Source of the DNA: Leptolyngbyaceae cyanobacterium JSC-12
Lineage (GTDB): Bacteria > Cyanobacteriota > Cyanobacteriia > Leptolyngbyales > Leptolyngbyaceae
DNA length: 64,000 nt
Direction of reading: 5' to 3'
Assembly: GCA_000309945.1 (NCBI GenBank)
Contig: CM001633.1
Coordinates: 332,723 to 396,722 of the forward strand
This document shows positions 1 through 64,000 of the stretch, piece by piece. Within the stretch, counting starts at the first letter, position 1; each line of letters opens with the position of its first letter. Position numbers and translations under genes: made by a program. The notes beneath the pieces are model-generated. The model had not been told where the DNA came from. It did not search any database and saw only the letters and a program-made list of their open reading frames with translations.

Positions 1-463
1 TAGGAGGCTCGTAACTGCCAGGCTCAAGAGAATCCGTCGGAGGTTGAACTGGCATTATTACCTGTTGACGAAAATTAATTCCGCTGAGGGTTGTATGTCC
101 AGTGCTTAAACGAAAAGTAGCAATTATGTTCCCGATATCTTCTCCCAATGCAGCTTTTAGGTTTTTAATAGTCTTTAGATAGTCTGAGTAAATCAAATTA
201 TCTTGGGTTAGCACCAACAAAATAGTTCCGTGGTCAAGTTTATAAATGTAAACTTGATGCGCGGCAAAATGAAATTTGAACGATTCAAATCCATCAGGAA
301 TTGTTTCAAGTACCTGTAAGATGCCCTGAGCCAGAGCTTCTTTCTGCTGAAAGTTCAATGTCTGATCGACGCCACAAAAATAGGGACGAGCACGTCGATC
401 AATGAGAGCGATCCCTGCAATTCCTGGTAAATTCAGAAAGTCCTGAATAACTTCCTGTTTCAT
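1..463 (-). CDS. Roadblock/LC7-like protein, partial at window edge
   Basis: The reading frame is open on the minus strand from an ATG at 463 to the left edge, about 154 codons, with no stop, so the C-terminus lies outside the window. The N-terminal 110 residues alternate short helices and strands and include a conserved-looking stretch LPGIAGIALIDRRARPYF followed by a strand rich in hydrophobic residues. This resembles the roadblock/LC7 fold found in small bacterial GTPase partners. I recognise it only as that fold type, and the function is unknown. It is divergent from rbcR across a 189-bp intergenic region, so the two may share control. Similarity is by eye only. Confidence 0.6.
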   Translation of the reverse strand, partial: MKQEVIQDFLNLPGIAGIALIDRRARPYFCGVDQTLNFQQKEALAQGILQVLETIPDGFESFKFHFAAHQVYIYKLDHGTILLVLTQDNLIYSDYLKTIKNLKAALGEDIGNIIATFRLSTGHTTLSGINFRQQVIMPVQPPTDSLEPGSYEPP

Positions 464-601
464 AGAGTCTTTTTTACGTTTCTACACAATTGTATGTCTA
501 AGTGCATTTTTAGAGGCTTCACCGATTATTTCATAGTTCTTCTATGCTACGGTTTTGGTCTTAGAAGCCTCCTTGCTCGCACTTGCTGTTGTCCTCTCAA
601 T

Positions 602-619
602 TTACCAACCCTCTGGTAA
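602..619. promoter_or_regulatory. Palindromic candidate operator upstream of rbcR
   Basis: A perfect 6-bp inverted repeat, TTACCA-N6-TGGTAA, lies 33 bp before the rbcR ATG in the divergent intergenic region. LysR-type regulators usually bind dyads of this kind in their own promoters, so RbcR autoregulation is a reasonable inference. No experimental site is known to me for this exact sequence. Confidence 0.4.
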
Positions 620-652
620 TTCTCAAGGCTCTTTTCATAGTGGTTTAGCCGT

Positions 653-1684
653 ATGTCTGACCTTCCTTTTACTTTAGATCAACTCCGCATTCTCAAGGCG
701 ATCGCCGCTGAGGGGAGTTTTAAGCGGGCTGCTGACAGTTTGTATGTCTCCCAGCCAGCCGTAAGTTTGCAAGTGCAAAACCTGGAACGTCAACTAGATG
801 TACCCCTATTTGACCGGGGTGGAAGGCGAGCACAACTGACCGAAGCGGGACACCTCCTCTTAAGCTATGGCGAGAAAATTTTGACTTTGTGCCAGGAAAC
901 ATGCCGTGCTCTGGAAGACTTGCAAAACCTCCAGGGAGGCACCCTAATCATCGGAGCCAGTCAGACAACAGGAACTTATCTGTTGCCTCGCATGATTGGG
1001 ATGTTTCGCCAGAAATATCCAGATGTTGCGGTTCAACTCCATGTGCACTCAACCCGGCGGACTTCTTGGAGCGTGGCAAATGGGCAAATTGACCTAGCTA
1101 TTATTGGTGGGGAAATTTCCCCAGAACTCCAGGACTCTTTAGAAATTATTCCCTATGCTGAAGATGAACTAGCATTGATACTACCCGTGACTCATCCCTT
1201 AGCCAAAGAAGACGTGGTTCAAAAGGATGACCTTTACAAATTGCAATTTATTGCCCTTGACTCTCAATCTACCATTCGGAAAGTGATTGATCAGGTTTTA
1301 ACTCGTTGCGGCATTGAAACACGCCGTCTACGAATTGAAATGGAACTTAATTCTATTGAAGCGATCAAAAACGCAGTACAGTCAGGGTTAGGGGCTGCGT
1401 TTGTTTCAATTTCTGCGATCGAAAAAGAATTACAAATGGGGGTATTGCATCGAGCCTCAATTGATGAGGTGGTGGTTAAACGGATGTTGTCCGTCATTAT
1501 CAATCCCAACCGTTATCGGTCGAAAGCTGCCGAAGCATTTTGTAAAGAAATCCTGCCAAAATTTGCAACCTACACAGCTCAGTTGCAAAACTACACCTCG
1601 TCGGGGCACCTTGATGCGGTGCGTTCTATCAATTCTTCTAGTTTGGAAAAGCCTTCACTTATTGTGCCTGATGTCGATTCCTGA
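653..1684 (+). CDS. rbcR: LysR-type RuBisCO operon regulator RbcR
   Basis: A 343-residue LysR-type transcription factor. The N-terminal winged helix-turn-helix spans roughly residues 7-66 ([20 protein letters not shown]), followed by a linker helix and a two-lobe effector domain from about residue 95. The sequence is closely like the cyanobacterial/plastid RbcR (ycf30) group, which controls carbon-fixation genes in response to metabolic state. Length is typical. The RuBisCO genes are not in this window. The stop is only 5 bp before the kinase start, so the two are probably co-transcribed. The ATG at 653 fits the family start. A palindrome just upstream may be its own operator. Confidence 0.93.
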
Positions 1685-1689
1685 CGCTC

Positions 1690-3153
1690 ATGGATGTTTA
1701 CTGCACTCGTCCAGGCTGTCCGAAACCTGTTAATCCGTTTGCGGATCTGGATGACCCTGCAATATTTAAGTCTGTTCAACAAAAATATTGCATATCTTGC
1801 GGAATGCCCTTAATTCTGGTAGGGCGCTATGTTCCCCTCAAATTATTGGGGCAGGGAGGGTTTGGTGCAGCATTTTTGGCTCAAGATCGCTACTTCCCTA
1901 AACTGCGCCAATGCGTTGTGAAACAATTCCTACCCTCTGCCAATCTCACTCCTTCTCAACTGCAAACTGCTCAAGACTTGTTTGAACGAGAAGCTCATGC
2001 TCTGGATGAACTGGGAAATACTCATCCCCAAATTCCTGATCTCTTTGCCTTTTTTGAGTTAACCGTTCCAGCCTGGCAACCAGGCAAGCAAGACAGATTT
2101 TTTTATCTAGTCCAGGAATTTATCGATGGGCATACGATGCAAGAGGAACTAGAGCAAAATGGTCCTTTCTCATCCCAGGCAATCCTGGAATTGTTGACTA
2201 AAATACTACCGGTCCTCCAATTTGTGCATGATAAAGGCGCAATTCATCGAGATATTAAACCGACCAATATCATGCGACACCGAAATGGCTCGATTTACCT
2301 GTTAGACTTTGGTGCTGTGCGGCAGGTAACGAAGGGTAGCAAATCAACTGGGATTTACTCGGAGGGCTTTGCGCCACCTGAACAGATAAATGGCAGGGAG
2401 GTCTATCCATCCAGCGATTTGTATGCGCTGGCTGTCACCAGCATTACTCTGCTGACAGGAAAACAGCCAGGTGACTTGTACGACGCATACAGTAACTCCT
2501 GGCGTTGGCGAACTGATGTTGCTGATTTGAATCCGGGATTAGCCGATGTGCTAGACCGAATGCTGCAACCAACTCCCAGCGAACGATTTCAATCCTGCGA
2601 AGCAGTATTGCAAAGGTTATCGCAGATTTCGTCCCAGCCGGTATCACAGCCACCTCTTCCCCCTCCTCGCCCACCTGTTACTAATCCCACGACCCTCCCC
2701 AAACCATCGGGTGTATCACCAGCTCAATCACAAGTACAATCATCGCCGCCTGCGGTTCCTACCCGTCGCCGTTCTTCGATCGCCCCCTTTTCCGCGCTGG
2801 AACTGTTAGCAGGAGCCGGATTTACCGGATTCCAAGGAGGGCTGTTGGCAATCGCGTTAGCCAGTGTATTAGGCACAACCCTGATCAGCGCTGGTTTTTG
2901 GTTAGTATTGCTAGTTGGAATGATCCTGATGCAGTCCCGCCGCATTATTGAACGGATTGATTTAGTGATTTTGGCTGGGTTTAGTTTGGCGCTGGTGATA
3001 CTCATCCCGCCTTTACGATCAGCGATCGCTGCTCCAGTTATAGGTAACATTTTGTTAACTATTTTGGCGATAGCCACATTTGCTGGACTAGCTGCTATTT
3101 CTGTCACAGCATTATTTCGGCTGATTTATCAATTAATTTCCCGTTTTCTATAA
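1690..3153 (+). CDS. Four-cysteine Ser/Thr protein kinase with membrane C-terminus
   Basis: A 487-residue Hanks-type kinase. The extreme N-terminus carries Cys5, Cys10, Cys34 and Cys37 (CTRPGC...YCISCG), the four-cysteine motif seen on many cyanobacterial kinases and probably metal-binding. The kinase domain runs from about residue 47 to 320, with the glycine loop LGQGGFGAAF, an ATP-contacting lysine in VVKQF, catalytic HRDIKPTN and metal-binding LLDFG. A proline-rich linker follows. The last 110 residues form several hydrophobic helices, so the enzyme is likely anchored with its catalytic domain in the cytoplasm. It starts 5 bp after rbcR and is followed 59 bp later by a PstS-like gene. Its substrate is unknown. 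Confidence 0.9.
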   Translation: MDVYCTRPGCPKPVNPFADLDDPAIFKSVQQKYCISCGMPLILVGRYVPLKLLGQGGFGAAFLAQDRYFPKLRQCVVKQFLPSANLTPSQLQTAQDLFEREAHALDELGNTHPQIPDLFAFFELTVPAWQPGKQDRFFYLVQEFIDGHTMQEELEQNGPFSSQAILELLTKILPVLQFVHDKGAIHRDIKPTNIMRHRNGSIYLLDFGAVRQVTKGSKSTGIYSEGFAPPEQINGREVYPSSDLYALAVTSITLLTGKQPGDLYDAYSNSWRWRTDVADLNPGLADVLDRMLQPTPSERFQSCEAVLQRLSQISSQPVSQPPLPPPRPPVTNPTTLPKPSGVSPAQSQVQSSPPAVPTRRRSSIAPFSALELLAGAGFTGFQGGLLAIALASVLGTTLISAGFWLVLLVGMILMQSRRIIERIDLVILAGFSLALVILIPPLRSAIAAPVIGNILLTILAIATFAGLAAISVTALFRLIYQLISRFL

Positions 3154-3212
3154 AGGAATTCACGTTAGAACGAGAGTAGATAAAGGCAGTTCCCAATGCA
3201 ATAGATATAGTT

Positions 3213-4292
3213 ATGACTCAGAAAAGTGAAGCACCCGCGCTAATTCTGGCATTCTTGGTAACGGCTGGGTTAGTTGGTAGTGGAGTGTGGTGGCTGACCC
3301 AAAAAGTAGAAATTACACTTAGCAGCCTCTTCTCATCTAATAACTCCTCACCTAGCACTCCCGCATCAACCGCTGACTCTTCCAATGAAGCCAATCCAAC
3401 AACAACCGATGCTCAAGCTTTTGAGCAAGTGAAGAATGTTCCCAGTGGATTATTCAACTACGGCGGCAGCACAAGCTGGGCACCCATTCGGGGACAGATT
3501 GATCCCGCCATTCAGCAGGCTCAGCCCCAGTTCAAACTGCGATACACTGATCCTGTCAATGCCACACCAGGCTCTGGTAGCGGCATTCGGATGCTGCTAG
3601 ATGGACAATTAGCATTTGCTCAGTCGTCTCGCCCTGTGGAAGATAAAGAATATCAACAGGCTCAGCAGCGTGGGTTTACCCTAAAGCAGGTTCCAGTGGG
3701 TCTAGAAGCTATCGCGATCGCGGTTCATCCTTCGCTTCCAGTGGCAGGGTTAAATCTGGAACAGTTAAAAGGCATCTACACAGGAAAATTCACGAATTGG
3801 AACCAGGTGGGTGGTCCCGATCTCGCCATCGTTCCTTACTCTCGCCGCCTGCAAGATGGGGGAACCGTTGAATTTTTTGTCAGTAACCTATTAGCAGGGC
3901 AACCACTCGGCAGCAATGTGCAGTCTGTTTACAGCACAACTGATGCTCTACGCAAGGTATCTGGCAATCCTGGGGGAATTTACTATGCATCCGCCCCAGA
4001 AATTGTGCCGCAATGTTCTGTTAAACCGCTGGCGATCGCTCGAACTGGAAGTACTTTCATCGCTCCGTATCAAGAACCACTTGTGCCACCAGAAGCATGT
4101 CCAGCTCAACGAAACCAAATCAACTTAGACGTATTTAAGTCAAACACTTATCCCATTACACGCCAACTATTTGTTGTTATTAAACAGAACGGTCAAATTG
4201 AACAGCAAGCAGGAGAAGCCTACACGTCCCTTCTCCTAACAGAACAAGGACAACAATTACTCAATCAAACCGGTTTTGTCAGAATTCGCTGA
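3213..4292 (+). CDS. PstS-like phosphate-family substrate-binding protein
   Basis: A 359-residue protein with an N-terminal hydrophobic segment (residues about 8-28) followed by a Ser/Thr/Asn-rich spacer and a type II periplasmic-binding fold of the PstS family (FNYGGSTSWAPIRG, GSGSGIRMLLDGQ, LKGIYTGKFTNWNQVGG, GNPGGIYYASAP). The segment looks like a membrane anchor or uncleaved signal, placing the domain outside the cytoplasmic membrane. No permease or ATPase genes are adjacent, so it is unlikely to be part of a local transporter operon. Its place right after a membrane-anchored Ser/Thr kinase suggests a ligand-sensing partner, which is an inference. The ligand may be phosphate or another anion. 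Confidence 0.85.
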   Translation: MTQKSEAPALILAFLVTAGLVGSGVWWLTQKVEITLSSLFSSNNSSPSTPASTADSSNEANPTTTDAQAFEQVKNVPSGLFNYGGSTSWAPIRGQIDPAIQQAQPQFKLRYTDPVNATPGSGSGIRMLLDGQLAFAQSSRPVEDKEYQQAQQRGFTLKQVPVGLEAIAIAVHPSLPVAGLNLEQLKGIYTGKFTNWNQVGGPDLAIVPYSRRLQDGGTVEFFVSNLLAGQPLGSNVQSVYSTTDALRKVSGNPGGIYYASAPEIVPQCSVKPLAIARTGSTFIAPYQEPLVPPEACPAQRNQINLDVFKSNTYPITRQLFVVIKQNGQIEQQAGEAYTSLLLTEQGQQLLNQTGFVRIR

Positions 4293-4385
4293 AGCCAGAT
4301 AGACCAGAGATGCTTCCACAACTAAAACAATGATCGATTGAGGTAACCGATAAGATGAAAGGTGAACGCCTTTCACTAGTTCATC

Positions 4386-5465
4386 ATGGTTACCCTATCG
4401 CCTGCTCTAAAAAAACGCTTAGCCCAACCACTGAATATTGGTAACTTTGCAGTCAACAGTCGAGTGTTGCAATCTCCGCTGTCAGGAGTTACCGATCTGG
4501 TATTTCGGCGTTTGGTACGGCGATACGCTCCTACCTCCATGATGTATACGGAAATGGTCAACGCCACTGGGCTGCATTACGTCAAGCAACTCCCCAAGAT
4601 CATGGAAGTAGACCCTAATGAGCGCCCTATTAGTATTCAGTTGTTTGATTGTCGTCCCGACTTTTTGGCAGAAGCCGCACAAATGGCAGTAGAAGAGGGG
4701 GCAGATACAGTAGATATCAACATGGGCTGCCCAGTGAACAAAATCACCAAAAACGGAGGTGGTTCTTCTCTACTGCGACAACCGGAACTAGCCAGTGAGA
4801 TTGTGCGATCAGTGGTGCAGGCAGTTGATGTGCCTGTTACGGTGAAAACACGAATTGGCTGGACAGATCAGGAAATTAACATTCTGGATTTTGCTAGGCG
4901 TATGGAAGACGCTGGCGCAAAGATGATTACCGTACACGGACGCACCCGTGCCCAGGGTTATAGCGGTTCTGCCAAATGGGAATGGATCGCTAAGGTGAAA
5001 CAGGTTTTGTCGATTCCAGTGATTGCTAATGGCGATATTTTTTCCGTGGAAGCAGCCGTGAAATGTTTAGAACAAACTGGAGCAGATGGTGTGATGTGTT
5101 CACGGGGTACGCTGGGTTACCCATTCCTGGTGGGCGAAGTGGATCACTTCTTGAAAACGGGTGAGCAAATGCCTGCACCAACTGCGGTTGAGCGATTGCA
5201 GTGTGCTCGTGAACATTTGCAAATGCTACATGAGTACAAGGGTAATCGCGGGGTGCGGCAAGCCCGCAAACACATGACCTGGTATTCCAAAGGCTTTATG
5301 GGCGCAGCAGAACTCCGTGGGCAACTCAGCACGATTGAAAATGTGCAGCAGGGCTTGGACCTGCTTGATCGGGCGATCACTCGTTTGCAGGAATATGACG
5401 CAACCGGACAAAATTTTGACTTCAACGAAGATCCAATCCTGGCAGGGGCATTTTCAGGAGGATGA
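4386..5465 (+). CDS. dus: tRNA-dihydrouridine synthase
   Basis: A 359-residue FMN-dependent flavoenzyme that reduces uridine to dihydrouridine in the D-loop of tRNA. The TIM-barrel shows the family marks SPLSGVTDLVFRRLVRRY, the substrate/cysteine loop NMGCPVNKITKNGGGSSLL with the catalytic Cys, VKTRIGW, TVHGRTRAQGYSG and IANGDIF. The C-terminal helical tRNA-binding domain covers roughly residues 250-340. Full length. It is of the NifR3/DusB-like bacterial branch, but which tRNA position it modifies cannot be told from sequence alone. The start ATG follows the preceding gene by about 90 bp. Confidence 0.93.
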   Translation: MVTLSPALKKRLAQPLNIGNFAVNSRVLQSPLSGVTDLVFRRLVRRYAPTSMMYTEMVNATGLHYVKQLPKIMEVDPNERPISIQLFDCRPDFLAEAAQMAVEEGADTVDINMGCPVNKITKNGGGSSLLRQPELASEIVRSVVQAVDVPVTVKTRIGWTDQEINILDFARRMEDAGAKMITVHGRTRAQGYSGSAKWEWIAKVKQVLSIPVIANGDIFSVEAAVKCLEQTGADGVMCSRGTLGYPFLVGEVDHFLKTGEQMPAPTAVERLQCAREHLQMLHEYKGNRGVRQARKHMTWYSKGFMGAAELRGQLSTIENVQQGLDLLDRAITRLQEYDATGQNFDFNEDPILAGAFSGG

Positions 5466-5544
5466 GTGACTAGTCAGGAAGCAAACATAGGTGCCATTCG
5501 AGTCTCGGTGAAGCTAACAAACGCAGCTGTCATCAAATCATGTT

Positions 5545-5880
5545 ATGAATGTGATCCAACCACTGGGAAGGCGATTGTTAACTGATCCTGAAGGTTATCT
5601 GATTAACAAGTGCCACTGGGATGATATTCAACCACCGTGGTTAAGCTTAGTCTTGGATTTACGAGAACGTTATGTAACGTTATTGAGCGATCGCTTGCAT
5701 AGTCTGTATCTGCACGGCTCTGATCCTCGTGGACTGGCAATTTCCGATGTTTCTGATCTAGACAGCGTAGCAATTCTTCGAGAACAAATTAAGCCTGAGT
5801 TAGAAGATTCGCTAAATTCACTTCAAATTCAGTTAGCCAAACAATATTCATTCTGTTCAAAATTGGATTTGACTGTTTAA
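5545..5880 (+). CDS. Nucleotidyltransferase-fold protein, C-terminally truncated
   Basis: A 111-residue ORF containing the nucleotidyltransferase signature LYLHGSDPRGLAISDVSDLD, with the G-S and D-x-D type metal-binding residues. Related cyanobacterial proteins are much longer, roughly 250 residues or more, and continue past the point where this one stops (FCSKLDLTV then TAA). The sequence after the stop looks like a fragment of a different gene on the other strand, so a deletion or rearrangement has probably removed the C-terminal half. It may be a non-functional remnant. The ATG at 5545 has no strong ribosome site visible. Confidence 0.55.
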   Translation: MNVIQPLGRRLLTDPEGYLINKCHWDDIQPPWLSLVLDLRERYVTLLSDRLHSLYLHGSDPRGLAISDVSDLDSVAILREQIKPELEDSLNSLQIQLAKQYSFCSKLDLTV

Positions 5881-6403
5881 GTAGTTGTAATACCGCTGCA
5901 ATAAATTAGGTTGCTGCAAGTATTCAGTCAACTGTTGTTGAAGAGTCTCCAATTGGTGCTTCATTAAGTCTGGATTACCTGATTGCAATAAAGGCAAGTT
6001 TCGTCACCATTCGGGCTGGGGTTGCAACTCTCTAATTAACCATGCCAATCAATCCACACCAGTCTGTCCATGAATCCCCAGCGTGAATAGAATTCTATAG
6101 ATGTTGGTAGATAGAACATCATACACGGACTAGAAAAGTAACCTATGAATGTAACGAGTTCTACTGATTTACAATGACCAACTGTAATAGTCAAAATTTG
6201 CCAGATCGCACAGCAACCTCTGACCGAGTTCCTTCTAATCAGCCTGATTTAGCTGATGGCATGGTGTAATGTCCCACGGCTCGCAACCAAACCGCTTATC
6301 AAGAAGGCTCCTGGTAAGGTCGTTATTCTGAACGTCGTGATAATGCTGTACAGCAGTGTTCAAAAACCAGTTCGATGCACGTGGCAAAAATCACAGTTGT
6401 CAA
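5881..6403. other. Gene-debris region between two coding blocks
   Basis: No intact gene is visible in these 523 bases. On the minus strand a reading frame without a start, roughly 6003 down to 5857, encodes a helical Gln/Leu-rich stretch (LETLQQQLTEYLQQPNLLQR) that looks like real protein and runs into the end of the truncated nucleotidyltransferase gene. On the plus strand from 6174 there is a second remnant, listed separately. Together they suggest repeated deletions. Confidence 0.4.
6174..6374 (+). pseudogene. Remnant of a small cyanobacterial membrane protein gene
   Basis: A frame beginning at ATG 6174 reads through about 65 codons with TAA at 6267-6269 and a second TAA near 6315, both in the same frame. 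The decoded text includes RNQTAYQEGSW and GRYSERRDNAVQQ on either side of the second stop. This resembles the soluble N-terminal part of short cyanobacterial proteins that normally read A-Y-x-D-G-Y-x-x-G-R-x-x-E-x-R before a single membrane helix. The membrane helix is missing. The family assignment is from memory of the pattern and is tentative. Confidence 0.4.
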
Positions 6404-8569
6404 TCACATGGGTTTGGCAGAGATGTTTTGTCGAACAGGGATTTCTATCCAAAATTCAGCACCTTTGCCCGGTTCTGAGATACACTTCAACATGCCGTGG
6501 TGTTTCTCTACTATGATTTGGTAGCTGATTGATAGTCCTAGACCTGTCCCTTTACCAATAGGTTTTGTGGTGAAAAAGGGATCGAATAAGCGATTCAAAT
6601 GGTCTTGTGGGATGCCAGGCCCATTATCGCGAATTTTTATCAAAACGGCATTAATACTTTCATTAATACTTTTAGGCGCAGAAGTGATTGATTCAGTTTG
6701 AATAGTTATCGTGGCGGGGTTTGCTTCAATTTCTTCTGGCGATCGCTTCTGATTGTATTGATCCAGTGCATCAATTGCATTACTAAGAATATTCATAAAT
6801 ACCTGATTTAATTGCCCAGCATAGCATTCAACCAGAGGTAATTTACCGTATTCCTTAACAGTTTCAATACCAGGGTGGCTTGAACTAGCCTTAAGGCGAT
6901 TTTGCAAAATTAGTAGAGTACTGTCGATGCCTTCATGAATATCCACTCGTTTCATTTCGGCTTCATCCAGACGAGAGAAGTTGCGGAGTGACAACACAAT
7001 TTCACGGATGCGATCAGCTCCGATCTGCATTGACTCCAGCATTTTTGGCAAATCGTCTACCAGAAACTCCAGGTCAATTTCTTTGCGATAGGTTTGAATC
7101 TCGGCATCCGCCTCGCCATACTTTTGTTCATATAACTCCACCAGTTTTAACAAATCCTTTGTGTAGTCGGTTACATGGGGCAAATTGCCATAGATGAAAT
7201 TAATTGGATTATTAATTTCATGAGCTACTCCTGCTACGAGCTGTCCTAAGCTGGACATTTTTTCAGTTTGAATCAGTTGCGCCTGAGTTTGTTGTAATGC
7301 TTGCAATGCCTGAGCAGACTTTGCCATCTCTTTTCGCAATCGTCGCTCATTCACTGTCACCTGCCCTAACAGGGCATAAAACGAAATCGTTAACCGTCCT
7401 AGTTCATCCTCACGGTTCATCAATTCTTCGCTCTTCGCATTCATTTCTGCCAGGCGATTGCACTCATCCATAATCGGCTGAAGGCGCTGGTTGAGCCGAC
7501 GCACAAACAGAAACACTACAATGCCTTGAACAATGGAAGCACCTATGACTGCACCCAGGATGCCGGCACCTAAAAACCGCCATACCGGTCCCAACACAAC
7601 AGATTCCGGGACGACTCCCATTACAACCCAGTCGTTATTAGGAATATGCTGATATGCCCAATACTCCGATTTTCCTTCAGCATCGCGCCAATGCAGCACA
7701 CCTGCTTTTTCACCGCTCTGCAATTTGGATTGAATCTGCTCCCACAACCCTTTGTAGTTGTTTAGGTCAGGGAAGGGTTTGAGGCTGAGGGCTTGCTCGG
7801 GGGTGGGTGGGTAAGCAATTAGGTTACCTTTGTTGCTAACCAGAATGAAGTAGCCTGCATTTCGCATGGCTGGAACATTAAGTTTTTGACTCAAAAACCC
7901 CAGTTCCAAATCCTGGCTGAGCACCCCCAGTAAACGGTTTTGGTTGTCGTAGAAGGGGAGGGAATAGCTGGTGCTGACCAATGTTTGAGGAGGGTTCAGA
8001 GAATCTTCAACATAGCTGGTTGGTTCTAACCAGATAGGTTTACCGGCTGCGATCGGCTGAGTAAAGTAGTCTGCCGTGTAATTTGTGGCGCTGGCTTCTC
8101 TCAGAATAGGTGGCTCGACCTTGCCCGTTTTTTTATTCTTCGCTACGTAAGGATAGGCAAACTTGCGGGAGGGGATGACAAGTCGATTGTCGGGTGGTTG
8201 CCCAAAGCCCAATCCTGTACCAAGTGGAGAAGTTTGCAAGGAGCGGTACATCAGATTGCTGTAAACCTGTTCACGCCGTTCCCCTGCTTCGTAGAGAGTT
8301 TTGACGGCATCGGCAACAGTTTTAGTGGAGTACTCCAGAGTGTTGAAGTCCCCTTCCAGATTTTGCGTTTTTACCTGTAAGTTAGAAAGTAACTCGGTTT
8401 CTGCCTGTCGTGTAAGCTCCCGGTAAGACCAGTAGGTTGTGCCTAGTAGTCCGATTAATGAACCACCAACAACAGATAAAAATAGCCGAGAACCGACTGA
8501 TCGCAGAATGGAGATCCTGGGTCTGGACTGAGTTGATATAGGGTCTGCAACGGGAGGCAACGATGGCAT
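6404..8569 (-). CDS. Sensor histidine kinase with extracytoplasmic Cache-type sensor and HAMP
   Basis: A 721-residue two-component sensor. A first membrane helix at about residues 25-45 and a second at about 335-358 enclose a 290-residue extracytoplasmic region of the PDC/dCache type. A HAMP-like segment follows (RRLNQRLQPIMDECNRLAEM), then a coiled coil and the histidine phosphoacceptor box GQLVAGVAHEINNPINFIYG. The C-terminal ATPase has the N-box (NILSNAIDAL), DNGPGIP and GKGTGLGLSIS. The cognate regulator is not adjacent. The ligand is unknown; dCache sensors usually bind small amines, amino acids or carboxylates. It lies 96 bp downstream of the SET-domain gene and could be read from the same transcript. 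Confidence 0.92.
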   Translation of the reverse strand: MPSLPPVADPISTQSRPRISILRSVGSRLFLSVVGGSLIGLLGTTYWSYRELTRQAETELLSNLQVKTQNLEGDFNTLEYSTKTVADAVKTLYEAGERREQVYSNLMYRSLQTSPLGTGLGFGQPPDNRLVIPSRKFAYPYVAKNKKTGKVEPPILREASATNYTADYFTQPIAAGKPIWLEPTSYVEDSLNPPQTLVSTSYSLPFYDNQNRLLGVLSQDLELGFLSQKLNVPAMRNAGYFILVSNKGNLIAYPPTPEQALSLKPFPDLNNYKGLWEQIQSKLQSGEKAGVLHWRDAEGKSEYWAYQHIPNNDWVVMGVVPESVVLGPVWRFLGAGILGAVIGASIVQGIVVFLFVRRLNQRLQPIMDECNRLAEMNAKSEELMNREDELGRLTISFYALLGQVTVNERRLRKEMAKSAQALQALQQTQAQLIQTEKMSSLGQLVAGVAHEINNPINFIYGNLPHVTDYTKDLLKLVELYEQKYGEADAEIQTYRKEIDLEFLVDDLPKMLESMQIGADRIREIVLSLRNFSRLDEAEMKRVDIHEGIDSTLLILQNRLKASSSHPGIETVKEYGKLPLVECYAGQLNQVFMNILSNAIDALDQYNQKRSPEEIEANPATITIQTESITSAPKSINESINAVLIKIRDNGPGIPQDHLNRLFDPFFTTKPIGKGTGLGLSISYQIIVEKHHGMLKCISEPGKGAEFWIEIPVRQNISAKPM

Positions 8570-8665
8570 GACAGTTTTTCCTTGAAGGAAAGAGACACTT
8601 CAAAATCTCCTACAATTGTGCTGTCATTATGCCCATGTTGTCAGTTGGATGTCACATCCAAGAAT

Positions 8666-9277
8666 TTAACGAGCTACTTTTAGTTTCGAGGTGCGGTCAT
8701 AATAGCAGGTAAGGATGGAATCCATCGTGTCTTTTCCAGCCGCGATCGCTTCTACCTTCTGCAAATAGGCTGGATCAATTAAATGCTTGAGTGGCTGCTC
8801 AACCTGGTTGAAATACCGCATAGCATCAGCTGCTTTTTGATCCCATTCTGGGTAATAGTGCAAGATGTCATCTGGTAAGACCTTAGTGCGAGTGCAGTTG
8901 GGTTCAGGAAAGCAGTAGAAAGGATAATCCAGGTTAAAGTAACCGTAATCATCTGTAATTTCGTCGCCAGGGAAAATATCCCTTGCTGCCAACTCAAACC
9001 GATAAGGAGTGGCAATCAGAGTAGAGTCAAAACTATGATTGACGTAGCGGGCAATATCCCAGCAGAGAATATATTGCCCGTACTCATCCCGGAAACAGTA
9101 TTTAAGCAGGCGATCGCGACGATGAGGATCAAGACTGTGCACATACGCTTCGTCAAACTTCTGATCCAGATCATCCAAGATCCAGGTAATGGTTCCCTTG
9201 GGGATAAATTCAGTCGCAAACACTCCGTAACCGATGGAGTCATCGATAAATCGAAGCTCTGTATGAGGATGGATCAT
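8666..9277 (-). CDS. SET-domain protein lysine methyltransferase-like
   Basis: A 203-residue protein whose first 130 residues form a SET domain. Visible marks are the SAM-contacting GYGVFATEFIPKG, RYVNHSFDST (the N-H motif of the pseudoknot) and AARDIFPGDEITDDYG (catalytic Tyr region). SET enzymes transfer methyl groups from SAM to lysine side chains. In bacteria the substrates are mostly unknown. The C-terminal 70 residues are helical with no recognised domain. The gene sits 8 bp after the PRC-barrel gene and, through it, next to smc, all on the minus strand, which suggests co-expression. It could instead modify a ribosomal or photosynthetic protein, as some plastid SET enzymes do. Confidence 0.88.
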   Translation of the reverse strand: MIHPHTELRFIDDSIGYGVFATEFIPKGTITWILDDLDQKFDEAYVHSLDPHRRDRLLKYCFRDEYGQYILCWDIARYVNHSFDSTLIATPYRFELAARDIFPGDEITDDYGYFNLDYPFYCFPEPNCTRTKVLPDDILHYYPEWDQKAADAMRYFNQVEQPLKHLIDPAYLQKVEAIAAGKDTMDSILTCYYDRTSKLKVAR

Positions 9278-9285
9278 GGACGCTA

Positions 9286-10251
9286 CTAATATCCTTCCTC
9301 TTCATACTCAGGAGTCTTTGTTTTTTCAGGAATATTAACGCGGGGTGCTTTGTACGTCTGCGATTCCCGGTCTGCCCAAGCATCATCCTCCAGGTCGTCG
9401 TACTTATCATCGTATTGATCGTCGTAATCGTCGCTATATTCGCCAGGTTCATAAGGCGTAGCGTAATCGTCCTTGGCGTTTGCCTCGCTCCAGTTGTCGC
9501 CTTCGTCAGCAGCATCATAGTACAGTTCAGCCCGGCGTTCTTGGCGTAACTGGCGAGGTTCCGGCTCACCCCAGTTGTCTTCATCCCATGTTTCTTGCAC
9601 CACAGCTTCACGCTGACGAACGGGGGTGTTAACAGGTGTTTTTAGACCAGTGCCCAGTTGGTTATCAGTACGAACGGGGGCAATATAAGCTTCGTCATCA
9701 TCTCGTTCCCAAGGAGGTCTGCCAATACCCAGACGCTCCAATACACCCACCGAGAGTTGCACCATTCGCTCTTCAGAGCCTTCAAACACAATCAGACGAT
9801 CCGGCCCACTGCTGACAATTTCATCGATTGATAGCTCATATGTACTGACTACCTGATCCGGGATGAGTGGTAAACCCACAGACGCAATAATCAGTGAAAC
9901 CACTGCACCATCGTCTACATCAAATTTGAAGCCGCGCACTTTACCTAGCAGTTCACCTGTTTCAGTAATCACTTCACAATTGATCAGGCTGCTAAAAGCT
10001 TCCGTGTCAATGTCTTCAATCACATCTTCGTCATCCACCAAAATCACATCACCGATTTGGCGAATACTGCTCAACAGCATTGGTTGTGGCGTACCGTACA
10101 GCAGATTCGGACGAAGGCTAAGAGCGACCACTTTTTGCTGATCAATGTCTACCCATAACTGACTGACCACTCCCAACTTTTTACCCGTGTTGCGAGTGAC
10201 AACCATTGTGCCGAGAAGGTCTGAGCGTTGGCGTATTTCTTCAGATGCCAT
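9286..10251 (-). CDS. PRC-barrel domain protein with acidic tail
   Basis: About 321 residues. Two PRC-barrel-like segments are visible: residues 1-80 (RSDLLGTMVVTRNTGKKLGV, QLWVDIDQQKVVALSL) and about 85-170 (LINCEVITETGELLGKVRGF). The last 90 residues are highly acidic and Tyr/Asp-rich, probably disordered. A TTG at 10275 is also possible, but the ATG at 10251 gives the N-terminus MASEEIRQRSDLLG usual for cyanobacterial relatives. PRC-barrels occur in RimM and photosynthetic reaction centre H subunits and act as small protein- or RNA-binding modules; this protein's role is unknown. It lies 45 bp after smc and 8 bp before the SET gene. Confidence 0.85.
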   Translation of the reverse strand: MASEEIRQRSDLLGTMVVTRNTGKKLGVVSQLWVDIDQQKVVALSLRPNLLYGTPQPMLLSSIRQIGDVILVDDEDVIEDIDTEAFSSLINCEVITETGELLGKVRGFKFDVDDGAVVSLIIASVGLPLIPDQVVSTYELSIDEIVSSGPDRLIVFEGSEERMVQLSVGVLERLGIGRPPWERDDDEAYIAPVRTDNQLGTGLKTPVNTPVRQREAVVQETWDEDNWGEPEPRQLRQERRAELYYDAADEGDNWSEANAKDDYATPYEPGEYSDDYDDQYDDKYDDLEDDAWADRESQTYKAPRVNIPEKTKTPEYEEEGY

Positions 10252-10296
10252 TATGTCCGAATCCTGGATGCGCAAATCCTGTTCAATACTATCCGA

Positions 10297-13200
10297 TTAC
10301 AGTGAAGCACGTTGCGGCGTTAAGTCAATCCCCAAAACCTGGGTGAACGCCCCTCTTGCCTGCGTAACACCAATTTGGCGCTGCGCCGATTCAATCATGG
10401 GTCGCCGAAGACTTACCACGATGAATTGAGCTTGTTCTGCTTGTTGTTTGATCATTCTAGCTAATCGTTCTACGTTTGCTCCGTCGAGAAACATATCTAC
10501 TTCGTCAAAAGCATAGAAAGGGGATGGGCGATAGCGTTGTAGGGCAAAGATAAAGCTAAGAGCGGTGAGGGATTTTTCGCCTCCAGACATAGAAGCCAGG
10601 CGCTGCACGGGTTTACCTTTGGGATGGGCAATCAGGTTTAACCCCCCATTAAATGGGGCTTGCGGATCATCCAATTGGAGGCGACCATCCCCATCCGACA
10701 GGGTGGCAAAGATGGATTGAAAATTTTCGTTGACGGCATCGAAGGCTTCCATGAAAGCGCGTTGCCGCAGAGTCGTAAAATTCTCAATTCTTAACAATAG
10801 CTCAGTGCGTTCTTCTTCCAAAGTGCGCAGTTTTTCTGTGAGTTCGTTGAGCCGCGCCTGAGTACGGTCATACTCTTCCAGAGCGAGCATATTCACGGGT
10901 TCCATTGCCTGGAGCCGTTTTTGTAGCGATCGCAGTTCTTGCTGTAACTGCTCTAGCCCAATATTTTCTGGCACTTCTGGCAGGAGTTCAGGCAGATCCA
11001 ACTGCTGCGCCTGGAGTTGTTCTTGTAGGGCAATGAGGTTTTCTCGACGAGACTGCTGAGTTTCCTGAACCTTCTGCCGATCCCATTCTCGCTGTTGCTG
11101 CTGAATTTGTTGGTCTCGTAGTTGCCGCTCCACGCGATCGCGTTGTGTTTTTTCGGTTCCCAACCGTTGTTCCAACATCACCTGGGCAGAGCGTGTGTCT
11201 GTAATCTGCTGCTCTAATTCTGACTGCTGACTGCCGACTGCCGACTCCTGATTTAACTGCGTCGCTTGCTGAGTTCGGAGTTCCTGTAAACGTTGTTGCT
11301 GCTGCTGAACTTTCTCTTGGAGGCGTTGTTGCTGATTATCCAGATCCCGAATGCGTTGTTCAGCAGTGCGGAGAGCGAGTTCTTTCTGGCTGAGGTCGGC
11401 TTCTTGCGATCGCAGGGTTGCCTGGATCTGCTGCCATTCACTGTGAGTATGGGACTGTTCCAGTTCACTCAGGGCTTGGCGATACTGATGCAGTTCTTCT
11501 TCGTGAGCAGGAATTTCAGTGTCTAGACGTTGCAGATGGGTTTGGCACGTCTGGAGTTCCTGAGTGTACTGATCGAGTTGCGTACTGAGGCTTGCCTGCT
11601 GCGTACTGAGGGATTTCAGCTCATTGGTGAATTGCTCAGCTTTGAGCTGGTGTTCTCGATGTTGCTGGCGCAGTTCGGTGAGTTCCTGAGTGCGTTCTTT
11701 CACCAGGTTAGTAGCGCGGAAGATGGCATTTTCACAGTGGGTGAGGATGCGCTCAATTTCCTGGAGGCGATCGCGTAACGCTTTGACTTCATCAGATTCG
11801 CCAGAATCCATTGTGCCAAAGTGCAGAGCTTGGCGCGTATTAATGCTGCCACCTGTGATGGCTCCAGAGGCTTCCAGCAATTCCCCATCAATAGTAACCA
11901 TGCGGTGCTCTCCCAGGTAGCGGCGAGCCTCGCTGAGGGTTTCAAATACGAGAGTCGTGCCAAAAACGTAGGCAAATACATCGCGATATTGAGAGTCAAA
12001 CTTAATCAGGTCAACCGCAAAGCCTATACAGCCAGGCAGCGATCGCAGCATGCCTCTAGAGGGGAAGCGTCCTGGCTGAAGTTTATTCAACGGCAGAAAA
12101 GTTGCTCGTCCGGCTTTGCGCTGCTTTAGTAGCTCAATTGCTGCTGCCGCAACCCCATCATCCTCAACCACCAGATTACCTAATCTGGCTCCAGCTGCAG
12201 TTTCCAGTGCCAGTTGGTAACGGGGTTCTACCCATCCCAGTTGAGCTACCAACCCACACACCCCTGGCAGGTTCATTTGCAAAATTAACTGAGTGGCGTG
12301 AGTTCCCTGGGCTTCCTGCATTGCCTGAGTCTGGGCTTCCAACTTGTCGAGGCGACGCTGGTTTTCCCGTTGTTCATTCAGCAAACGGGTTCGAGTTTCT
12401 TGCTGAATCTGGAGTTCTTGTTCAGCAGCGGCAAGTTTAGCGGCTAATACCTGAATTTGCTGCTGAGACTCAGTTTGTTGAATAGTGGTCGTAGCCTGCT
12501 GTTCCTGCTTTTTGGCGAGTTGCTGTTCCAGCGATCGCAGAGTTTGGGTTTGCTCTTGAATTTGCCGTTCCAACTGGAGAGTACGTTCCCGCAGTCGGGC
12601 TTGTTCAGAACGCTGCGGTTCAAGAGTTTCCAACAATGTGTCGATTCGATGGCGCAGGCTAGTTTGTTCCTGCACCCAGGCTTCAGCACTGGCAGCCGAA
12701 GCAGTTGCAGCTTCCCGACTTTGTTCTAGTTGCTGTAAAGCTTGATCGCGAGCAGTTTGCAGACTAGATAATTCCTGACTTTCTAGCCGCTGCTGCTCCT
12801 GGTTAAGAGTGTTCAGTTGCTGCTGATTCTCTAGAAGTTCTTGCTGGGTACGGGTCAGATTTGCTTCCAACTCCTTTCGCGCCGCTTGCAAATCGCTTTC
12901 CTGGCGTTGAAGTTGCCGCAACTCGGCTTCTTGCGTTGCCAGCGTTGCCTGTAATGCCAGCAATTCTTCTTCGCCCAACGCTTTCACACGAGCATTCAAT
13001 TGCTCCAGTTCAACCGTTGATCGCTGAATTTCTGTGGCTAATGTAGCAATCTGTTCTGTAAAGTCGGCGATCGCTTTGTCATCTGCGGTAATCTGCTGCT
13101 GGAGTTGCTCGATTTGCCGAACCACCTGCCGCCGCTGAATTACCGCTTCCCACTGCTCTTTGGTTTGCAGTTCCTGCCGCAGTTTTTTATATTTTTCAGC

Positions 13201-14013
13201 CTTGATCCGGTCTTGAGCGAGGCGATCGCGCTGAGCGATTAACTCCTGCTCCACAATATGATACTTATCTTCCCGGTCTTTGACGGCATCCAGCTTATCT
13301 TTTGCCTGGGAAATTTTGCGATCAAAAGCAGCAACACCCGCTAGTTCATCAATAATTTCTCGTCGTTCCCGGGGATTCATCGAGATAATGCGGGTAACAT
13401 CCCCCTGTAGCACCACGTTATAGCCCTCTGGGTAGATACGTAATCGCCCCAATGCCTCGTGCAACTCCGTCAAGGTACATGGCTCCCCGTTCATGTAGTA
13501 GTTGGAGGTATAGGTACCCTGCTGAGTCACGCGCAACTTTCGAGTCACGCTCCATTCCCGCAATCCGTTATGGCTGTCATTGTTCTTGCTGTTCAGCCGA
13601 TGTTCAATATGCCCATTACCATTTGAGCCATTGGCGCTTTTAGCCTTTCCATTTTCGGACATCATTGTTTCCAGGTTGGAGTCAGCCCTATTCCCGCTGA
13701 CTGCCTGTTCAATCTCATCGTCAATCGAGATAGGTTCATCTGTGAGATCAAAGGTAACCGTGACACTAGCTTCGATTGTCGAGCGGTTGCGAGTGCTTTG
13801 GGTATGATTGACCAAATCAGGCAATCGTTCTGCCCGCATCCCTTTAGAGCCTGCCAATCCTAAGCAAAATAAAATCGCGTCAATTAAGTTAGATTTTCCA
13901 GAGCCGTTTGGACCCGAAATCACTGTAAATCCTGGCAGCAAGGGAATCACCGTCTTGCCACCAAAGGATTTGAAATTTGTGAGTTCCAGGCGTTTTACAT
14001 ACACAGCCTGCAA
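10297..14013 (-). CDS. smc: Chromosome segregation ATPase SMC
   Basis: About 1238 residues, the standard SMC layout. The N-terminal head has GPNGSGKSN near residue 35, two long Gln/Glu-rich coiled coils follow, the hinge lies at about residues 565-700 (GVCGLVAQLGWV...ASGAITGG), and the C-terminal head has LSGGEKSLTALSF and FYAFDEVD. The dimer compacts and segregates the chromosome with ScpA/ScpB, which are not here. Inside the N-terminal head, at roughly residues 97-148, there is an extra low-complexity Asn/Ser/Gly-rich insertion absent from ordinary SMC proteins. The start may be the TTG at 14013 or the GTG at 14004 (MYVKRLELTNFKSFGG), which matches relatives better. Confidence 0.96.
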   Translation of the reverse strand: MQAVYVKRLELTNFKSFGGKTVIPLLPGFTVISGPNGSGKSNLIDAILFCLGLAGSKGMRAERLPDLVNHTQSTRNRSTIEASVTVTFDLTDEPISIDDEIEQAVSGNRADSNLETMMSENGKAKSANGSNGNGHIEHRLNSKNNDSHNGLREWSVTRKLRVTQQGTYTSNYYMNGEPCTLTELHEALGRLRIYPEGYNVVLQGDVTRIISMNPRERREIIDELAGVAAFDRKISQAKDKLDAVKDREDKYHIVEQELIAQRDRLAQDRIKAEKYKKLRQELQTKEQWEAVIQRRQVVRQIEQLQQQITADDKAIADFTEQIATLATEIQRSTVELEQLNARVKALGEEELLALQATLATQEAELRQLQRQESDLQAARKELEANLTRTQQELLENQQQLNTLNQEQQRLESQELSSLQTARDQALQQLEQSREAATASAASAEAWVQEQTSLRHRIDTLLETLEPQRSEQARLRERTLQLERQIQEQTQTLRSLEQQLAKKQEQQATTTIQQTESQQQIQVLAAKLAAAEQELQIQQETRTRLLNEQRENQRRLDKLEAQTQAMQEAQGTHATQLILQMNLPGVCGLVAQLGWVEPRYQLALETAAGARLGNLVVEDDGVAAAAIELLKQRKAGRATFLPLNKLQPGRFPSRGMLRSLPGCIGFAVDLIKFDSQYRDVFAYVFGTTLVFETLSEARRYLGEHRMVTIDGELLEASGAITGGSINTRQALHFGTMDSGESDEVKALRDRLQEIERILTHCENAIFRATNLVKERTQELTELRQQHREHQLKAEQFTNELKSLSTQQASLSTQLDQYTQELQTCQTHLQRLDTEIPAHEEELHQYRQALSELEQSHTHSEWQQIQATLRSQEADLSQKELALRTAEQRIRDLDNQQQRLQEKVQQQQQRLQELRTQQATQLNQESAVGSQQSELEQQITDTRSAQVMLEQRLGTEKTQRDRVERQLRDQQIQQQQREWDRQKVQETQQSRRENLIALQEQLQAQQLDLPELLPEVPENIGLEQLQQELRSLQKRLQAMEPVNMLALEEYDRTQARLNELTEKLRTLEEERTELLLRIENFTTLRQRAFMEAFDAVNENFQSIFATLSDGDGRLQLDDPQAPFNGGLNLIAHPKGKPVQRLASMSGGEKSLTALSFIFALQRYRPSPFYAFDEVDMFLDGANVERLARMIKQQAEQAQFIVVSLRRPMIESAQRQIGVTQARGAFTQVLGIDLTPQRASL

Positions 14014-14222
14014 AAGTCCTTTTAAGAAAGGAAAGAAAACGTGTTTAGTTTAGCCGCTCAACTGCAAGATGCACAAAAATTTTTGGCTTATTTACCAATG
14101 ACATTATTAGAACAGACGTTCTAAGTCTTGTCAATCAAGCCGAGTAGCTTACACAAAATATAAAACTCTGAAAGAGTCCAGCCGTTTTAGAGCTTTCAAT
14201 ATCCAGTCAGCAATCCAGTCAA

Positions 14223-14294
14223 CTGGGGCGCTAGGATTCGAACCTAGGAATGGCGGGACCAAAACCCGCTGCCTTACCGCTTGGCGACGCCCCA
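14223..14294 (-). tRNA. trnQ-UUG: tRNA-Gln (anticodon UUG)
   Basis: The reverse strand folds as a 72-nt tRNA. The acceptor stem TGGGGCG pairs with CGCCCCA, the discriminator is G, and the anticodon arm is GCGGG-TTTTGGT-CCCGC with anticodon TTG. The T-arm is TAGG-TTCGAAT-CCTA. CCA is not encoded in this gene, as is common in cyanobacteria. It lies alone between smc and the ATP-grasp operon. Confidence 0.95.
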
Positions 14295-14636
14295 ATAAAT
14301 CACAACGTGTATGATTCTAACAGTTTCCAACCTGGAATTGTCAACAAATCTTTGAAACTCTGCAAAAACGAGCGTAGAGAGGGATGAACCTGGAGATTTA
14401 TGGAAAGATTTAAGGGTCGGTGAAAGCAGACTCCCTTAAAAACGATCGCCCAATGTCGTCCCATCAAGCAATTGCGGTTTGTATCATGTGATACGGTAAC
14501 CTACTCCACCTCTTCCTGTTCAATAATCCCATGCTAAAGCCAGCATTAGCCAAAGCAAGTCTCCTCACCAAACTCAGACATAGGCGGCTGCGGCTTGGTT
14601 ATGTAGAATGCTCTCAAACCATTTGGATTCAGACCC

Positions 14637-16070
14637 GTGAATTTCAATGACTACGATCCAGGAGATTTTTACGATGAACTGTTTGTAACGCAGGGGCAGC
14701 CTCGCCCAGAGGCGATTCCGCTAATTGACCGGATCAATTCTCTGGGAATGCCTGAAGTGTTGCGACGTCAGCAAGCTGCCCAAATTGCCTTGTTCAAGAT
14801 GGGTGTAACATTCAACGTCTACAGCGACAACCAGGGCACCGAGCGCATTCTGCCGTTTGACATTATTCCGCGCATCGTTGCTGCTGCCGATTGGGAGCTT
14901 TTGGAAAAAGGCTTAAAGCAACGAATTCATGTGCTGAATCTGTTTTTGTCAGACATCTACTCAGACCAAAAAATTCTGACAGACAAAATTATTCCTGCTG
15001 AAATTGTATATTCAGCAAGTGGGTTTTTGAAGCCGTGTATGGGGCTACAACCGCCGGAAGGCATCTGGTGTCATGTTACGGGAACCGATTTAGTGCGCGA
15101 TCGCGACGGGCAATGGTACGTCCTGGAAGACAATCTCCGCTGCCCATCTGGTGTATCTTACGTGCTGGAAAATCGTCGGGTAATGAAGAGTACCTTCCCG
15201 CTGGTATTTAACACCATGCAGATTCAGCCAGTAGAAGAGTACCCCAGTCAACTACTGGAAACCTTGCTGAATCTGGCTCCGGCTCATTTGACTGACCCAA
15301 CCGTGGTAGTGCTATCCCCTGGCATTTATAACTCCGCCTACTTCGAGCATTCCTTCCTGGCACAACAAATGGGGGTGCAACTGGTAGAAGGACGCGATCT
15401 GGTAGTAGCAGATGGTTTTTTACAAATGCGGACTACCAAAGGCTTGCAGCGGGTTGATGTGATTTACCGTCGCATCGATGATGATTTTATTGACCCAACG
15501 GTGTTTCGAGCCGATTCCATGCTGGGTGTTCCAGGGTTGATGGAGGTGTACCGAGCAGGACGAGTGGCAATTGCTAATGCACTAGGCACTGGCGTTGCTG
15601 ATGATAAAGTCATCTACTCCTATGTCCCCGCGATGATCCGTTACTACCTGAATGAAGACCCTATTCTTGCCAACGTGCCCACTTTCCTCTGCTGGGAACC
15701 GAAACAACAGGAACATGTGCTGGCAAACTTGGATAAACTCGTCGTCAAATCTGCAGGTGAATCTGGTGGCTATGGCATGATCGTTGGACCTCATGCCACG
15801 CAGAAAGAGCGAGACACATTTGCCGAAAAGATCAAAGCTTTTCCACGTAACTACATTGCCCAACCCACCCTCTGTCTATCGCGAGTACCCGCCATTCTTG
15901 ACGATAGTTTTGAAGGATGCCATGTTGATCTACGCCCTTATATCCTTTACGGCAAACAAATCTTCGTCAACCCTGGCGGCTTAACCCGGGTTGCCTTGAG
16001 GCGCGGTTCCCTCGTCGTCAACTCCTCTCAGGGCGGCGGCAGCAAAGACACCTGGGTAGTTTGTCAGTGA
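14637..16070 (+). CDS. Circularly permuted ATP-grasp protein (DUF404/DUF407 type)
   Basis: A 477-residue protein of the circularly permuted ATP-grasp type 2 family. Typical stretches are FNVYSDNQGTERILPFDIIPR, GIWCHVTGTDLVRDRDGQWYVLEDNLRCPSGVSY (read in part), VDVIYRRIDDDFIDP, LVVKSAGESGGYGM and RPYILYGKQIFVNPGGLTR. ATP-grasp enzymes form amide-type bonds through acyl-phosphate intermediates; the substrate of this branch is not established. It starts with GTG at 14637. Genes for an alpha-E protein and a transglutaminase-like peptidase follow within 28 and 9 bp. This trio is widespread in bacteria and suggests a peptide-forming and peptide-processing system. Confidence 0.92.
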   Translation: MNFNDYDPGDFYDELFVTQGQPRPEAIPLIDRINSLGMPEVLRRQQAAQIALFKMGVTFNVYSDNQGTERILPFDIIPRIVAAADWELLEKGLKQRIHVLNLFLSDIYSDQKILTDKIIPAEIVYSASGFLKPCMGLQPPEGIWCHVTGTDLVRDRDGQWYVLEDNLRCPSGVSYVLENRRVMKSTFPLVFNTMQIQPVEEYPSQLLETLLNLAPAHLTDPTVVVLSPGIYNSAYFEHSFLAQQMGVQLVEGRDLVVADGFLQMRTTKGLQRVDVIYRRIDDDFIDPTVFRADSMLGVPGLMEVYRAGRVAIANALGTGVADDKVIYSYVPAMIRYYLNEDPILANVPTFLCWEPKQQEHVLANLDKLVVKSAGESGGYGMIVGPHATQKERDTFAEKIKAFPRNYIAQPTLCLSRVPAILDDSFEGCHVDLRPYILYGKQIFVNPGGLTRVALRRGSLVVNSSQGGGSKDTWVVCQ

Positions 16071-16098
16071 GATTGAATTCTTTCCCCCATTTCTTCTT

Positions 16099-17061
16099 AT
16101 GCTTAGTCGCGTTGCTGATTCAATTTACTGGCTGAATCGTTATGTTGAACGAGCGGAAAATGTGGCTCGCTTCATTGAAGTTAATCTTAACCTGCTGTTG
16201 GATTCACCCAGTGGCATTACCCAGCAATGGGAACCCATTATTTTAACAACAGGAGACCTGCAACTGTTTCAAGAACGACACGGGCAGGCAACAGCGGAGA
16301 AAGTCATCCAGTTTTTGAGCTTTGATTCAGCGTATCCAAATTCAATTGTGTCCTGTTTGCGATTAGCGCGGGAAAATGCGCGATCAATTCGGGAAGTCAT
16401 TTCATCCGAAATGTGGCAGCAGGTGAATGCGTTTTACCTGATGGTAACGGAGGTGGCACAAACGGGTTCTCTCTCGGACTTATCAGCAATTCTCAAGTTT
16501 TTTGAGGATGTTAAACTTCAGAGTCACCTGTTTGCGGGCATTATGGATGCCACAATGACACATAATGAAGGTTGGCATTTTGGGCAAATTGGACGGTTAA
16601 TTGAACGAGCCGACAAAACTGCTCGGATTCTAGATGTAAAATATTTTATCTTGCTACCATCGGTAAATTATGTGGGTAGCACACTGGATGAATTGCAATG
16701 GATGGCGTTATTGAAGTCTGCTAGTGCCTATGAAATGTATCGCAAGCAGGGCGGACATCGGATTACGCCCAACGCTGTTGCCAAGTTTTTAGTGCTGGAT
16801 ACAGAGTTTCCTCGTTCGGTGCGGTCTTGCATTATTGGGGCAGAGCGATCGCTACACCAAATTACCGGAACCCCCATCGGCACTTGGCGTATTCCAGTTG
16901 AGCGCACAATGGGACGGCTGCGGTCTGACCTGGATTACATTACCATTGATGAGATTTTTGAAATGGGGCTGCATGAGTATCTCGACGGACTCCAGAGCCG
17001 GATGAATGAAGTCGGTGCCAAAATTTTTGAAACGTTCTTTGCACTCCAGCCTGTTGCATAA
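16099..17061 (+). CDS. Alpha-E domain protein (DUF403)
   Basis: A 320-residue, mostly helical protein with the family start LSRVADSIYWLNRYVERAEN and the later signatures NARSIREVISSEMWQQVN and HFGQIGRLIERADKTARILD. The family is defined by conserved Glu/Arg-rich helices and always travels with the circularly permuted ATP-grasp protein, here encoded 28 bp upstream. No enzymatic activity is established. The likely role is as a partner or scaffold in the same pathway. Full length. It is separated from the transglutaminase-like gene by 9 bp, so translation is probably coupled. Confidence 0.92.
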   Translation: MLSRVADSIYWLNRYVERAENVARFIEVNLNLLLDSPSGITQQWEPIILTTGDLQLFQERHGQATAEKVIQFLSFDSAYPNSIVSCLRLARENARSIREVISSEMWQQVNAFYLMVTEVAQTGSLSDLSAILKFFEDVKLQSHLFAGIMDATMTHNEGWHFGQIGRLIERADKTARILDVKYFILLPSVNYVGSTLDELQWMALLKSASAYEMYRKQGGHRITPNAVAKFLVLDTEFPRSVRSCIIGAERSLHQITGTPIGTWRIPVERTMGRLRSDLDYITIDEIFEMGLHEYLDGLQSRMNEVGAKIFETFFALQPVA

Positions 17062-17070
17062 AGTAGTTGC

Positions 17071-17934
17071 ATGAAATATCAAATCAACCATACGACCGAG
17101 TATAGCTATGAACAACCTGTGGCGTTGCAACCTCACATAATTCGGTTGCGCCCCCGCAGTGACAATACGCAGATCCTGCAGTCGTTTCAACTATCGATTA
17201 CGCCCACACCCATTCAAAAATCTCAGAGTGTGGATCTGGATGGCAACGCGATCGCTAAAGTCTGGTTTGATAAAGAACCAACCCAATCCCTTGTAATTCA
17301 TGCAAAATCGCTTGTCGAAACGCTGCGAGACAATCCGTTTGAATATTTGCTGGAACCGTGGGCAACTCATTTACCGATCGACTATCCCACCACGTTGCTT
17401 ACCCAGTTACACCCTTATCTCAAAGGACAGCGTCCTGGCGCATCCGAGCTTGATCCGGTCGCAATTCAGTTAGCGCAGGAAATTTGGGTAAATGCAGGTG
17501 AAACACCAGTCAGCTTTTTAAGCCAATTGAATCAGCAAATCTACCAAGGCTGTCAGTACATTATTCGGGAAACTGGAGCACCCTTGCCTCCTGGGATCAC
17601 TTGGACTCAGAAATCTGGTTCATGCCGCGATTTTGCCGTGTTGTTTATGGAAACCTGTCGGGCAATTGGGTTAGCGGCTCGCTTTGTCAGCGGGTATCAA
17701 GAGGGCGATCGCGACAATCCCGAACGGCATCTGCATGCCTGGGTAGAGGTTTATTTACCGGGTGCTGGTTGGCGGGGTTACGACCCCACCCAGGGATTAG
17801 CTGTTGCTGATCGCCATATCGCCTTGGTTGCCAGCGCCTTTTCAGCTCACACTGCACCTGTATCAGGTTCAATCAGTCCAGGTGGCGTTCAATCCAACAT
17901 GAACTATCATCTCAACATTCTGCCGATTGATTAG
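17071..17934 (+). CDS. Transglutaminase-like cysteine peptidase family protein
   Basis: A 287-residue protein. The N-terminal 90 residues are the bacterial transglutaminase-like beta domain (YQINHTTEYSYEQPVALQPH). The papain-like core shows the triad: Cys in KSGSCRDFAVLFMETCR, His in RHLHAWVEVYLPGAGW and Asp in GYDPTQGL. Members hydrolyse or transfer amide bonds on peptides. No signal peptide is seen, so it is cytoplasmic. It closes the ATP-grasp/alpha-E operon. By genetic context it should cut or transfer the product made by the ATP-grasp partner, which is an inference. Confidence 0.93.
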   Translation: MKYQINHTTEYSYEQPVALQPHIIRLRPRSDNTQILQSFQLSITPTPIQKSQSVDLDGNAIAKVWFDKEPTQSLVIHAKSLVETLRDNPFEYLLEPWATHLPIDYPTTLLTQLHPYLKGQRPGASELDPVAIQLAQEIWVNAGETPVSFLSQLNQQIYQGCQYIIRETGAPLPPGITWTQKSGSCRDFAVLFMETCRAIGLAARFVSGYQEGDRDNPERHLHAWVEVYLPGAGWRGYDPTQGLAVADRHIALVASAFSAHTAPVSGSISPGGVQSNMNYHLNILPID

Positions 17935-18033
17935 ATTGCTTTGATTGTTGCTGTTTGCACTGGGCGATCGCTTTACCATATAGCTATCGTATGCATGGGC
18001 AGATTGTTGATTGTTGTTAGAGAGGATTGAGCA

Positions 18034-19407
18034 TTGAGCGTTCGACCAATTGAAGAAGAAGCATGGGAGTTACTGGAAAAATCGATCATCTACTATCGGG
18101 GATCTCCAGTTGGAACAATCGCCGCTCGTGATCCTGACATTGCTGCATTAAACTATGATCAATGTTTTGTGCGTGATTTTGTATCTTCTGCACTGATCTT
18201 TTTAGTAAAAGGTAGAGCAGACATTGTGCGTAACTTCCTCCAAATTACGTTGAAGTTACAACCCAAAGCTGTTCAACTTGATTGTTCAAAACCGAGTCGC
18301 GGCTTAATGCCTGCTAGCTTTAAAGTCGAGTTATTCAATGGGCAAGAATATATCAAAGCTGATTTTGGTGATCATGCGATCGGGCGAGTCGCTCCAGCCG
18401 ATGCCTGCCTCTGGTGGATTATTTTATTAAGAGCCTATGTTGTGGCAACTCAGGATTTTGACCTGGCTCATCGGGAAGATTTTCAAGAAGGGATTCGGTT
18501 AATTCTAACACTGTGCCTGGTGACTCGCTTTGATATGTACCCAATGGTCTTAGTTCCCGATGGTGCCAGCATGATTGACCGTCGCATGGGTTTATACGGG
18601 CATCCCCTGGATATTCAATCTCTGTTTTATGCAGCGTTGCGTGCTAGTGCAGAATTGCTGATTCCAAATCAGGAAAACCAGCCAATGATCGACGCGATCG
18701 CCTGTCGATTAGCCCCTCTGCTCAAGCAAATTCGAGAACATTACTGGCTGGATAGCGATCGCTTAAACGTGATTTACCGCTTCCAGGTAGAAGAATACGG
18801 AGAAGAAGCCCTAAACCAGTTCAACATTTTTTCTGATTCGATTCCGTTTTATCGTCTAGCCAAATGGATACCAGAAGCAGGTGGATACCTGGCAGGGAAC
18901 TTAGGTCCATCTCAAATGGATTGTCGCTTTTTTGCCATTGGGAACTTGATGGCAATCATCTCCTCCCTGGCAAATGAAGAACAATCGCACAAAATTTTGA
19001 ACTTAATTGAACTGCGCTGGGGCGATTTGATCGGGCACATGCCAATGAAGCTATGTTATCCCGCCCTAGAAGATACCGATTGGAAAATTGTGACCGGATG
19101 CGACCCCAAAAACCGCCCTTGGTCGTATCACAACGGCGGCAGTTGGCCTGTTTTGCTATGGATGCTGACCGCTGCTGCCCGTAAAATGAGTCGCGCTGAG
19201 TTAGCCCATCACGCGATCGCCGTTGCCGAACGCCGCCTGTTGCTCGACCATTGGCCTGAATACTACGACGGTCCAGACGGTCGCTTGATTGGTAAAGAAT
19301 CCCGCCGATACCAAACCTGGACGGTTGCAGGTTATCTTCTGGCAAAAGAACTAATCGCTAACCCCGACCACCTCAAACTTGTAAACTTTGAGGATGAAGT
19401 GATCTAG
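18034..19407 (+). CDS. Alkaline/neutral invertase, glycoside hydrolase family 100
   Basis: A 457-residue enzyme that splits sucrose into glucose and fructose in the cytoplasm. Landmarks of the GH100 six-hairpin barrel are [20 protein letters not shown] near residue 30 (the D-x-x-x-x-R-D type acid/base region), [37 protein letters not shown] and [16 protein letters not shown]. The length matches cyanobacterial InvA/InvB proteins. Translation most likely begins at the TTG at 18034, as no ATG lies near the conserved N-terminus. It lies 99 bp after the transglutaminase-like gene and is not obviously linked to that pathway. It would feed hexose to the glycolysis genes later in the window. Confidence 0.92.
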
Positions 19408-19443
19408 AGTGAAAATCCACCCGTCATTTTAGGGAGGCACCCC

Positions 19444-20034
19444 ATGAAAACCCAAACCCGTCGCTACACTCCAGAAGAATACCTGGAACTGGAGGAACAC
19501 GCCGACTACAAAAGCGAATATCACGACGGAGAAATTATCCCCATGACGGGAGGCACTACCAATCACAATAAAATCGCTGGCAATCTCTATGCTTTTCTGA
19601 AGTTTGCCCTGCGAGGAAAAGGCTATGAACCCTACATTGGGGATGTGCGCCTGTGGATTCCACGCCACACGTTATATACCTACCCGGATGTGATGGTGAT
19701 TCAAGGGCAACCGATCTACGAAGGCAAAGGGACAACCACCGTCACCAACCCGCTCCTAATTGCCGAAATTCTTTCACCTTCTACCCGCAGCTACGACCAG
19801 TCCGACAAATTTGCGTACTATCGCTCAATTCCCTCGTTTCAGGAATACGTGTTGATTGATCAAAGTCAACTTCATGTGATGCACTACTGCAAGCTGGAAG
19901 ATGGCAAATGGCTCCTCACCGAAATCGAAGGTGACAACGCCGTTTTAACCCTGAGTTCCGTTGAATTTGAAATTTCTTTTGCTGACCTGTACGAAGGCGT
20001 GAACTTTGAGCAGTCAGAAGAATCAGCTTCTTGA
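19444..20034 (+). CDS. Uma2 family (DUF820) putative nuclease-fold protein
   Basis: A 196-residue member of the large cyanobacterial Uma2 family, a PD-(D/E)xK nuclease-like fold. Conserved parts are YTPEEYLELEEHADYKSEYHDGEIIPM, SDVR-type strand GDVRLWIP, TYPDVMV with the catalytic Asp, NPLLIAEILSPSTRSYDQSDKFAYY with the E-x-x-S pattern, and SFQEYVLIDQ. These proteins are present in many copies and often change copy number. Their biological role is not settled. Full length with ATG at 19444. It forms the left edge of the accessory island. Confidence 0.9.
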   Translation: MKTQTRRYTPEEYLELEEHADYKSEYHDGEIIPMTGGTTNHNKIAGNLYAFLKFALRGKGYEPYIGDVRLWIPRHTLYTYPDVMVIQGQPIYEGKGTTTVTNPLLIAEILSPSTRSYDQSDKFAYYRSIPSFQEYVLIDQSQLHVMHYCKLEDGKWLLTEIEGDNAVLTLSSVEFEISFADLYEGVNFEQSEESAS

Positions 20035-20035
20035 C

Positions 20036-20099
20036 AAACTTTGGAGTTTTAACCCTGATGCTGGTGATTGATTCATCACTCAGCAAAACTCCGAAGTTT
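20036..20099. terminator. Long stem-loop after the Uma2 gene
   Basis: The outer arms AAACTTTGGAGTTTT and AAAACTCCGAAGTTT pair with one mismatch. Inside them GCTGGTGAT pairs with ATCACTCAGC around a short loop. The structure begins 2 bases after the Uma2 stop, so it is a likely terminator. The A/T-rich arms would act in both directions. It could also be a small repeat element. Confidence 0.5.
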
Positions 20100-20221
20100 G
20101 AACCGCAGCGATCGCGCTCAAGTCAGAATTCTGGAATTTGGGGCGGGAATGCAGAGGTAACTTTTATAAATCAGGAAGAATAAACTAGAACCAGACAAAG
20201 CAGTCAATTGCGGCGATCGAT

Positions 20222-21677
20222 CACAACTTGGCAAGTTACCGAAGTAGAAAAAACGATCGCCAATCAACTGGGGAGGAGAGCTTGTAAAATCTGTTCATTT
20301 GTATGTCCGTGAGAACATCGCGTCACAATGAATTGCAGCAAATCATCAAAGGCTTGACGAGTGAGGGTATAGAGCTTCTGTCCCACCGTTTGCTTGCCTT
20401 GAGCAAACTCAAATCGTTCAGATTGTGCGCCAGAACAGGCAGTCCGTTGCAGAATCGACTGCGCCACGCAACTAAGACGGAAGTGACGGTTGACCGCTTC
20501 CTCGTTCCGCACCTGAGCCGACTCTAGCCCGGTGTGCTGTTTGCTCACCTCATGAAAGACCTCGCAGGACCATCGATAACTCCAAGTCTGCATGACTCGC
20601 CCACTTTCCCAATGCAACGCATCGGTGAGCAGGAAGCGAGGTGGGTCTTGTAAATCTGCTTGCTCGTGGACGATGACCAATCGCTTGCGTCCAAACTTCT
20701 TGAGGCGCACGACTTTGGTAAATGCCCAAATCGGTTTCGTTTCGCCGTTGCGGCAAGTGACTTGAATCGGGCGAAAGCTCTCTGGGTGATGGATTCTGAG
20801 TTCTAAACCAATCGCATCTACCCGTTGCCATTGGTCATTCCACAAGATGTTGCGAGAACTTTCAACTTCACTCACCCAGTGTTTTCCTGCGGACTCAATC
20901 ATGGTGGTTAACTCAACAGTCAACACCCCATTGTCAAACGCATAATCGGCGGTGGGAAATTGTCCTTCCGCTTCCACTTGGCGCACAATCTCGACGGCAA
21001 TCTCGGTGCGTTTGCGATACTCCAATCGATTCTTGTGATAATGCAACATCTCAATCAGTCGTTCTCGCACTTGGTCTAAATCGTCATAGTGGGATTTTGC
21101 CGTCACCTTCAGATACTCCCGTTCTGCCACTGAAAAATCTGGAAACTGCACCACCACGTCAATCCCATCAATTAGGTGGCGGTTCGCAATCGTCGCCGTC
21201 ACCACCGTTTGAAAGCAACTCATCCGATGTTCCACATAATCATAGGATCGCTTCACCCCAAAGATCTGCTTGCCCCAATCGTGATGGCTGAGCGTCCAAT
21301 CCAGACTGATGACTTCTCGCCCTCGCCCCTGATGCTCTTTGGCTATCACAGCACGATGATGGGACATTAACTCTGAACTCCTCCAGCCCGCCTCAAACAC
21401 CGCTGCGTGCATCGCTCTTCGTCCGCCGACCTCCCCACCTGCTACCCATTGTCCGGCAATCCCTTGCAAGGTTTTGTTCTCACTCAACAGCAATCCGGTC
21501 ACATAGCGACTCACCTGCTCAAAGCCTGCGCCTCGGCAGAACAGGTCTCGATATTTCCCAAACTCTTGAGCAATCGTCGATGGCACAGCGACAAAGGGCA
21601 GCATGATACGGCTACGGCTAACGTCTCCTACATTTTCTGCTTATCTTTTTCCTTTCTGGGTAACTTGCCAAGTCGTG
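20222..21677 (-). mobile_element. IS4-superfamily insertion sequence
   Basis: The element is bounded by terminal inverted repeats of 19 bp: CACAACTTGGCAAGTTACC at the left and its near-perfect reverse complement (one mismatch) at the right, 21659-21677. It holds one transposase gene. Total length is about 1456 bp. No clear target duplication is visible beside these ends, so the exact tips may differ by a few bases or the element is old. It abuts the first preserved codon of the NACHT pseudogene. Confidence 0.82.
20264..21604 (-). CDS. IS4/IS701-like DDE transposase
   Basis: A 446-residue transposase. The first catalytic Asp is in EVISLDWTLSHHDWG (about residue 100), the second in ADYAFDNGVL (about residue 222), and the Glu lies in the C-terminal YRWSCEVFHEVSKQHTGL, which has the Y/R/E/K spacing of the IS4 superfamily. 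The reading frame is intact, so the enzyme could be active. The assignment between IS4 and IS701 is uncertain without a database comparison. It occupies almost all of an element with matching inverted ends. Confidence 0.88.
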   Translation of the reverse strand: MLPFVAVPSTIAQEFGKYRDLFCRGAGFEQVSRYVTGLLLSENKTLQGIAGQWVAGGEVGGRRAMHAAVFEAGWRSSELMSHHRAVIAKEHQGRGREVISLDWTLSHHDWGKQIFGVKRSYDYVEHRMSCFQTVVTATIANRHLIDGIDVVVQFPDFSVAEREYLKVTAKSHYDDLDQVRERLIEMLHYHKNRLEYRKRTEIAVEIVRQVEAEGQFPTADYAFDNGVLTVELTTMIESAGKHWVSEVESSRNILWNDQWQRVDAIGLELRIHHPESFRPIQVTCRNGETKPIWAFTKVVRLKKFGRKRLVIVHEQADLQDPPRFLLTDALHWESGRVMQTWSYRWSCEVFHEVSKQHTGLESAQVRNEEAVNRHFRLSCVAQSILQRTACSGAQSERFEFAQGKQTVGQKLYTLTRQAFDDLLQFIVTRCSHGHTNEQILQALLPS

Positions 21678-22274
21678 TTTGCACTATGACGTGGTGATTA
21701 ATGTGGCTGTAAAGCAGCAACCAGAGGCTGTCAAGTGCTACCCGCGTTGGCAAATGTTATCGGAAGTCGTGAGTCCCGATGCGCTCAGTCCCACCTACAC
21801 GCTCGCCTCATCGAATACGCCTCAATCCATCAATCAGTTGTGGAATTTGTTTGAGACGGCGGGGAAGGGGAAACGGTTATTAATTTTGGGAAATCCCGGT
21901 GCAGGGAAAACCATTACCCTGCTGAAACTGGCAGAACAATTGCTCGAAGATGCACTGTTTCGCCGCGATGCGCCGATTCCGGTGATTTTTGAATTGTCTG
22001 CCTGGGATGGCAGTGCATTGGAGCAATGGTTGGCGCAGCAAATGCATTTGTTTTACAACAGCATTGCTTTGAATACGGCGAAAGGCTGGATTGCTGCGGG
22101 ATGGGTGTTGCCTTTGATGGATGGGTTGGATGAACTGGTGATAGATCGGCAGGTGAGGTGTGTGCAGGCGATTAACCAGTTTTTGCAAGACAGGTTAGGA
22201 CAGCCAGCCGTGGTCTGTTGTCGAGCGCTGGAATATCAGATGCAGGCGGAAGACCACTAGGTGAAGCTGGATCA

Positions 22275-22385
22275 GTTGCATGCGGCTGTGTGTTTGCAGG
22301 CGTTGAGCGATTCGTGCGAAGCGGGGAACCCGTAGATCTGGTAGCAAGGTTGCATGCGGCTGTGTGTTTGCAGGCGTTGAGCGAT
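22275..22385. repeat. 37-bp direct repeats flanking a 37-bp spacer
   Basis: The 37 bases 22275-22311 recur exactly at 22349-22385, separated by 37 unrelated bases. The net insertion of 74 bp breaks the NACHT reading frame. Deleting one copy plus the spacer restores the frame. The spacer begins TCGTGCGAAGCGGGGAACCC. The event resembles a templated duplication or insertion during repair rather than a classical transposition. Confidence 0.85.
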
Positions 22386-22782
22386 GGGCAAATTCAAAGG
22401 TATCTCCAGCAAATGCAATGCCCCAGCCTGTGGACAGAGATCCAGCAGCAACCAGAGTTAAAGCAATTACTGGAGCCAGAAGCCGATGGCAAGCCGGGAT
22501 TGCTGAGAACGCCATTATTCTTGTCAATGCTGGTGATTGCTTACCGGGGGCAACCGATTCGGAACCAGCAGGAGTTATTGCAGGCATACCTTGAGCAACG
22601 CCTCAACCCTGATGTGATGGCAGCGGAGCGCAAACGGATTCGCCGTCAATGGGCATACACTCCGGGCAAAGAACCCAACTGGCGACACACCCACCACTAC
22701 TTGCACTGGCTGGCAGCAACCCTGAAACAAGAAGATAATGCCACGGGTGATTTTTTGATTGAGCAATTGCAACCCAGTTTAA

Positions 22783-23294
22783 TGAACTACCCCGCTGCAA
22801 GCAGACGGGGTATCAGAATCAAAAAAGAGTAAGCTGCTCATCTCGGTGTAGCTTGAGATATTCGTTACCCTGATTTTTGACGTAGTTCGCAATCATCCCT
22901 TCATCCCCGTGTTTCCCAACTGTACTTGCAAAATAGCCATCACTCCAAAACTCTCCACCCCATAGCTTTTGCTTCACCTGAGGACAACGCCGAAACACTT
23001 CCCTTGCGGTCAAACTCTTGATCATTTTGACCAATTTGGTCACGCTGTATGTCGGCACCGATTGGACTAAAAAGTGCACATGGTCTTTGTCTACACCGAT
23101 TTCTATAAATTTAATCTCGTAGCGTTTCTCAATCTCCAGGCAAACTTCTCGCAAAACTTCATCGACCTGTTCATCAAACACAGCCCGCCGATACTTTGCT
23201 GGAAACACAAGGTGGTATAGCAAAACCGTAACGTTATGACTTTTGTGGATGTACTCGCTCATCCCTGCATTTTACGCTGCAGAGCAGCGGGGAA
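22783..23294 (-). mobile_element. IS200-type insertion sequence
   Basis: A single tnpA gene lies between two hairpins typical of single-strand transposons. On the left, 22788-22812, TACCCCG-CTGC-AA-GCAG-A-CGGGGTA. On the right, 23275-23289, CGCTGC-AGA-GCAGCG. There are no terminal inverted repeats or target duplication, as expected. The ends given here, 512 bp apart, are those that rejoin the NACHT gene in frame (TTA A|TT GAC). On the element's sense strand the flanking target would be TCAA. The exact boundaries are inferred. Confidence 0.8.
22819..23262 (-). CDS. tnpA: IS200 family HUH transposase TnpA
   Basis: A 147-residue Y1 transposase. The HUH motif is HVHFLVQS (about residue 62) and the catalytic Tyr is in MIANYVKNQ near the C-terminus. 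The sequence YHLVFPAKYRRAVF is the usual family start. It moves single-stranded DNA by peel-and-paste at subterminal hairpins, both of which are present. The frame is intact and may be active. No tnpB/iscB companion is present, which makes it the IS200-only type. Confidence 0.95.
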   Translation of the reverse strand: MSEYIHKSHNVTVLLYHLVFPAKYRRAVFDEQVDEVLREVCLEIEKRYEIKFIEIGVDKDHVHFLVQSVPTYSVTKLVKMIKSLTAREVFRRCPQVKQKLWGGEFWSDGYFASTVGKHGDEGMIANYVKNQGNEYLKLHRDEQLTLF

Positions 23295-24116
23295 TTGACC
23301 CATAGAGATTAAAGACTCGCTGGCAACGCTGGCAATATCGGCTGATTATTAGGTTGATTAGATGGCTAATTATTGGGCTGCTTCTGAGGTTAGCTTTTGG
23401 GCTACCTGTTGGGTTGTTTGTTGGGCTTTATGGGTTGTATTTAGATCTGTTTATTGGGCTGCTTGGTAGTTGGAATGAGATTAATCCAGTAGAAGATTCC
23501 GACATTTTTCTATCACGTCAACCACGAAGCGAGATGCTGTTCAACTTGAGTATTGGATTGGTTCTGGGGTCGATTGTTGGGCTGATTAGCTGGCTAAGTA
23601 TTAAACCGATTCTAGGATCGATTCTTGGGCTAGCTGTTGGGCTGATTTTGGGATTCACTGTTGTACTGCTTATTGGGTTGAGAGTGGATTTGAAGACTCG
23701 TAATCGCCCAAATCAAGGCATTTGGCAGTCAGCTAAAAACATTTGGCTGATTGCTGCGCTCAGTTATCCTGCCGGAGTCATCCTATGGGCATTACCATCC
23801 TTAGCCACTGCCCGACCTGTCACTCTAGAACAATCTCTCCTGGCTGGAGTTCCATGTGCCTTGATAATCGGTTTTGCAAGTAGTGGAATTGCCATAGTTC
23901 AGCATGTCACCCTGCGGTTTGTGTTGCATCGACAAGGGGTGATGCCCTGGAACTATGCTCAGTTTCTCAACTACTCTGCTGAACGCCGATTGCTGCAACG
24001 CATTGGCGGTCGCTATCGCTTCATCCATCGCTTGTTGATGGAGCATTTTGCCGCAATGGGGGATGAGAGAATTTGGGATAGGGTAGAAGAGAGGGGGTTG
24101 TGAAAGGAGCCGAAGG

Positions 24117-24389
24117 ATGGACGAAACAGAAGTTTTGGTGAAAGTGACGGAAGCAGGCAAACTGGAGTTACCCGACGAGATTCGGGCGCAGTTTCAAGCT
24201 GGCGAAGAATATTTGGTGTCTGTAACTAATGGCGAAATTCACATCAAGAAGGTACTAACTCCAGAAGTTGATCTGGATGAGTTCTTTCGCCAGTTGAATG
24301 AAGCTCCTGCTGATCCCAATCAACCTTCGTTGCAGGAAATTAGTGAAGTTGTTAAGGAAGTGCGTTGGGAGTTGTGGAAAAAGGAATGA
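24117..24389 (+). CDS. AbrB/MazE-like antitoxin
   Basis: A 90-residue protein with an N-terminal swapped-hairpin beta-barrel pattern (LVKVTEAGKLELPDEIRAQF, EYLVSVTNGEIHIKK), the AbrB/MazE DNA-binding fold, and an acidic C-terminal tail expected to wrap the toxin. A good ribosome site (AAAGGAG) lies 7-8 bp before the ATG. Its last four bases overlap the toxin start as ATGA. Relatives are paired with PIN-domain toxins. The antitoxin is intact while its partner is shortened. It lies 13 bp after the NACHT pseudogene and may once have shared its transcript. Confidence 0.82.
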   Translation: MDETEVLVKVTEAGKLELPDEIRAQFQAGEEYLVSVTNGEIHIKKVLTPEVDLDEFFRQLNEAPADPNQPSLQEISEVVKEVRWELWKKE

Positions 24390-24604
24390 GGGTTGTCCTG
24401 GATGTAAATGTCTGGATATCAGGGTTGTTATGGGATGGAATGCGTGATCCTGAAGATGTCAAAATTTTAGCTACCGCGATCGCTGCTAATGCAGAAGTAA
24501 TTGTGACAGGCGATCGCGACCTGCTTGCTTTACAGGAATTCCAATCTATCCCAATTCTGACACCCACCGATTTTTTGACACGCTACTTTCCAACGGAGGG
24601 CTGA
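24386..24604 (+). pseudogene. PIN-family toxin with internal deletion
   Basis: From the ATG overlapping the antitoxin stop, 72 residues are encoded. The first PIN strand (MRVVLDVNVWISGLLW, with the first catalytic Asp) is joined to the C-terminal part (RDPEDVKILATAIAANAEVI, VTGDRDLLALQEFQSIPILT). COG1569-type PIN toxins are about 140 residues, so around 60-65 residues holding the central helices and a catalytic acidic residue are missing. The deletion is in frame, so a short protein may still be made, but it is unlikely to cut RNA. An earlier start at 24365 is open but loses the normal overlap. Confidence 0.78.
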
Positions 24605-24689
24605 AGGTGGAAATTGCAGCAGTTAGACGAAGGCGAAATGATTTCGTTTAACATAAAGGGTAGCGGCGTTCACGAAAAGGAGTCCGATT

Positions 24690-26492
24690 TTGGTTCAGTC
24701 TGCCCTCTCTCAACTGGAAAGCTCCCAGGAATGGAACTTGTCTGATCTGTATCAGGGGTTTGACGATCCCAAACTGCAAACGGATCTAGAAGACTTGCAG
24801 CAGCGATCGCAGGTATTTCGGGAACAGTATCGTGGCACAGTGAAAAACCTGACTCCGGAGCAGGTGGCAGCCTGTTTGCAAGAATTGGAAGCCATTTCTC
24901 AAACTGCTGGATTTCTCTACGCCTTTCCAGCGTTGCTTTTCTCAGCAGACACGCGCAACACCGAAGCCAAGCAGATGCAAGACAAACTGCTGGAGCAAAT
25001 CACTGTTATTGAAAACCAACTGCTGTTCTTTGACCTGGAACTGAAAGCGCTAGACGATGCCAAATTTGCGGAACTGGAGGCAGCAGCAGCATTGCAAACC
25101 TATCGCCACTACTTTTACAAAATCGCCAAATTCCGCCCTCACACTTTATCGGAAGAAGTGGAGCAGACCCGCAATCAGGATAATTTGACCGGACGGCAGG
25201 CATTCATCAATCTGCGATCAGTGCATTTGGGCGAACAAGAATACGCCCCAGTGACCACACCCGATGGCAAATCAGCCAATACCGAAGCGGAGTTGGGAGC
25301 ACTACTGTTTCATCCTGATGCCACGGTACGCTACAACGCCTATGCCTCAGTTCGCCAGGTGATGAAGCAGCACAACTCGCTCTACGCCTATATCCTGAAC
25401 ACTATCGCTCAGGATCACAAGCTAGAGAATCAAATGCGAGGGTATAGTTCCACCTTGCAAAAGCAACTGCTGGCAGATGAAGTGGCGGAACCGGTATTTC
25501 GCGCCATTATGAATGGGACGAAAGAGCGATTTGACCTGTGGCAGCGCTATTACATGCTGAAAGGAAACGCTCTGGGTCAAAAAATTCGGACCTGTGATGT
25601 GTATGCACCGTGGGCGAGTGAACCTGTGGAACCATTGCCCTACAAAGCGGGGGTGGAAACGCTGCTTGCTGCGATCGCTGAATTTGACGTGAACTATGCT
25701 CGCCGTGCCGAAGAGTTTTTCATCAATAACTGGGTGGATGCCAAAGTGCGCCCAGGTAAGCGGGGCGGGGCTTTCTGTTGGTATGCCCACGGCAAACATA
25801 GCTATCTGCTGTTGTCCTACACGGAAGACTACAACTCTCTGTTCACCCTGGCGCATGAGATGGGGCACGGGTTGCACTTTGCCTGGATTGACGATCGCCA
25901 AACGTATTTCAACAGCAATCCACCCATGGTTCTGGCAGAAATTGCTTCCACGTTTAATGAACTGCTACTGCTGGATTATTTGCTAAAGCAAGCAGGCGAC
26001 GACCCTGTATTGAAGAAAACCCTGATCACCCGTCAGTTAGAAGATCAACTCAATCTGCTGTTCCGCCAGAGCACCATTAGTCGATTAGAGTTGGCAGTGC
26101 ACGATCGCGCTGCGCAGGGCAGTTTTGACCAGACCTTTGTGAATCAGCAGTGGCGATCGCTGTATCAAGAGTTGTGTGGCGATGCAGTAGAAGTGCTGCC
26201 TGAACATGATTATGACTGGGCACGAATTGGCCACATTTACTTCAAACCCTACTACTGTTATCAATACACCGCTTCCAACATTGTCAGTCTCGCTTGCTAT
26301 CAGAAATATCGCGAAGTTGGTAAAGATTTCATTCCCGGTTATCTGGAACTATTAGCCGCGGGCGGCAGTCAGGATCAGGTGGAAGCCTTGCGTCAGTATG
26401 TGAATGTGGATCTGGAAAATCCCGCGACGATCGCCGCCGCGCTGAAATATGTAGACGGCTTACTGGATCAATTGCAAGCAGCTATTTTATGA
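24690..26492 (+). CDS. pepF: M3 family oligoendopeptidase F
   Basis: A 600-residue cytoplasmic zinc endopeptidase that degrades short peptides. The M3 zinc site is LAHEMGHGLHFAW near residue 389, with the third ligand Glu about 25 residues on in VLAEIASTFNE. The N-terminal helical domain includes WNLSDLYQGFDDPKLQ. It begins with TTG at 24690 behind an AAAAGGAG ribosome site, and no better ATG is close. It converges with the proteasome-type gene and their ends overlap by 6 bp. Confidence 0.94.
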   Translation: MVQSALSQLESSQEWNLSDLYQGFDDPKLQTDLEDLQQRSQVFREQYRGTVKNLTPEQVAACLQELEAISQTAGFLYAFPALLFSADTRNTEAKQMQDKLLEQITVIENQLLFFDLELKALDDAKFAELEAAAALQTYRHYFYKIAKFRPHTLSEEVEQTRNQDNLTGRQAFINLRSVHLGEQEYAPVTTPDGKSANTEAELGALLFHPDATVRYNAYASVRQVMKQHNSLYAYILNTIAQDHKLENQMRGYSSTLQKQLLADEVAEPVFRAIMNGTKERFDLWQRYYMLKGNALGQKIRTCDVYAPWASEPVEPLPYKAGVETLLAAIAEFDVNYARRAEEFFINNWVDAKVRPGKRGGAFCWYAHGKHSYLLLSYTEDYNSLFTLAHEMGHGLHFAWIDDRQTYFNSNPPMVLAEIASTFNELLLLDYLLKQAGDDPVLKKTLITRQLEDQLNLLFRQSTISRLELAVHDRAAQGSFDQTFVNQQWRSLYQELCGDAVEVLPEHDYDWARIGHIYFKPYYCYQYTASNIVSLACYQKYREVGKDFIPGYLELLAAGGSQDQVEALRQYVNVDLENPATIAAALKYVDGLLDQLQAAIL

Positions 26493-27254
26493 ATCCAACA
26501 AGTTATCCGTTGACGATTCTAAATAGTTCTCCCAGTCAATATCTGGCATATTGTCAAAGGCTTCGCGCAGGGCTACTTCCCACATCCGTCGAATTTGCCC
26601 CAGGTAAGGCGCACCCAGCTTTAGCTTTAGCTCGTAGCGAATTTTGAAGCTGTTGGTTTCATACATTGCCAGGTTAATTGGCGGACCCACCGAAATATTG
26701 GATTTCATGGTGGAATCGATTGACAGCAATGCACATTTTGCTGCCGCCTCCAGGGAGGTATCGAAGGTCAGCAATCGATCCAGAATTGGTTTGCCATACT
26801 TTGCCTCGCCAATTTGCAGAAAGGGCGTATCTTTCGATGCCTGAATACAGTTACCCTGGCTGTAAATCAGATAGAGTCCTGCTTCTTCCCCTTTTACCTG
26901 TCCACCCAGGAGGAAACTGCACTGAGAATCAATGCGATCGCGCTCCAGCCAGGGACGATCCTGGTCTTGAATTTCACGAGCTTTCGCACCAATGTACCGA
27001 GCAATTTCATAAAGGCTAGATAAGGTATGCAAACTTGTCTCAGCTTTGGCAACTAGATCCCGCCGGATTAGCGTCAGCGTTGCCTGAGTAATAGACAGGT
27101 TCCCAGCCGTACAAATCAGCAAAACGCGATCGCCAGGCTGAGAAAAGTCGAACAACTTCTGATGTGTAGAAATGTAATCTACTCCAGCATTGGTGCGCGA
27201 ATCTGCCGCCATGACCAACCCAGAGCTAGTGAGAATTCCAAGACAATAGGTCAT
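26487..27254 (-). CDS. Proteasome-type (Ntn) hydrolase, COG3484 family
   Basis: A 255-residue protein with an N-terminal-nucleophile hydrolase fold. It begins MTYCLGILTSSGLVMAADSR. The region SGLVMAADSRTNAGVDYIST resembles proteasome beta subunits, and SQCSFLLGGQVKGEEAGLYLIY continues the fold. The family is annotated as predicted proteasome-type protease. In this branch the residue after Met-Thr-Tyr is the likely nucleophile Cys4 or Thr2, which sequence alone cannot settle. Its substrates are unknown. In related genomes it often occurs in the circularly permuted ATP-grasp / alpha-E / transglutaminase gene set, which here sits 9 kb away. That link is from memory of gene neighbourhoods. Confidence 0.85.
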   Translation of the reverse strand: MTYCLGILTSSGLVMAADSRTNAGVDYISTHQKLFDFSQPGDRVLLICTAGNLSITQATLTLIRRDLVAKAETSLHTLSSLYEIARYIGAKAREIQDQDRPWLERDRIDSQCSFLLGGQVKGEEAGLYLIYSQGNCIQASKDTPFLQIGEAKYGKPILDRLLTFDTSLEAAAKCALLSIDSTMKSNISVGPPINLAMYETNSFKIRYELKLKLGAPYLGQIRRMWEVALREAFDNMPDIDWENYLESSTDNLLDS

Positions 27255-27296
27255 GCAACCATCCGGGATGAAAAGCCTCTTGATCTTAAGGGATCT

Positions 27297-27722
27297 CTAA
27301 GAATGATTCACTGAAAGCAACTGGCGATTAAGAAAGAGAACCAGATCTCCCAATGTTGTAAATTCTCCAGCATCGAATGCCATTTCCAGATCAATTCCAA
27401 ACGAGTTATAAAACTCCTCACAAAACGACGATTCCCAGTCAAACCAACAAATCAGAGGCAGGTGCAAATCTTCATTCAGGCGATCGCCCGGACGCACCCG
27501 ACCAAATTCAACTCCAGAGTACGCCCGCATTTTTTGGTAAACAAACTCAGAAATCACTTCAGCGACCTCATGGGATTGCCACAGGGTTTGATGCCATTCC
27601 GTCACTGTCAAATTAGGGCGATGACGCAGTGCCTTGTTGACGCGCCCCCGCATACGAAGATCTGGACTCAAGTCTGAGTAGGTCCAGAGACTAGAAAAGA
27701 AGTTTTTGAGCGATCGCCACAT
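27297..27722 (-). CDS. Conserved hypothetical protein, acyl-carrier-like (DUF1493-type)
   Basis: A 141-residue protein. The C-terminal half, VRPGDRLNEDLHLPLICWFDWESSF then FYNSFGIDLE, has the layout of DUF1493/acyl-carrier-like four-helix proteins, including the conserved D-L pair before helix II, but no Ser at the phosphopantetheine position is evident. The N-terminal 60 residues are basic and helical. The function is unknown. It lies 42 bp upstream of the proteasome-type gene on the same strand and may be co-transcribed with it. Confidence 0.6.
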   Translation of the reverse strand: MWRSLKNFFSSLWTYSDLSPDLRMRGRVNKALRHRPNLTVTEWHQTLWQSHEVAEVISEFVYQKMRAYSGVEFGRVRPGDRLNEDLHLPLICWFDWESSFCEEFYNSFGIDLEMAFDAGEFTTLGDLVLFLNRQLLSVNHS

Positions 27723-27913
27723 GCGAAAAAAAACCGCAGTTGAAACTTCCCGAACTTCTCTAAGTATTCCCTCTGCAAGGAAGAGATAGCAGAATGCGAG
27801 AGTTTAATTTTTATAGCAATGGAATCCGCTACGCTTAATAGCGTTTCACATCTAAGCTTGCCTTAGAATTACTACTTCCACCTCAACATCAGGATCAATA
27901 TTTTTCCGTTTTA

Positions 27914-29089
27914 ATGATTCACCACTCGACTATCATTAACGCACGTCTACCAGGATACACAGGGCTACAAGAAATCTTGGTGACCCAGGGTAAGATCGCT
28001 GCAATTCAACCGCAGTCATTGAACTCAAACCCAACTGTGATCAATCTTCAAGGGGATTGGCTTTCCCTGGATGGCATCGACTTACAAATCAATGGCGCAT
28101 TAGGACTGGCATTTCCTGATCTGAGTACAGATACTAAGGACAAACTTGCTGCCATTGGTGAACTTCTCTGGCAGCAAGGGGTTGGGGGCTATTTACCCAC
28201 TCTGGTGACAACGTCCGTGGAGAATATCCAGCGATCGCTAGCGGTGATCAGCAGGTGGCAAGTAGCAAACCGAAGTCAGAAAGCCGCCCCTTTCACCTCC
28301 TATCCCCCATCTCCCTCCGCCCAAATTTTGGGTGTCCATCTGGAAGGACCCTTTCTTAATCCCGAAAAGCGAGGTGCCCATCCAAAGGAATATTTGCAAC
28401 CACTGACGATTGAAAACGTAAAACGAGTGTTGGGAGAATACGCCCATGTTGTGAAAGTCATAACTTTGGCTCCAGAACTGGACGAGACGGGTGAGGTCAT
28501 CCCTTACCTGCGATCGCTAGGCATTACCGTCAGCTTGGGACATTCCCTGGCAACAGCAGAACAAGCACAACGAGCATTTGCTCAGGGTGCATCAATGGTG
28601 ACTCATGCCTTTAATGCCATGCCGCCCCTGCATCACCGTGAACCAGGATTGCTAGGAGCCGCAATTACTCATCCTGCTGTGCAATGCGGGTTAATTGCGG
28701 ATGGTCAGCATGTGTCACCAATCATGGTTGATATTTTGCTGCGGGCTTCTCAGTATGCGCAGGGAATTTTTCTCGTCAGTGATGCACTATCACCGCTTGG
28801 CTTGCCGGATGGCATTTATCCCTGGGATACCCGGCAAATTGAAGTTAAACAGGGAACAGCCCGATTACCTGATGGAACCCTATCTGGAACTACGCTGGGA
28901 TTACTCGTGGGGGTGCAAAACCTGGTAGAGTGGGAAATTTGTAGTGTAGAACAAGCGATCGCGCTGGCAACAGTGGCTCCTCGACGGGCGATCGGTATAT
29001 CAACCGATTACGTGGGTCAACCTGCGAACTTACTCCGCTGGCATCAGCGTGAAACAGGCGAATTAGAATGGGAGCGATTATTTGCGTAA
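27914..29089 (+). CDS. nagA: N-acetylglucosamine-6-phosphate deacetylase
   Basis: A 391-residue amidohydrolase that removes acetate from GlcNAc-6-phosphate during cell-wall amino-sugar recycling. Metal and substrate motifs are GIDLQINGALGLAF, GVHLEGPFLNPEKRGAHP (metal Glu), SLGHSLATAEQA and THAFNAMPPLHHREPG (His ligands), and VSDALSPLGLPDGIY (catalytic Asp). About residues 115-135 form an extra Ser/Pro-rich insert (KAAPFTSYPPSPSAQ) that looks like in-frame repeat-derived DNA. No nagB is adjacent. It begins with ATG at 27914. Its 3' end overlaps the next minus-strand gene by 12 bp. Confidence 0.92.
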   Translation: MIHHSTIINARLPGYTGLQEILVTQGKIAAIQPQSLNSNPTVINLQGDWLSLDGIDLQINGALGLAFPDLSTDTKDKLAAIGELLWQQGVGGYLPTLVTTSVENIQRSLAVISRWQVANRSQKAAPFTSYPPSPSAQILGVHLEGPFLNPEKRGAHPKEYLQPLTIENVKRVLGEYAHVVKVITLAPELDETGEVIPYLRSLGITVSLGHSLATAEQAQRAFAQGASMVTHAFNAMPPLHHREPGLLGAAITHPAVQCGLIADGQHVSPIMVDILLRASQYAQGIFLVSDALSPLGLPDGIYPWDTRQIEVKQGTARLPDGTLSGTTLGLLVGVQNLVEWEICSVEQAIALATVAPRRAIGISTDYVGQPANLLRWHQRETGELEWERLFA

Positions 29090-29359
29090 CAATGCCGTCA
29101 CAATGGTAGTGATGCTTACCATTGCCAACAAGCCAAATACCAGGTTCACCACCCATTGCGTCGCTTGCTGAAAGGCATTAGAGCAAATGCTTAATGCCTT
29201 TGACTCTTCCCGATATTGTCGGATTGCTTCATAAGTTGCTTTAGATTCTTCCCGCAATTGCCGAATCACCTCAGTATTTTCCTGAGAAATGCGAGACGCT
29301 TCTTTCAGCGTTTCAGCAATTTCATCCTGCATTTCATCCGTCCAACGTTCGACCAGCAT
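29078..29359 (-). CDS. Small coiled-coil protein with one C-terminal membrane helix
   Basis: A 93-residue protein. Residues 8-55 form a charged heptad-like helix (QDEIAETLKEASRISQENTE, REESK repeated twice). Residues about 70-90 (VVNLVFGLLAMVSITTIVTA) form a membrane anchor. I do not recognise the family. The direct REESKA(T/L) repetition and clean start make it a probable real gene. It converges with nagA, overlapping by 12 bp. Confidence 0.55.
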   Translation of the reverse strand: MLVERWTDEMQDEIAETLKEASRISQENTEVIRQLREESKATYEAIRQYREESKALSICSNAFQQATQWVVNLVFGLLAMVSITTIVTALLRK

Positions 29360-29478
29360 CTCAATTCCTGGATTGCGGCTCTACTCAGAATCCCAAATCC
29401 TAGCTCAACTCCCGTTTCTGTAGTGTCCAAAACTCGGTAGGATGAACACTGTTGCAATCAACCGATCAAAACAGCTTT

Positions 29479-30162
29479 ATGACTGCACTCGACGATAAGA
29501 CCATTGTCCGAGAATACTTCAACACTAAAGGATTCGATCGCTGGCGCAATATTTACGGCGATGGCGAAGTTAACAAAGTCCAATTAGATATCCGTGTAGG
29601 ACATCAGCAAACCGTCGATACCTTGCTGAGCTGGTTCAATGACGATGGGAATCTATCTCAACTGACAGTTTGTGATGCAGGTTGCGGCGTAGGCAGCCTC
29701 AGCATTCCTCTGGCAAAAGCGGGCGCAACGGTTTTTGCCAGCGACATTTCCGAGAAAATGGTGGGTGAAGCCAGAAGTCGGGCGACTGAAGTATTGGGCA
29801 ACGCCAACAATCTCACCTTTACCGTGCAAGATTTGGAAACCATCTCTGGTAAGTATCACACAGTCGTTTGTCTGGATGTATTAATTCACTATCCCCAAGA
29901 TAAAGCTGCTGAAATGATTCAGCATTTGAGCTCCCTGGCAGAATCTCGCCTGATCCTTAGCTTTGCGCCCAAAACAGTGTTCTACCAGGTGTTGAAAAAA
30001 GTAGGTGACTTCTTCCCAGGACCCAGCAAAGCCACTCGCGCCTATCTTCACAGTGAACGAGATGTTGTTCGCATTTTGGAAACTCAAGGCTGGAAGATTG
30101 CCCGTAGTACGATGACCAAAACGCGATTCTACTTCTCTCGCATGTTAGAGGCAACTCGCTAA
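29479..30162 (+). CDS. chlM: Magnesium-protoporphyrin IX methyltransferase
   Basis: The enzyme adds a methyl group from SAM to the 13-propionate of Mg-protoporphyrin IX, a committed step of chlorophyll synthesis. The start FNTKGFDRWRNIYGDGEVN, the SAM-binding VCDAGCGVGSLSIPLAKAG and the following FASDISEKMV are characteristic of ChlM. An upstream TTG at 29452 is in frame, but the ATG at 29479 gives MTALDDKTIVREYFN, the usual cyanobacterial N-terminus, and a length of 227 residues. It is cytoplasmic or loosely thylakoid-associated. No other chlorophyll gene is adjacent, which is normal in cyanobacteria. Confidence 0.94.
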   Translation: MTALDDKTIVREYFNTKGFDRWRNIYGDGEVNKVQLDIRVGHQQTVDTLLSWFNDDGNLSQLTVCDAGCGVGSLSIPLAKAGATVFASDISEKMVGEARSRATEVLGNANNLTFTVQDLETISGKYHTVVCLDVLIHYPQDKAAEMIQHLSSLAESRLILSFAPKTVFYQVLKKVGDFFPGPSKATRAYLHSERDVVRILETQGWKIARSTMTKTRFYFSRMLEATR

Positions 30163-30355
30163 CTGGTAAGCTGTTGACTAACCTAGATAGCAGCGTTGGT
30201 GCTAGCGCTAACGACGAGATTAGCAATCCAGCAAGTGTTTAAGAATAGCTACACACTTCATACCGACTATTGTTTAGCAGAGAGTGTCATCAGTTGAGAT
30301 TGCTTGCTTCGGTTGATTATAGTGACAGAAATGAACTGGTTACTCTCCTCACCGT

Positions 30356-30733
30356 ATGGCGCAAATTTTTCTAACGATCGCGGCAATTTTGGGTGCTCTG
30401 TCAGTGGGGACGGGTGCTTTCGGTGCCCATGCTTTGCGAGCACAGATCAGCGATCGCACCCTGGAAATCTTTGAAACAGGGGTTCGCTATCAGATGTATC
30501 ATGCGCTGGCTCTGCTGTCGGTAGGAATTTTGTTGAGCCGCGCTGAACAGATTCCACCAACCTTGCCCTTCTCAGGCTTTGCCTTCATCATTGGCATCGT
30601 GCTCTTCTCTGGCAGCCTCTATGCCCTTAGTCTTAGCGGAGTCAAGTGGTTAGGTGCCATCACCCCTTTGGGTGGTGCTTTTTTCATCATCGGCTGGGCG
30701 TGCTTAGCAATCGCAACCTTTCAATATAAGTAA
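30356..30733 (+). CDS. DUF423 family membrane protein
   Basis: A 125-residue, four-helix membrane protein. It starts MAQIFLTIAAILGALSVGTGAFGAHALR, which holds the conserved G-A-F-G-A-H-x-L motif of DUF423 (E. coli YgdD type). The remaining helices are LSVGILLSRAE, FSGFAFIIGIVLFSGSLYAL and GAFFIIGWACLAIA. Full length. The function is unknown. It precedes htpG by about 110 bp, without evidence of co-transcription. Confidence 0.92.
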   Translation: MAQIFLTIAAILGALSVGTGAFGAHALRAQISDRTLEIFETGVRYQMYHALALLSVGILLSRAEQIPPTLPFSGFAFIIGIVLFSGSLYALSLSGVKWLGAITPLGGAFFIIGWACLAIATFQYK

Positions 30734-30846
30734 GTAGGGAAATCCGAAGCTTGCGAGTGTGGACAACTCCCTTACTACAATAGGGATCGCTTGCCGAAAC
30801 TAAAAAGTAGCAATCGAAAAACGTCCTAAATCCTTGGAGCGACCCC

Positions 30847-32904
30847 ATGACAACTGTTCTGGAAAAGGGCAACATTAGCATCCATACAGAAAATATTTTT
30901 CCCATTATCAAAAAGTGGCTGTATTCAGACCACGAGATTTTTCTACGAGAACTGGTATCCAATGCGGTAGACGCCATTCAAAAGCTGAAAATGGTCTCCC
31001 ACTCTGGTGAGTACTCAGGTGACTTGGGCGATCCCGAAATTGTGATCACGCTGGACAAGGAAGCTAAAACCCTGTCTGTGTCCGATACAGGCATTGGCAT
31101 GACTGCCGATGAAGTGAAGAAGTACATTAACCAGGTAGCATTTTCCAGTGCAGAAGAATTTGTTGAAAAGTACAAAGCCAATACGGATCAGCAAATTATT
31201 GGGCATTTTGGATTGGGCTTTTACTCCTCCTTCATGGTGGCAAGCCGGGTTGAGATTGATACCCTGTCTTACCAGGTTGGAGCACAAGCTGTTCACTGGT
31301 CTTGTGATGGCACCACCGAATTTGAACTAACTGATTCTGCCCGTTCCACACGCGGCACCACTGTTACGCTGCACCTGATGGATGAGGAGCAAGAATATCT
31401 GGAGCCGTATCGTGTGCGATCGCTCATCACTAAATATTGCGACTTCATGCCCTTCCCTATCAAGCTAGCGGTGAAAGAGCCACCCAAAGCAGAGGAAGCC
31501 AAGGAAGGTGAACCCCCAACCGAATCTAAAGCCCCCGAACAAATTAATCGTCAAAAAGCACCCTGGAAAGAGTCGCCCAACTCCCTCAGCAAAGAAGACT
31601 ATCTGGAGTTCTATCGTTATCTCTATCCCTTTCAAGAAGAGCCACTGCTTTGGGTTCATCTCAACACCGACTATCCCTTCGTCGTCAACGGCATCCTCTA
31701 CTTCCCCAAGCTCAAACCTGATGTGGACGTGACCAAAGGGCAAATCAAGCTCTTCTGTAATCAGGTGTTTGTCAGCGACAACTGCGAAGAAGTGATTCCC
31801 AAGTTTTTGCTGCCTTTGCGGGGCGTCATCGATAGCGTGGATATTCCGCTCAATGTGTCGCGCAGTTTTTTGCAGAACGATCGCACAGTGCGCCGCATTG
31901 CCGATTACATCGCTAAGAAAGTTGGCGATCGCCTGAAAGAACTTTATCGCGACGATCGGGATCAATACGTTCGGTCCTGGCAAGACCTCGGCACCTTCGT
32001 CAAGTTCGGCTCTATGAACGACGACAAGTTCAAGAAACAGGTCGAGGATATTCTCATCTATCGCACAACCTGGGCAGGCAGCACAGAATCAGGAGAATCA
32101 CCCAAAGTTGAGGTGCAATCAACCGAAGGGGATGTCTGGCAAGATGTTTCCTCCTCATCTTCCTCAACCTCTTCATCTTCTTCAACCTCTCCCACCTACA
32201 CCACCCTCAAAGAATACCTGGAGCGCAACAAAACCCGTCACGAAAACCGCGTCTTCTACTGCAACGATGAAGTGACTCAAGCAACCTACGTTGAGTTGCA
32301 CAAGCAACAGGGACTAGAAGTACTGTTCATGGATTCGTTCATTGATACACATTTCATTAGTTTCCTGGAACGGGAATATCCAGAGGTCAAATTCTCGCGA
32401 GTCGATGCTGACCTGGATGACACGCTGATTGACAAAGAGAAAGACTCTGAAATTGTTGATCCAGCTACAAATAAAACTCGCAGCGAGACGATTAAGGAAT
32501 TGTTTGAGAAATCTCTCAATAAACCCAAAGTCACGATTCGCACAGAAGCCTTGAAAGCTAGCGATGATGCGCCTCCAGCCGTTGTACTTTTGCCAGAAAA
32601 CTTGCGTCGGATGCGGGAAATGATGGCACTCATGCAACAGCAGTCTGTTGAGTTTCCCGAAGAGCACACTTTGCTGGTGAACACAGCACATCCATTGATT
32701 CAAAACCTGGCAACCCTTAGCAAGGGTGCAGTAGTGCAAACGGGTGGACAATCGCCTTCCCAAGAGCTAGCTGATTTGATTTGCCATCATGTATATGACC
32801 TGGCACTGATGGCACAGAAAGGTTTCGATGCAGAAGGAATGAAAGCGTTTCTTGATCGCTCCAATCAAGTTCTGACTCGTCTGGCAGAACGTGCAATTGC
32901 TTAA
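30847..32904 (+). CDS. htpG: Chaperone HtpG (Hsp90)
   Basis: A 685-residue Hsp90. ATP-binding motifs are ELVSNAVDAI, DTGIGMT and GHFGLGFYSSFMV. The middle and C-terminal domains follow, with IPLNVSRSFLQ. Cyanobacterial HtpG assists stress tolerance and phycobilisome linker folding. Two low-complexity inserts stand out: an acidic Pro/Glu/Lys stretch around residues 213-240 and a Ser-run (SSSSSSTSSSSSTSPT) around 436-452. They may be flexible linkers. ATG at 30847 has an upstream GGAGCG ribosome site. No CIRCE operator was seen. A hairpin followed by a T-run closes the gene. Confidence 0.96.
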   Translation: MTTVLEKGNISIHTENIFPIIKKWLYSDHEIFLRELVSNAVDAIQKLKMVSHSGEYSGDLGDPEIVITLDKEAKTLSVSDTGIGMTADEVKKYINQVAFSSAEEFVEKYKANTDQQIIGHFGLGFYSSFMVASRVEIDTLSYQVGAQAVHWSCDGTTEFELTDSARSTRGTTVTLHLMDEEQEYLEPYRVRSLITKYCDFMPFPIKLAVKEPPKAEEAKEGEPPTESKAPEQINRQKAPWKESPNSLSKEDYLEFYRYLYPFQEEPLLWVHLNTDYPFVVNGILYFPKLKPDVDVTKGQIKLFCNQVFVSDNCEEVIPKFLLPLRGVIDSVDIPLNVSRSFLQNDRTVRRIADYIAKKVGDRLKELYRDDRDQYVRSWQDLGTFVKFGSMNDDKFKKQVEDILIYRTTWAGSTESGESPKVEVQSTEGDVWQDVSSSSSSTSSSSSTSPTYTTLKEYLERNKTRHENRVFYCNDEVTQATYVELHKQQGLEVLFMDSFIDTHFISFLEREYPEVKFSRVDADLDDTLIDKEKDSEIVDPATNKTRSETIKELFEKSLNKPKVTIRTEALKASDDAPPAVVLLPENLRRMREMMALMQQQSVEFPEEHTLLVNTAHPLIQNLATLSKGAVVQTGGQSPSQELADLICHHVYDLALMAQKGFDAEGMKAFLDRSNQVLTRLAERAIA

Positions 32905-32961
32905 TTTCGTAACTTAATCTCAATACATTACTTAATCTCAACAGATTGACGTAGGAAATCG

Positions 32962-32994
32962 CGATCGCTCTCTCAAACGGGGGCGATCGTTTTT
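32962..32994 (+). terminator. Intrinsic terminator after htpG
   Basis: CGATCGC (32962-32968) pairs with GCGATCG (32983-32989) and is followed directly by TTTTT. The stem is built from two HIP1 cores. It lies 58 bp after the htpG stop. Confidence 0.6.
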
Positions 32995-33324
32995 GTAAGC
33001 ATCTATCGAAACAACAAGATTCAAATCTATAGAAAAGTCTTTTAGTTGAGTAAGTCATTGTTGAAACATGCCACATTAAAAATAAGTCAGTATCGACAAG
33101 ATGATGCAATGTGAATGCTTGGTGCAGAGTCAAACAGGAAGTCCTGAATCAGTTGTTAGCATCAAATTAGAGAATGACTATCAATCATTCCCAATTGATG
33201 ATTAACAAATGCAAACGAATGTTCAACGAATCCAAAGAAGTGTTGCAAACCTGCAACTTTCTTGAGTTGTGTTTGGTGTGCTGTTTAATCAATGACGAAC
33301 TTAAAGTTCTGCAAAGGAGCTTTC
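32995..33324. other. Intergenic leader before the transhydrogenase operon
   Basis: A 330-bp stretch with no convincing gene. At 33172-33190 there is an inverted repeat GAATGA-N7-TCATTC, a possible regulator site about 135 bp upstream of pntA1. The remainder is A/T-rich and could hold the promoter, but no clear -35/-10 pair was identified. Confidence 0.4.
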
Positions 33325-34485
33325 ATGAGGATTGCGATCGCAAAAGAAATCGAAGCGGGAGAGCGGCGTGTAGCCCTCATCCCAGATACAGTGAGTCGGT
33401 TAGTAAAACAAGGGTTTGAGGTTTGGGTTGAAAGTGGGGCAGGAGAATCCGCTTATTTCTCAAATGATGCGTATATTCAAGCAGGGGCAATCATCGTTTC
33501 TACCCCTGAAACAGCCTTCAGCGCAGACTTAGTGCTGAAGGTAAAGCCACCCCAATTGCGAGAGGATGGACACCATGAAGCTGATTTACTCAAGTCAGGA
33601 TCAACGCTGATTAGCTTTTTAGATCCCCTTGGCAATCCCAGACTATGCCAGCATTTAGCCGATCGTCATGTCACAGCACTGGCAATGGAAATGATCCCGC
33701 GCATCAGTCGAGCACAAAGTATGGATGCGTTGTCGTCGCAAGCCTCTGTTGCTGGATATAAAGCCGTGCTGATTGCCGCGTCTGCCTGTCCCAAGTTCTT
33801 TCCCATGTTGACAACAGCTGCTGGCACGATCGCCCCTGCCAAAGTATTCGTGATTGGGGCTGGTGTTGCCGGACTGCAAGCGATCGCTACCGCTCGCCGC
33901 CTGGGGGCAGTGGTGGAAGCCTTTGATATTCGCCCTGCAGTCAAAGAAGAAGTGCAAAGCTTAGGAGCCAGATTTGTTGAAGTAACCCTGGAAGAGGAAA
34001 CAGTTGCGGCAGGCGGCTATGCCAGAGAAGTGTCAGAGGTTGCTAAACAAAAAACGCAGGCAGCAATAGCCGAACACGTCAAACTCTCGGATGTGGTAAT
34101 TACGACTGCTCAGGTACCTGGTAAAAAAGCACCACTCCTGGTTACTGAAGAAATGATTGCCCAGATGAAACCAGGTGCCGTCATTGTTGATATGGCAGCA
34201 GAACAGGGCGGCAACTGTGCTGGGATCGAAGCAGGTAGCCAGATTGTACGGAATGGTGTGACGCTGATTGGTCCAGTCAATTTACCTGCTACTATGCCCG
34301 TTCACGCCAGCCAGATGTATGCCAAAAACCTGCTGACACTCGTACAACATCTCATGAAAGACGGGCAATTAACCCTGGATTTTGAGGATGAAATTACCCG
34401 TGAGACTTGCGTAGCTCATGCAGGAGCAATTCGCAATCAGCGAGTGCGAGATTTGCTCGAAAGTGCGGTCACCGTTGGAATGTAG
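33325..34485 (+). CDS. pntA1: NAD(P) transhydrogenase alpha subunit part 1
   Basis: The soluble dI domain of the split proton-translocating transhydrogenase. It binds NAD(H), shown by VIGAGVAGLQAIATARRLGA, and has the family start MRIAIAKEIEAGERRVALIPD. It transfers hydride between NADH and NADP+ with the other subunits at the membrane. I place the start at ATG 33325 because a strong AAAGGAG site lies 6-7 bp before it; the frame is also open from 33292. Length is 386 residues. It lies 14 bp before pntA2. The split alpha subunit is the usual cyanobacterial arrangement. Confidence 0.95.
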   Translation: MRIAIAKEIEAGERRVALIPDTVSRLVKQGFEVWVESGAGESAYFSNDAYIQAGAIIVSTPETAFSADLVLKVKPPQLREDGHHEADLLKSGSTLISFLDPLGNPRLCQHLADRHVTALAMEMIPRISRAQSMDALSSQASVAGYKAVLIAASACPKFFPMLTTAAGTIAPAKVFVIGAGVAGLQAIATARRLGAVVEAFDIRPAVKEEVQSLGARFVEVTLEEETVAAGGYAREVSEVAKQKTQAAIAEHVKLSDVVITTAQVPGKKAPLLVTEEMIAQMKPGAVIVDMAAEQGGNCAGIEAGSQIVRNGVTLIGPVNLPATMPVHASQMYAKNLLTLVQHLMKDGQLTLDFEDEITRETCVAHAGAIRNQRVRDLLESAVTVGM

Positions 34486-34499
34486 GAAGGAGTTTGGTT

Positions 34500-34787
34500 A
34501 TGATGGAAGGATTCATCATGGGGCTGGTGGTATTCACCCTGGCGACGTTCATCGGATTTGAAGTAATCAATAAAATTCCACCCACGTTGCACACACCGTT
34601 GATGTCAGGTTCCAATGCAATTTCTGGGATCGCTATTGTGGGCGCCTTATTGGTGGCAGGCGATCGCAACTGGCAACTCACCACGATTTTGGGACTGATT
34701 AGCGTAGTGTTGGCATCCATCAACGTGGTGGGTGGGTTCTTGGTCACCGATCGAATGCTGCAAATGTTCAAGAAGAAAGAGGTGTGA
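34500..34787 (+). CDS. pntA2: NAD(P) transhydrogenase alpha subunit part 2
   Basis: A 95-residue membrane protein with three hydrophobic helices (MGLVVFTLATFIGFEVINKI, AISGIAIVGALLVAG, LGLISVVLASINVVGGFLV) and the conserved PPTLHTPLMSG loop. It forms part of the proton channel domain dII with PntB. A GGAAGGAG site precedes ATG 34500. An in-frame extension upstream to 34407 is not needed. It ends 3 bp before the pntB ATG. Confidence 0.94.
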   Translation: MMEGFIMGLVVFTLATFIGFEVINKIPPTLHTPLMSGSNAISGIAIVGALLVAGDRNWQLTTILGLISVVLASINVVGGFLVTDRMLQMFKKKEV

Positions 34788-34790
34788 GTG

Positions 34791-36197
34791 ATGAATGAGT
34801 TTTTACCGTCGGTGATTGAACTCAGCTATTTGGTCGCTGCTGCTTTGTTCATCATTGGTTTAAAGAAGCTGGGATCACCTGCTACTGCCCGTCGCGGCAA
34901 TGCGATCGCGTCTGTGGGAATGTTGATTGCAATTTTGGTGACCTTACTGCACCAAAACGTGTTGAATTACGAGATGATCCTGGTCGCGATCGCGATCGGT
35001 TCCGCGATCGGGGCAGTGATGGCATATCGAGTAGAAATGACTGCCATGCCCCAGATGGTCGGTTTACTCAACGGCTTTGGGGGGGCTGCCTCTGCCCTAG
35101 TTGCTGTGGGTGAATTTTGGCGTTACATCACCAATTTCGAAACCGTTCCCTTCAGCGAAACATTCACAATTGTCGTAAGCGTGTTAATTGGTGGCATCAC
35201 CTTCACAGGGAGTTTGCTGGCATTTGTGAAGTTAGAAGGTTGGATTAGTGGTTCGCCAATTACCTTCCCATTTCAACAACCCTTTAACCTCACGCTACTG
35301 GTAGCATTTCTGGTCGCCAGTGGTTTTCTGATGATAGATCCACATCAACCAGCCGTGTTTCTAGGCTTGATCGGGATTTCACTCGTGCTGGGAGTTCTTT
35401 TTGTATTGCCGATCGGGGGTGCTGATACGCCCGTAGTAATCTCTCTGCTCAACTCCTTCTCTGGTCTAGCTGCCAGTGCTGCCGGATTTGTGCTGATGAA
35501 CAATATGCTGATCATCGCAGGTGCCTTGGTTGGCGCATCGGGCATTATTTTGACAGAAATCATGTGTAAGGCGATGAACCGATCCCTTGCCAATGTGCTA
35601 TTTAGCGCCTTTGGTTCGTCTCATGCCGCGTCTAGTGGTGATGCAGCAGGCGTAAGTAGCGATCGCGTCCTGCACCAGATAGACACGGAAGAAGGGGCCA
35701 TGATGTTAGGTTATGCCAAATCGGTAGTAATTGTACCCGGTTACGGAATGGCCGTTGCCCAAGCCCAGCACGCAGTGCGGGAACTGGCAGATCAGCTAGA
35801 ACGGTTAGGGGTAGATGTGAAATATGCCATTCACCCAGTTGCCGGACGTATGCCAGGACACATGAACGTGTTGCTAGCAGAGGCAAATGTACCCTATCCC
35901 AAACTGCACGACATGGAAGATATCAACCCAGAGTTTGATCGCGTGGATGTAGCCCTTGTGATTGGCGCAAATGATGTAGTCAATCCGGCAGCCCGTCACG
36001 ATAAAGACAGTCCCATTTACGGAATGCCCATTCTAGAAGTGGACAAAGCCCACCACACGATTGTGATCAAGCGCAGCATGAATCCAGGCTTCTCAGGCGT
36101 GGAAAATGAACTGTTCTATAAAGACAAAACCCTGATGCTATTTGGCAGCGCAAAAACCGTTGTTGAGCAATTGGCAGCAGCAGTTAAGGAATTCTAG
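34791..36197 (+). CDS. pntB: NAD(P) transhydrogenase beta subunit
   Basis: About 468 residues. The N-terminal half contains about nine membrane helices forming the proton channel (LSYLVAAALFIIGLKKLGSP, MPQMVGLLNGFGGAASALVA). The C-terminal NADP-binding dIII domain has VPGYGMAVAQAQHAVREL and ANDVVNPAARHDKDSPIYGM. Working with the two alpha parts it uses the proton gradient to set the NADPH/NADH ratio. A GTG at 34788 is an alternative start, but the ATG at 34791 is preferred. The three genes are tightly packed, so they form one operon. Confidence 0.96.
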   Translation: MNEFLPSVIELSYLVAAALFIIGLKKLGSPATARRGNAIASVGMLIAILVTLLHQNVLNYEMILVAIAIGSAIGAVMAYRVEMTAMPQMVGLLNGFGGAASALVAVGEFWRYITNFETVPFSETFTIVVSVLIGGITFTGSLLAFVKLEGWISGSPITFPFQQPFNLTLLVAFLVASGFLMIDPHQPAVFLGLIGISLVLGVLFVLPIGGADTPVVISLLNSFSGLAASAAGFVLMNNMLIIAGALVGASGIILTEIMCKAMNRSLANVLFSAFGSSHAASSGDAAGVSSDRVLHQIDTEEGAMMLGYAKSVVIVPGYGMAVAQAQHAVRELADQLERLGVDVKYAIHPVAGRMPGHMNVLLAEANVPYPKLHDMEDINPEFDRVDVALVIGANDVVNPAARHDKDSPIYGMPILEVDKAHHTIVIKRSMNPGFSGVENELFYKDKTLMLFGSAKTVVEQLAAAVKEF

Positions 36198-36205
36198 AGC
36201 AAAGA

Positions 36206-36276
36206 GCACGATCGCTTTCAGCAAAATGTAGGGGAACACCTGTGCTATGTACCCAATACACGATGGGCGATCGTGC
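36206..36276. terminator. Long-loop stem after pntB
   Basis: Perfect 10-base arms GCACGATCGC (36206-36215) and GCGATCGTGC (36267-36276) enclose a 51-base loop and contain HIP1 cores. There is no T-run, so the terminator role is weak. It lies just after pntB. Confidence 0.3.
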
Positions 36277-36400
36277 AATTCCTGAAACCCCTAGTTATCT
36301 GATTCAAAATCATTGGTTGCTGAAATTCTAGAATCTGAGATTGACTGTGAAGGAATCATTAGTTTCAGCAATCAAATGTTCTCACAAGATGAAAGCGAAC

Positions 36401-36724
36401 CTAGCAAGCCTGGATAAATTCACTCTGACTTGGAAAAATCTCAAATACTTGATCCATTCCAGTGATTTCTAACAGCATCCGTGCTTGTTCACACACAGAG
36501 CAAAGAACAAGCTTTCCGCCCACTGCTCGGGTTGATTTGAAGGCATTCACCAACCCACCTAAACCTGAACTATCAATGAAAGACACATTTTCCAGATCAA
36601 CCAGGACTCGTGTGTTTCCACCTTTGACAAATTCATCAACCTCACGACAAAGTTGACTTGCCATTGAGCTGTCCAGGATTCCTGATGGTTTGATGACTTT
36701 AATTTCGGAATTCATGAGTTTCAT
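36401..36724 (-). CDS. STAS-domain anti-sigma factor antagonist
   Basis: A 107-residue single STAS domain. The phosphorylatable Ser lies in VSFIDSSGLGGLVNAFKSTR, preceded by strand NTRVLVDLENV. In relatives the serine is phosphorylated by an anti-sigma kinase and dephosphorylated by a PP2C phosphatase, neither of which is nearby. The frame extends upstream to 36943, but the added residues are not STAS-like. The ATG at 36724 (MKLMNSEIKVIKPSG), with AGGAAAG 13 bp before it, or the ATG at 36715, are the plausible starts. Its partner is unknown. Confidence 0.85.
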   Translation of the reverse strand: MKLMNSEIKVIKPSGILDSSMASQLCREVDEFVKGGNTRVLVDLENVSFIDSSGLGGLVNAFKSTRAVGGKLVLCSVCEQARMLLEITGMDQVFEIFPSQSEFIQAC

Positions 36725-37336
36725 TGATCTCAAGCTCTTTCCTATTTGGGGTATTTTTACATTAAAGCGATCGCTACACTGCTTCTTAGCAGTTAAACTT
36801 AGCTTTCCCTGAAAGCACTCACAATTCAACAGTAATCTGTAAATCTTTGTGGTGGCTTCAAAAAAATGTCTGGTCTGAATGAACCTTCTAACACTTGCGT
36901 TGCAGACGTAACAATCCAGTAACTGCAAAGACAGCAATTGCAACTATCCACAATTTCTACTCAACTCACGATTCAGTCGAACATATTGAATCGGCGAAAC
37001 CGTTTGTAGTTATTACTACATTGACAGTTGCAATGATAATGCTTCAATTTCTCTGACAGTTCTGATTGATGCACCTGTATCTATCACAGCACACACAAAA
37101 GCAAATCGCCAACTCCTTGCAAACTTCAAGAGGGTGTGGTCATAATTTTCATGGAATCTTAGTAAATTGATGTCAAACAGCAGTCGTGATTGGTTTTATT
37201 TGAAGTTTGAGAGAATTTTCGGATAGTCTGACTTACCAATTTATTCAGGTTTTGCAATAGTTCTGAATACGAATCTTCTAAATTTTAGGTTCCTGTTGGA
37301 TACTCGATAAAAACATCTATCTACTACGAAGCAGCA
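36725..37336. other. Long intergenic region, no gene seen
   Basis: About 610 bp, A/T-rich, divergent between the STAS gene and pbp2. I see no coding frame with family similarity, no tRNA-like fold and no repeat pair. It must contain both promoters. An unrecognised small RNA cannot be ruled out. Confidence 0.4.
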
Positions 37337-39118
37337 ATGGCTAGTGGGCTTTCCTTCGTATCTAAGAATCGGCTAGTCAACGTAACATTGACTCAGCGAT
37401 CGCGCCGTGCCATTTCACTGATTCTTCTAGGTACAGCTCTTGTTACAGTTTGTGGTGCTCGCCTGATACAGCTACAAATTTTGCAAGGGAACTATTACCG
37501 AGAGCGAGCCGAAAAAAATCGCATTGCGTTGATCCCAATTCCGGCTGATCGCGGGAATATTATTGACCACAACGGCAAACTCCTGGCTGCCAATCGACTA
37601 TCGCGATCAGTTTACCTGCGTCCAAGGGAACAAACCAAAGAAGAATGGGCAGAAACAGCAACACGGTTATCTCCCATACTTAACATTCCTCCTGGAGAGA
37701 TTCTAGAAAAACTTAAACAATCAGGATATCGCTCAGCAATGCCTGTTCGCATTAGCCGAAACTTATCTTTGGATGCCTTTGTAGCGCTGGCCGAGAACAG
37801 TCATCAGTTTCCTGGACTCGAAATTCGAGGGGAATCCAGCCGCTACTACCCCAATGGTAAACTGGCAGCTCATGTTCTTGGCTATATTAGCGAAGCAACG
37901 GCGGCAGATCTGAAGGCAAACCCAGACTTTCCAATGGGCATGTTAGTTGGGCAGATGGGGATTGAGCGCTTAGCCAACAAAACACTCAAAGGGGTTTGGG
38001 GAGGGCAAGTTGTTGAAGTAGATGCTTCTGGACAAGAGGTAGATAACTTAGGCATAAAGCCGTCTATATCAGGAGAACCTGTGCGACTGACCCTTGACCT
38101 GGAGTTACAAAAAGCGGCAGAAAAAGCCCTAGCAAATCGTCGAGGAGCAGTGGTCGCTTTGAACGTTAAAACGGGGGCAGTCTTAGCCTTAGCAAGTGGT
38201 CCCGCATTCGACCCCAATCTGTTTACCCGGCGCATTTCTAAAGCAGAGTGGGCACAATTACAGAATCAAGATGATCCCTTTCTTAATCGGGCATTACAGG
38301 GCTATCCTCCTGGCAGCACCTTTAAAGTGGTAACAGCTATTGCTGGAATGCAGTCTGGGAAGTTTTTTCCTGACTCAACATTGATGACCTACTCTGCAAT
38401 TAACCTCGGAGGGCATCTGTTCCATGAGCATGGTGCGCCCCAGGGTGTGATTGGGTTTCGAGATGCACTGGCGTTCAGTAGTAACACTTTTTTTTATCAG
38501 GTTGGTTTAGCAACGGGTCCGGAGCAAATTTCCAAATGGGGACGTGCGCTTGGGGTCGGCGAGGTTACAGATCTCGGCTTAGATGGTGGCAGTTATGGAC
38601 TGATCCCCACACCAGCGGAAAAAGAAAAACTGTTCAAAGAACCCTGGTACGGTGGGGATACGGTGAGTATGTCAATTGGGCAGGGCTTAGTCCAGATGAC
38701 TCCATTGGAGATGGCGGTGGTTTATGCGGCGATCGCCAATGGCGGGTATCGGGTTAAACCCCATTTACTCGCCAGCTACACAGGCACTCCTAAAACCAAA
38801 CCTCAAAAGATAGGAATCAACCCCAACATCCTGGCAGTAATTCGGCAAGGATTAGCTGCTGTAGTGCAGGAAGGTACTGCTCGCCGTTTGAATGACGGCT
38901 CAATTCCACTCACAGCAGGAAAAACAGGGACAGCAGAAGTGCTTGGACAACGAGATAACTCTCTCTTTGCAGGGTTTGGTCCTGTAAACAATCCCCAAAT
39001 TGCAGTTGCAGTCGTGGTTGAAAATGGCGGGTATGGAGCAGAATCGGCTGTTCCCATTGCCCACGAAGTTTATAAAACCTACTTCAAAACAGGAAAGCAA
39101 AGAAATTTGAAAAAGTGA
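37337..39118 (+). CDS. mrdA: Penicillin-binding protein 2 (elongasome transpeptidase)
   Basis: A 593-residue class B PBP that cross-links peptidoglycan during cell elongation. One N-terminal membrane helix (ISLILLGTALVTVCGARLIQL), a pedestal domain and the transpeptidase domain are all visible. The active-site motifs are GSTFKV (nucleophile Ser, about residue 330), SSNTF and AGKTGTAEV. No rodA or mreBCD is adjacent. Full length with ATG at 37337. Confidence 0.94.
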   Translation: MASGLSFVSKNRLVNVTLTQRSRRAISLILLGTALVTVCGARLIQLQILQGNYYRERAEKNRIALIPIPADRGNIIDHNGKLLAANRLSRSVYLRPREQTKEEWAETATRLSPILNIPPGEILEKLKQSGYRSAMPVRISRNLSLDAFVALAENSHQFPGLEIRGESSRYYPNGKLAAHVLGYISEATAADLKANPDFPMGMLVGQMGIERLANKTLKGVWGGQVVEVDASGQEVDNLGIKPSISGEPVRLTLDLELQKAAEKALANRRGAVVALNVKTGAVLALASGPAFDPNLFTRRISKAEWAQLQNQDDPFLNRALQGYPPGSTFKVVTAIAGMQSGKFFPDSTLMTYSAINLGGHLFHEHGAPQGVIGFRDALAFSSNTFFYQVGLATGPEQISKWGRALGVGEVTDLGLDGGSYGLIPTPAEKEKLFKEPWYGGDTVSMSIGQGLVQMTPLEMAVVYAAIANGGYRVKPHLLASYTGTPKTKPQKIGINPNILAVIRQGLAAVVQEGTARRLNDGSIPLTAGKTGTAEVLGQRDNSLFAGFGPVNNPQIAVAVVVENGGYGAESAVPIAHEVYKTYFKTGKQRNLKK

Positions 39119-39126
39119 GGACAAAA

Positions 39127-39144
39127 TAGCCCAATATCGGGCTA
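39127..39144. terminator. Bidirectional terminator between pbp2 and rhomboid genes
   Basis: TAGCCC-N6-GGGCTA lies in the 26-bp gap between two convergent genes, 8 bp after the pbp2 stop and adjoining the rhomboid stop. It is A-rich on the left, giving a U-run for minus-strand transcripts. Confidence 0.55.
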
Positions 39145-40701
39145 CTACACTGGGTGTTTAGCTCTGAACAAAACACTACCTGCCAAAAGTCCCAATATCA
39201 TCCCTGAAAGATGCCCAACAATACTCACCTGTGGTGTAATCAGGTCAGAGAAAAGTTGCAGAATCATAATTATGCCAATCAGTCGCAGACGTTCTTGGGC
39301 GATCTTTGCTTTTTCAACCCACCAACCTTTTAGTTGGATTGCCCCTTCTGCACCGACCATACCCAGAACTGCCCCGGAGGCTCCCACGGTCAGTTGAGTG
39401 GTGGAGTTTGTTAGCGTTGATACAAAAACAACTGCCAACATTGAACCAACTCCAGTGAAAAAGTAGGTGATTAAAAACTTTTTGCGTCCCAGTGCAGCTT
39501 CAGCCAGTGCGCCAAACACGTACAGACCAAGCATGTTAGTGAGTAAATGCACAATGCCGTGATGTAAGAAAATTGCTGCGATTGCCCGCCACCATTCTCC
39601 TGCGAATACATTTTCAGGAACTAGTGCACCCATCTGATAGAGCACATAGAGATCTTCGCTCCCACCTAACCAGATTTCCATAACGAACACAAACAAATTG
39701 ATCCCAATTAGGGTATAGGTGGCATAGCTTTTTTGAGTTGCTAGTGCAAGTTGATTGCTGTATCGAGCTTCTTGCTGGACGGAGATTTTGATCTGGTTGA
39801 GAATTGCTTGAGAAGATTCCGTAAGATTTTGCGTAGAGTCCACGAGTGGATGGGATAAGCGCCACTGGATTGCGTGTACAAGTGGGAGATCCTGGCTAGC
39901 TTGTAAAGCGGTTAATCTTTCTTGAGCAATCGCCCAATTGCCTGCCGCCATTTCAGCAGTTGCCAACCAAAATTGCCGCGTTGGTGCAGGATAGAATGGC
40001 AATGCTATGTCCAGGAACCGCTGAAGGTCTTCAGATTGTCCACAAAATGCTAACGCATACAGCCGAAGCGTTCTTAACACTTCCGCATAGCCTCGCCGTC
40101 CAAGCTGCTCAAAGCGTTCTATCCCCTGCAACAAACTGTTTACATCACCTAATTCTGCCAGCGATCGCAGGTAAGCAACTCCCAACCACGCCTCTTGTTC
40201 CAATAACTTTTCAGGAATATTATGCTGTATCCACTTCAGCAGTTCTTCCCAACGAGCTTCCATCCGGTAGAGGGTTACTTTTGCCATTCGCCCCGTAGGG
40301 GTTGAGTCTGTTTGGTAACGACACAGGATCTGTTTTGCCTCCCCCAATCTGCCATGCTTTGCCAGGTTAAGCCCTTTCAACAACTGCGGATATTCCCAAA
40401 AACCATCGGCTGGATGTAACCATTTCAGCCAATTTGCCAGATAGCTGGCTTGCCGATATCGTTCTTGAGTAACCAGGCGATTCACTCTGGCAATCCCAAC
40501 CATCGGGCACAAAATCAGCAATGCCCATACACTTCCACTCACCAGCCCCGCCCATTCAGGAGCAATCAGAAAACCACTCATCAATACCAGCAGAACGATC
40601 CCGATCGCAACTAACCAACCCCGTGGTAGCCGAGTTGCCTGAACCAGCATAAAGAGCGCCGTGAAGAGGACAAGCTGAATCAGGAAAAGGTTGAGGGTCA
40701 T
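39145..40701 (-). CDS. Rhomboid intramembrane serine protease with N-terminal helical domain
   Basis: A 518-residue protein. The N-terminus has two membrane helices and a soluble repeat-like helical region (residues about 75-300, TPR-like). The rhomboid domain is at about 320-515, with the catalytic Ser in TVGASGAVLGMVG and the catalytic His in VGHLSGMILGLLAG. HHGIVHLLTNMLGLYVFG is the usual helix 2 signature. Rhomboids cut transmembrane segments of substrate proteins, which are unknown here. It is 32 bp downstream of the LD-carboxypeptidase gene, which suggests co-transcription. Confidence 0.93.
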   Translation of the reverse strand: MTLNLFLIQLVLFTALFMLVQATRLPRGWLVAIGIVLLVLMSGFLIAPEWAGLVSGSVWALLILCPMVGIARVNRLVTQERYRQASYLANWLKWLHPADGFWEYPQLLKGLNLAKHGRLGEAKQILCRYQTDSTPTGRMAKVTLYRMEARWEELLKWIQHNIPEKLLEQEAWLGVAYLRSLAELGDVNSLLQGIERFEQLGRRGYAEVLRTLRLYALAFCGQSEDLQRFLDIALPFYPAPTRQFWLATAEMAAGNWAIAQERLTALQASQDLPLVHAIQWRLSHPLVDSTQNLTESSQAILNQIKISVQQEARYSNQLALATQKSYATYTLIGINLFVFVMEIWLGGSEDLYVLYQMGALVPENVFAGEWWRAIAAIFLHHGIVHLLTNMLGLYVFGALAEAALGRKKFLITYFFTGVGSMLAVVFVSTLTNSTTQLTVGASGAVLGMVGAEGAIQLKGWWVEKAKIAQERLRLIGIIMILQLFSDLITPQVSIVGHLSGMILGLLAGSVLFRAKHPV

Positions 40702-40733
40702 GTCAGGGAGCAGCAGGTAGGGAAGATTAAATT

Positions 40734-41630
40734 TTAGAAGACTTCAAACCTTAGGATGCCCTGATCACCATCTAACTGGACAGGAACCCCAACAGGGAGA
40801 GCAGCATTCGGGCTAGTGTGCCCAAAGGGTAAGTTGGAAACAATAGGGATACCCAAATCGCCCAGACGATCGCGCAAGACTTCTTTCACTGTAAAGCTTG
40901 GAATGTTGACCGGGGGATCGCACTGACTGAACTGCCCGATCGCAATGCCGCGAATTTGGCGAAAGTATCCGGCAAGTCGCCATTGAGTCAACATGCGATC
41001 AATTCGATAGGGAGCTTCTCCCACATCTTCGATCGCTAGGATCACGTCGGCAAAATCAGGCTGAATTGGTGTCCCTAATAAGTTCGTTGCAACCGTGAGG
41101 TTCACTGGAAGCAATTGTCCATTCACAACTCCATTCCCCCACCCAATCCCTGTAAGGGCAGGGAGCGATCGCCCTTCCACCCAATCAAACAAGCGTTGCA
41201 ATGACCAATCCGGTTCATCTGCGATCGTGGTCAACAAGGGCGCATGAACTCCAGAGACACCTTCCTGGCTCAGACTCATTAACAAACTGGTGATATCCGA
41301 AAACCCAATTAGCCATTTAGGTTCTGTCCAGTTCCAGGCAAAATCTTCTAATACTCGTGCCCCGCCATACCCACCTCGTGCACACAGAATTCCTCGGCAC
41401 TCTGGATCTTTCAGGGCATCCAGCAATTGGCGACGGCGATTATCATCCGTTCCAGCTAGGTAGCCCCAGCAATCATCAAACCCGGAAGTCAGTTGCACCC
41501 GATACCCCCGCGATCGCCAAACGTTGATCCCCTTCTGCATCCGTTCCAGTTCTCGCAACGTGCCGCTGGGAGCCACAACGCGCAATAAGTCACCAGGACA
41601 TAAGGGGGGCGGAGGATAACAACGATACAT
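40734..41630 (-). CDS. Muramoyltetrapeptide LD-carboxypeptidase (S66 family)
   Basis: An S66-family peptidase that removes D-Ala from murein tetrapeptides in cell-wall recycling. The catalytic triad is Ser in LIGFSDITSLL, Glu in ILAIEDVGEAPYRIDRML and His in LPFGHTSPNAALPVG. The ORF opens at 41681, but I place the start at the ATG at 41630, giving MYRCYPPPPLCPGDLLRVVA, which matches relatives and yields 298 residues. It is cytoplasmic. It fits functionally with pbp2 and nagA elsewhere in the window. Confidence 0.9.
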   Translation of the reverse strand: MYRCYPPPPLCPGDLLRVVAPSGTLRELERMQKGINVWRSRGYRVQLTSGFDDCWGYLAGTDDNRRRQLLDALKDPECRGILCARGGYGGARVLEDFAWNWTEPKWLIGFSDITSLLMSLSQEGVSGVHAPLLTTIADEPDWSLQRLFDWVEGRSLPALTGIGWGNGVVNGQLLPVNLTVATNLLGTPIQPDFADVILAIEDVGEAPYRIDRMLTQWRLAGYFRQIRGIAIGQFSQCDPPVNIPSFTVKEVLRDRLGDLGIPIVSNLPFGHTSPNAALPVGVPVQLDGDQGILRFEVF

Positions 41631-41722
41631 GAATTGTTCCAAATGAAAATTTTGGCAAGCAACAAGAACGATGGTCTTCAATTATGGACACAATATCTGA
41701 CCATTCTGCCAATGCAACACTA

Positions 41723-42006
41723 GTTCACACCGCAAGCTGATTAAGCGTGAGATTCGGAATTGCCCGCAGGTATATGCCTGCTAAACAATCGGCTTGAAGT
41801 TTAGCGATCGCAGTTGTTCCAGGCGCGAACCCATGTGCGACCTGCATAGCGCTTGCGGGCAACGATATAAGGGAATGTTCCACACGAGTCTGGGGTAGCT
41901 CTATAACCATGAATTTGTTGAATTCCTTCATAAACTCCATTGGCAACCGCTTCAGGAGAGAGTTCTACTTTTGCAGAGGCAGCAGTAAAGACGCGACCTG
42001 CAATGA
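41723..42006 (-). pseudogene. Degraded gene fragments, possible peptidase remnant
   Basis: Two adjacent minus-strand frames each contain protein-like text. One, about 42006-41815, has 69 codons without a start and includes VELSPEAVANGVYEGIQQIH and RTWVRAWNN. The other, ending near 41725, contains IAKLQADCLAGIYLRAI, reminiscent of the L-Q-A-D-C-x-A-G motif of neutral zinc metallopeptidases. No full frame survives. It looks like leftovers of one or two genes. The peptidase link is weak. Confidence 0.3.
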
Positions 42007-42009
42007 AAC

Positions 42010-43494
42010 TTAACGATCTTGATGAAGAGCGCGGGTGCGATCGCGCATATCCAGTTTGGCGCGGAGTTCATCTTTGATGCGGCTGAGGATGGAATGCTCA
42101 TCCAGAGATGCCAGAATTCGGGTTACCACAGCCTTTGGTCCATCAGGTCCCCAGGAAGCACCGTTTGCCAGATAAGTTTTAGTTACTTGCCCGATCGCAT
42201 AGGTAGAGACACCCGCAACTCCAGCTTGAGTCATGGCAACAGAAGCATAGGCAGCCAGGGACGCCCCTCCCGTAGCAGGAGCTGCTAAACCAAATAAACT
42301 CTTTAAGGAGCTTAAGCCAAGATTCGCAAACATTTCACTCAGGCTGATCCCGCCCATGGTTAAAGCAATTTTTTGCAGCAGCCCCCAGGCTCCTTGCTGT
42401 GTCATGGGAATGCCGTATAACCGGGATAGGGACAAAATCATCGCAACGTCAATCACTGCACTGCTGAGTACATCAACCACGGTAATCGGATTGAGGGCTA
42501 TCGCCACTGCCTTTGTTATCACCCCGTTCCAAATAATGCGATTGGCACTGCGATCGCGGATCATCATCTTACGTTCCACCAACCGCTCATTCACATCATC
42601 CGCAAACAGCATGGAATTGATTGCTACGAGTGATTTGCCTTCTCGGTCTAAGATTTCTAGAATTTTGAGTTTTAGTTCGTCTACCTGAGGTTCGCCTGCG
42701 CTCAATTGAGCTGCCACACGCCCATCCGGTCGACGAACCGCCTTTGCAACCAGAGGAGACGCGGCTGCCATCACAATTTCATCGGGTGAAAGCAACTCTT
42801 TGACTCGCTCATCCCGAATTTTGCGGTAAATTGTCAGGCGATCAGCGTCAGGATACTGATCAATTTTGTTAAACACAAGAATAATCGGTTTACTCGCCTG
42901 CCGCAGTTCAGACAATGCCTGGTATTCCACTTTTGTCATATCACCTGCGATGATGAACAGGATAAGGTCAGCTTGTTGAGCAATCTGGCGTGCCATCGCT
43001 TCTCGCGCTTCGCCGTTCACTTCATCGATACCAGGAGTGTCAATCAGTTCGATGTGAGAGTCGCCGGCGCCAGGAAGAGTGACGCGGGTCAGGGAGCGAT
43101 CGCTGCCTACTACCGATTCGTGCTTCAGTCTCCAATTAGCCGTTTGACGACTGCGAGTGACTCCATGAATCGGACCTGTTTCAAATACAGTCTCACCCAA
43201 CAGGGCATTCAGCAGCGAGGATTTACCCCGTCCCACCATGCCAAACACAGCAATGTGAACGATCTGCCGATCCAGCTTATCCATCATGGACTCCAAGCCC
43301 TGGATTTCTGGCTCCAGCCCACACCGTTCTTGCGGAGTCAAATCTAGCCCATCAACCAGTTCATGCAGGGCGGTTTGGGCTTGCCGATAATTTAACTCTG
43401 CCTGGATCGCTTCAAAGCTATGAATGGCAGCTTCCAGCGATCGATTTTCCTCATCAAAGTCTGGTAGCGGATCGACGGGCACTAAGTCAGACAT
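42010..43494 (-). CDS. Era-like GTPase with DUF697 membrane-associated domain
   Basis: A 494-residue protein. The G domain starts at about residue 75, with G1 FGMVGRGKSSLLNALLG, G3 ELIDTPGIDE and G4 LVFNKIDQYP. The C-terminal region (about 310-440) has hydrophobic helices of the DUF697 type (ITKAVAIALNPITVVDVLSS). Cyanobacterial members are thought to associate with membranes. The cellular role is unknown. Its stop lies directly next to a stretch of gene debris. The start ATG is clear. Confidence 0.92.
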   Translation of the reverse strand: MSDLVPVDPLPDFDEENRSLEAAIHSFEAIQAELNYRQAQTALHELVDGLDLTPQERCGLEPEIQGLESMMDKLDRQIVHIAVFGMVGRGKSSLLNALLGETVFETGPIHGVTRSRQTANWRLKHESVVGSDRSLTRVTLPGAGDSHIELIDTPGIDEVNGEAREAMARQIAQQADLILFIIAGDMTKVEYQALSELRQASKPIILVFNKIDQYPDADRLTIYRKIRDERVKELLSPDEIVMAAASPLVAKAVRRPDGRVAAQLSAGEPQVDELKLKILEILDREGKSLVAINSMLFADDVNERLVERKMMIRDRSANRIIWNGVITKAVAIALNPITVVDVLSSAVIDVAMILSLSRLYGIPMTQQGAWGLLQKIALTMGGISLSEMFANLGLSSLKSLFGLAAPATGGASLAAYASVAMTQAGVAGVSTYAIGQVTKTYLANGASWGPDGPKAVVTRILASLDEHSILSRIKDELRAKLDMRDRTRALHQDR

Positions 43495-43590
43495 GGATAC
43501 GCGACAAATGAGTTACCAGGGGTTCAGCTTGATTGAACCTTAGTTTACAGTTCCATGCTAGTCATTTCCGTCGAGAGTTTCACACTGCGG

Positions 43591-45372
43591 TTAAACTGTA
43601 GACAACGCGGCATCGGTTTGAGTCGCATTGGCACCAGCGTAAATCACACCGCGTTGCATATCCAAAGTAATGATTTCACCATCTCGAATCGCCGCTGTGG
43701 CATTCTTCACGCCTACAATGACTGGCACCCCTAACCGTAACCCGATCACAGCGGCATGACTGGTTAAGCTGCCATCTTCCGTCACAATTCCGGCTGCTTT
43801 GCGAATCGCATCCACCATATCAGCGCTGGTACCAGCAGCAACTAAAATCTCTCCTGGATTGAGATTGCTCGCTTCAAAGGCATTTTGGATAATGCGAGCA
43901 CGACCGCTTACCGATCCCTGGCCGATGCCCACGCCTTTCCCTCGAACACCAGTCACAACCTCCACTTTAATCAAGTCGGTGGAGCCAGAAACACCTTGCA
44001 AGGTTCCAGCGGTCATTACGATTAAATCACCTTCGTGAAGTAAGTTTTTTTCCTGAGCCACGTTTACTGCTGCCTGGAAGGTTTGCCCTGTTGAAGGTAG
44101 ATCTAAAACCAGCAGTGGCTTCACGCCCCATACGAGTTGAAGCTGACGGGCAACATCCACGTGAGGAGTAACTGCCAAAATTGGCTTGTGGGGACGGAAT
44201 TTGGAAACATTGCGGGCAGTGGCTCCGGTTTTGGTCAAGGTCATAATTGCTGCAGCATCTAACTGTTCTGCAATTTTGCCGACTGCTTGACTAATGGCAT
44301 TAGGGATGGAGCGTCCGCTAGTACCGCTTCTATCCTTGGAAGGTTCCTGTTCAATCCGTAGAGCAATTTGCGCCATTGTTTTCACCGCTTCGACGGGGTA
44401 CTTACCCACGGCGGTTTCATTCGACAGCATAACGGCATCGGTGCCGTCGATGATGGCATTGGCAACGTCTGAGACTTCAGCCCGGGTAGGACGGGGGCTG
44501 TGCACCATGCTATCGAGCATTTGGGTCGCAGTGATGACAGGGATGCCCATCCGGTTAGCAGTAGAAATCAGCCGCTTTTGCAGAATCGGCACGTCTTCAG
44601 CAGGAAGTTCTACTCCCAGGTCGCCTCGCGCTACCATCACACCATCGCTGATAGAGAGGATAGCGTCCATTTCCTCGATCGCTTCATGCTTTTCAATCTT
44701 GACAATAACAGGAACTTGCTTTCCAGCGGCTGAGATTAGTTCCTTAATCTCTAATACATCATTGGGGTTCCGAACGAAACTAAGCGCCACCCAATCTACT
44801 CCCTGATCCAGCCCAAAGGTGAGATCTTTGCGATCCTTATCAGTGAGTGCCTTGATTGACAAATACACGCCAGGGAAGTTCACCCCTTTGTTGTTAGAAA
44901 GAACACCCCCCACCACCACTTCACAGTGAAGTTCTTTTTCTGAGCGCCTGACTTCTTGCACCCGCATCTCCACTCTGCCATCGTCTAGCAGAATGGTTGA
45001 GCCTTCGGGAACTTCGTCAGCAAGTGGTTCATAAGTGACGCAACTCTTCTCTTGAGTGCCAATCATTGGCTCGCTCGTCAAGATAAAGCGATCACCAGGT
45101 TTCAGAACAATGGAACCATTCTCAAAGCGTCCCAGCCGGATTTTAGGTCCTTGCAGATCTTGCAAAATTCCAACAGGCTGGTTCAATTCAAATGAGGTTT
45201 GGCGAATCAACCGAATATTTCGCTGGTGATCTTCGTGAGTTCCGTGGGAGAAGTTGAGCCGGAGGGTGGTTGCTCCCGCTTCGATCAGTGCCCTCAACAC
45301 TTCTGGGCTGCTGGTAGCGGGACCAATCGTGGCAACAATTTTTGTTCGACGCTGAGAGGCTTGCAGTTGCAT
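43591..45372 (-). CDS. pyk: Pyruvate kinase with C-terminal PEP-utilising-like domain
   Basis: Converts phosphoenolpyruvate and ADP to pyruvate and ATP. Core motifs are RRTKIVATIGPATSS, ILQDLQGPKIRLG, IVKIEKHEAIEEMD, MVARGDLGVELP and MLDSMVHSPRPTRAEVSDV. About residues 490-590 form an extra domain resembling the phosphohistidine domain of PEP-utilising enzymes (GEILVAAGTSADMVDAIRKA, TSHAAVIGLRLGVPVIV), a well-known form of pyruvate kinase in cyanobacteria and bacilli. I start at the ATG at 45372 (MQLQASQRRTKIV); the frame is open upstream to 45447 without homology. Confidence 0.95.
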   Translation of the reverse strand: MQLQASQRRTKIVATIGPATSSPEVLRALIEAGATTLRLNFSHGTHEDHQRNIRLIRQTSFELNQPVGILQDLQGPKIRLGRFENGSIVLKPGDRFILTSEPMIGTQEKSCVTYEPLADEVPEGSTILLDDGRVEMRVQEVRRSEKELHCEVVVGGVLSNNKGVNFPGVYLSIKALTDKDRKDLTFGLDQGVDWVALSFVRNPNDVLEIKELISAAGKQVPVIVKIEKHEAIEEMDAILSISDGVMVARGDLGVELPAEDVPILQKRLISTANRMGIPVITATQMLDSMVHSPRPTRAEVSDVANAIIDGTDAVMLSNETAVGKYPVEAVKTMAQIALRIEQEPSKDRSGTSGRSIPNAISQAVGKIAEQLDAAAIMTLTKTGATARNVSKFRPHKPILAVTPHVDVARQLQLVWGVKPLLVLDLPSTGQTFQAAVNVAQEKNLLHEGDLIVMTAGTLQGVSGSTDLIKVEVVTGVRGKGVGIGQGSVSGRARIIQNAFEASNLNPGEILVAAGTSADMVDAIRKAAGIVTEDGSLTSHAAVIGLRLGVPVIVGVKNATAAIRDGEIITLDMQRGVIYAGANATQTDAALSTV

Positions 45373-45462
45373 GGACGGCTTAATGAAAGATGAGAAAAGT
45401 AGCGAACTAAACCAATCAAGTAAAGAGGATTTGCGTGAATCTAGCAAAGGGATAGTAGCACG

Positions 45463-46773
45463 TTATCGGGGTAATTCTGTTCGCCATTCGCTTAAAGCCA
45501 CGGTAATTCCAGCCCGAAGATTATCAGAAAGATCTTGGCTGGCTTGCATTTTTTCTAGCCGAGTGTAGGCAGTTCGAGGGTCAATGGCTCTCAGTGCTGC
45601 GATCGCATGTAGCCGTACTCCCACATCCTCATCTGCCAAAAGCTGAATTAAGGGTTCTAGAGTAGCGGGTTGTTTAAGTTCTCCCAGAGCCGTAGCGATC
45701 GCTCGTCGTAAGGAAGCCTGTTTGGCAAAAAGCGGAAGATTGAGAGCATTAACGAGTGCCTCAGCCGCCATTGGTCGTAACTCCGGTTGACTCCAACGCC
45801 CCAAGGCTGCAATCCCTTCTAACTGCATTTCTCTAGAAAATGGAGCAGGCGCTGCCAATAACCACTGCTTCAGCGTTTCTAAGGCATTGTCGCTACCCAA
45901 CCAACTTAGAGCGCGAATCGTATCTTGCTGCAGCGGAATGGGGGTATTTGCTGAGGTTAGAACTCGCGCTAGTGAAGCAATAGCAGCATCACAACCCAAG
46001 CGACCCAAAGCCAATGCTGCCTGCTGACAAACGCTAAGATCGATATCCCAAAGACGATTTTCCAGATGCTTGACCAGTCCGAGAGCATCGAGCAAATCAG
46101 TACGCACACTCAGGGCTGAGATCGCCGCTTTCCGAACTGCTGCGGCTGGATCTGTTAACGCCTGGATCAATACATCAGGAATACGCGAGTCACGAAAACT
46201 GCCCAATGCCTCAATTGCGATCGCCCGAACCTCTGGCTGAGGGTCCTGCACCACTGACAGCAGCAGGGGGATGGTTTCTGAACGGCGAATTTGGGCTAGA
46301 GCCTGCAGGGCAAACAAGCGAGTTTCTTCCGACTCCAGCAATTCACCTAAGGCGGCGATCGCTGAAACACCCAAATTGGCAAGGGCTTCTGCTAGCATTC
46401 GGCTCAAATCATCGTCGTCTGATGCTTGAAGCTGTTCAACTAAAGCCCGAATTGCGATGGGATGATTGGAATTGCCAAGAAGCCTAGCAGCAAACCATTG
46501 AGCCTCTAATTCTGCCTCCTCATCTTGCAATAGCGCCATCAAGGGGGCGATCGCCGCCGTGCCAAAGCTAGAAAATACCTTCGCTACCTCCCACTGTTCA
46601 TGAAAATCTCCCTCTCTGAGCACTTGCAGCGCTAGAGTCAATAAAGTATCTTGCTCACCCCATTCCAGGAATAACGCACCATCTGCAAGCAAAATGTGTT
46701 GCAAGAGGTCGGTTACCTTTGCCCAATCGCCGCAACGGGCAGCCGCTTGAGCTTGGCTGATCAAGTCAGACAT
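45463..46773 (-). CDS. HEAT-repeat protein
   Basis: A 436-residue protein made of about twelve helical HEAT/PBS-lyase-like repeats, such as PEVRAIAIEALGSF, AAVRKAAISALS and VGVRLHAIAALRAI. Proteins of this type in cyanobacteria include phycobilin lyases of the CpcE family and protein scaffolds. No lyase-specific context (cpc, pec genes) is near, so I call only the repeat fold. It lies 36 bp after arsR on the same strand. Confidence 0.85.
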   Translation of the reverse strand: MSDLISQAQAAARCGDWAKVTDLLQHILLADGALFLEWGEQDTLLTLALQVLREGDFHEQWEVAKVFSSFGTAAIAPLMALLQDEEAELEAQWFAARLLGNSNHPIAIRALVEQLQASDDDDLSRMLAEALANLGVSAIAALGELLESEETRLFALQALAQIRRSETIPLLLSVVQDPQPEVRAIAIEALGSFRDSRIPDVLIQALTDPAAAVRKAAISALSVRTDLLDALGLVKHLENRLWDIDLSVCQQAALALGRLGCDAAIASLARVLTSANTPIPLQQDTIRALSWLGSDNALETLKQWLLAAPAPFSREMQLEGIAALGRWSQPELRPMAAEALVNALNLPLFAKQASLRRAIATALGELKQPATLEPLIQLLADEDVGVRLHAIAALRAIDPRTAYTRLEKMQASQDLSDNLRAGITVALSEWRTELPR

Positions 46774-46809
46774 TGATGGATGGAAAACTACAGACTTCTC
46801 AATACCAGA

Positions 46810-47163
46810 CTACCGCTTTCCAAGAAAGCTAAAAGCCCGAAATTTTCGGGCTTGCTGTTCAATCCGGCGGGCGAGGCGATCGCAGACTAAATTACACAGT
46901 TCGAAAATAAGTTCATCCTCAACGCTGTAGTAAGCCTGAGTTCCCTCAGTTCGGCGGCTCACAATCCCCGCCTGAACCATCACCTTCAAATGTTTGGAAA
47001 CATTGGCTTGACTGGTTTCCGTTGCTTCAACTAGATCCTGCACACATTTCTCACCATCGCGTAACAGATTCAGAATTCGCAATCGCATTGGTTCACCTAG
47101 AACACTGAAGTATTCAGCAAGCTGCTGAACAACCTCTTGCGGAACAGGCTGAGAAGCACTCAT
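46810..47163 (-). CDS. ArsR/SmtB family transcriptional repressor
   Basis: A 117-residue winged-helix protein. The recognition helix is TSQANVSKHLKVMVQAGIVS, preceded by GEPMRLRILNLLRDGEKCVQDL. A single Cys occurs at the usual position of the alpha3 metal site (EKCVQDL, not the ELCVCD of ArsR/CadC), so the sensed signal may not be a metal. No metal transporter is adjacent. It may instead regulate the downstream HEAT gene. The last codons overlap a strong hairpin. Confidence 0.88.
   Translation of the reverse strand: MSASQPVPQEVVQQLAEYFSVLGEPMRLRILNLLRDGEKCVQDLVEATETSQANVSKHLKVMVQAGIVSRRTEGTQAYYSVEDELIFELCNLVCDRLARRIEQQARKFRAFSFLGKR
46833..46853 (-). terminator. Hairpin inside the 3' end of arsR
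   Basis: AAGCCCGAAA and TTTCGGGCTT form a perfect 10-bp stem with a 1-nt centre. On the minus strand it is followed by TTAGCTTTC. It lies wholly inside the last codons of arsR, so it would limit read-through into the HEAT-repeat gene. Confidence 0.5.
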
Positions 47164-47285
47164 GTGTGTAATCCAGTGAGGAGAATTGATCCCCAGATTT
47201 TAGCTAGTCGTTTTAGTTACCGCAAGGGCATTCCAACCTAATCTGTATATTTTCTTAAGAACCTCAAAATTAAGCAACATTCCAA

Positions 47286-47819
47286 TTATGCGGGCACAAT
47301 CCGCATCAGAGGCTGGTTATACTCCACAGGTTCACCATTTTGCACCAGGATTTCAATGATCTCTCCAGCTAGTTCTGCCTCAATCTCATTCATTAATTTC
47401 ATGGCTTCAATAATGCAAACAGTTTGCCCCACTCGCACCCGTTCACCTACCTCTACAAATGGCGGCTCATCAGGAGCAGGTGCCCGGTAAAACGTCCCAA
47501 CCATGGGAGACAAAATTTCAACCCAACGACGCTCATTCGTTGGTGGGAAAGGTGTAGTAGGAGCCGCTGATACAACATCAGGTGTTGCCTTGGCTTCTGT
47601 ACTCACACCCGCTGTACCAGAAACAGGCAGAGAGGGAGTGGAAGCAACCGCATCAGATGATGGCATGCGAGCCATTCCAGCAGCTAAAAGCTGATCGTCT
47701 ACCCGCATACCGCGGCGGACGGTCAACTCAAAATCATCGCTTTTTAATGTCAACTCCGCGATATCCATCTGGTTGATGGCTTCTAACAATTCACGAAGCT
47801 CATTCAAATTCAACGACAC
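47286..47819 (-). CDS. accB: Biotin carboxyl carrier protein of acetyl-CoA carboxylase
   Basis: A 177-residue BCCP. The biotinylated Lys lies in CIIEAMKLMNEIEAEL near residue 141. An N-terminal motif LRELLEAINQMDIAELTLKS precedes an Ala/Pro-rich linker. It carries CO2 between the carboxylase and transferase halves of fatty-acid synthesis. The start is probably GTG at 47819. It sits 58 bp after efp, a pairing conserved in many cyanobacteria. Confidence 0.95.
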   Translation of the reverse strand: MSLNLNELRELLEAINQMDIAELTLKSDDFELTVRRGMRVDDQLLAAGMARMPSSDAVASTPSLPVSGTAGVSTEAKATPDVVSAAPTTPFPPTNERRWVEILSPMVGTFYRAPAPDEPPFVEVGERVRVGQTVCIIEAMKLMNEIEAELAGEIIEILVQNGEPVEYNQPLMRIVPA

Positions 47820-47877
47820 AACTATCGAAAACCTCTCAGCTAAAAGGGTCAGGGGCTAGAAGCCAGGATTCACTGAA

Positions 47878-48435
47878 CTATTCCCGCCCTAGATATGTAT
47901 CCGAGCGAGTGTCAATTTTAATTTTCTCGCCAATCGAGATAAAAAGGGGCACCATTACCTGAGCACCCGTTTCAACAATCGCAGGCTTCGTTCCCCCTGT
48001 CGCCGTGTCCCCTTTCACACCGGGATCGGTTTGAATCACTTCCAACACAACTGAGTTCGGCAGTTCCACTTCCATCACCTGTTCACCCCAGCGCACCACG
48101 TTAACCTCCATCCCTTCTTTGAGGTATTTGACGCGATCGCCGATTTGATCTGGACTCAAGCTCGCCTCTTCATAGGTTTCCATGTCCATGAACACATAAT
48201 TGTCCCCATCCTTGTAGGTGTGCTGCATTGTGCTTTTTTCCAGATTTGCCTGGGGAACAGTTTCACCAGCTCGAAAGGTACGCTCAACGACGTTCCCGGT
48301 TTGTACGTTTTTTAATTTGGTGCGTACAAAAGCGGCGCCCTTCCCTGGCTTGACGTGTAAAAACTCTACGACTCGCCAAACACCACCATCAAGCTCAATG
48401 CTGACGCCCGGTCGAAAATCATTGCTGGAGATCAT
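47878..48435 (-). CDS. efp: Elongation factor P
   Basis: A 185-residue three-domain factor that rescues ribosomes stalled at polyproline stretches. Hallmarks are [20 protein letters not shown], the modified-residue loop [17 protein letters not shown] with a Lys at the tip, and the C-terminal [17 protein letters not shown]. The modification enzyme is not here. It is the first gene of the efp-accB unit and divergent from the cyclophilin gene. Confidence 0.97.
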
Positions 48436-48626
48436 GTTTGAATTCGGATTATATTAACTGGCACCCCATTTTACCGCTCTGGTGGACGAGATACGAAAAA
48501 TCTCCCTGTCCCTTCCTATGGCAAGATAAGAGATTGGAGCTACATTGGAGAGTTTTTGGCTGTTGCCTGCGATCGCTCTAACGTACTCAGGACTTGAATC
48601 GTTGTGCCAATTAAGCGAGCAGTAGT

Positions 48627-49733
48627 ATGCAATTGCGAGGAATCAACGTACAGCACTGGTTAAAAACGGGGCTAACCCTGCTCCTGATGGTGTCCTTATC
48701 CGTTGGGTTAATGGCAGCAAAACCAGTGCAAATTAGTCGCTTACCGGCTGGAAACGCCATTACAGACGGTAAAGCCTTGTTACGCTCTGCCTTACCGATT
48801 GACAATCAGCCTGTCCGAGATTTACAAGCCAGTTTGGAAGATATTTCCACGCAACTGCGAGCACAGCGTCGCTGGGGGGCGATCGCAGGCGACATCGCCA
48901 AAGCCAATCGTATCTTGACCGATAAAATAGATGCTCTTCTAGCGAGTGTTCCAAACGCAAACAAAGCCAAAGCTCAAACCCTGATTGAACAAATCAAAAC
49001 CGAGCTCCCCACCTTACAAGCAGCAAATGATGCCAAAGACCGCCAACAGGTCATCGAGGCACGCAGCCACATTTTGGATTTAGTAGGTGAGCTAGAAGAG
49101 TTGATGGTGCCAAGTTTTCCCTACGAGGTACCAGAAGCTTACAGCCATCTACCCCAACTCAAGGGACGGGCAACGGTTGAGTTTGTCACGAATAAGGGCA
49201 AGATAACAGCAGTAGTAGATGGGTACAGCGCTCCAGTCACAGCGGGCAACTTTGTAGATTTGGTGCAACGTGGCTTTTATAACGGCTTACCCTTCACACG
49301 GGCTGAAGAATCTTACGTGCTGCAAGTGGGAGATCCCCCCGGACCAGAAGTGGGCTTCATTGACCCCAAGACCAAACAATATCGAGCGATTCCCCTGGAG
49401 GTAATGGTCAAGGGCGACAAAGAACCTACCTATGAAATCACGTTGGAAGATGCCGGACGCTTTCGAGAACAGCCTGTTCTCCCGTTTTCAGCGTTTGGCG
49501 CAATGGCACTCGCACGACCTAGTGATGATCCTAACGGTGGCTCTTCGCAGTTTTTCTTCTTCCTGTTTGAACCGGAACTCACCCCTGCTGGAGCAAACTT
49601 ACTAGACGGACGCTATGCCATCTTTGGGTATGTCACAGAAGGCAAGGATGTCTTGGACCAACTCAAAGCAGGGGACAAGATTGAATCTGCCAAGGTCGTT
49701 CAAGGCTTAGAGAACTTACAACAACCTGTGTAA
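48627..49733 (+). CDS. Cyclophilin-type peptidyl-prolyl isomerase, exported
   Basis: A 368-residue protein resembling the CYP38/TLP40-like cyclophilins. An N-terminal hydrophobic segment (LTLLLMVSLSVGLMAAKP) is likely a signal for the periplasm or thylakoid lumen. A helical domain (residues about 50-165) is followed by the isomerase fold (KITAVVDGYSAPVTAGNFVD, GSSQFFFFLFEPELTPAGAN, RYAIFGYVTEG). Plant CYP38 assists photosystem II assembly; a similar role is inferred. The catalytic Arg of cyclophilins is not obvious. Confidence 0.9.
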   Translation: MQLRGINVQHWLKTGLTLLLMVSLSVGLMAAKPVQISRLPAGNAITDGKALLRSALPIDNQPVRDLQASLEDISTQLRAQRRWGAIAGDIAKANRILTDKIDALLASVPNANKAKAQTLIEQIKTELPTLQAANDAKDRQQVIEARSHILDLVGELEELMVPSFPYEVPEAYSHLPQLKGRATVEFVTNKGKITAVVDGYSAPVTAGNFVDLVQRGFYNGLPFTRAEESYVLQVGDPPGPEVGFIDPKTKQYRAIPLEVMVKGDKEPTYEITLEDAGRFREQPVLPFSAFGAMALARPSDDPNGGSSQFFFFLFEPELTPAGANLLDGRYAIFGYVTEGKDVLDQLKAGDKIESAKVVQGLENLQQPV

Positions 49734-49822
49734 GACGAGGAATTTCAAAGCAGTGAGGCTTGAGCAGCAGTGAGTAACAGATTTAGAAAGGTTAGGGATA
49801 CGATGCGATCGCTCCCTGTGAA

Positions 49823-50304
49823 CTAGTGCACTTCGTATTCTCCATCTTCGATCAAATTGATAAACCGGAATATACGTTTCATCCAGAACAATCACATCGG
49901 GAGCATGTCAGTTTTGCAAGTCTCTGCATTTGCCCTCATCCCCAACCCCTGCTCCCAAGTTTGGGAGCAGGGGAGTCGAAGCTTCAAGTCCCTCTCCCAA
50001 GCTTGGGAGAGGGATTTAGGGTGAGGGCGCAAAGGTGATATGCTCCCATCACATCTGGCTCAAACCCCGTATCCTCCACTGTCTTGACTACACATTCTTT
50101 GGGGATGAAGTATGGTAGATTTGCTTCCCAAATTGCCATGCCCAAGCTAAGAGCTAAATCTTCAGCGACCCTGGAATGCTTACCTTTAGGTTTTGGCATT
50201 TCAACAATCACACCTCGTCTCAGTTCATAGCGACAGTTGGTTGCTTCTGGATACCAGGCAATAAACTCATCAAAGGATGTGGGGGAAGAGAAGGCTTGAA
50301 TCAT
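49823..50304 (-). pseudogene. Uma2 family gene split by a MITE
   Basis: From ATG 50304, minus strand, the sequence MIQAFSSPTSFDEFIAWYPE...YELRRGVIVEMPKPKGKHS is the start of a Uma2 gene. After TGFEPDV the frame runs into the MITE. Removing the MITE and one target copy gives PDVIVLDET, the expected continuation, but the following stretch shows a shortened C-terminal region with a further frame change (EDGEYEVH in another frame before a stop at 49823). So the gene was damaged by both the insertion and internal loss. Confidence 0.75.
49899..50047. mobile_element. 149-bp MITE-like element with 8-bp target duplication
   Basis: The ends GGGAGCATGTCAGTTTTGC and the reverse complement of the other end GGGAGCATATCACCTTTGC match at 16 of 19 positions. 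The flanks carry the exact direct repeat ATCACATC (49891-49898 and 50048-50055). The interior holds palindromic segments around CTCCCAAGTTTGGGAG and CTCCCAAGCTTGGGAG and no gene. It is a non-autonomous element moved by an unidentified transposase. The same style of CCCTCA-rich interior is frequent in cyanobacterial intergenic DNA. Confidence 0.85.
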
Positions 50305-50369
50305 GGCAAGCGCTCTTGACCCAACGTGTGGGAATTTCATTGATCATACTCACAGCAGAGATTTTGACC

Positions 50370-51356
50370 ATGAATGTGCGGGAGATTGGCGAGCAGGAAC
50401 TGTTACAGCGGCTTCAGGTGTTTTGTCCTGCTGAGATGATCGGTGATGACGCTGCCGTCCTTACCCCACAACCAGGGCTATCTCTGGTGGTTACCACAGA
50501 CATGTTGGTAGACAACGTGCATTTTAGCGATCGCACTACGACTCCAGAAGATGCAGGCTGGCGGGCAGCAGCAGCAAACCTGTCTGATTTAGCAGCCATG
50601 GGCGCAAGTCCAATCGGGCTTACAGTTGGCTTAGGGTTGCCCGGTGACACCCCAATCGAGTGGGTAGAGCGGGTCTATCATGGCTTAGTTGAGTGTTTAC
50701 AACCCTATAACACCATGATTATGGGGGGAGATGTGGTGCGATCGCCGGTAACCACTATCGCAATTACCGCGTTCGGGCAAGCCTCTCCTCAGCGGCTAAT
50801 TCGACGAGCCAATGCCAAACCAGATCAGGCAATTTTAGTCACAGGCTGGCATGGGGCTTCTCGTGCAGGGCTGGAACTGTTACTTAATCCGGAAATTCCA
50901 CAGTCCTTAAGTTTTCAAGAACAAACATTTTTTAAGCGAGCACATCAACGTCCCATCCCTCGACTGGATGTCCTGCCGCTGTTAGAGCAGACCCAAGAAA
51001 TCATGATTGCCGGAATGGACAGCAGTGATGGACTCGCGGATGCCGTGTTACAAATTTGTCGAGCGAGTGGGGTGGGCGCACGATTGGAGCGATCGCAACT
51101 TCCTATCCCTCCTGGTTTGGTCAATTGGGTGGGAGAGCAAACAGCAGTCCAGTGGACACTGTACGGGGGGGAAGATTTTGAACTGGTGTTGTGTTTACCC
51201 CATATCCAGGCAGAAAGGCTGTGTAAGCAACTGGGAAAAGGAGCAACAATTGTTGGTCAAACCACCGTTGAACCCGATGTTTTAGTAGTTGATTCAAGCG
51301 GCGATAACCCGTGCGATCGCCTGACATTTGACCAAGGCTTTCAACACTTTCTTTAA
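50370..51356 (+). CDS. thiL: Thiamine-monophosphate kinase
   Basis: Phosphorylates thiamine monophosphate to thiamine diphosphate, the active cofactor used by transketolase and pyruvate-oxidising enzymes. Motifs are IGDDAAVL, VVTTDMLVDNVHF, DLAAMGASPIGLTVGLGLP and GMDSSDGLADAV, all metal/ATP-binding parts of the AIR-synthase fold. The start is ATG 50370 (MNVREIGEQELLQRL), preferred to the upstream 50277, since relatives begin here. About 328 residues. No thi riboswitch was seen. Confidence 0.93.
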   Translation: MNVREIGEQELLQRLQVFCPAEMIGDDAAVLTPQPGLSLVVTTDMLVDNVHFSDRTTTPEDAGWRAAAANLSDLAAMGASPIGLTVGLGLPGDTPIEWVERVYHGLVECLQPYNTMIMGGDVVRSPVTTIAITAFGQASPQRLIRRANAKPDQAILVTGWHGASRAGLELLLNPEIPQSLSFQEQTFFKRAHQRPIPRLDVLPLLEQTQEIMIAGMDSSDGLADAVLQICRASGVGARLERSQLPIPPGLVNWVGEQTAVQWTLYGGEDFELVLCLPHIQAERLCKQLGKGATIVGQTTVEPDVLVVDSSGDNPCDRLTFDQGFQHFL

Positions 51357-51504
51357 TCATCGTTTTTTGCAGATTTCTTTTATTTATGGGATCACTCCAG
51401 TAAGTTAACGTTTTAGATAAAAATAAACATCGAATCACCCGAATATTGCGACATCCTTCCTGAAGCGTTCATTCAAAATCCCAGTCAAAGGAGATGTATC
51501 ACCT

Positions 51505-52521
51505 ATGAAAGTGGCGGTTTTTAGCACAAAACAATACGATCGCAAATTTCTGGGTGCTGCCAATGCTGGGCATGGGCACGAACTGATTTTTTATGAAGCG
51601 CACTTAGAACCCAATACTGCAAGTCTGGCGCATGGTTGCCCAGCCGTTTGTTTGTTTGTCAACGATGATGGTAGTGCCCAAACCCTGAAAATTTTGGCAG
51701 CAGGGGGCACTCAATTGATTGCTCTGCGTTGCACAGGTTACAACAACGTTGATTTACAAACCGCTGCCGAATTGGGGATGCAAGTGGTGCGTGTAACCTA
51801 TTACTCACCCTATTCAGTGGCAGAACATGCCGTTGGATTAGTATTAATGCTCAACCGCAAGCTATACAAGGCATACAATCGGGTTCGTGAAGATAATTTT
51901 TCCTTAGATGGATTAATGGGTTTTGATCTGCATGGCAAAACTGTTGGCGTGATTGGGACAGGCAAAATTGGTCAATGCTTTGCCCAAATCATGAAAGGAT
52001 TTGGGTGTCACCTATTGGGCTATGATGTGCAGCAAAATTCTGCCTGCCTTGAATTAGGAATGCAATACGCTGATCTGTCAGAAGTTCTGGCGAACTCTGA
52101 CGTGATCTCTTTGCATTGTCCATTACTACCCAGCACCCACCACTTAATCAATGCCACGACAATTCGGCAAATGAAACCTGGAGTCATGCTGATTAACACC
52201 AGTCGAGGTGGTTTAGTTGACACTAGCGCTGTGATTGAGGGAATTAAATCTGGACAGATTGGTTTTTTTGGAACTGACGTGTACGAAGAAGAGGCGAATC
52301 TCTTTTTTCAAGATTTATCCGACAGTGTGATTCAAGATGATGTGTTTCAGCTTCTTCAGTCCTTTTCGAATGTTGTAATTACTGCCCATCAGGCATTTTT
52401 TACACGAGAAGCAGTTAGCACAATTGCAGCAACAACCATCAACAGTATCACGGAATTTGAGCAGGGTCGTCCGCTCACCCAAGCAGTTGATTTACCCCAA
52501 AAGATTCCGGCAAATGCCTGA
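51505..52521 (+). CDS. ldhA: D-lactate dehydrogenase (2-hydroxyacid dehydrogenase)
   Basis: A 338-residue NAD-dependent dehydrogenase. The NAD motif is [20 protein letters not shown], the catalytic Arg is in [15 protein letters not shown] and the catalytic His in [15 protein letters not shown]. The N-terminus [16 protein letters not shown] matches fermentative D-LDH. It reduces pyruvate to D-lactate under dark anoxic conditions. An AAAGGAG site precedes ATG 51505. It is followed by glucokinase 69 bp later, on the same strand. Confidence 0.93.
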
Positions 52522-52590
52522 AGTGGCTGTATGTGTGAATGGAAACGCACTGGCTGCCCATCATTCATGTAATTAAGTTGGAGATAGCCT

Positions 52591-53649
52591 ATGACAGTTT
52601 TGCTGGCAGGTGATATTGGTGGCACCAAAACCATTTTGCGGTTAGTCCGCGCCGATATTTCGGAGATTGGGCAGCTCCCGCGATTAACGTCCTTACATGA
52701 GGAGACTTATGCCAGCCGTGAGTTTCCTGATCTTGTGCCAATGGTGCGTTTGTTTATGGCAACAGCCCAAACGATATTAGGAGAATGGCACCCCCCTGAA
52801 CGAGCCTGTTTTGGTATTGCAGGTCCTGTTATTAATAACACCTCTAAACTCACAAATTTAGGTTGGATGCTAGAGACAGAGGCACTCCAACGAGAATTAA
52901 AAATTCCCTTGATTAGCTTAATTAATGATTTTGCTGCTGTAGGATACGGGGTCTTGTGTCTACAACCGGATGATATTTACACATTGCGGGATGGTGAAAC
53001 AAATCCTGACGGCGCGATCGCCATCATCGGGGCTGGAACTGGATTAGGGCAGGGCTATGTCATTCCCTACCCAGGCGGATATAGGGTGTTTGCGACGGAG
53101 GGTGGTCATTGCGATTTTGCGGCTCAAACAGAGTTGGAAGTGCAACTTTGGCGCTATCTCAAAGAGCATTACAATCTAGACCGAATTTCAACCGAACGAG
53201 TTGTCTCTGGGCTGGGCATTCACGCCATTTACTCATTTATGCGGAGTCGCGGCATTTGTGAAGAGTCACCAGATGTAGCACAAGCCTATCAAACCTGGTT
53301 AAAAGAAGCGGGTAAAGAGGAAAAGACCGTTGATTTAGCGGCTGTGATTTCTCAGCATGCGGTCGCCGAGAGCGATTATCTTTGTACCGAAACCATGAAT
53401 CTATTTGTCCGTGCCTATGGAGCCGAAACCGGAAATCTGGCATTGAAACTCTTACCCTACGGTGGCGTTTACCTGGCAGGGGGCATTGCCGCCAAAAACT
53501 TACCATTGCTACAACGGTGCGGATTTGTGGAAGCCTTTAATCATAAAGGGCGTGTTAGTTCTGCGATTGAACGCATCCCCATTCATGTCATCCTTAATCC
53601 ACAAGTAGGGTTGATTGGTGCTGCACTCTGCGCAGCTCAAATGGTTTAG
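52591..53649 (+). CDS. glk: Glucokinase
   Basis: A 352-residue ATP-dependent hexokinase-fold enzyme that phosphorylates glucose. The phosphate loop is LAGDIGGTKTIL, with FGIAGPVINN, LINDFAAVGYGV (catalytic Asp), IGAGTGLGQGYV and GVYLAGGIAAKN. Full length, ATG at 52591. It converts invertase-derived glucose to glucose-6-phosphate, then used by Pgi. Confidence 0.95.
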   Translation: MTVLLAGDIGGTKTILRLVRADISEIGQLPRLTSLHEETYASREFPDLVPMVRLFMATAQTILGEWHPPERACFGIAGPVINNTSKLTNLGWMLETEALQRELKIPLISLINDFAAVGYGVLCLQPDDIYTLRDGETNPDGAIAIIGAGTGLGQGYVIPYPGGYRVFATEGGHCDFAAQTELEVQLWRYLKEHYNLDRISTERVVSGLGIHAIYSFMRSRGICEESPDVAQAYQTWLKEAGKEEKTVDLAAVISQHAVAESDYLCTETMNLFVRAYGAETGNLALKLLPYGGVYLAGGIAAKNLPLLQRCGFVEAFNHKGRVSSAIERIPIHVILNPQVGLIGAALCAAQMV

Positions 53650-53963
53650 TTCATGTCAATTTGTTTGGATGGGGGATAGGGTGTGGGTTGTATGGCGTAC
53701 TTAATCGAATGAAAAATGCCTAAGTATCTACTTAAAAAAACCAAAAGCTAGTCTAAAATTTGCTGCAAGAAAATTGAACTCTTCAGATGGGTTGAAGAAA
53801 ATCGGCAAAAGTCTAAACAGCCCACACAATGTAAGCGGGAATTCTTTGGAATCAAGTTGAAGCAATCAGGTTGAACACGCTATAGGTTTGTGGGTCAACC
53901 AAAGAGGTGTGAATTTAAAGCGTGAATTCGGTCAAATGTTGAGATGAGTAGGTAGCGTCAATT
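53650..53963. other. Promoter region before pgi, no gene seen
   Basis: A 314-bp gap between glucokinase and pgi. It has no credible frame or structured RNA that I can recognise. The A/T-rich centre near 53730-53830 may hold the pgi promoter. Confidence 0.35.
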
Positions 53964-56608
<2,645 letters not shown>

Positions 56609-56614
56609 AAGATG

Positions 56615-56654
56615 GTTAAAAATCTCCAGGTTTTTTAGACTCAGAGATTTTAAC
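56615..56654 (+). promoter_or_regulatory. Stem-loop between gap1 and transaldolase
   Basis: GTTAAAAATCTC pairs with GAGATTTTAAC around a 17-nt loop, 6 bp after the gap1 stop. No T-run follows, so it may protect the gap1 message 3' end or attenuate tal rather than terminate. Confidence 0.35.
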
Positions 56655-56727
56655 TAGTGAAGCGCAAAGATTGTTGGTAGACGTTCGGCTTCAATTTGTA
56701 TCATCACCACTGTAGAGGATTTTGAAC

Positions 56728-57903
56728 ATGGCAAAGACCTTACTTGAGCAATTGCGGGACATGACCGTTGTCGTTGCAGATACAGGCGATTTGCAAGCAA
56801 TCGAAAAATTTACTCCACGCGATGCTACAACGAACCCTTCCCTGATTACGGCAGCCGCCCAAATGCCTCAGTATCAAAGCATTGTGGATGATACCTTGAT
56901 GCAGGCAAAGCACGATCTGGGCGATCGCGCATCCGATACAGAGGTCGTAACATTAGCGTTTGATCGGCTCGCAGTTTCGTTTGGCAAAAAGATTCTTGAT
57001 ATTGTCCCCAAGCGTGTCTCGACTGAAGTAGACGCTCGTCTTTCCTACGATACAGATGCCACCATTGCAAAAGCTCGTTACCTGATTTCAGAATACGAAA
57101 AAGCTGGTATTTCCCGCGATCGCATCCTGATTAAAATTGCTGCAACCTGGGAAGGGATTAAAGCTGCAGAAGTGCTGGAAAAAGAAGGAATTCACTGCAA
57201 TTTGACCCTGCTATTTGGACTGCATCAGGCGATCGCCTGTGCTGAAGCAGGTGTCACGTTGATTTCTCCCTTTGTTGGACGAATTCTCGATTGGTACGTC
57301 AAAGAAACAGGAAAACAATACGAAGGAGCCGATGATCCGGGTGTGCAATCCGTAACCCGCATCTACAACTACTACAAAAAGTTTGGCTATACTACCGAAG
57401 TTATGGGAGCCAGTTTCCGCAATATTGGTGAAATTATTGAATTAGCAGGTTGCGACTTGTTAACGATTTCTCCCAAATTGCTAGCAGAGTTGGACGCTAC
57501 TGAGGGAGAACTCATTCGTAAGCTTGATCCAGAAAAAGCAACGGCTCTTGAGATGGAGAAAATTAGCATCGATAAAGCCACCTTTGAGCAAATGCACACA
57601 GCAGACAAAATGGCATCAGAAAAATTGTCTGAAGGCATTCAAGGCTTTACAAAAGCTCTGGAAACCCTGGAACAGCTTTTAAAGGACCGCCTATCTCGTC
57701 TGATGGCTGGCAAAGCAGTCAACATTGCAGCAGAGGATATTTTCCATGCTTATGATATGGACGGAGATGGCTTTATCACCCGCGAAGAGTGGCTGGGTAC
57801 AGATGCAGTATTTGATGCCCTTGATGAAGACCATGATGGTAGAATTTCACCCCAAGAAATGAACGCCGGATTAGGGGCTGTGCTTCAGTTAGCAAAAGTT
57901 TAG
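56728..57903 (+). CDS. tal: Transaldolase with C-terminal EF-hand pair
   Basis: About 391 residues. The transaldolase barrel has the start [27 protein letters not shown], and the Schiff-base Lys in [11 protein letters not shown] near residue 135. The last 55 residues carry two calcium-binding EF-hand loops, [12 protein letters not shown] and [12 protein letters not shown], both with the usual Asp/Glu ligands. This fusion is a known family form in cyanobacteria. It interconverts pentose-phosphate and glycolysis sugars. A TTG six bases upstream is possible; ATG 56728 is preferred. Confidence 0.95.
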
Positions 57904-57948
57904 ACACTGCGATAGAGCCGTTTGCACGGCATCCGTCATGATTTAATC

Positions 57949-57988
57949 AAGATCCCAGATAAGTAATTATTAAGCTGTCTGGGATCTT
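57949..57988 (+). terminator. Terminator after transaldolase
   Basis: AAGATCCCAGA (57949-57959) and TCTGGGATCTT (57978-57988) form a perfect 11-bp stem with an 18-nt loop, 46 bp after the tal stop. Confidence 0.55.
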
Positions 57989-58079
57989 TATAATGTACCC
58001 AATTTTTTTCCTATATTAAAGATAGGAAATGTGCGATCGCTACATTTTCCATGGAGTGCCTCGCTGCGAGGAATGAGCC

Positions 58080-58301
58080 ATGTTGAAACCAGTTTCATAT
58101 TCGTTGGATGTCATTCGAGAAGAAGCTCGCCAGCTTGTTTGTAAAGGCATTATCGACCGTCAACAGCCCATTTATGTGTTGTGCCAATATATTCCAGCAC
58201 GCGAGTGGGAATACATTGAGCGGGAACTCGAACGGAATGATTTTTTATTAAGAGATCCAGTTGTTGATCTTCTAGGTTCCGAAGATTGGTGCGAAGACTG
58301 A
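58080..58301 (+). CDS. DUF4327 family protein
   Basis: A 73-residue cyanobacterium-specific protein. VIREEARQLVCKGIIDRQQPIYVLCQYIP (partly) and ERELERNDFLLRDPV show the DUF4327 pattern. It has no membrane segment. The function is unknown. Full length, ATG at 58080. Confidence 0.88.
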   Translation: MLKPVSYSLDVIREEARQLVCKGIIDRQQPIYVLCQYIPAREWEYIERELERNDFLLRDPVVDLLGSEDWCED

Positions 58302-58392
58302 TTTGGGAAAAATCGCCTGTGGAATCCACATAGACTCAAAGCCCACAGTTGGTAGAATCCTCTGTCTTTGAGTTCTTTATGGTTAGCAGATT

Positions 58393-58941
58393 ATGAGTTT
58401 GCGGATTTACGGAAATCGAGCACTTAAAACATTGCCTGGGAGAGATACTCGTCCAACACTAGCACGAGTTCGTGAGGCAGTTTTTAATATCTGGCAGGGA
58501 AAGATTGAAGGTTGCCGTTGGCTCGATCTGTGTGCCGGAACTGGCTCAATGGGTGCAGAAGCATTGTGTCGTGGGGCAGCGATCGCAATTGCAGTTGAAA
58601 AATCGAGTCGTGCCTGTGCTGTGATTCAGCAAAACTGGCAGCAGGTTGCCCGGACAGACCAAACATTTCAAGTGCTGCGAGGCGACGTAGTAAAACGACT
58701 ACCCACTTTAGCAGGACAAACTTTCGACCGAATTTACTTCGACCCACCCTATGCAGAAGACTTATATCAGCCAGTCTTGGACGAGATTGCCAGTTACGCT
58801 CTCCTTGCTTCAGACGGTGAACTCGCTGTTGAACACAGTCCCGATCGCACTGATATAATCACTCCACCGTCCTTAGAAATTTGTCGTCAAAAAGCGTATG
58901 GCAATAGTGCCCTAACATTTTTTAGAGTTGCATTGATTTAA
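58393..58941 (+). CDS. rsmD: 16S rRNA (guanine-966-N2) methyltransferase RsmD
   Basis: A 182-residue SAM methyltransferase acting on 16S rRNA in the small subunit. Motif I is WLDLCAGTGSMGAEALCRGA, and the catalytic FDRIYFDPPYAEDLY holds the (D/N)PPY signature. The start GNRALKTLPGRDTRPTLARV is usual for RsmD. It begins with ATG at 58393, 91 bp after DUF4327. Confidence 0.93.
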   Translation: MSLRIYGNRALKTLPGRDTRPTLARVREAVFNIWQGKIEGCRWLDLCAGTGSMGAEALCRGAAIAIAVEKSSRACAVIQQNWQQVARTDQTFQVLRGDVVKRLPTLAGQTFDRIYFDPPYAEDLYQPVLDEIASYALLASDGELAVEHSPDRTDIITPPSLEICRQKAYGNSALTFFRVALI

Positions 58942-59005
58942 ACGATGCAAATGTATTGACGATCTTCTGTACTAAAGTTCTAGTGTACTGCTAATCTGAG
59001 AATTG

Positions 59006-59061
59006 AACTTTTTGAAAAAATCACGTTTTTAAGCCATGACTTCCCACCTTTTCAAAAAGTT
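59006..59061. promoter_or_regulatory. 13-bp inverted repeat in the sbcC leader
   Basis: AACTTTTTGAAAA (59006-59018) and TTTTCAAAAAGTT (59049-59061) are perfect arms 30 nt apart. The second arm is followed by TTTTGGG, so it could terminate rsmD transcripts or control sbcC, whose ATG is 28 bp later. Confidence 0.4.
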
Positions 59062-59088
59062 TTTGGGTTACGTTTAGACTGTTACAAA

Positions 59089-62000
59089 ATGATTCCTCTA
59101 CGGTTAAGTCTGAAAAACTTTTTGAGTTATCGAGAGGCAACACTAGACTTTCGAGGACTGCATACTGCCTGTATTTGTGGAGCGAACGGTGCAGGTAAAT
59201 CGTCGTTATTAGAAGCAATTTCCTGGGCAATTTGGGGTGAGAGCCGTGCTACATCTGAAGATGATGTGATTCATTTGGGTGCTCAAGAAGTACAGGTTGA
59301 TTTCATCTTCGCTCATAATCACCATACCTACCGCATTCTTCGTAGCCGCCATCGTGGACAAGCCACCTCATTAGAATTTCAGATCGCTCAAGAAACAGCG
59401 CACAATAATTTACCCACTTCCGAATCGGAAACTCAACCTCAAACACCTGTTTCTATCAATTTTCGATCCCTGACTACCAAAGGAGTTCGTGCTACTCAAC
59501 AATTGGTGCTAGAGCATTTACGGCTGGACTACGAAACCTTTGTCAACTCTGCCTACTTGCGACAGGGACGAGCAGATGAATTCATGCTCAAACGTCCTAG
59601 TGAACGCAAACAAATCCTGGCAGATTTACTCAAACTCAACCAATACGATGAATTAGCCGAACGAGCGAAGGATCAGGCACGGCAAGCTAAAGGGCAAATT
59701 GAATTACTGGAACACCAGTTGGAAACCATTCAGCATCAGCTTTACCAGCAAGACGCGATCGCCCAGGAACATGACAACTTAGAAGCAACTCTGGCTCAAA
59801 CTCAACAGCAGCAGACCCTGGATGCAGAACAGTTGCAAACTCTGCAAGCCACCCAACATCAACGACAAACCTGGCAACAACAACTCTCGTGGCAGCAACA
59901 GCAACAGCGTATCCTTGAACAAGATTGTCATCGTCTCCAGCAAGAACTGGCAACTACTCAGCACCAACAGCAAGAATTAGAAACCTTGCTACAACAAGCA
60001 GATACGATCATCGCAGGCTACGCCCACTTTCAAGCCTTGCAAACTCAAGAAGCACAGTTTTCTGCCCGATTCAAAGCCCATCAATTGGCACAGGCACAAC
60101 GACAACAATATGCCCAGCAGCAACAAGAACAGGTAACCCAACTACAAACACAACTCCAGCACCTTCAAGCTCAACTCGACTTACTGCAACAACAAGAACA
60201 GGAAATCCAACACACACTACGCAAAGCAACAACCGTTGAAGCCGCCCTCAAGTCTTTGCAGCAAGCGCGATCGCACCTCAACCAGCTTGACCAACTTCAG
60301 CTTAAAGCCATGCCCCTACTGCAACGCCGTCAGCATCTTCAAACCCAGTTAGAACGCAGTCAGGCAAGACTTTCTGCCCGGTTAGAGGAACTCAGTGCTT
60401 CTGCTCGACAACTGCAACTTCAACAAGAGTGCCAATCTCACTTGCAAGTGGCAGTGTTAGAGATTAGCGATCGCATCGAAACTTTAGAACAACGTCGCGC
60501 TTATCAGCATCAGGTGCGAGAAAAAGGCTTAGAGCGGCGCAGTTTTATGGAACGCTTGCAAGCTGATCAGCGCAACTACGAAGCACAACTGGCTGATGTG
60601 GAACAAAAAATTCAATTGCTGCAACAAGGGAAACTTGCTAGCAAAGCACTGGAGTACAAAGACTCTCCACCCTCTTCAACAAACCACACAACAAACAGCA
60701 AAGCTACTCAGACATCCAATATTAAACCTCAAACCTCAAACATTCCCTACCCTCCCTGCCCTCTGTGCGATCGCCCTCTGGATGAACATCACTGGAATGT
60801 GGTGTTGCAAAAGCATTACGAAAAACAGCAGGACATTTTGAATCATATTTGGGTAATTCGAGAACAACTCTCAACCTCAGAGCGGGAAATTCAAATTCTG
60901 CGGCAGGAATATCGCGAAATTGACCGAGATTTACACCAATATCCAACCATCCTGGAGCGACGTGGGCAACTTCAGGAACAATTGCAGGCAACTCTGACTG
61001 CTCAACAAACGCTAGCGCAACTATTCGCTGAGATGGATAGTATTCAGCGATCGCTGCAAACTGGAGCCTATGCCACAGACTTACACAACGAACTCACCTT
61101 ATTAGACCAAAGCTTGCAAGCACTGAATTATGATGAAAAAGATCATGCCCTGGCACGAGGAGAAGTTGAGCGTTGGCGTTGGGCAGAGGTAAAGCAAGCA
61201 GAAATTAAACAAGCCCAGCGTCGCCAGAAGCAAATGATGCAACGACAACCTGAATTGCAACAACAACTCACTGAGCTTCAAACTCAGCTAGAACGACTGA
61301 ACCAAGAAACCTCGAATCAACTGAAGAACTTTGATCAACATATCGCTCAAATTGGCTACAACCTAGAGCAGCATAATGCTTTGCAGGTTAAAGTTCAACA
61401 AGAACAGATCTGGCAATTACGATACCAGGAACTTATTCGCGCCCAACAACAACACCCCAAACTGCAACAACAAGTTAGGGAATTACATCAAAGCCTAAAA
61501 GAACGACAAGATTGTTTACAAATTAACCAGGGTCAAATACAAACCTTATTGCAACGGCTACAGCAAGTTCCAGATTGTCAAAAACAAATTCTTGAATTAG
61601 AACAACGCCTGCTACATCGACGCACTGAACTCGATGAACAACTTGCTGCTTACGGACGCTTGCAGCAACAGCAACACCAATTAGAAGCTCTCAGATCTCA
61701 AGTCTTAGATTTTAGCACTCAGCTTCAAACAACTCGCCGCCAATATCGGGTATATCAGGAACTATCCCAGGCATTTGGCAAAAATGGCATTCAAGCACTC
61801 ATGATTGAGAATGTGCTACCTCAATTAGAAGCAGAAACCAACCGAATTTTGGCTCGGCTGAGTGCAAATCAGTTGCATATCCAGTTTGTTACGCAGCGAT
61901 CGCATCGTCGCAATCTGTCTCGTCCTGTGAAAGGAAAACTGGAATCTACCAGGCTGATTGAAACCCTAGATATTTTAATTGCCGACGCCAGAGGTACCCG

Positions 62001-62301
62001 TCCCTATGAAACCTACTCCGGTGGGGAAGCATTTCGCGTTAATTTTGCAATCCGGCTAGCGCTAGCCCGGCTACTGGCGCAGCGATCAGGCACAGCCCTG
62101 CAAATGTTGATTATCGATGAAGGTTTTGGCACTCAGGATGCAGAAGGCTGCGATCGCTTGATTGCCGCCATTAATGCCATCACCCCAGACTTTGCCTGCA
62201 TTCTTACCGTGACCCACGTTCCCCATTTCAAAGAAGCCTTCCAATCTCGAATCGAAGTGTTTAAGACTGAGGACGGTTCTCAACTGCAATTGATTGGGTA
62301 A
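59089..62301 (+). CDS. sbcC: SbcC/Rad50-like SMC-family exonuclease subunit
   Basis: A 1070-residue ABC-type ATPase. Walker A is CGANGAGKSSLLEAI (about residues 32-46). Long Gln-rich coiled coils follow. The zinc hook CPLC is at Cys557 and Cys560 (CPPCPLC type). The C-terminal head has TYSGGEAFRVNFAIRLALAR and MLIIDEGFGTQDAEG. It processes hairpins and broken DNA with SbcD, whose gene is not in the window. Just before the hook lies a low-complexity Thr/Ser/Asn/Pro-rich stretch (SSTNHTTNSKATQTSN) with an internal TSNIKPQ-TSNI repetition. Confidence 0.95.
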   Translation: MIPLRLSLKNFLSYREATLDFRGLHTACICGANGAGKSSLLEAISWAIWGESRATSEDDVIHLGAQEVQVDFIFAHNHHTYRILRSRHRGQATSLEFQIAQETAHNNLPTSESETQPQTPVSINFRSLTTKGVRATQQLVLEHLRLDYETFVNSAYLRQGRADEFMLKRPSERKQILADLLKLNQYDELAERAKDQARQAKGQIELLEHQLETIQHQLYQQDAIAQEHDNLEATLAQTQQQQTLDAEQLQTLQATQHQRQTWQQQLSWQQQQQRILEQDCHRLQQELATTQHQQQELETLLQQADTIIAGYAHFQALQTQEAQFSARFKAHQLAQAQRQQYAQQQQEQVTQLQTQLQHLQAQLDLLQQQEQEIQHTLRKATTVEAALKSLQQARSHLNQLDQLQLKAMPLLQRRQHLQTQLERSQARLSARLEELSASARQLQLQQECQSHLQVAVLEISDRIETLEQRRAYQHQVREKGLERRSFMERLQADQRNYEAQLADVEQKIQLLQQGKLASKALEYKDSPPSSTNHTTNSKATQTSNIKPQTSNIPYPPCPLCDRPLDEHHWNVVLQKHYEKQQDILNHIWVIREQLSTSEREIQILRQEYREIDRDLHQYPTILERRGQLQEQLQATLTAQQTLAQLFAEMDSIQRSLQTGAYATDLHNELTLLDQSLQALNYDEKDHALARGEVERWRWAEVKQAEIKQAQRRQKQMMQRQPELQQQLTELQTQLERLNQETSNQLKNFDQHIAQIGYNLEQHNALQVKVQQEQIWQLRYQELIRAQQQHPKLQQQVRELHQSLKERQDCLQINQGQIQTLLQRLQQVPDCQKQILELEQRLLHRRTELDEQLAAYGRLQQQQHQLEALRSQVLDFSTQLQTTRRQYRVYQELSQAFGKNGIQALMIENVLPQLEAETNRILARLSANQLHIQFVTQRSHRRNLSRPVKGKLESTRLIETLDILIADARGTRPYETYSGGEAFRVNFAIRLALARLLAQRSGTALQMLIIDEGFGTQDAEGCDRLIAAINAITPDFACILTVTHVPHFKEAFQSRIEVFKTEDGSQLQLIG

Positions 62302-62415
62302 ACTGACAGATTCCATTAACTCAGATTCCGGTAACATTTAAGATTTAGAGGTAGCCATATTTTGGTGAAAAGCACTATAATCAAAAATGCATTCCGTCGA
62401 AAGGTGTTTTAGATT

Positions 62416-63402
62416 TTGTTTACTGCTGCTCTCCCAACGTTCAACTCGTCTACCTTAAATCCGCTTCCCTTCGATCTGTTTAACGCGATTCGTGACTTGA
62501 AGCGTGAACTGAACGCAGTCATCCTGGCTCACTATTATCAAGATCCTGACATTCAAGATATAGCCGACTACATCGGCGATTCACTAGGGTTATCTCGCCA
62601 AGCCGCCACAACCAATGCTGATGTTATTGTGTTTGCGGGGGTGCATTTCATGGCAGAAACTGCCAAAATCTTAAATCCAGACAAGTTAGTACTGTTGCCG
62701 GATCTAAACGCGGGATGTTCACTGGCAGACAGTTGCCCACCCAATGAATTTGCCAAATTTAAGGCAGCTTATCCTGGACATTTGGTAATTTCTTACATAA
62801 ATTGCACAGCAGAAATTAAAGCCATGAGTGACATTATCTGTACTAGCTCGAATGCAGTACAGATTGTGAACCAAATTCCCCAAAATCAACCCATCATATT
62901 CGCACCCGATCGCAACCTCGGCAAATACGTAATGCAGCAAACCGGACGCAATATGGTCTTGTGGCAGGGAAGCTGCATCGTACACGAAACCTTCTCAGAA
63001 AAGAAAATAGTACAGTTGAAGATGCAATACCCTACCGCAGAAGCGATCGCACATCCAGAATGTGAACCCGCCGTACTTCGCCATGCCAGCTACATCGGTT
63101 CCACGACTGCACTATTGAAATACGTGCAGCAAAGCCCCAAACATGAATTTATCGTGGCAACTGAACCCGGCATTATTCACCAGATGCAAAAAGCTGCACC
63201 GCAAAAACGCTTCATTCCAGCACCACCCATTAACAATTGCACCTGCAACCAATGTCCTCACATGCGGCTAAATACCCTGGAGAAACTATATTTTTGCCTG
63301 AAAAATCGTATTCCCGAAATCACAATGTCCGAGGAGATACAGTTAGCAGCCCTGAAACCAATTCAGCGAATGTTAGAGATGAGCCGCGGAATTGGAGGTT
63401 AG
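62416..63402 (+). CDS. nadA: Quinolinate synthase
   Basis: A 328-residue [4Fe-4S] enzyme that condenses iminoaspartate and dihydroxyacetone phosphate to quinolinate in NAD synthesis. Motifs are [46 protein letters not shown] and [11 protein letters not shown], with the cluster Cys residues. Translation probably starts at the TTG at 62416 ([10 protein letters not shown]). It is oxygen-sensitive in other bacteria. It stands alone. Confidence 0.95.
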
Positions 63403-63460
63403 GGTATGCCAACTACCTGCATTCAGTTGTGCACTAAATTGGGGCAAGGTTGGTCAATGC

Positions 63461-63958
63461 CTATCTACATCCCAGCGATTCACGTGTATCCACACCAGTC
63501 ACAGGATTGGTGCCAGATGCAGTTTGGCAGAGCGCCAACACTTGTGCTCGATCAATTGCAGCATCACTAAAATCGGCTCCAGTAATGTTTGCGCCCTTAA
63601 AGCTCGACTTGAGCAACATGGCAGAGTTTAAAATGGCATCACTCAGGTCTGCATTGGCAAAGTCAGTAATATAAGCAATGCCGTCGCTAAAATCAACCCC
63701 ATGTAAGTTGGCATTCGTAAGTTTTGCACCATTAAAGACCGCACCACGCAGATCGGCTCCTGCAAAGTTGGCACCCTGTAAGTCAGAGTCACCAAATTCC
63801 GACCGCACTAGGTTTTGCCCAGAGTAATCTTTAGTGGTTGCTTCTACGTCATCATACGCACGAATTGCTGCCGAACTTGCGGCATACACTGGAGATGTGA
63901 ATGGCAGTAGTAAAACAAGGGATAGGAAAAAGCCAAGAAGGGATTTAAGTACACACAT
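63461..63958 (-). CDS. Exported pentapeptide-repeat protein
   Basis: A 165-residue protein with an N-terminal signal (SLLGFFLSLVLLLPFTSPVYA) ending in an A-x-A-like site. Residues about 50-140 contain repeats of the A(D/N)LxX type (SDLQGANFAGADLRGAVF, KLTNANLHGVDF, ADLSDAILNSAML), forming a right-handed beta-helix. A C-terminal Cys pair (ALCQTASG...SLGCR) may form a disulphide. The protein resembles thylakoid-lumen pentapeptide proteins; its function is unknown. Start ATG at 63958. Confidence 0.9.
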   Translation of the reverse strand: MCVLKSLLGFFLSLVLLLPFTSPVYAASSAAIRAYDDVEATTKDYSGQNLVRSEFGDSDLQGANFAGADLRGAVFNGAKLTNANLHGVDFSDGIAYITDFANADLSDAILNSAMLLKSSFKGANITGADFSDAAIDRAQVLALCQTASGTNPVTGVDTRESLGCR

Positions 63959-64000
63959 AAGAATTTAGGACGTGATCGCTTCACGTCATCAAACTTAACA

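Follow-up and report, generated by a model that had tools for sequence, protein, structure and literature searches.

A MITE with ISKra4-type ends interrupts a Uma2-family gene in Leptolyngbyaceae cyanobacterium JSC-12 and shares its palindromic core with MITEs of unrelated ends

The window analyzed here is a stretch of 64,000 nucleotides from Leptolyngbyaceae cyanobacterium JSC-12 (contig CM001633.1, positions 332,723 to 396,722). At positions 49899-50047 it carries a multicopy MITE of 149 bp, which does not contain a transposase. The ends of this element are of a matching GGGAGCAT... type and an exact ATCACATC is present on either side. Inverted ends and an exact 8-bp flanking duplication had been claimed for this element in a preliminary description, and here we found that its coordinates were exact and its letters correct. 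The features of the locus are as follows (basis of each assignment in brackets):

49716-49898, minus strand: 3' part of a Uma2-family gene, same frame, degenerate past about residue 110 (homologue alignment)
49891-49898, no strand: left target-site duplication ATCACATC (sequence and statistics over 16 copies)
49899-49919, plus strand: left terminal repeat GGGAGCATGTCAGTTTTGCAA (21/21 against one end of the ISKra4-family IS at L132)
49932-50028, plus strand: palindromic two-hairpin core GCCCTCATCCCC...GGGTGAGGGC (common to MITEs with unrelated ends)
49946-49973, plus strand: core hairpin 1, CCCCTGCTCCCAAGTTTGGGAGCAGGGG (two-sided compensating changes between copies)
49986-50017, plus strand: core hairpin 2, CCCTCTCCCAAGCTTGGGAGAGGG with flanking pairs (folding and pair-change analysis)
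50029-50047, minus strand: right terminal repeat, inverted, GGGAGCATATCACCTTTGC (end comparison including L132)
50048-50055, no strand: right target-site duplication ATCACATC (sequence and 16-copy statistics)
50056-50304, minus strand: 5' part of the Uma2-family gene (start codon presumably at 50304, judged from homologues)

For reconstruction of the Uma2-family gene, the flanks of the element were joined and one duplication was removed. This procedure yielded a 143-aa protein, which matched PF05685 with 43 bits and aligned unbroken over the junction (EPDV/IVLDE) with homologues of related organisms (about 47-57% identity). The homology fades near residue 110 and the homologues are mostly about 205-250 aa long. 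Thus, in addition to being interrupted, the gene is degenerate. The earlier claim that the MITE splits a Uma2 gene is correct as far as the interruption is concerned, but the gene has also been damaged beyond the insertion. No true empty site for the window copy was found among the Uma2 homologues, since none of them was accompanied by a match to a neighboring gene.

The pattern GGGAGCATNTCANNTTTGC is present without mismatch at both ends of the MITE and no other site of the window matches it with up to 3 mismatches. This pattern alone is not significant in the window (2 matches, a number reached in 18 of 100 shuffles), and GGGAGCAT alone is no more frequent there than in shuffled sequences. 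Because the end patterns alone are not significant, the evidence for the MITE is its set of copies. A genome search with bare GGGAGCAT was too unspecific, and copies were counted in the host genome (5.53 Mb, single contig) by sequence search with the element. Altogether, about 19 related copies were detected: 14 full-length copies with 89-100% identity, two diverged full-length copies (L018 and L021, 76% identity), a left-truncated, a composite, and a split one. The boundaries of the 16 intact copies were set by their ends, with adjustment by hand in L011, L012, and L018. Exact 8-bp duplications flank 10 of these copies, exact 9-bp duplications two (L015, L018), and a 7/8 match three others; L002 is the only intact copy lacking a duplication (1/16). 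Each of the exact duplications has a different sequence. When left and right flanks of different copies were combined (240 pairings), the best agreement was 6/8. Thus, the copies of the host genome arose by transposition and chance is excluded. True transposition had been proposed from the window alone and a search for same-ended copies with 8-bp duplications had been suggested; many such copies were found, and the 12 of 16 intact copies with different exact 8- or 9-bp duplications bear the proposal out.

Several copies have an unusual structure. In L022 (1501-2830; G000:C1:921977-923306), a MITE copy is split within hairpin 1 by an insert of about 1.2 kb, which encodes one protein in two pieces of one frame. 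Judged by eye, we take this protein to be a candidate IS110-family transposase. Hairpin 1 of L014 and L015 (G000:C1:5356284 and 287794) contains TTGTATCTTAAAACT, and identical letters are found at the left border of the L022 insert. This segment is either the remnant of an L022-type insert or a MITE variant that served as target of the insert. L016/L010 (G000:C1:4111872-4112155) are tandem copies with GATAACTG between them, which is common to both, and the first is left-truncated. L024/L013 (G000:C1:82339-82562) is a 224-bp composite, in which the left part is repeated with about 36 bp of other sequence in between; it is flanked by 7/8 duplications.

To relate the ends to a transposase, we compared them with those of insertion sequences. 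The ISKra4-family transposase profile (NF033572) matched in 97 of 194 cyanobacterial genomes. Of the ISKra4-family ISs that were read, several are about 1.15-1.2 kb long and carry ends of the GGGAGCAT type (e.g., GGGAGCATGTCACTTTTGCAAAAA) together with exact 8- or 9-bp duplications (L130, L135, L137, and L147, all from other cyanobacteria). One end of the IS at L132, GGGAGCATGTCAGTTTTGCAAACC, is identical with the left end of the MITE (21/21) and its other end matches the right end at 18/20 positions; this IS itself has no flanking duplication. Other ISs of the family agree with the MITE ends at 16-19 of 20 positions. In two ISs (L130, L144), the transposase is encoded by two ORFs, which overlap and differ by a -1 shift. 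A full-length IS with such ends and 8-bp duplications, the search for which had also been suggested, was thus found in the ISKra4 family, with duplications of 8 or 9 bp. The 8-bp length given in the preliminary description applies to the window copy and to 10 of the 16 copies, but family-wide the length is 8 or 9 bp. In the host genome, NF033572 gave no match, even at E-values up to 1, and in a congener (G001) the profile gave a match with no recognizable ends in the locus read. Since no ISKra4 transposase was found in the host genome, its copies are orphans and their mobilization in trans is something we infer. A transposase encoded by the host would be needed for activity at present, but not for descent of the MITE from such elements. 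Judged by its sequence, the element is an orphan MITE with ISKra4-type ends, which is a known kind of element.

Homologous elements with duplications are present in a congener (G002), in another genus (G017, 96% identical), and in other families. When the paired ends were used as search pattern, 44 of 388 genomes and 29 of 160 genera gave matches, and the reversed-pattern control gave none among the genomes listed. Among 28 elements from 28 other genomes, 18 had exact duplications (8 bp in 12 elements, 9 bp in 6), and many genomes with such MITEs also have ISKra4-family matches. The copy from the other genus (L111, G017:C175:1305-1454; 96% identity) has an exact 8-bp duplication and might have been acquired by horizontal transfer.

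The element is predicted to fold as a single Y shape with an outer stem and two hairpins (-97 kcal/mol and a z-score of -10.3 as RNA, z-score of -9.3 as DNA). Elements with ISKra4-type ends are referred to here as class A, and the elements of G028 with TACAGCC ends as class C. In a set of 28 class A elements, 13 pairs were changed on both sides versus a shuffle mean of 4.1, with a maximum of 5 in slid controls. Two-sided changes in the ends are expected if one transposase reads both of them. In hairpin 1, such changes show that the palindrome is kept. Comparison with Rfam gave sub-threshold matches only, mostly to microRNAs.

The interior 97 bp of the element constitute the core, a CCCTCA/CTCCC-rich palindrome, which was found in MITEs whose ends are of at least three unrelated kinds. 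In G006 the core lies within elements ending with TAGACCTCTTGCA, and in G028 within elements ending with TACAGCCTTTACCT (86 exact ends in forward and 89 in reverse orientation, no control matches). The suggestion that the CCCTCA/CTCCC-rich DNA between genes is in part mobile proved right and can be extended to these MITEs. Both TAGACCTCTTGCA and TACAGCCTTTACCT start with TA, which suggests a TA target; ISs with TAGACC or TACAGCC ends were not present in the loci read. The MITE population of the 4.4-Mb genome G028 (L209-L238, L273-L302) is unusually dense; exact TACAGCCTTTACCT ends number 175, and a first look gave 704 core candidates. Conversely, ISKra4-type ends also surround other interiors, which are of the CACCC...GGGTG type, the GAACCGC/GAACCACGAAGG type, the GAAATATTTGAAAAAT type, and the GTCATTCCC...GGGAATGAC type. 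The palindromes of the latter type, which are enclosed by ISKra4-type ends in L329 and L330, resemble the ATTCCC-type repeats of other bacteria. On plasmids, the core was matched only in part.

The boundaries of the core (GCCCTCA...TGAGGGC) are sharp, and the similarity between the end-classes ends there. Within G028, the mean core identity was 90.3% between class A and class C, 87.7% within class C, and 93.8% within class A, and one pair of class A and class C cores is identical at 96 of 96 positions although its arms are unrelated. In the core tree, the class A rows of G028 required 10 changes for 11 rows versus a shuffled mean of 10.3 and are thus unclustered; the cores of most other genomes cluster, and class C is somewhat clustered overall. 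This tree and the mixing seen in it are based on 96 columns with few firm branches and on one genome (G028), with retrieval biased toward query-like cores. In addition, G028 contains a hybrid (L066) with a left arm of class C and a right arm of class A. From these sequence relations, exchange of cores by recombination or gene conversion appears likely.

Taken together, we consider it very probable that the element is a non-autonomous MITE with ends of the ISKra4 family (p-MULT 4, Mutator-like), which is mobilized in trans and belongs to MITEs that exchange their cores by recombination. According to this mechanism, an ISKra4-type transposase provided in trans would recognize the GGGAGCAT ends, and staggered cuts at insertion would lead to duplication of 8 (sometimes 9) bp of the target. 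The roughly 19 host copies would be either relics of past activity or dependent on an incoming IS. Cores would be swapped between MITE families by homologous recombination or gene conversion, which is the likeliest route since very many core-like sequences can share one genome. Trans mobilization and recombination as exchange mechanism are both steps that we infer. Going one step further, cyanobacterial intergenic palindromes might be exchangeable cassettes, with a few transposon ends (ISKra4-type, TA-flanked) and a few hairpin cores being freely combined within genomes. Several transposases would then spread one and the same core, and the cores of different MITE families would undergo concerted evolution. 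We put this forward tentatively, as slightly short of an even chance.

The most serious alternative is that the core is an independent mobile unit (REP-like or IS-like), which inserted into different MITEs by transposition of its own. The sharp core borders and the end of similarity between end-classes there would fit such a unit, as would cores without recognizable flanking ends in the host genome and elsewhere (L019, L023, L099). However, those bare cores that were looked at showed no duplication at their borders, no end-class was found to occur both with a core and without one at a given place, and the L066 hybrid is not explained by insertion of a core alone. We also saw no evidence of a core moving alone without such ends, and we regard independent mobility of the core as improbable. 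Alternatively, the mobilizing transposase might belong to a different IS family whose ends are similar, and might still be encoded in the genome. The abundance of the MITE in a genome with no detectable ISKra4 transposase speaks for such an enzyme, but the agreement of the ends with ISKra4-family ISs extends over about 20 bp, the duplication length fits, and ISKra4-family matches are present in many genomes carrying such MITEs, so that this scenario appears very unlikely. A chance arrangement of flanking repeats and inverted ends in palindrome-rich intergenic DNA, with which the unremarkable frequency of GGGAGCAT in the window would agree, is refuted by the duplications at dispersed copies and by the existence of ISs with such ends, and we give it practically no weight.

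Our findings link a very common type of intergenic DNA in cyanobacteria with a named family of transposases, and the origin of these repeats thereby becomes testable. They also indicate that what is shared and what is mobile are separate modules, and classification of MITEs by similarity of their interiors may therefore be misleading. For studies on genome rearrangement, these repeats represent a family of likely recombination sites.

Among known systems, the Mutator-like prokaryotic elements including the ISKra4 group generate direct repeats of 8 or 9 bp, and two overlapping ORFs with a -1 shift are a feature of the ISMich2 group (Guerillot et al., 2014, PMC3942029). Our element resembles the ISKra4 family (p-MULT 4, ISMich2 group) in its ends, which match the IS terminal repeats over about 20 bp, and in its 8- or 9-bp duplications. 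In contrast to the ISs, it lacks a transposase, and it has an interior unrelated to them. MITEs of Anabaena sp. 90 (PMC3542288) and a 187-nt MITE of Microcystis (PMC11448079) are likewise short, dispersed, hairpin-forming, and devoid of transposase, and some of them interrupt genes. They are set apart by their descriptions, since for the former the genome contains no IS that matches and the ends of the latter are of the ISL3 type. Nezha, cited in a review (PMC10969869) as a mobile cyanobacterial MITE, is similar in this respect. The GTAG/CGTC-tagged REP palindromes are abundant intergenic repeats, also in cyanobacteria (PMC3733652), and share with our element abundance, palindromic structure, and intergenic location. 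However, neither tag word occurs in the sequence of our element, which possesses terminal repeats and long duplications of its target. Very small mobile repeats of cyanobacteria have also been described (Elhai et al., 2008, as cited in PMC3733652). By description, they resemble our element as small repeated mobile cyanobacterial DNA. They are reportedly far shorter than the MITE described here. Searches of the open-licence literature retrieved no paper on the end or core sequences described here, which does not prove novelty, and by title and abstract none relevant to ISKra4 combined with MITE. MITEs as such are already known in cyanobacteria, and the unexpected part is the modular relation of ends and core.
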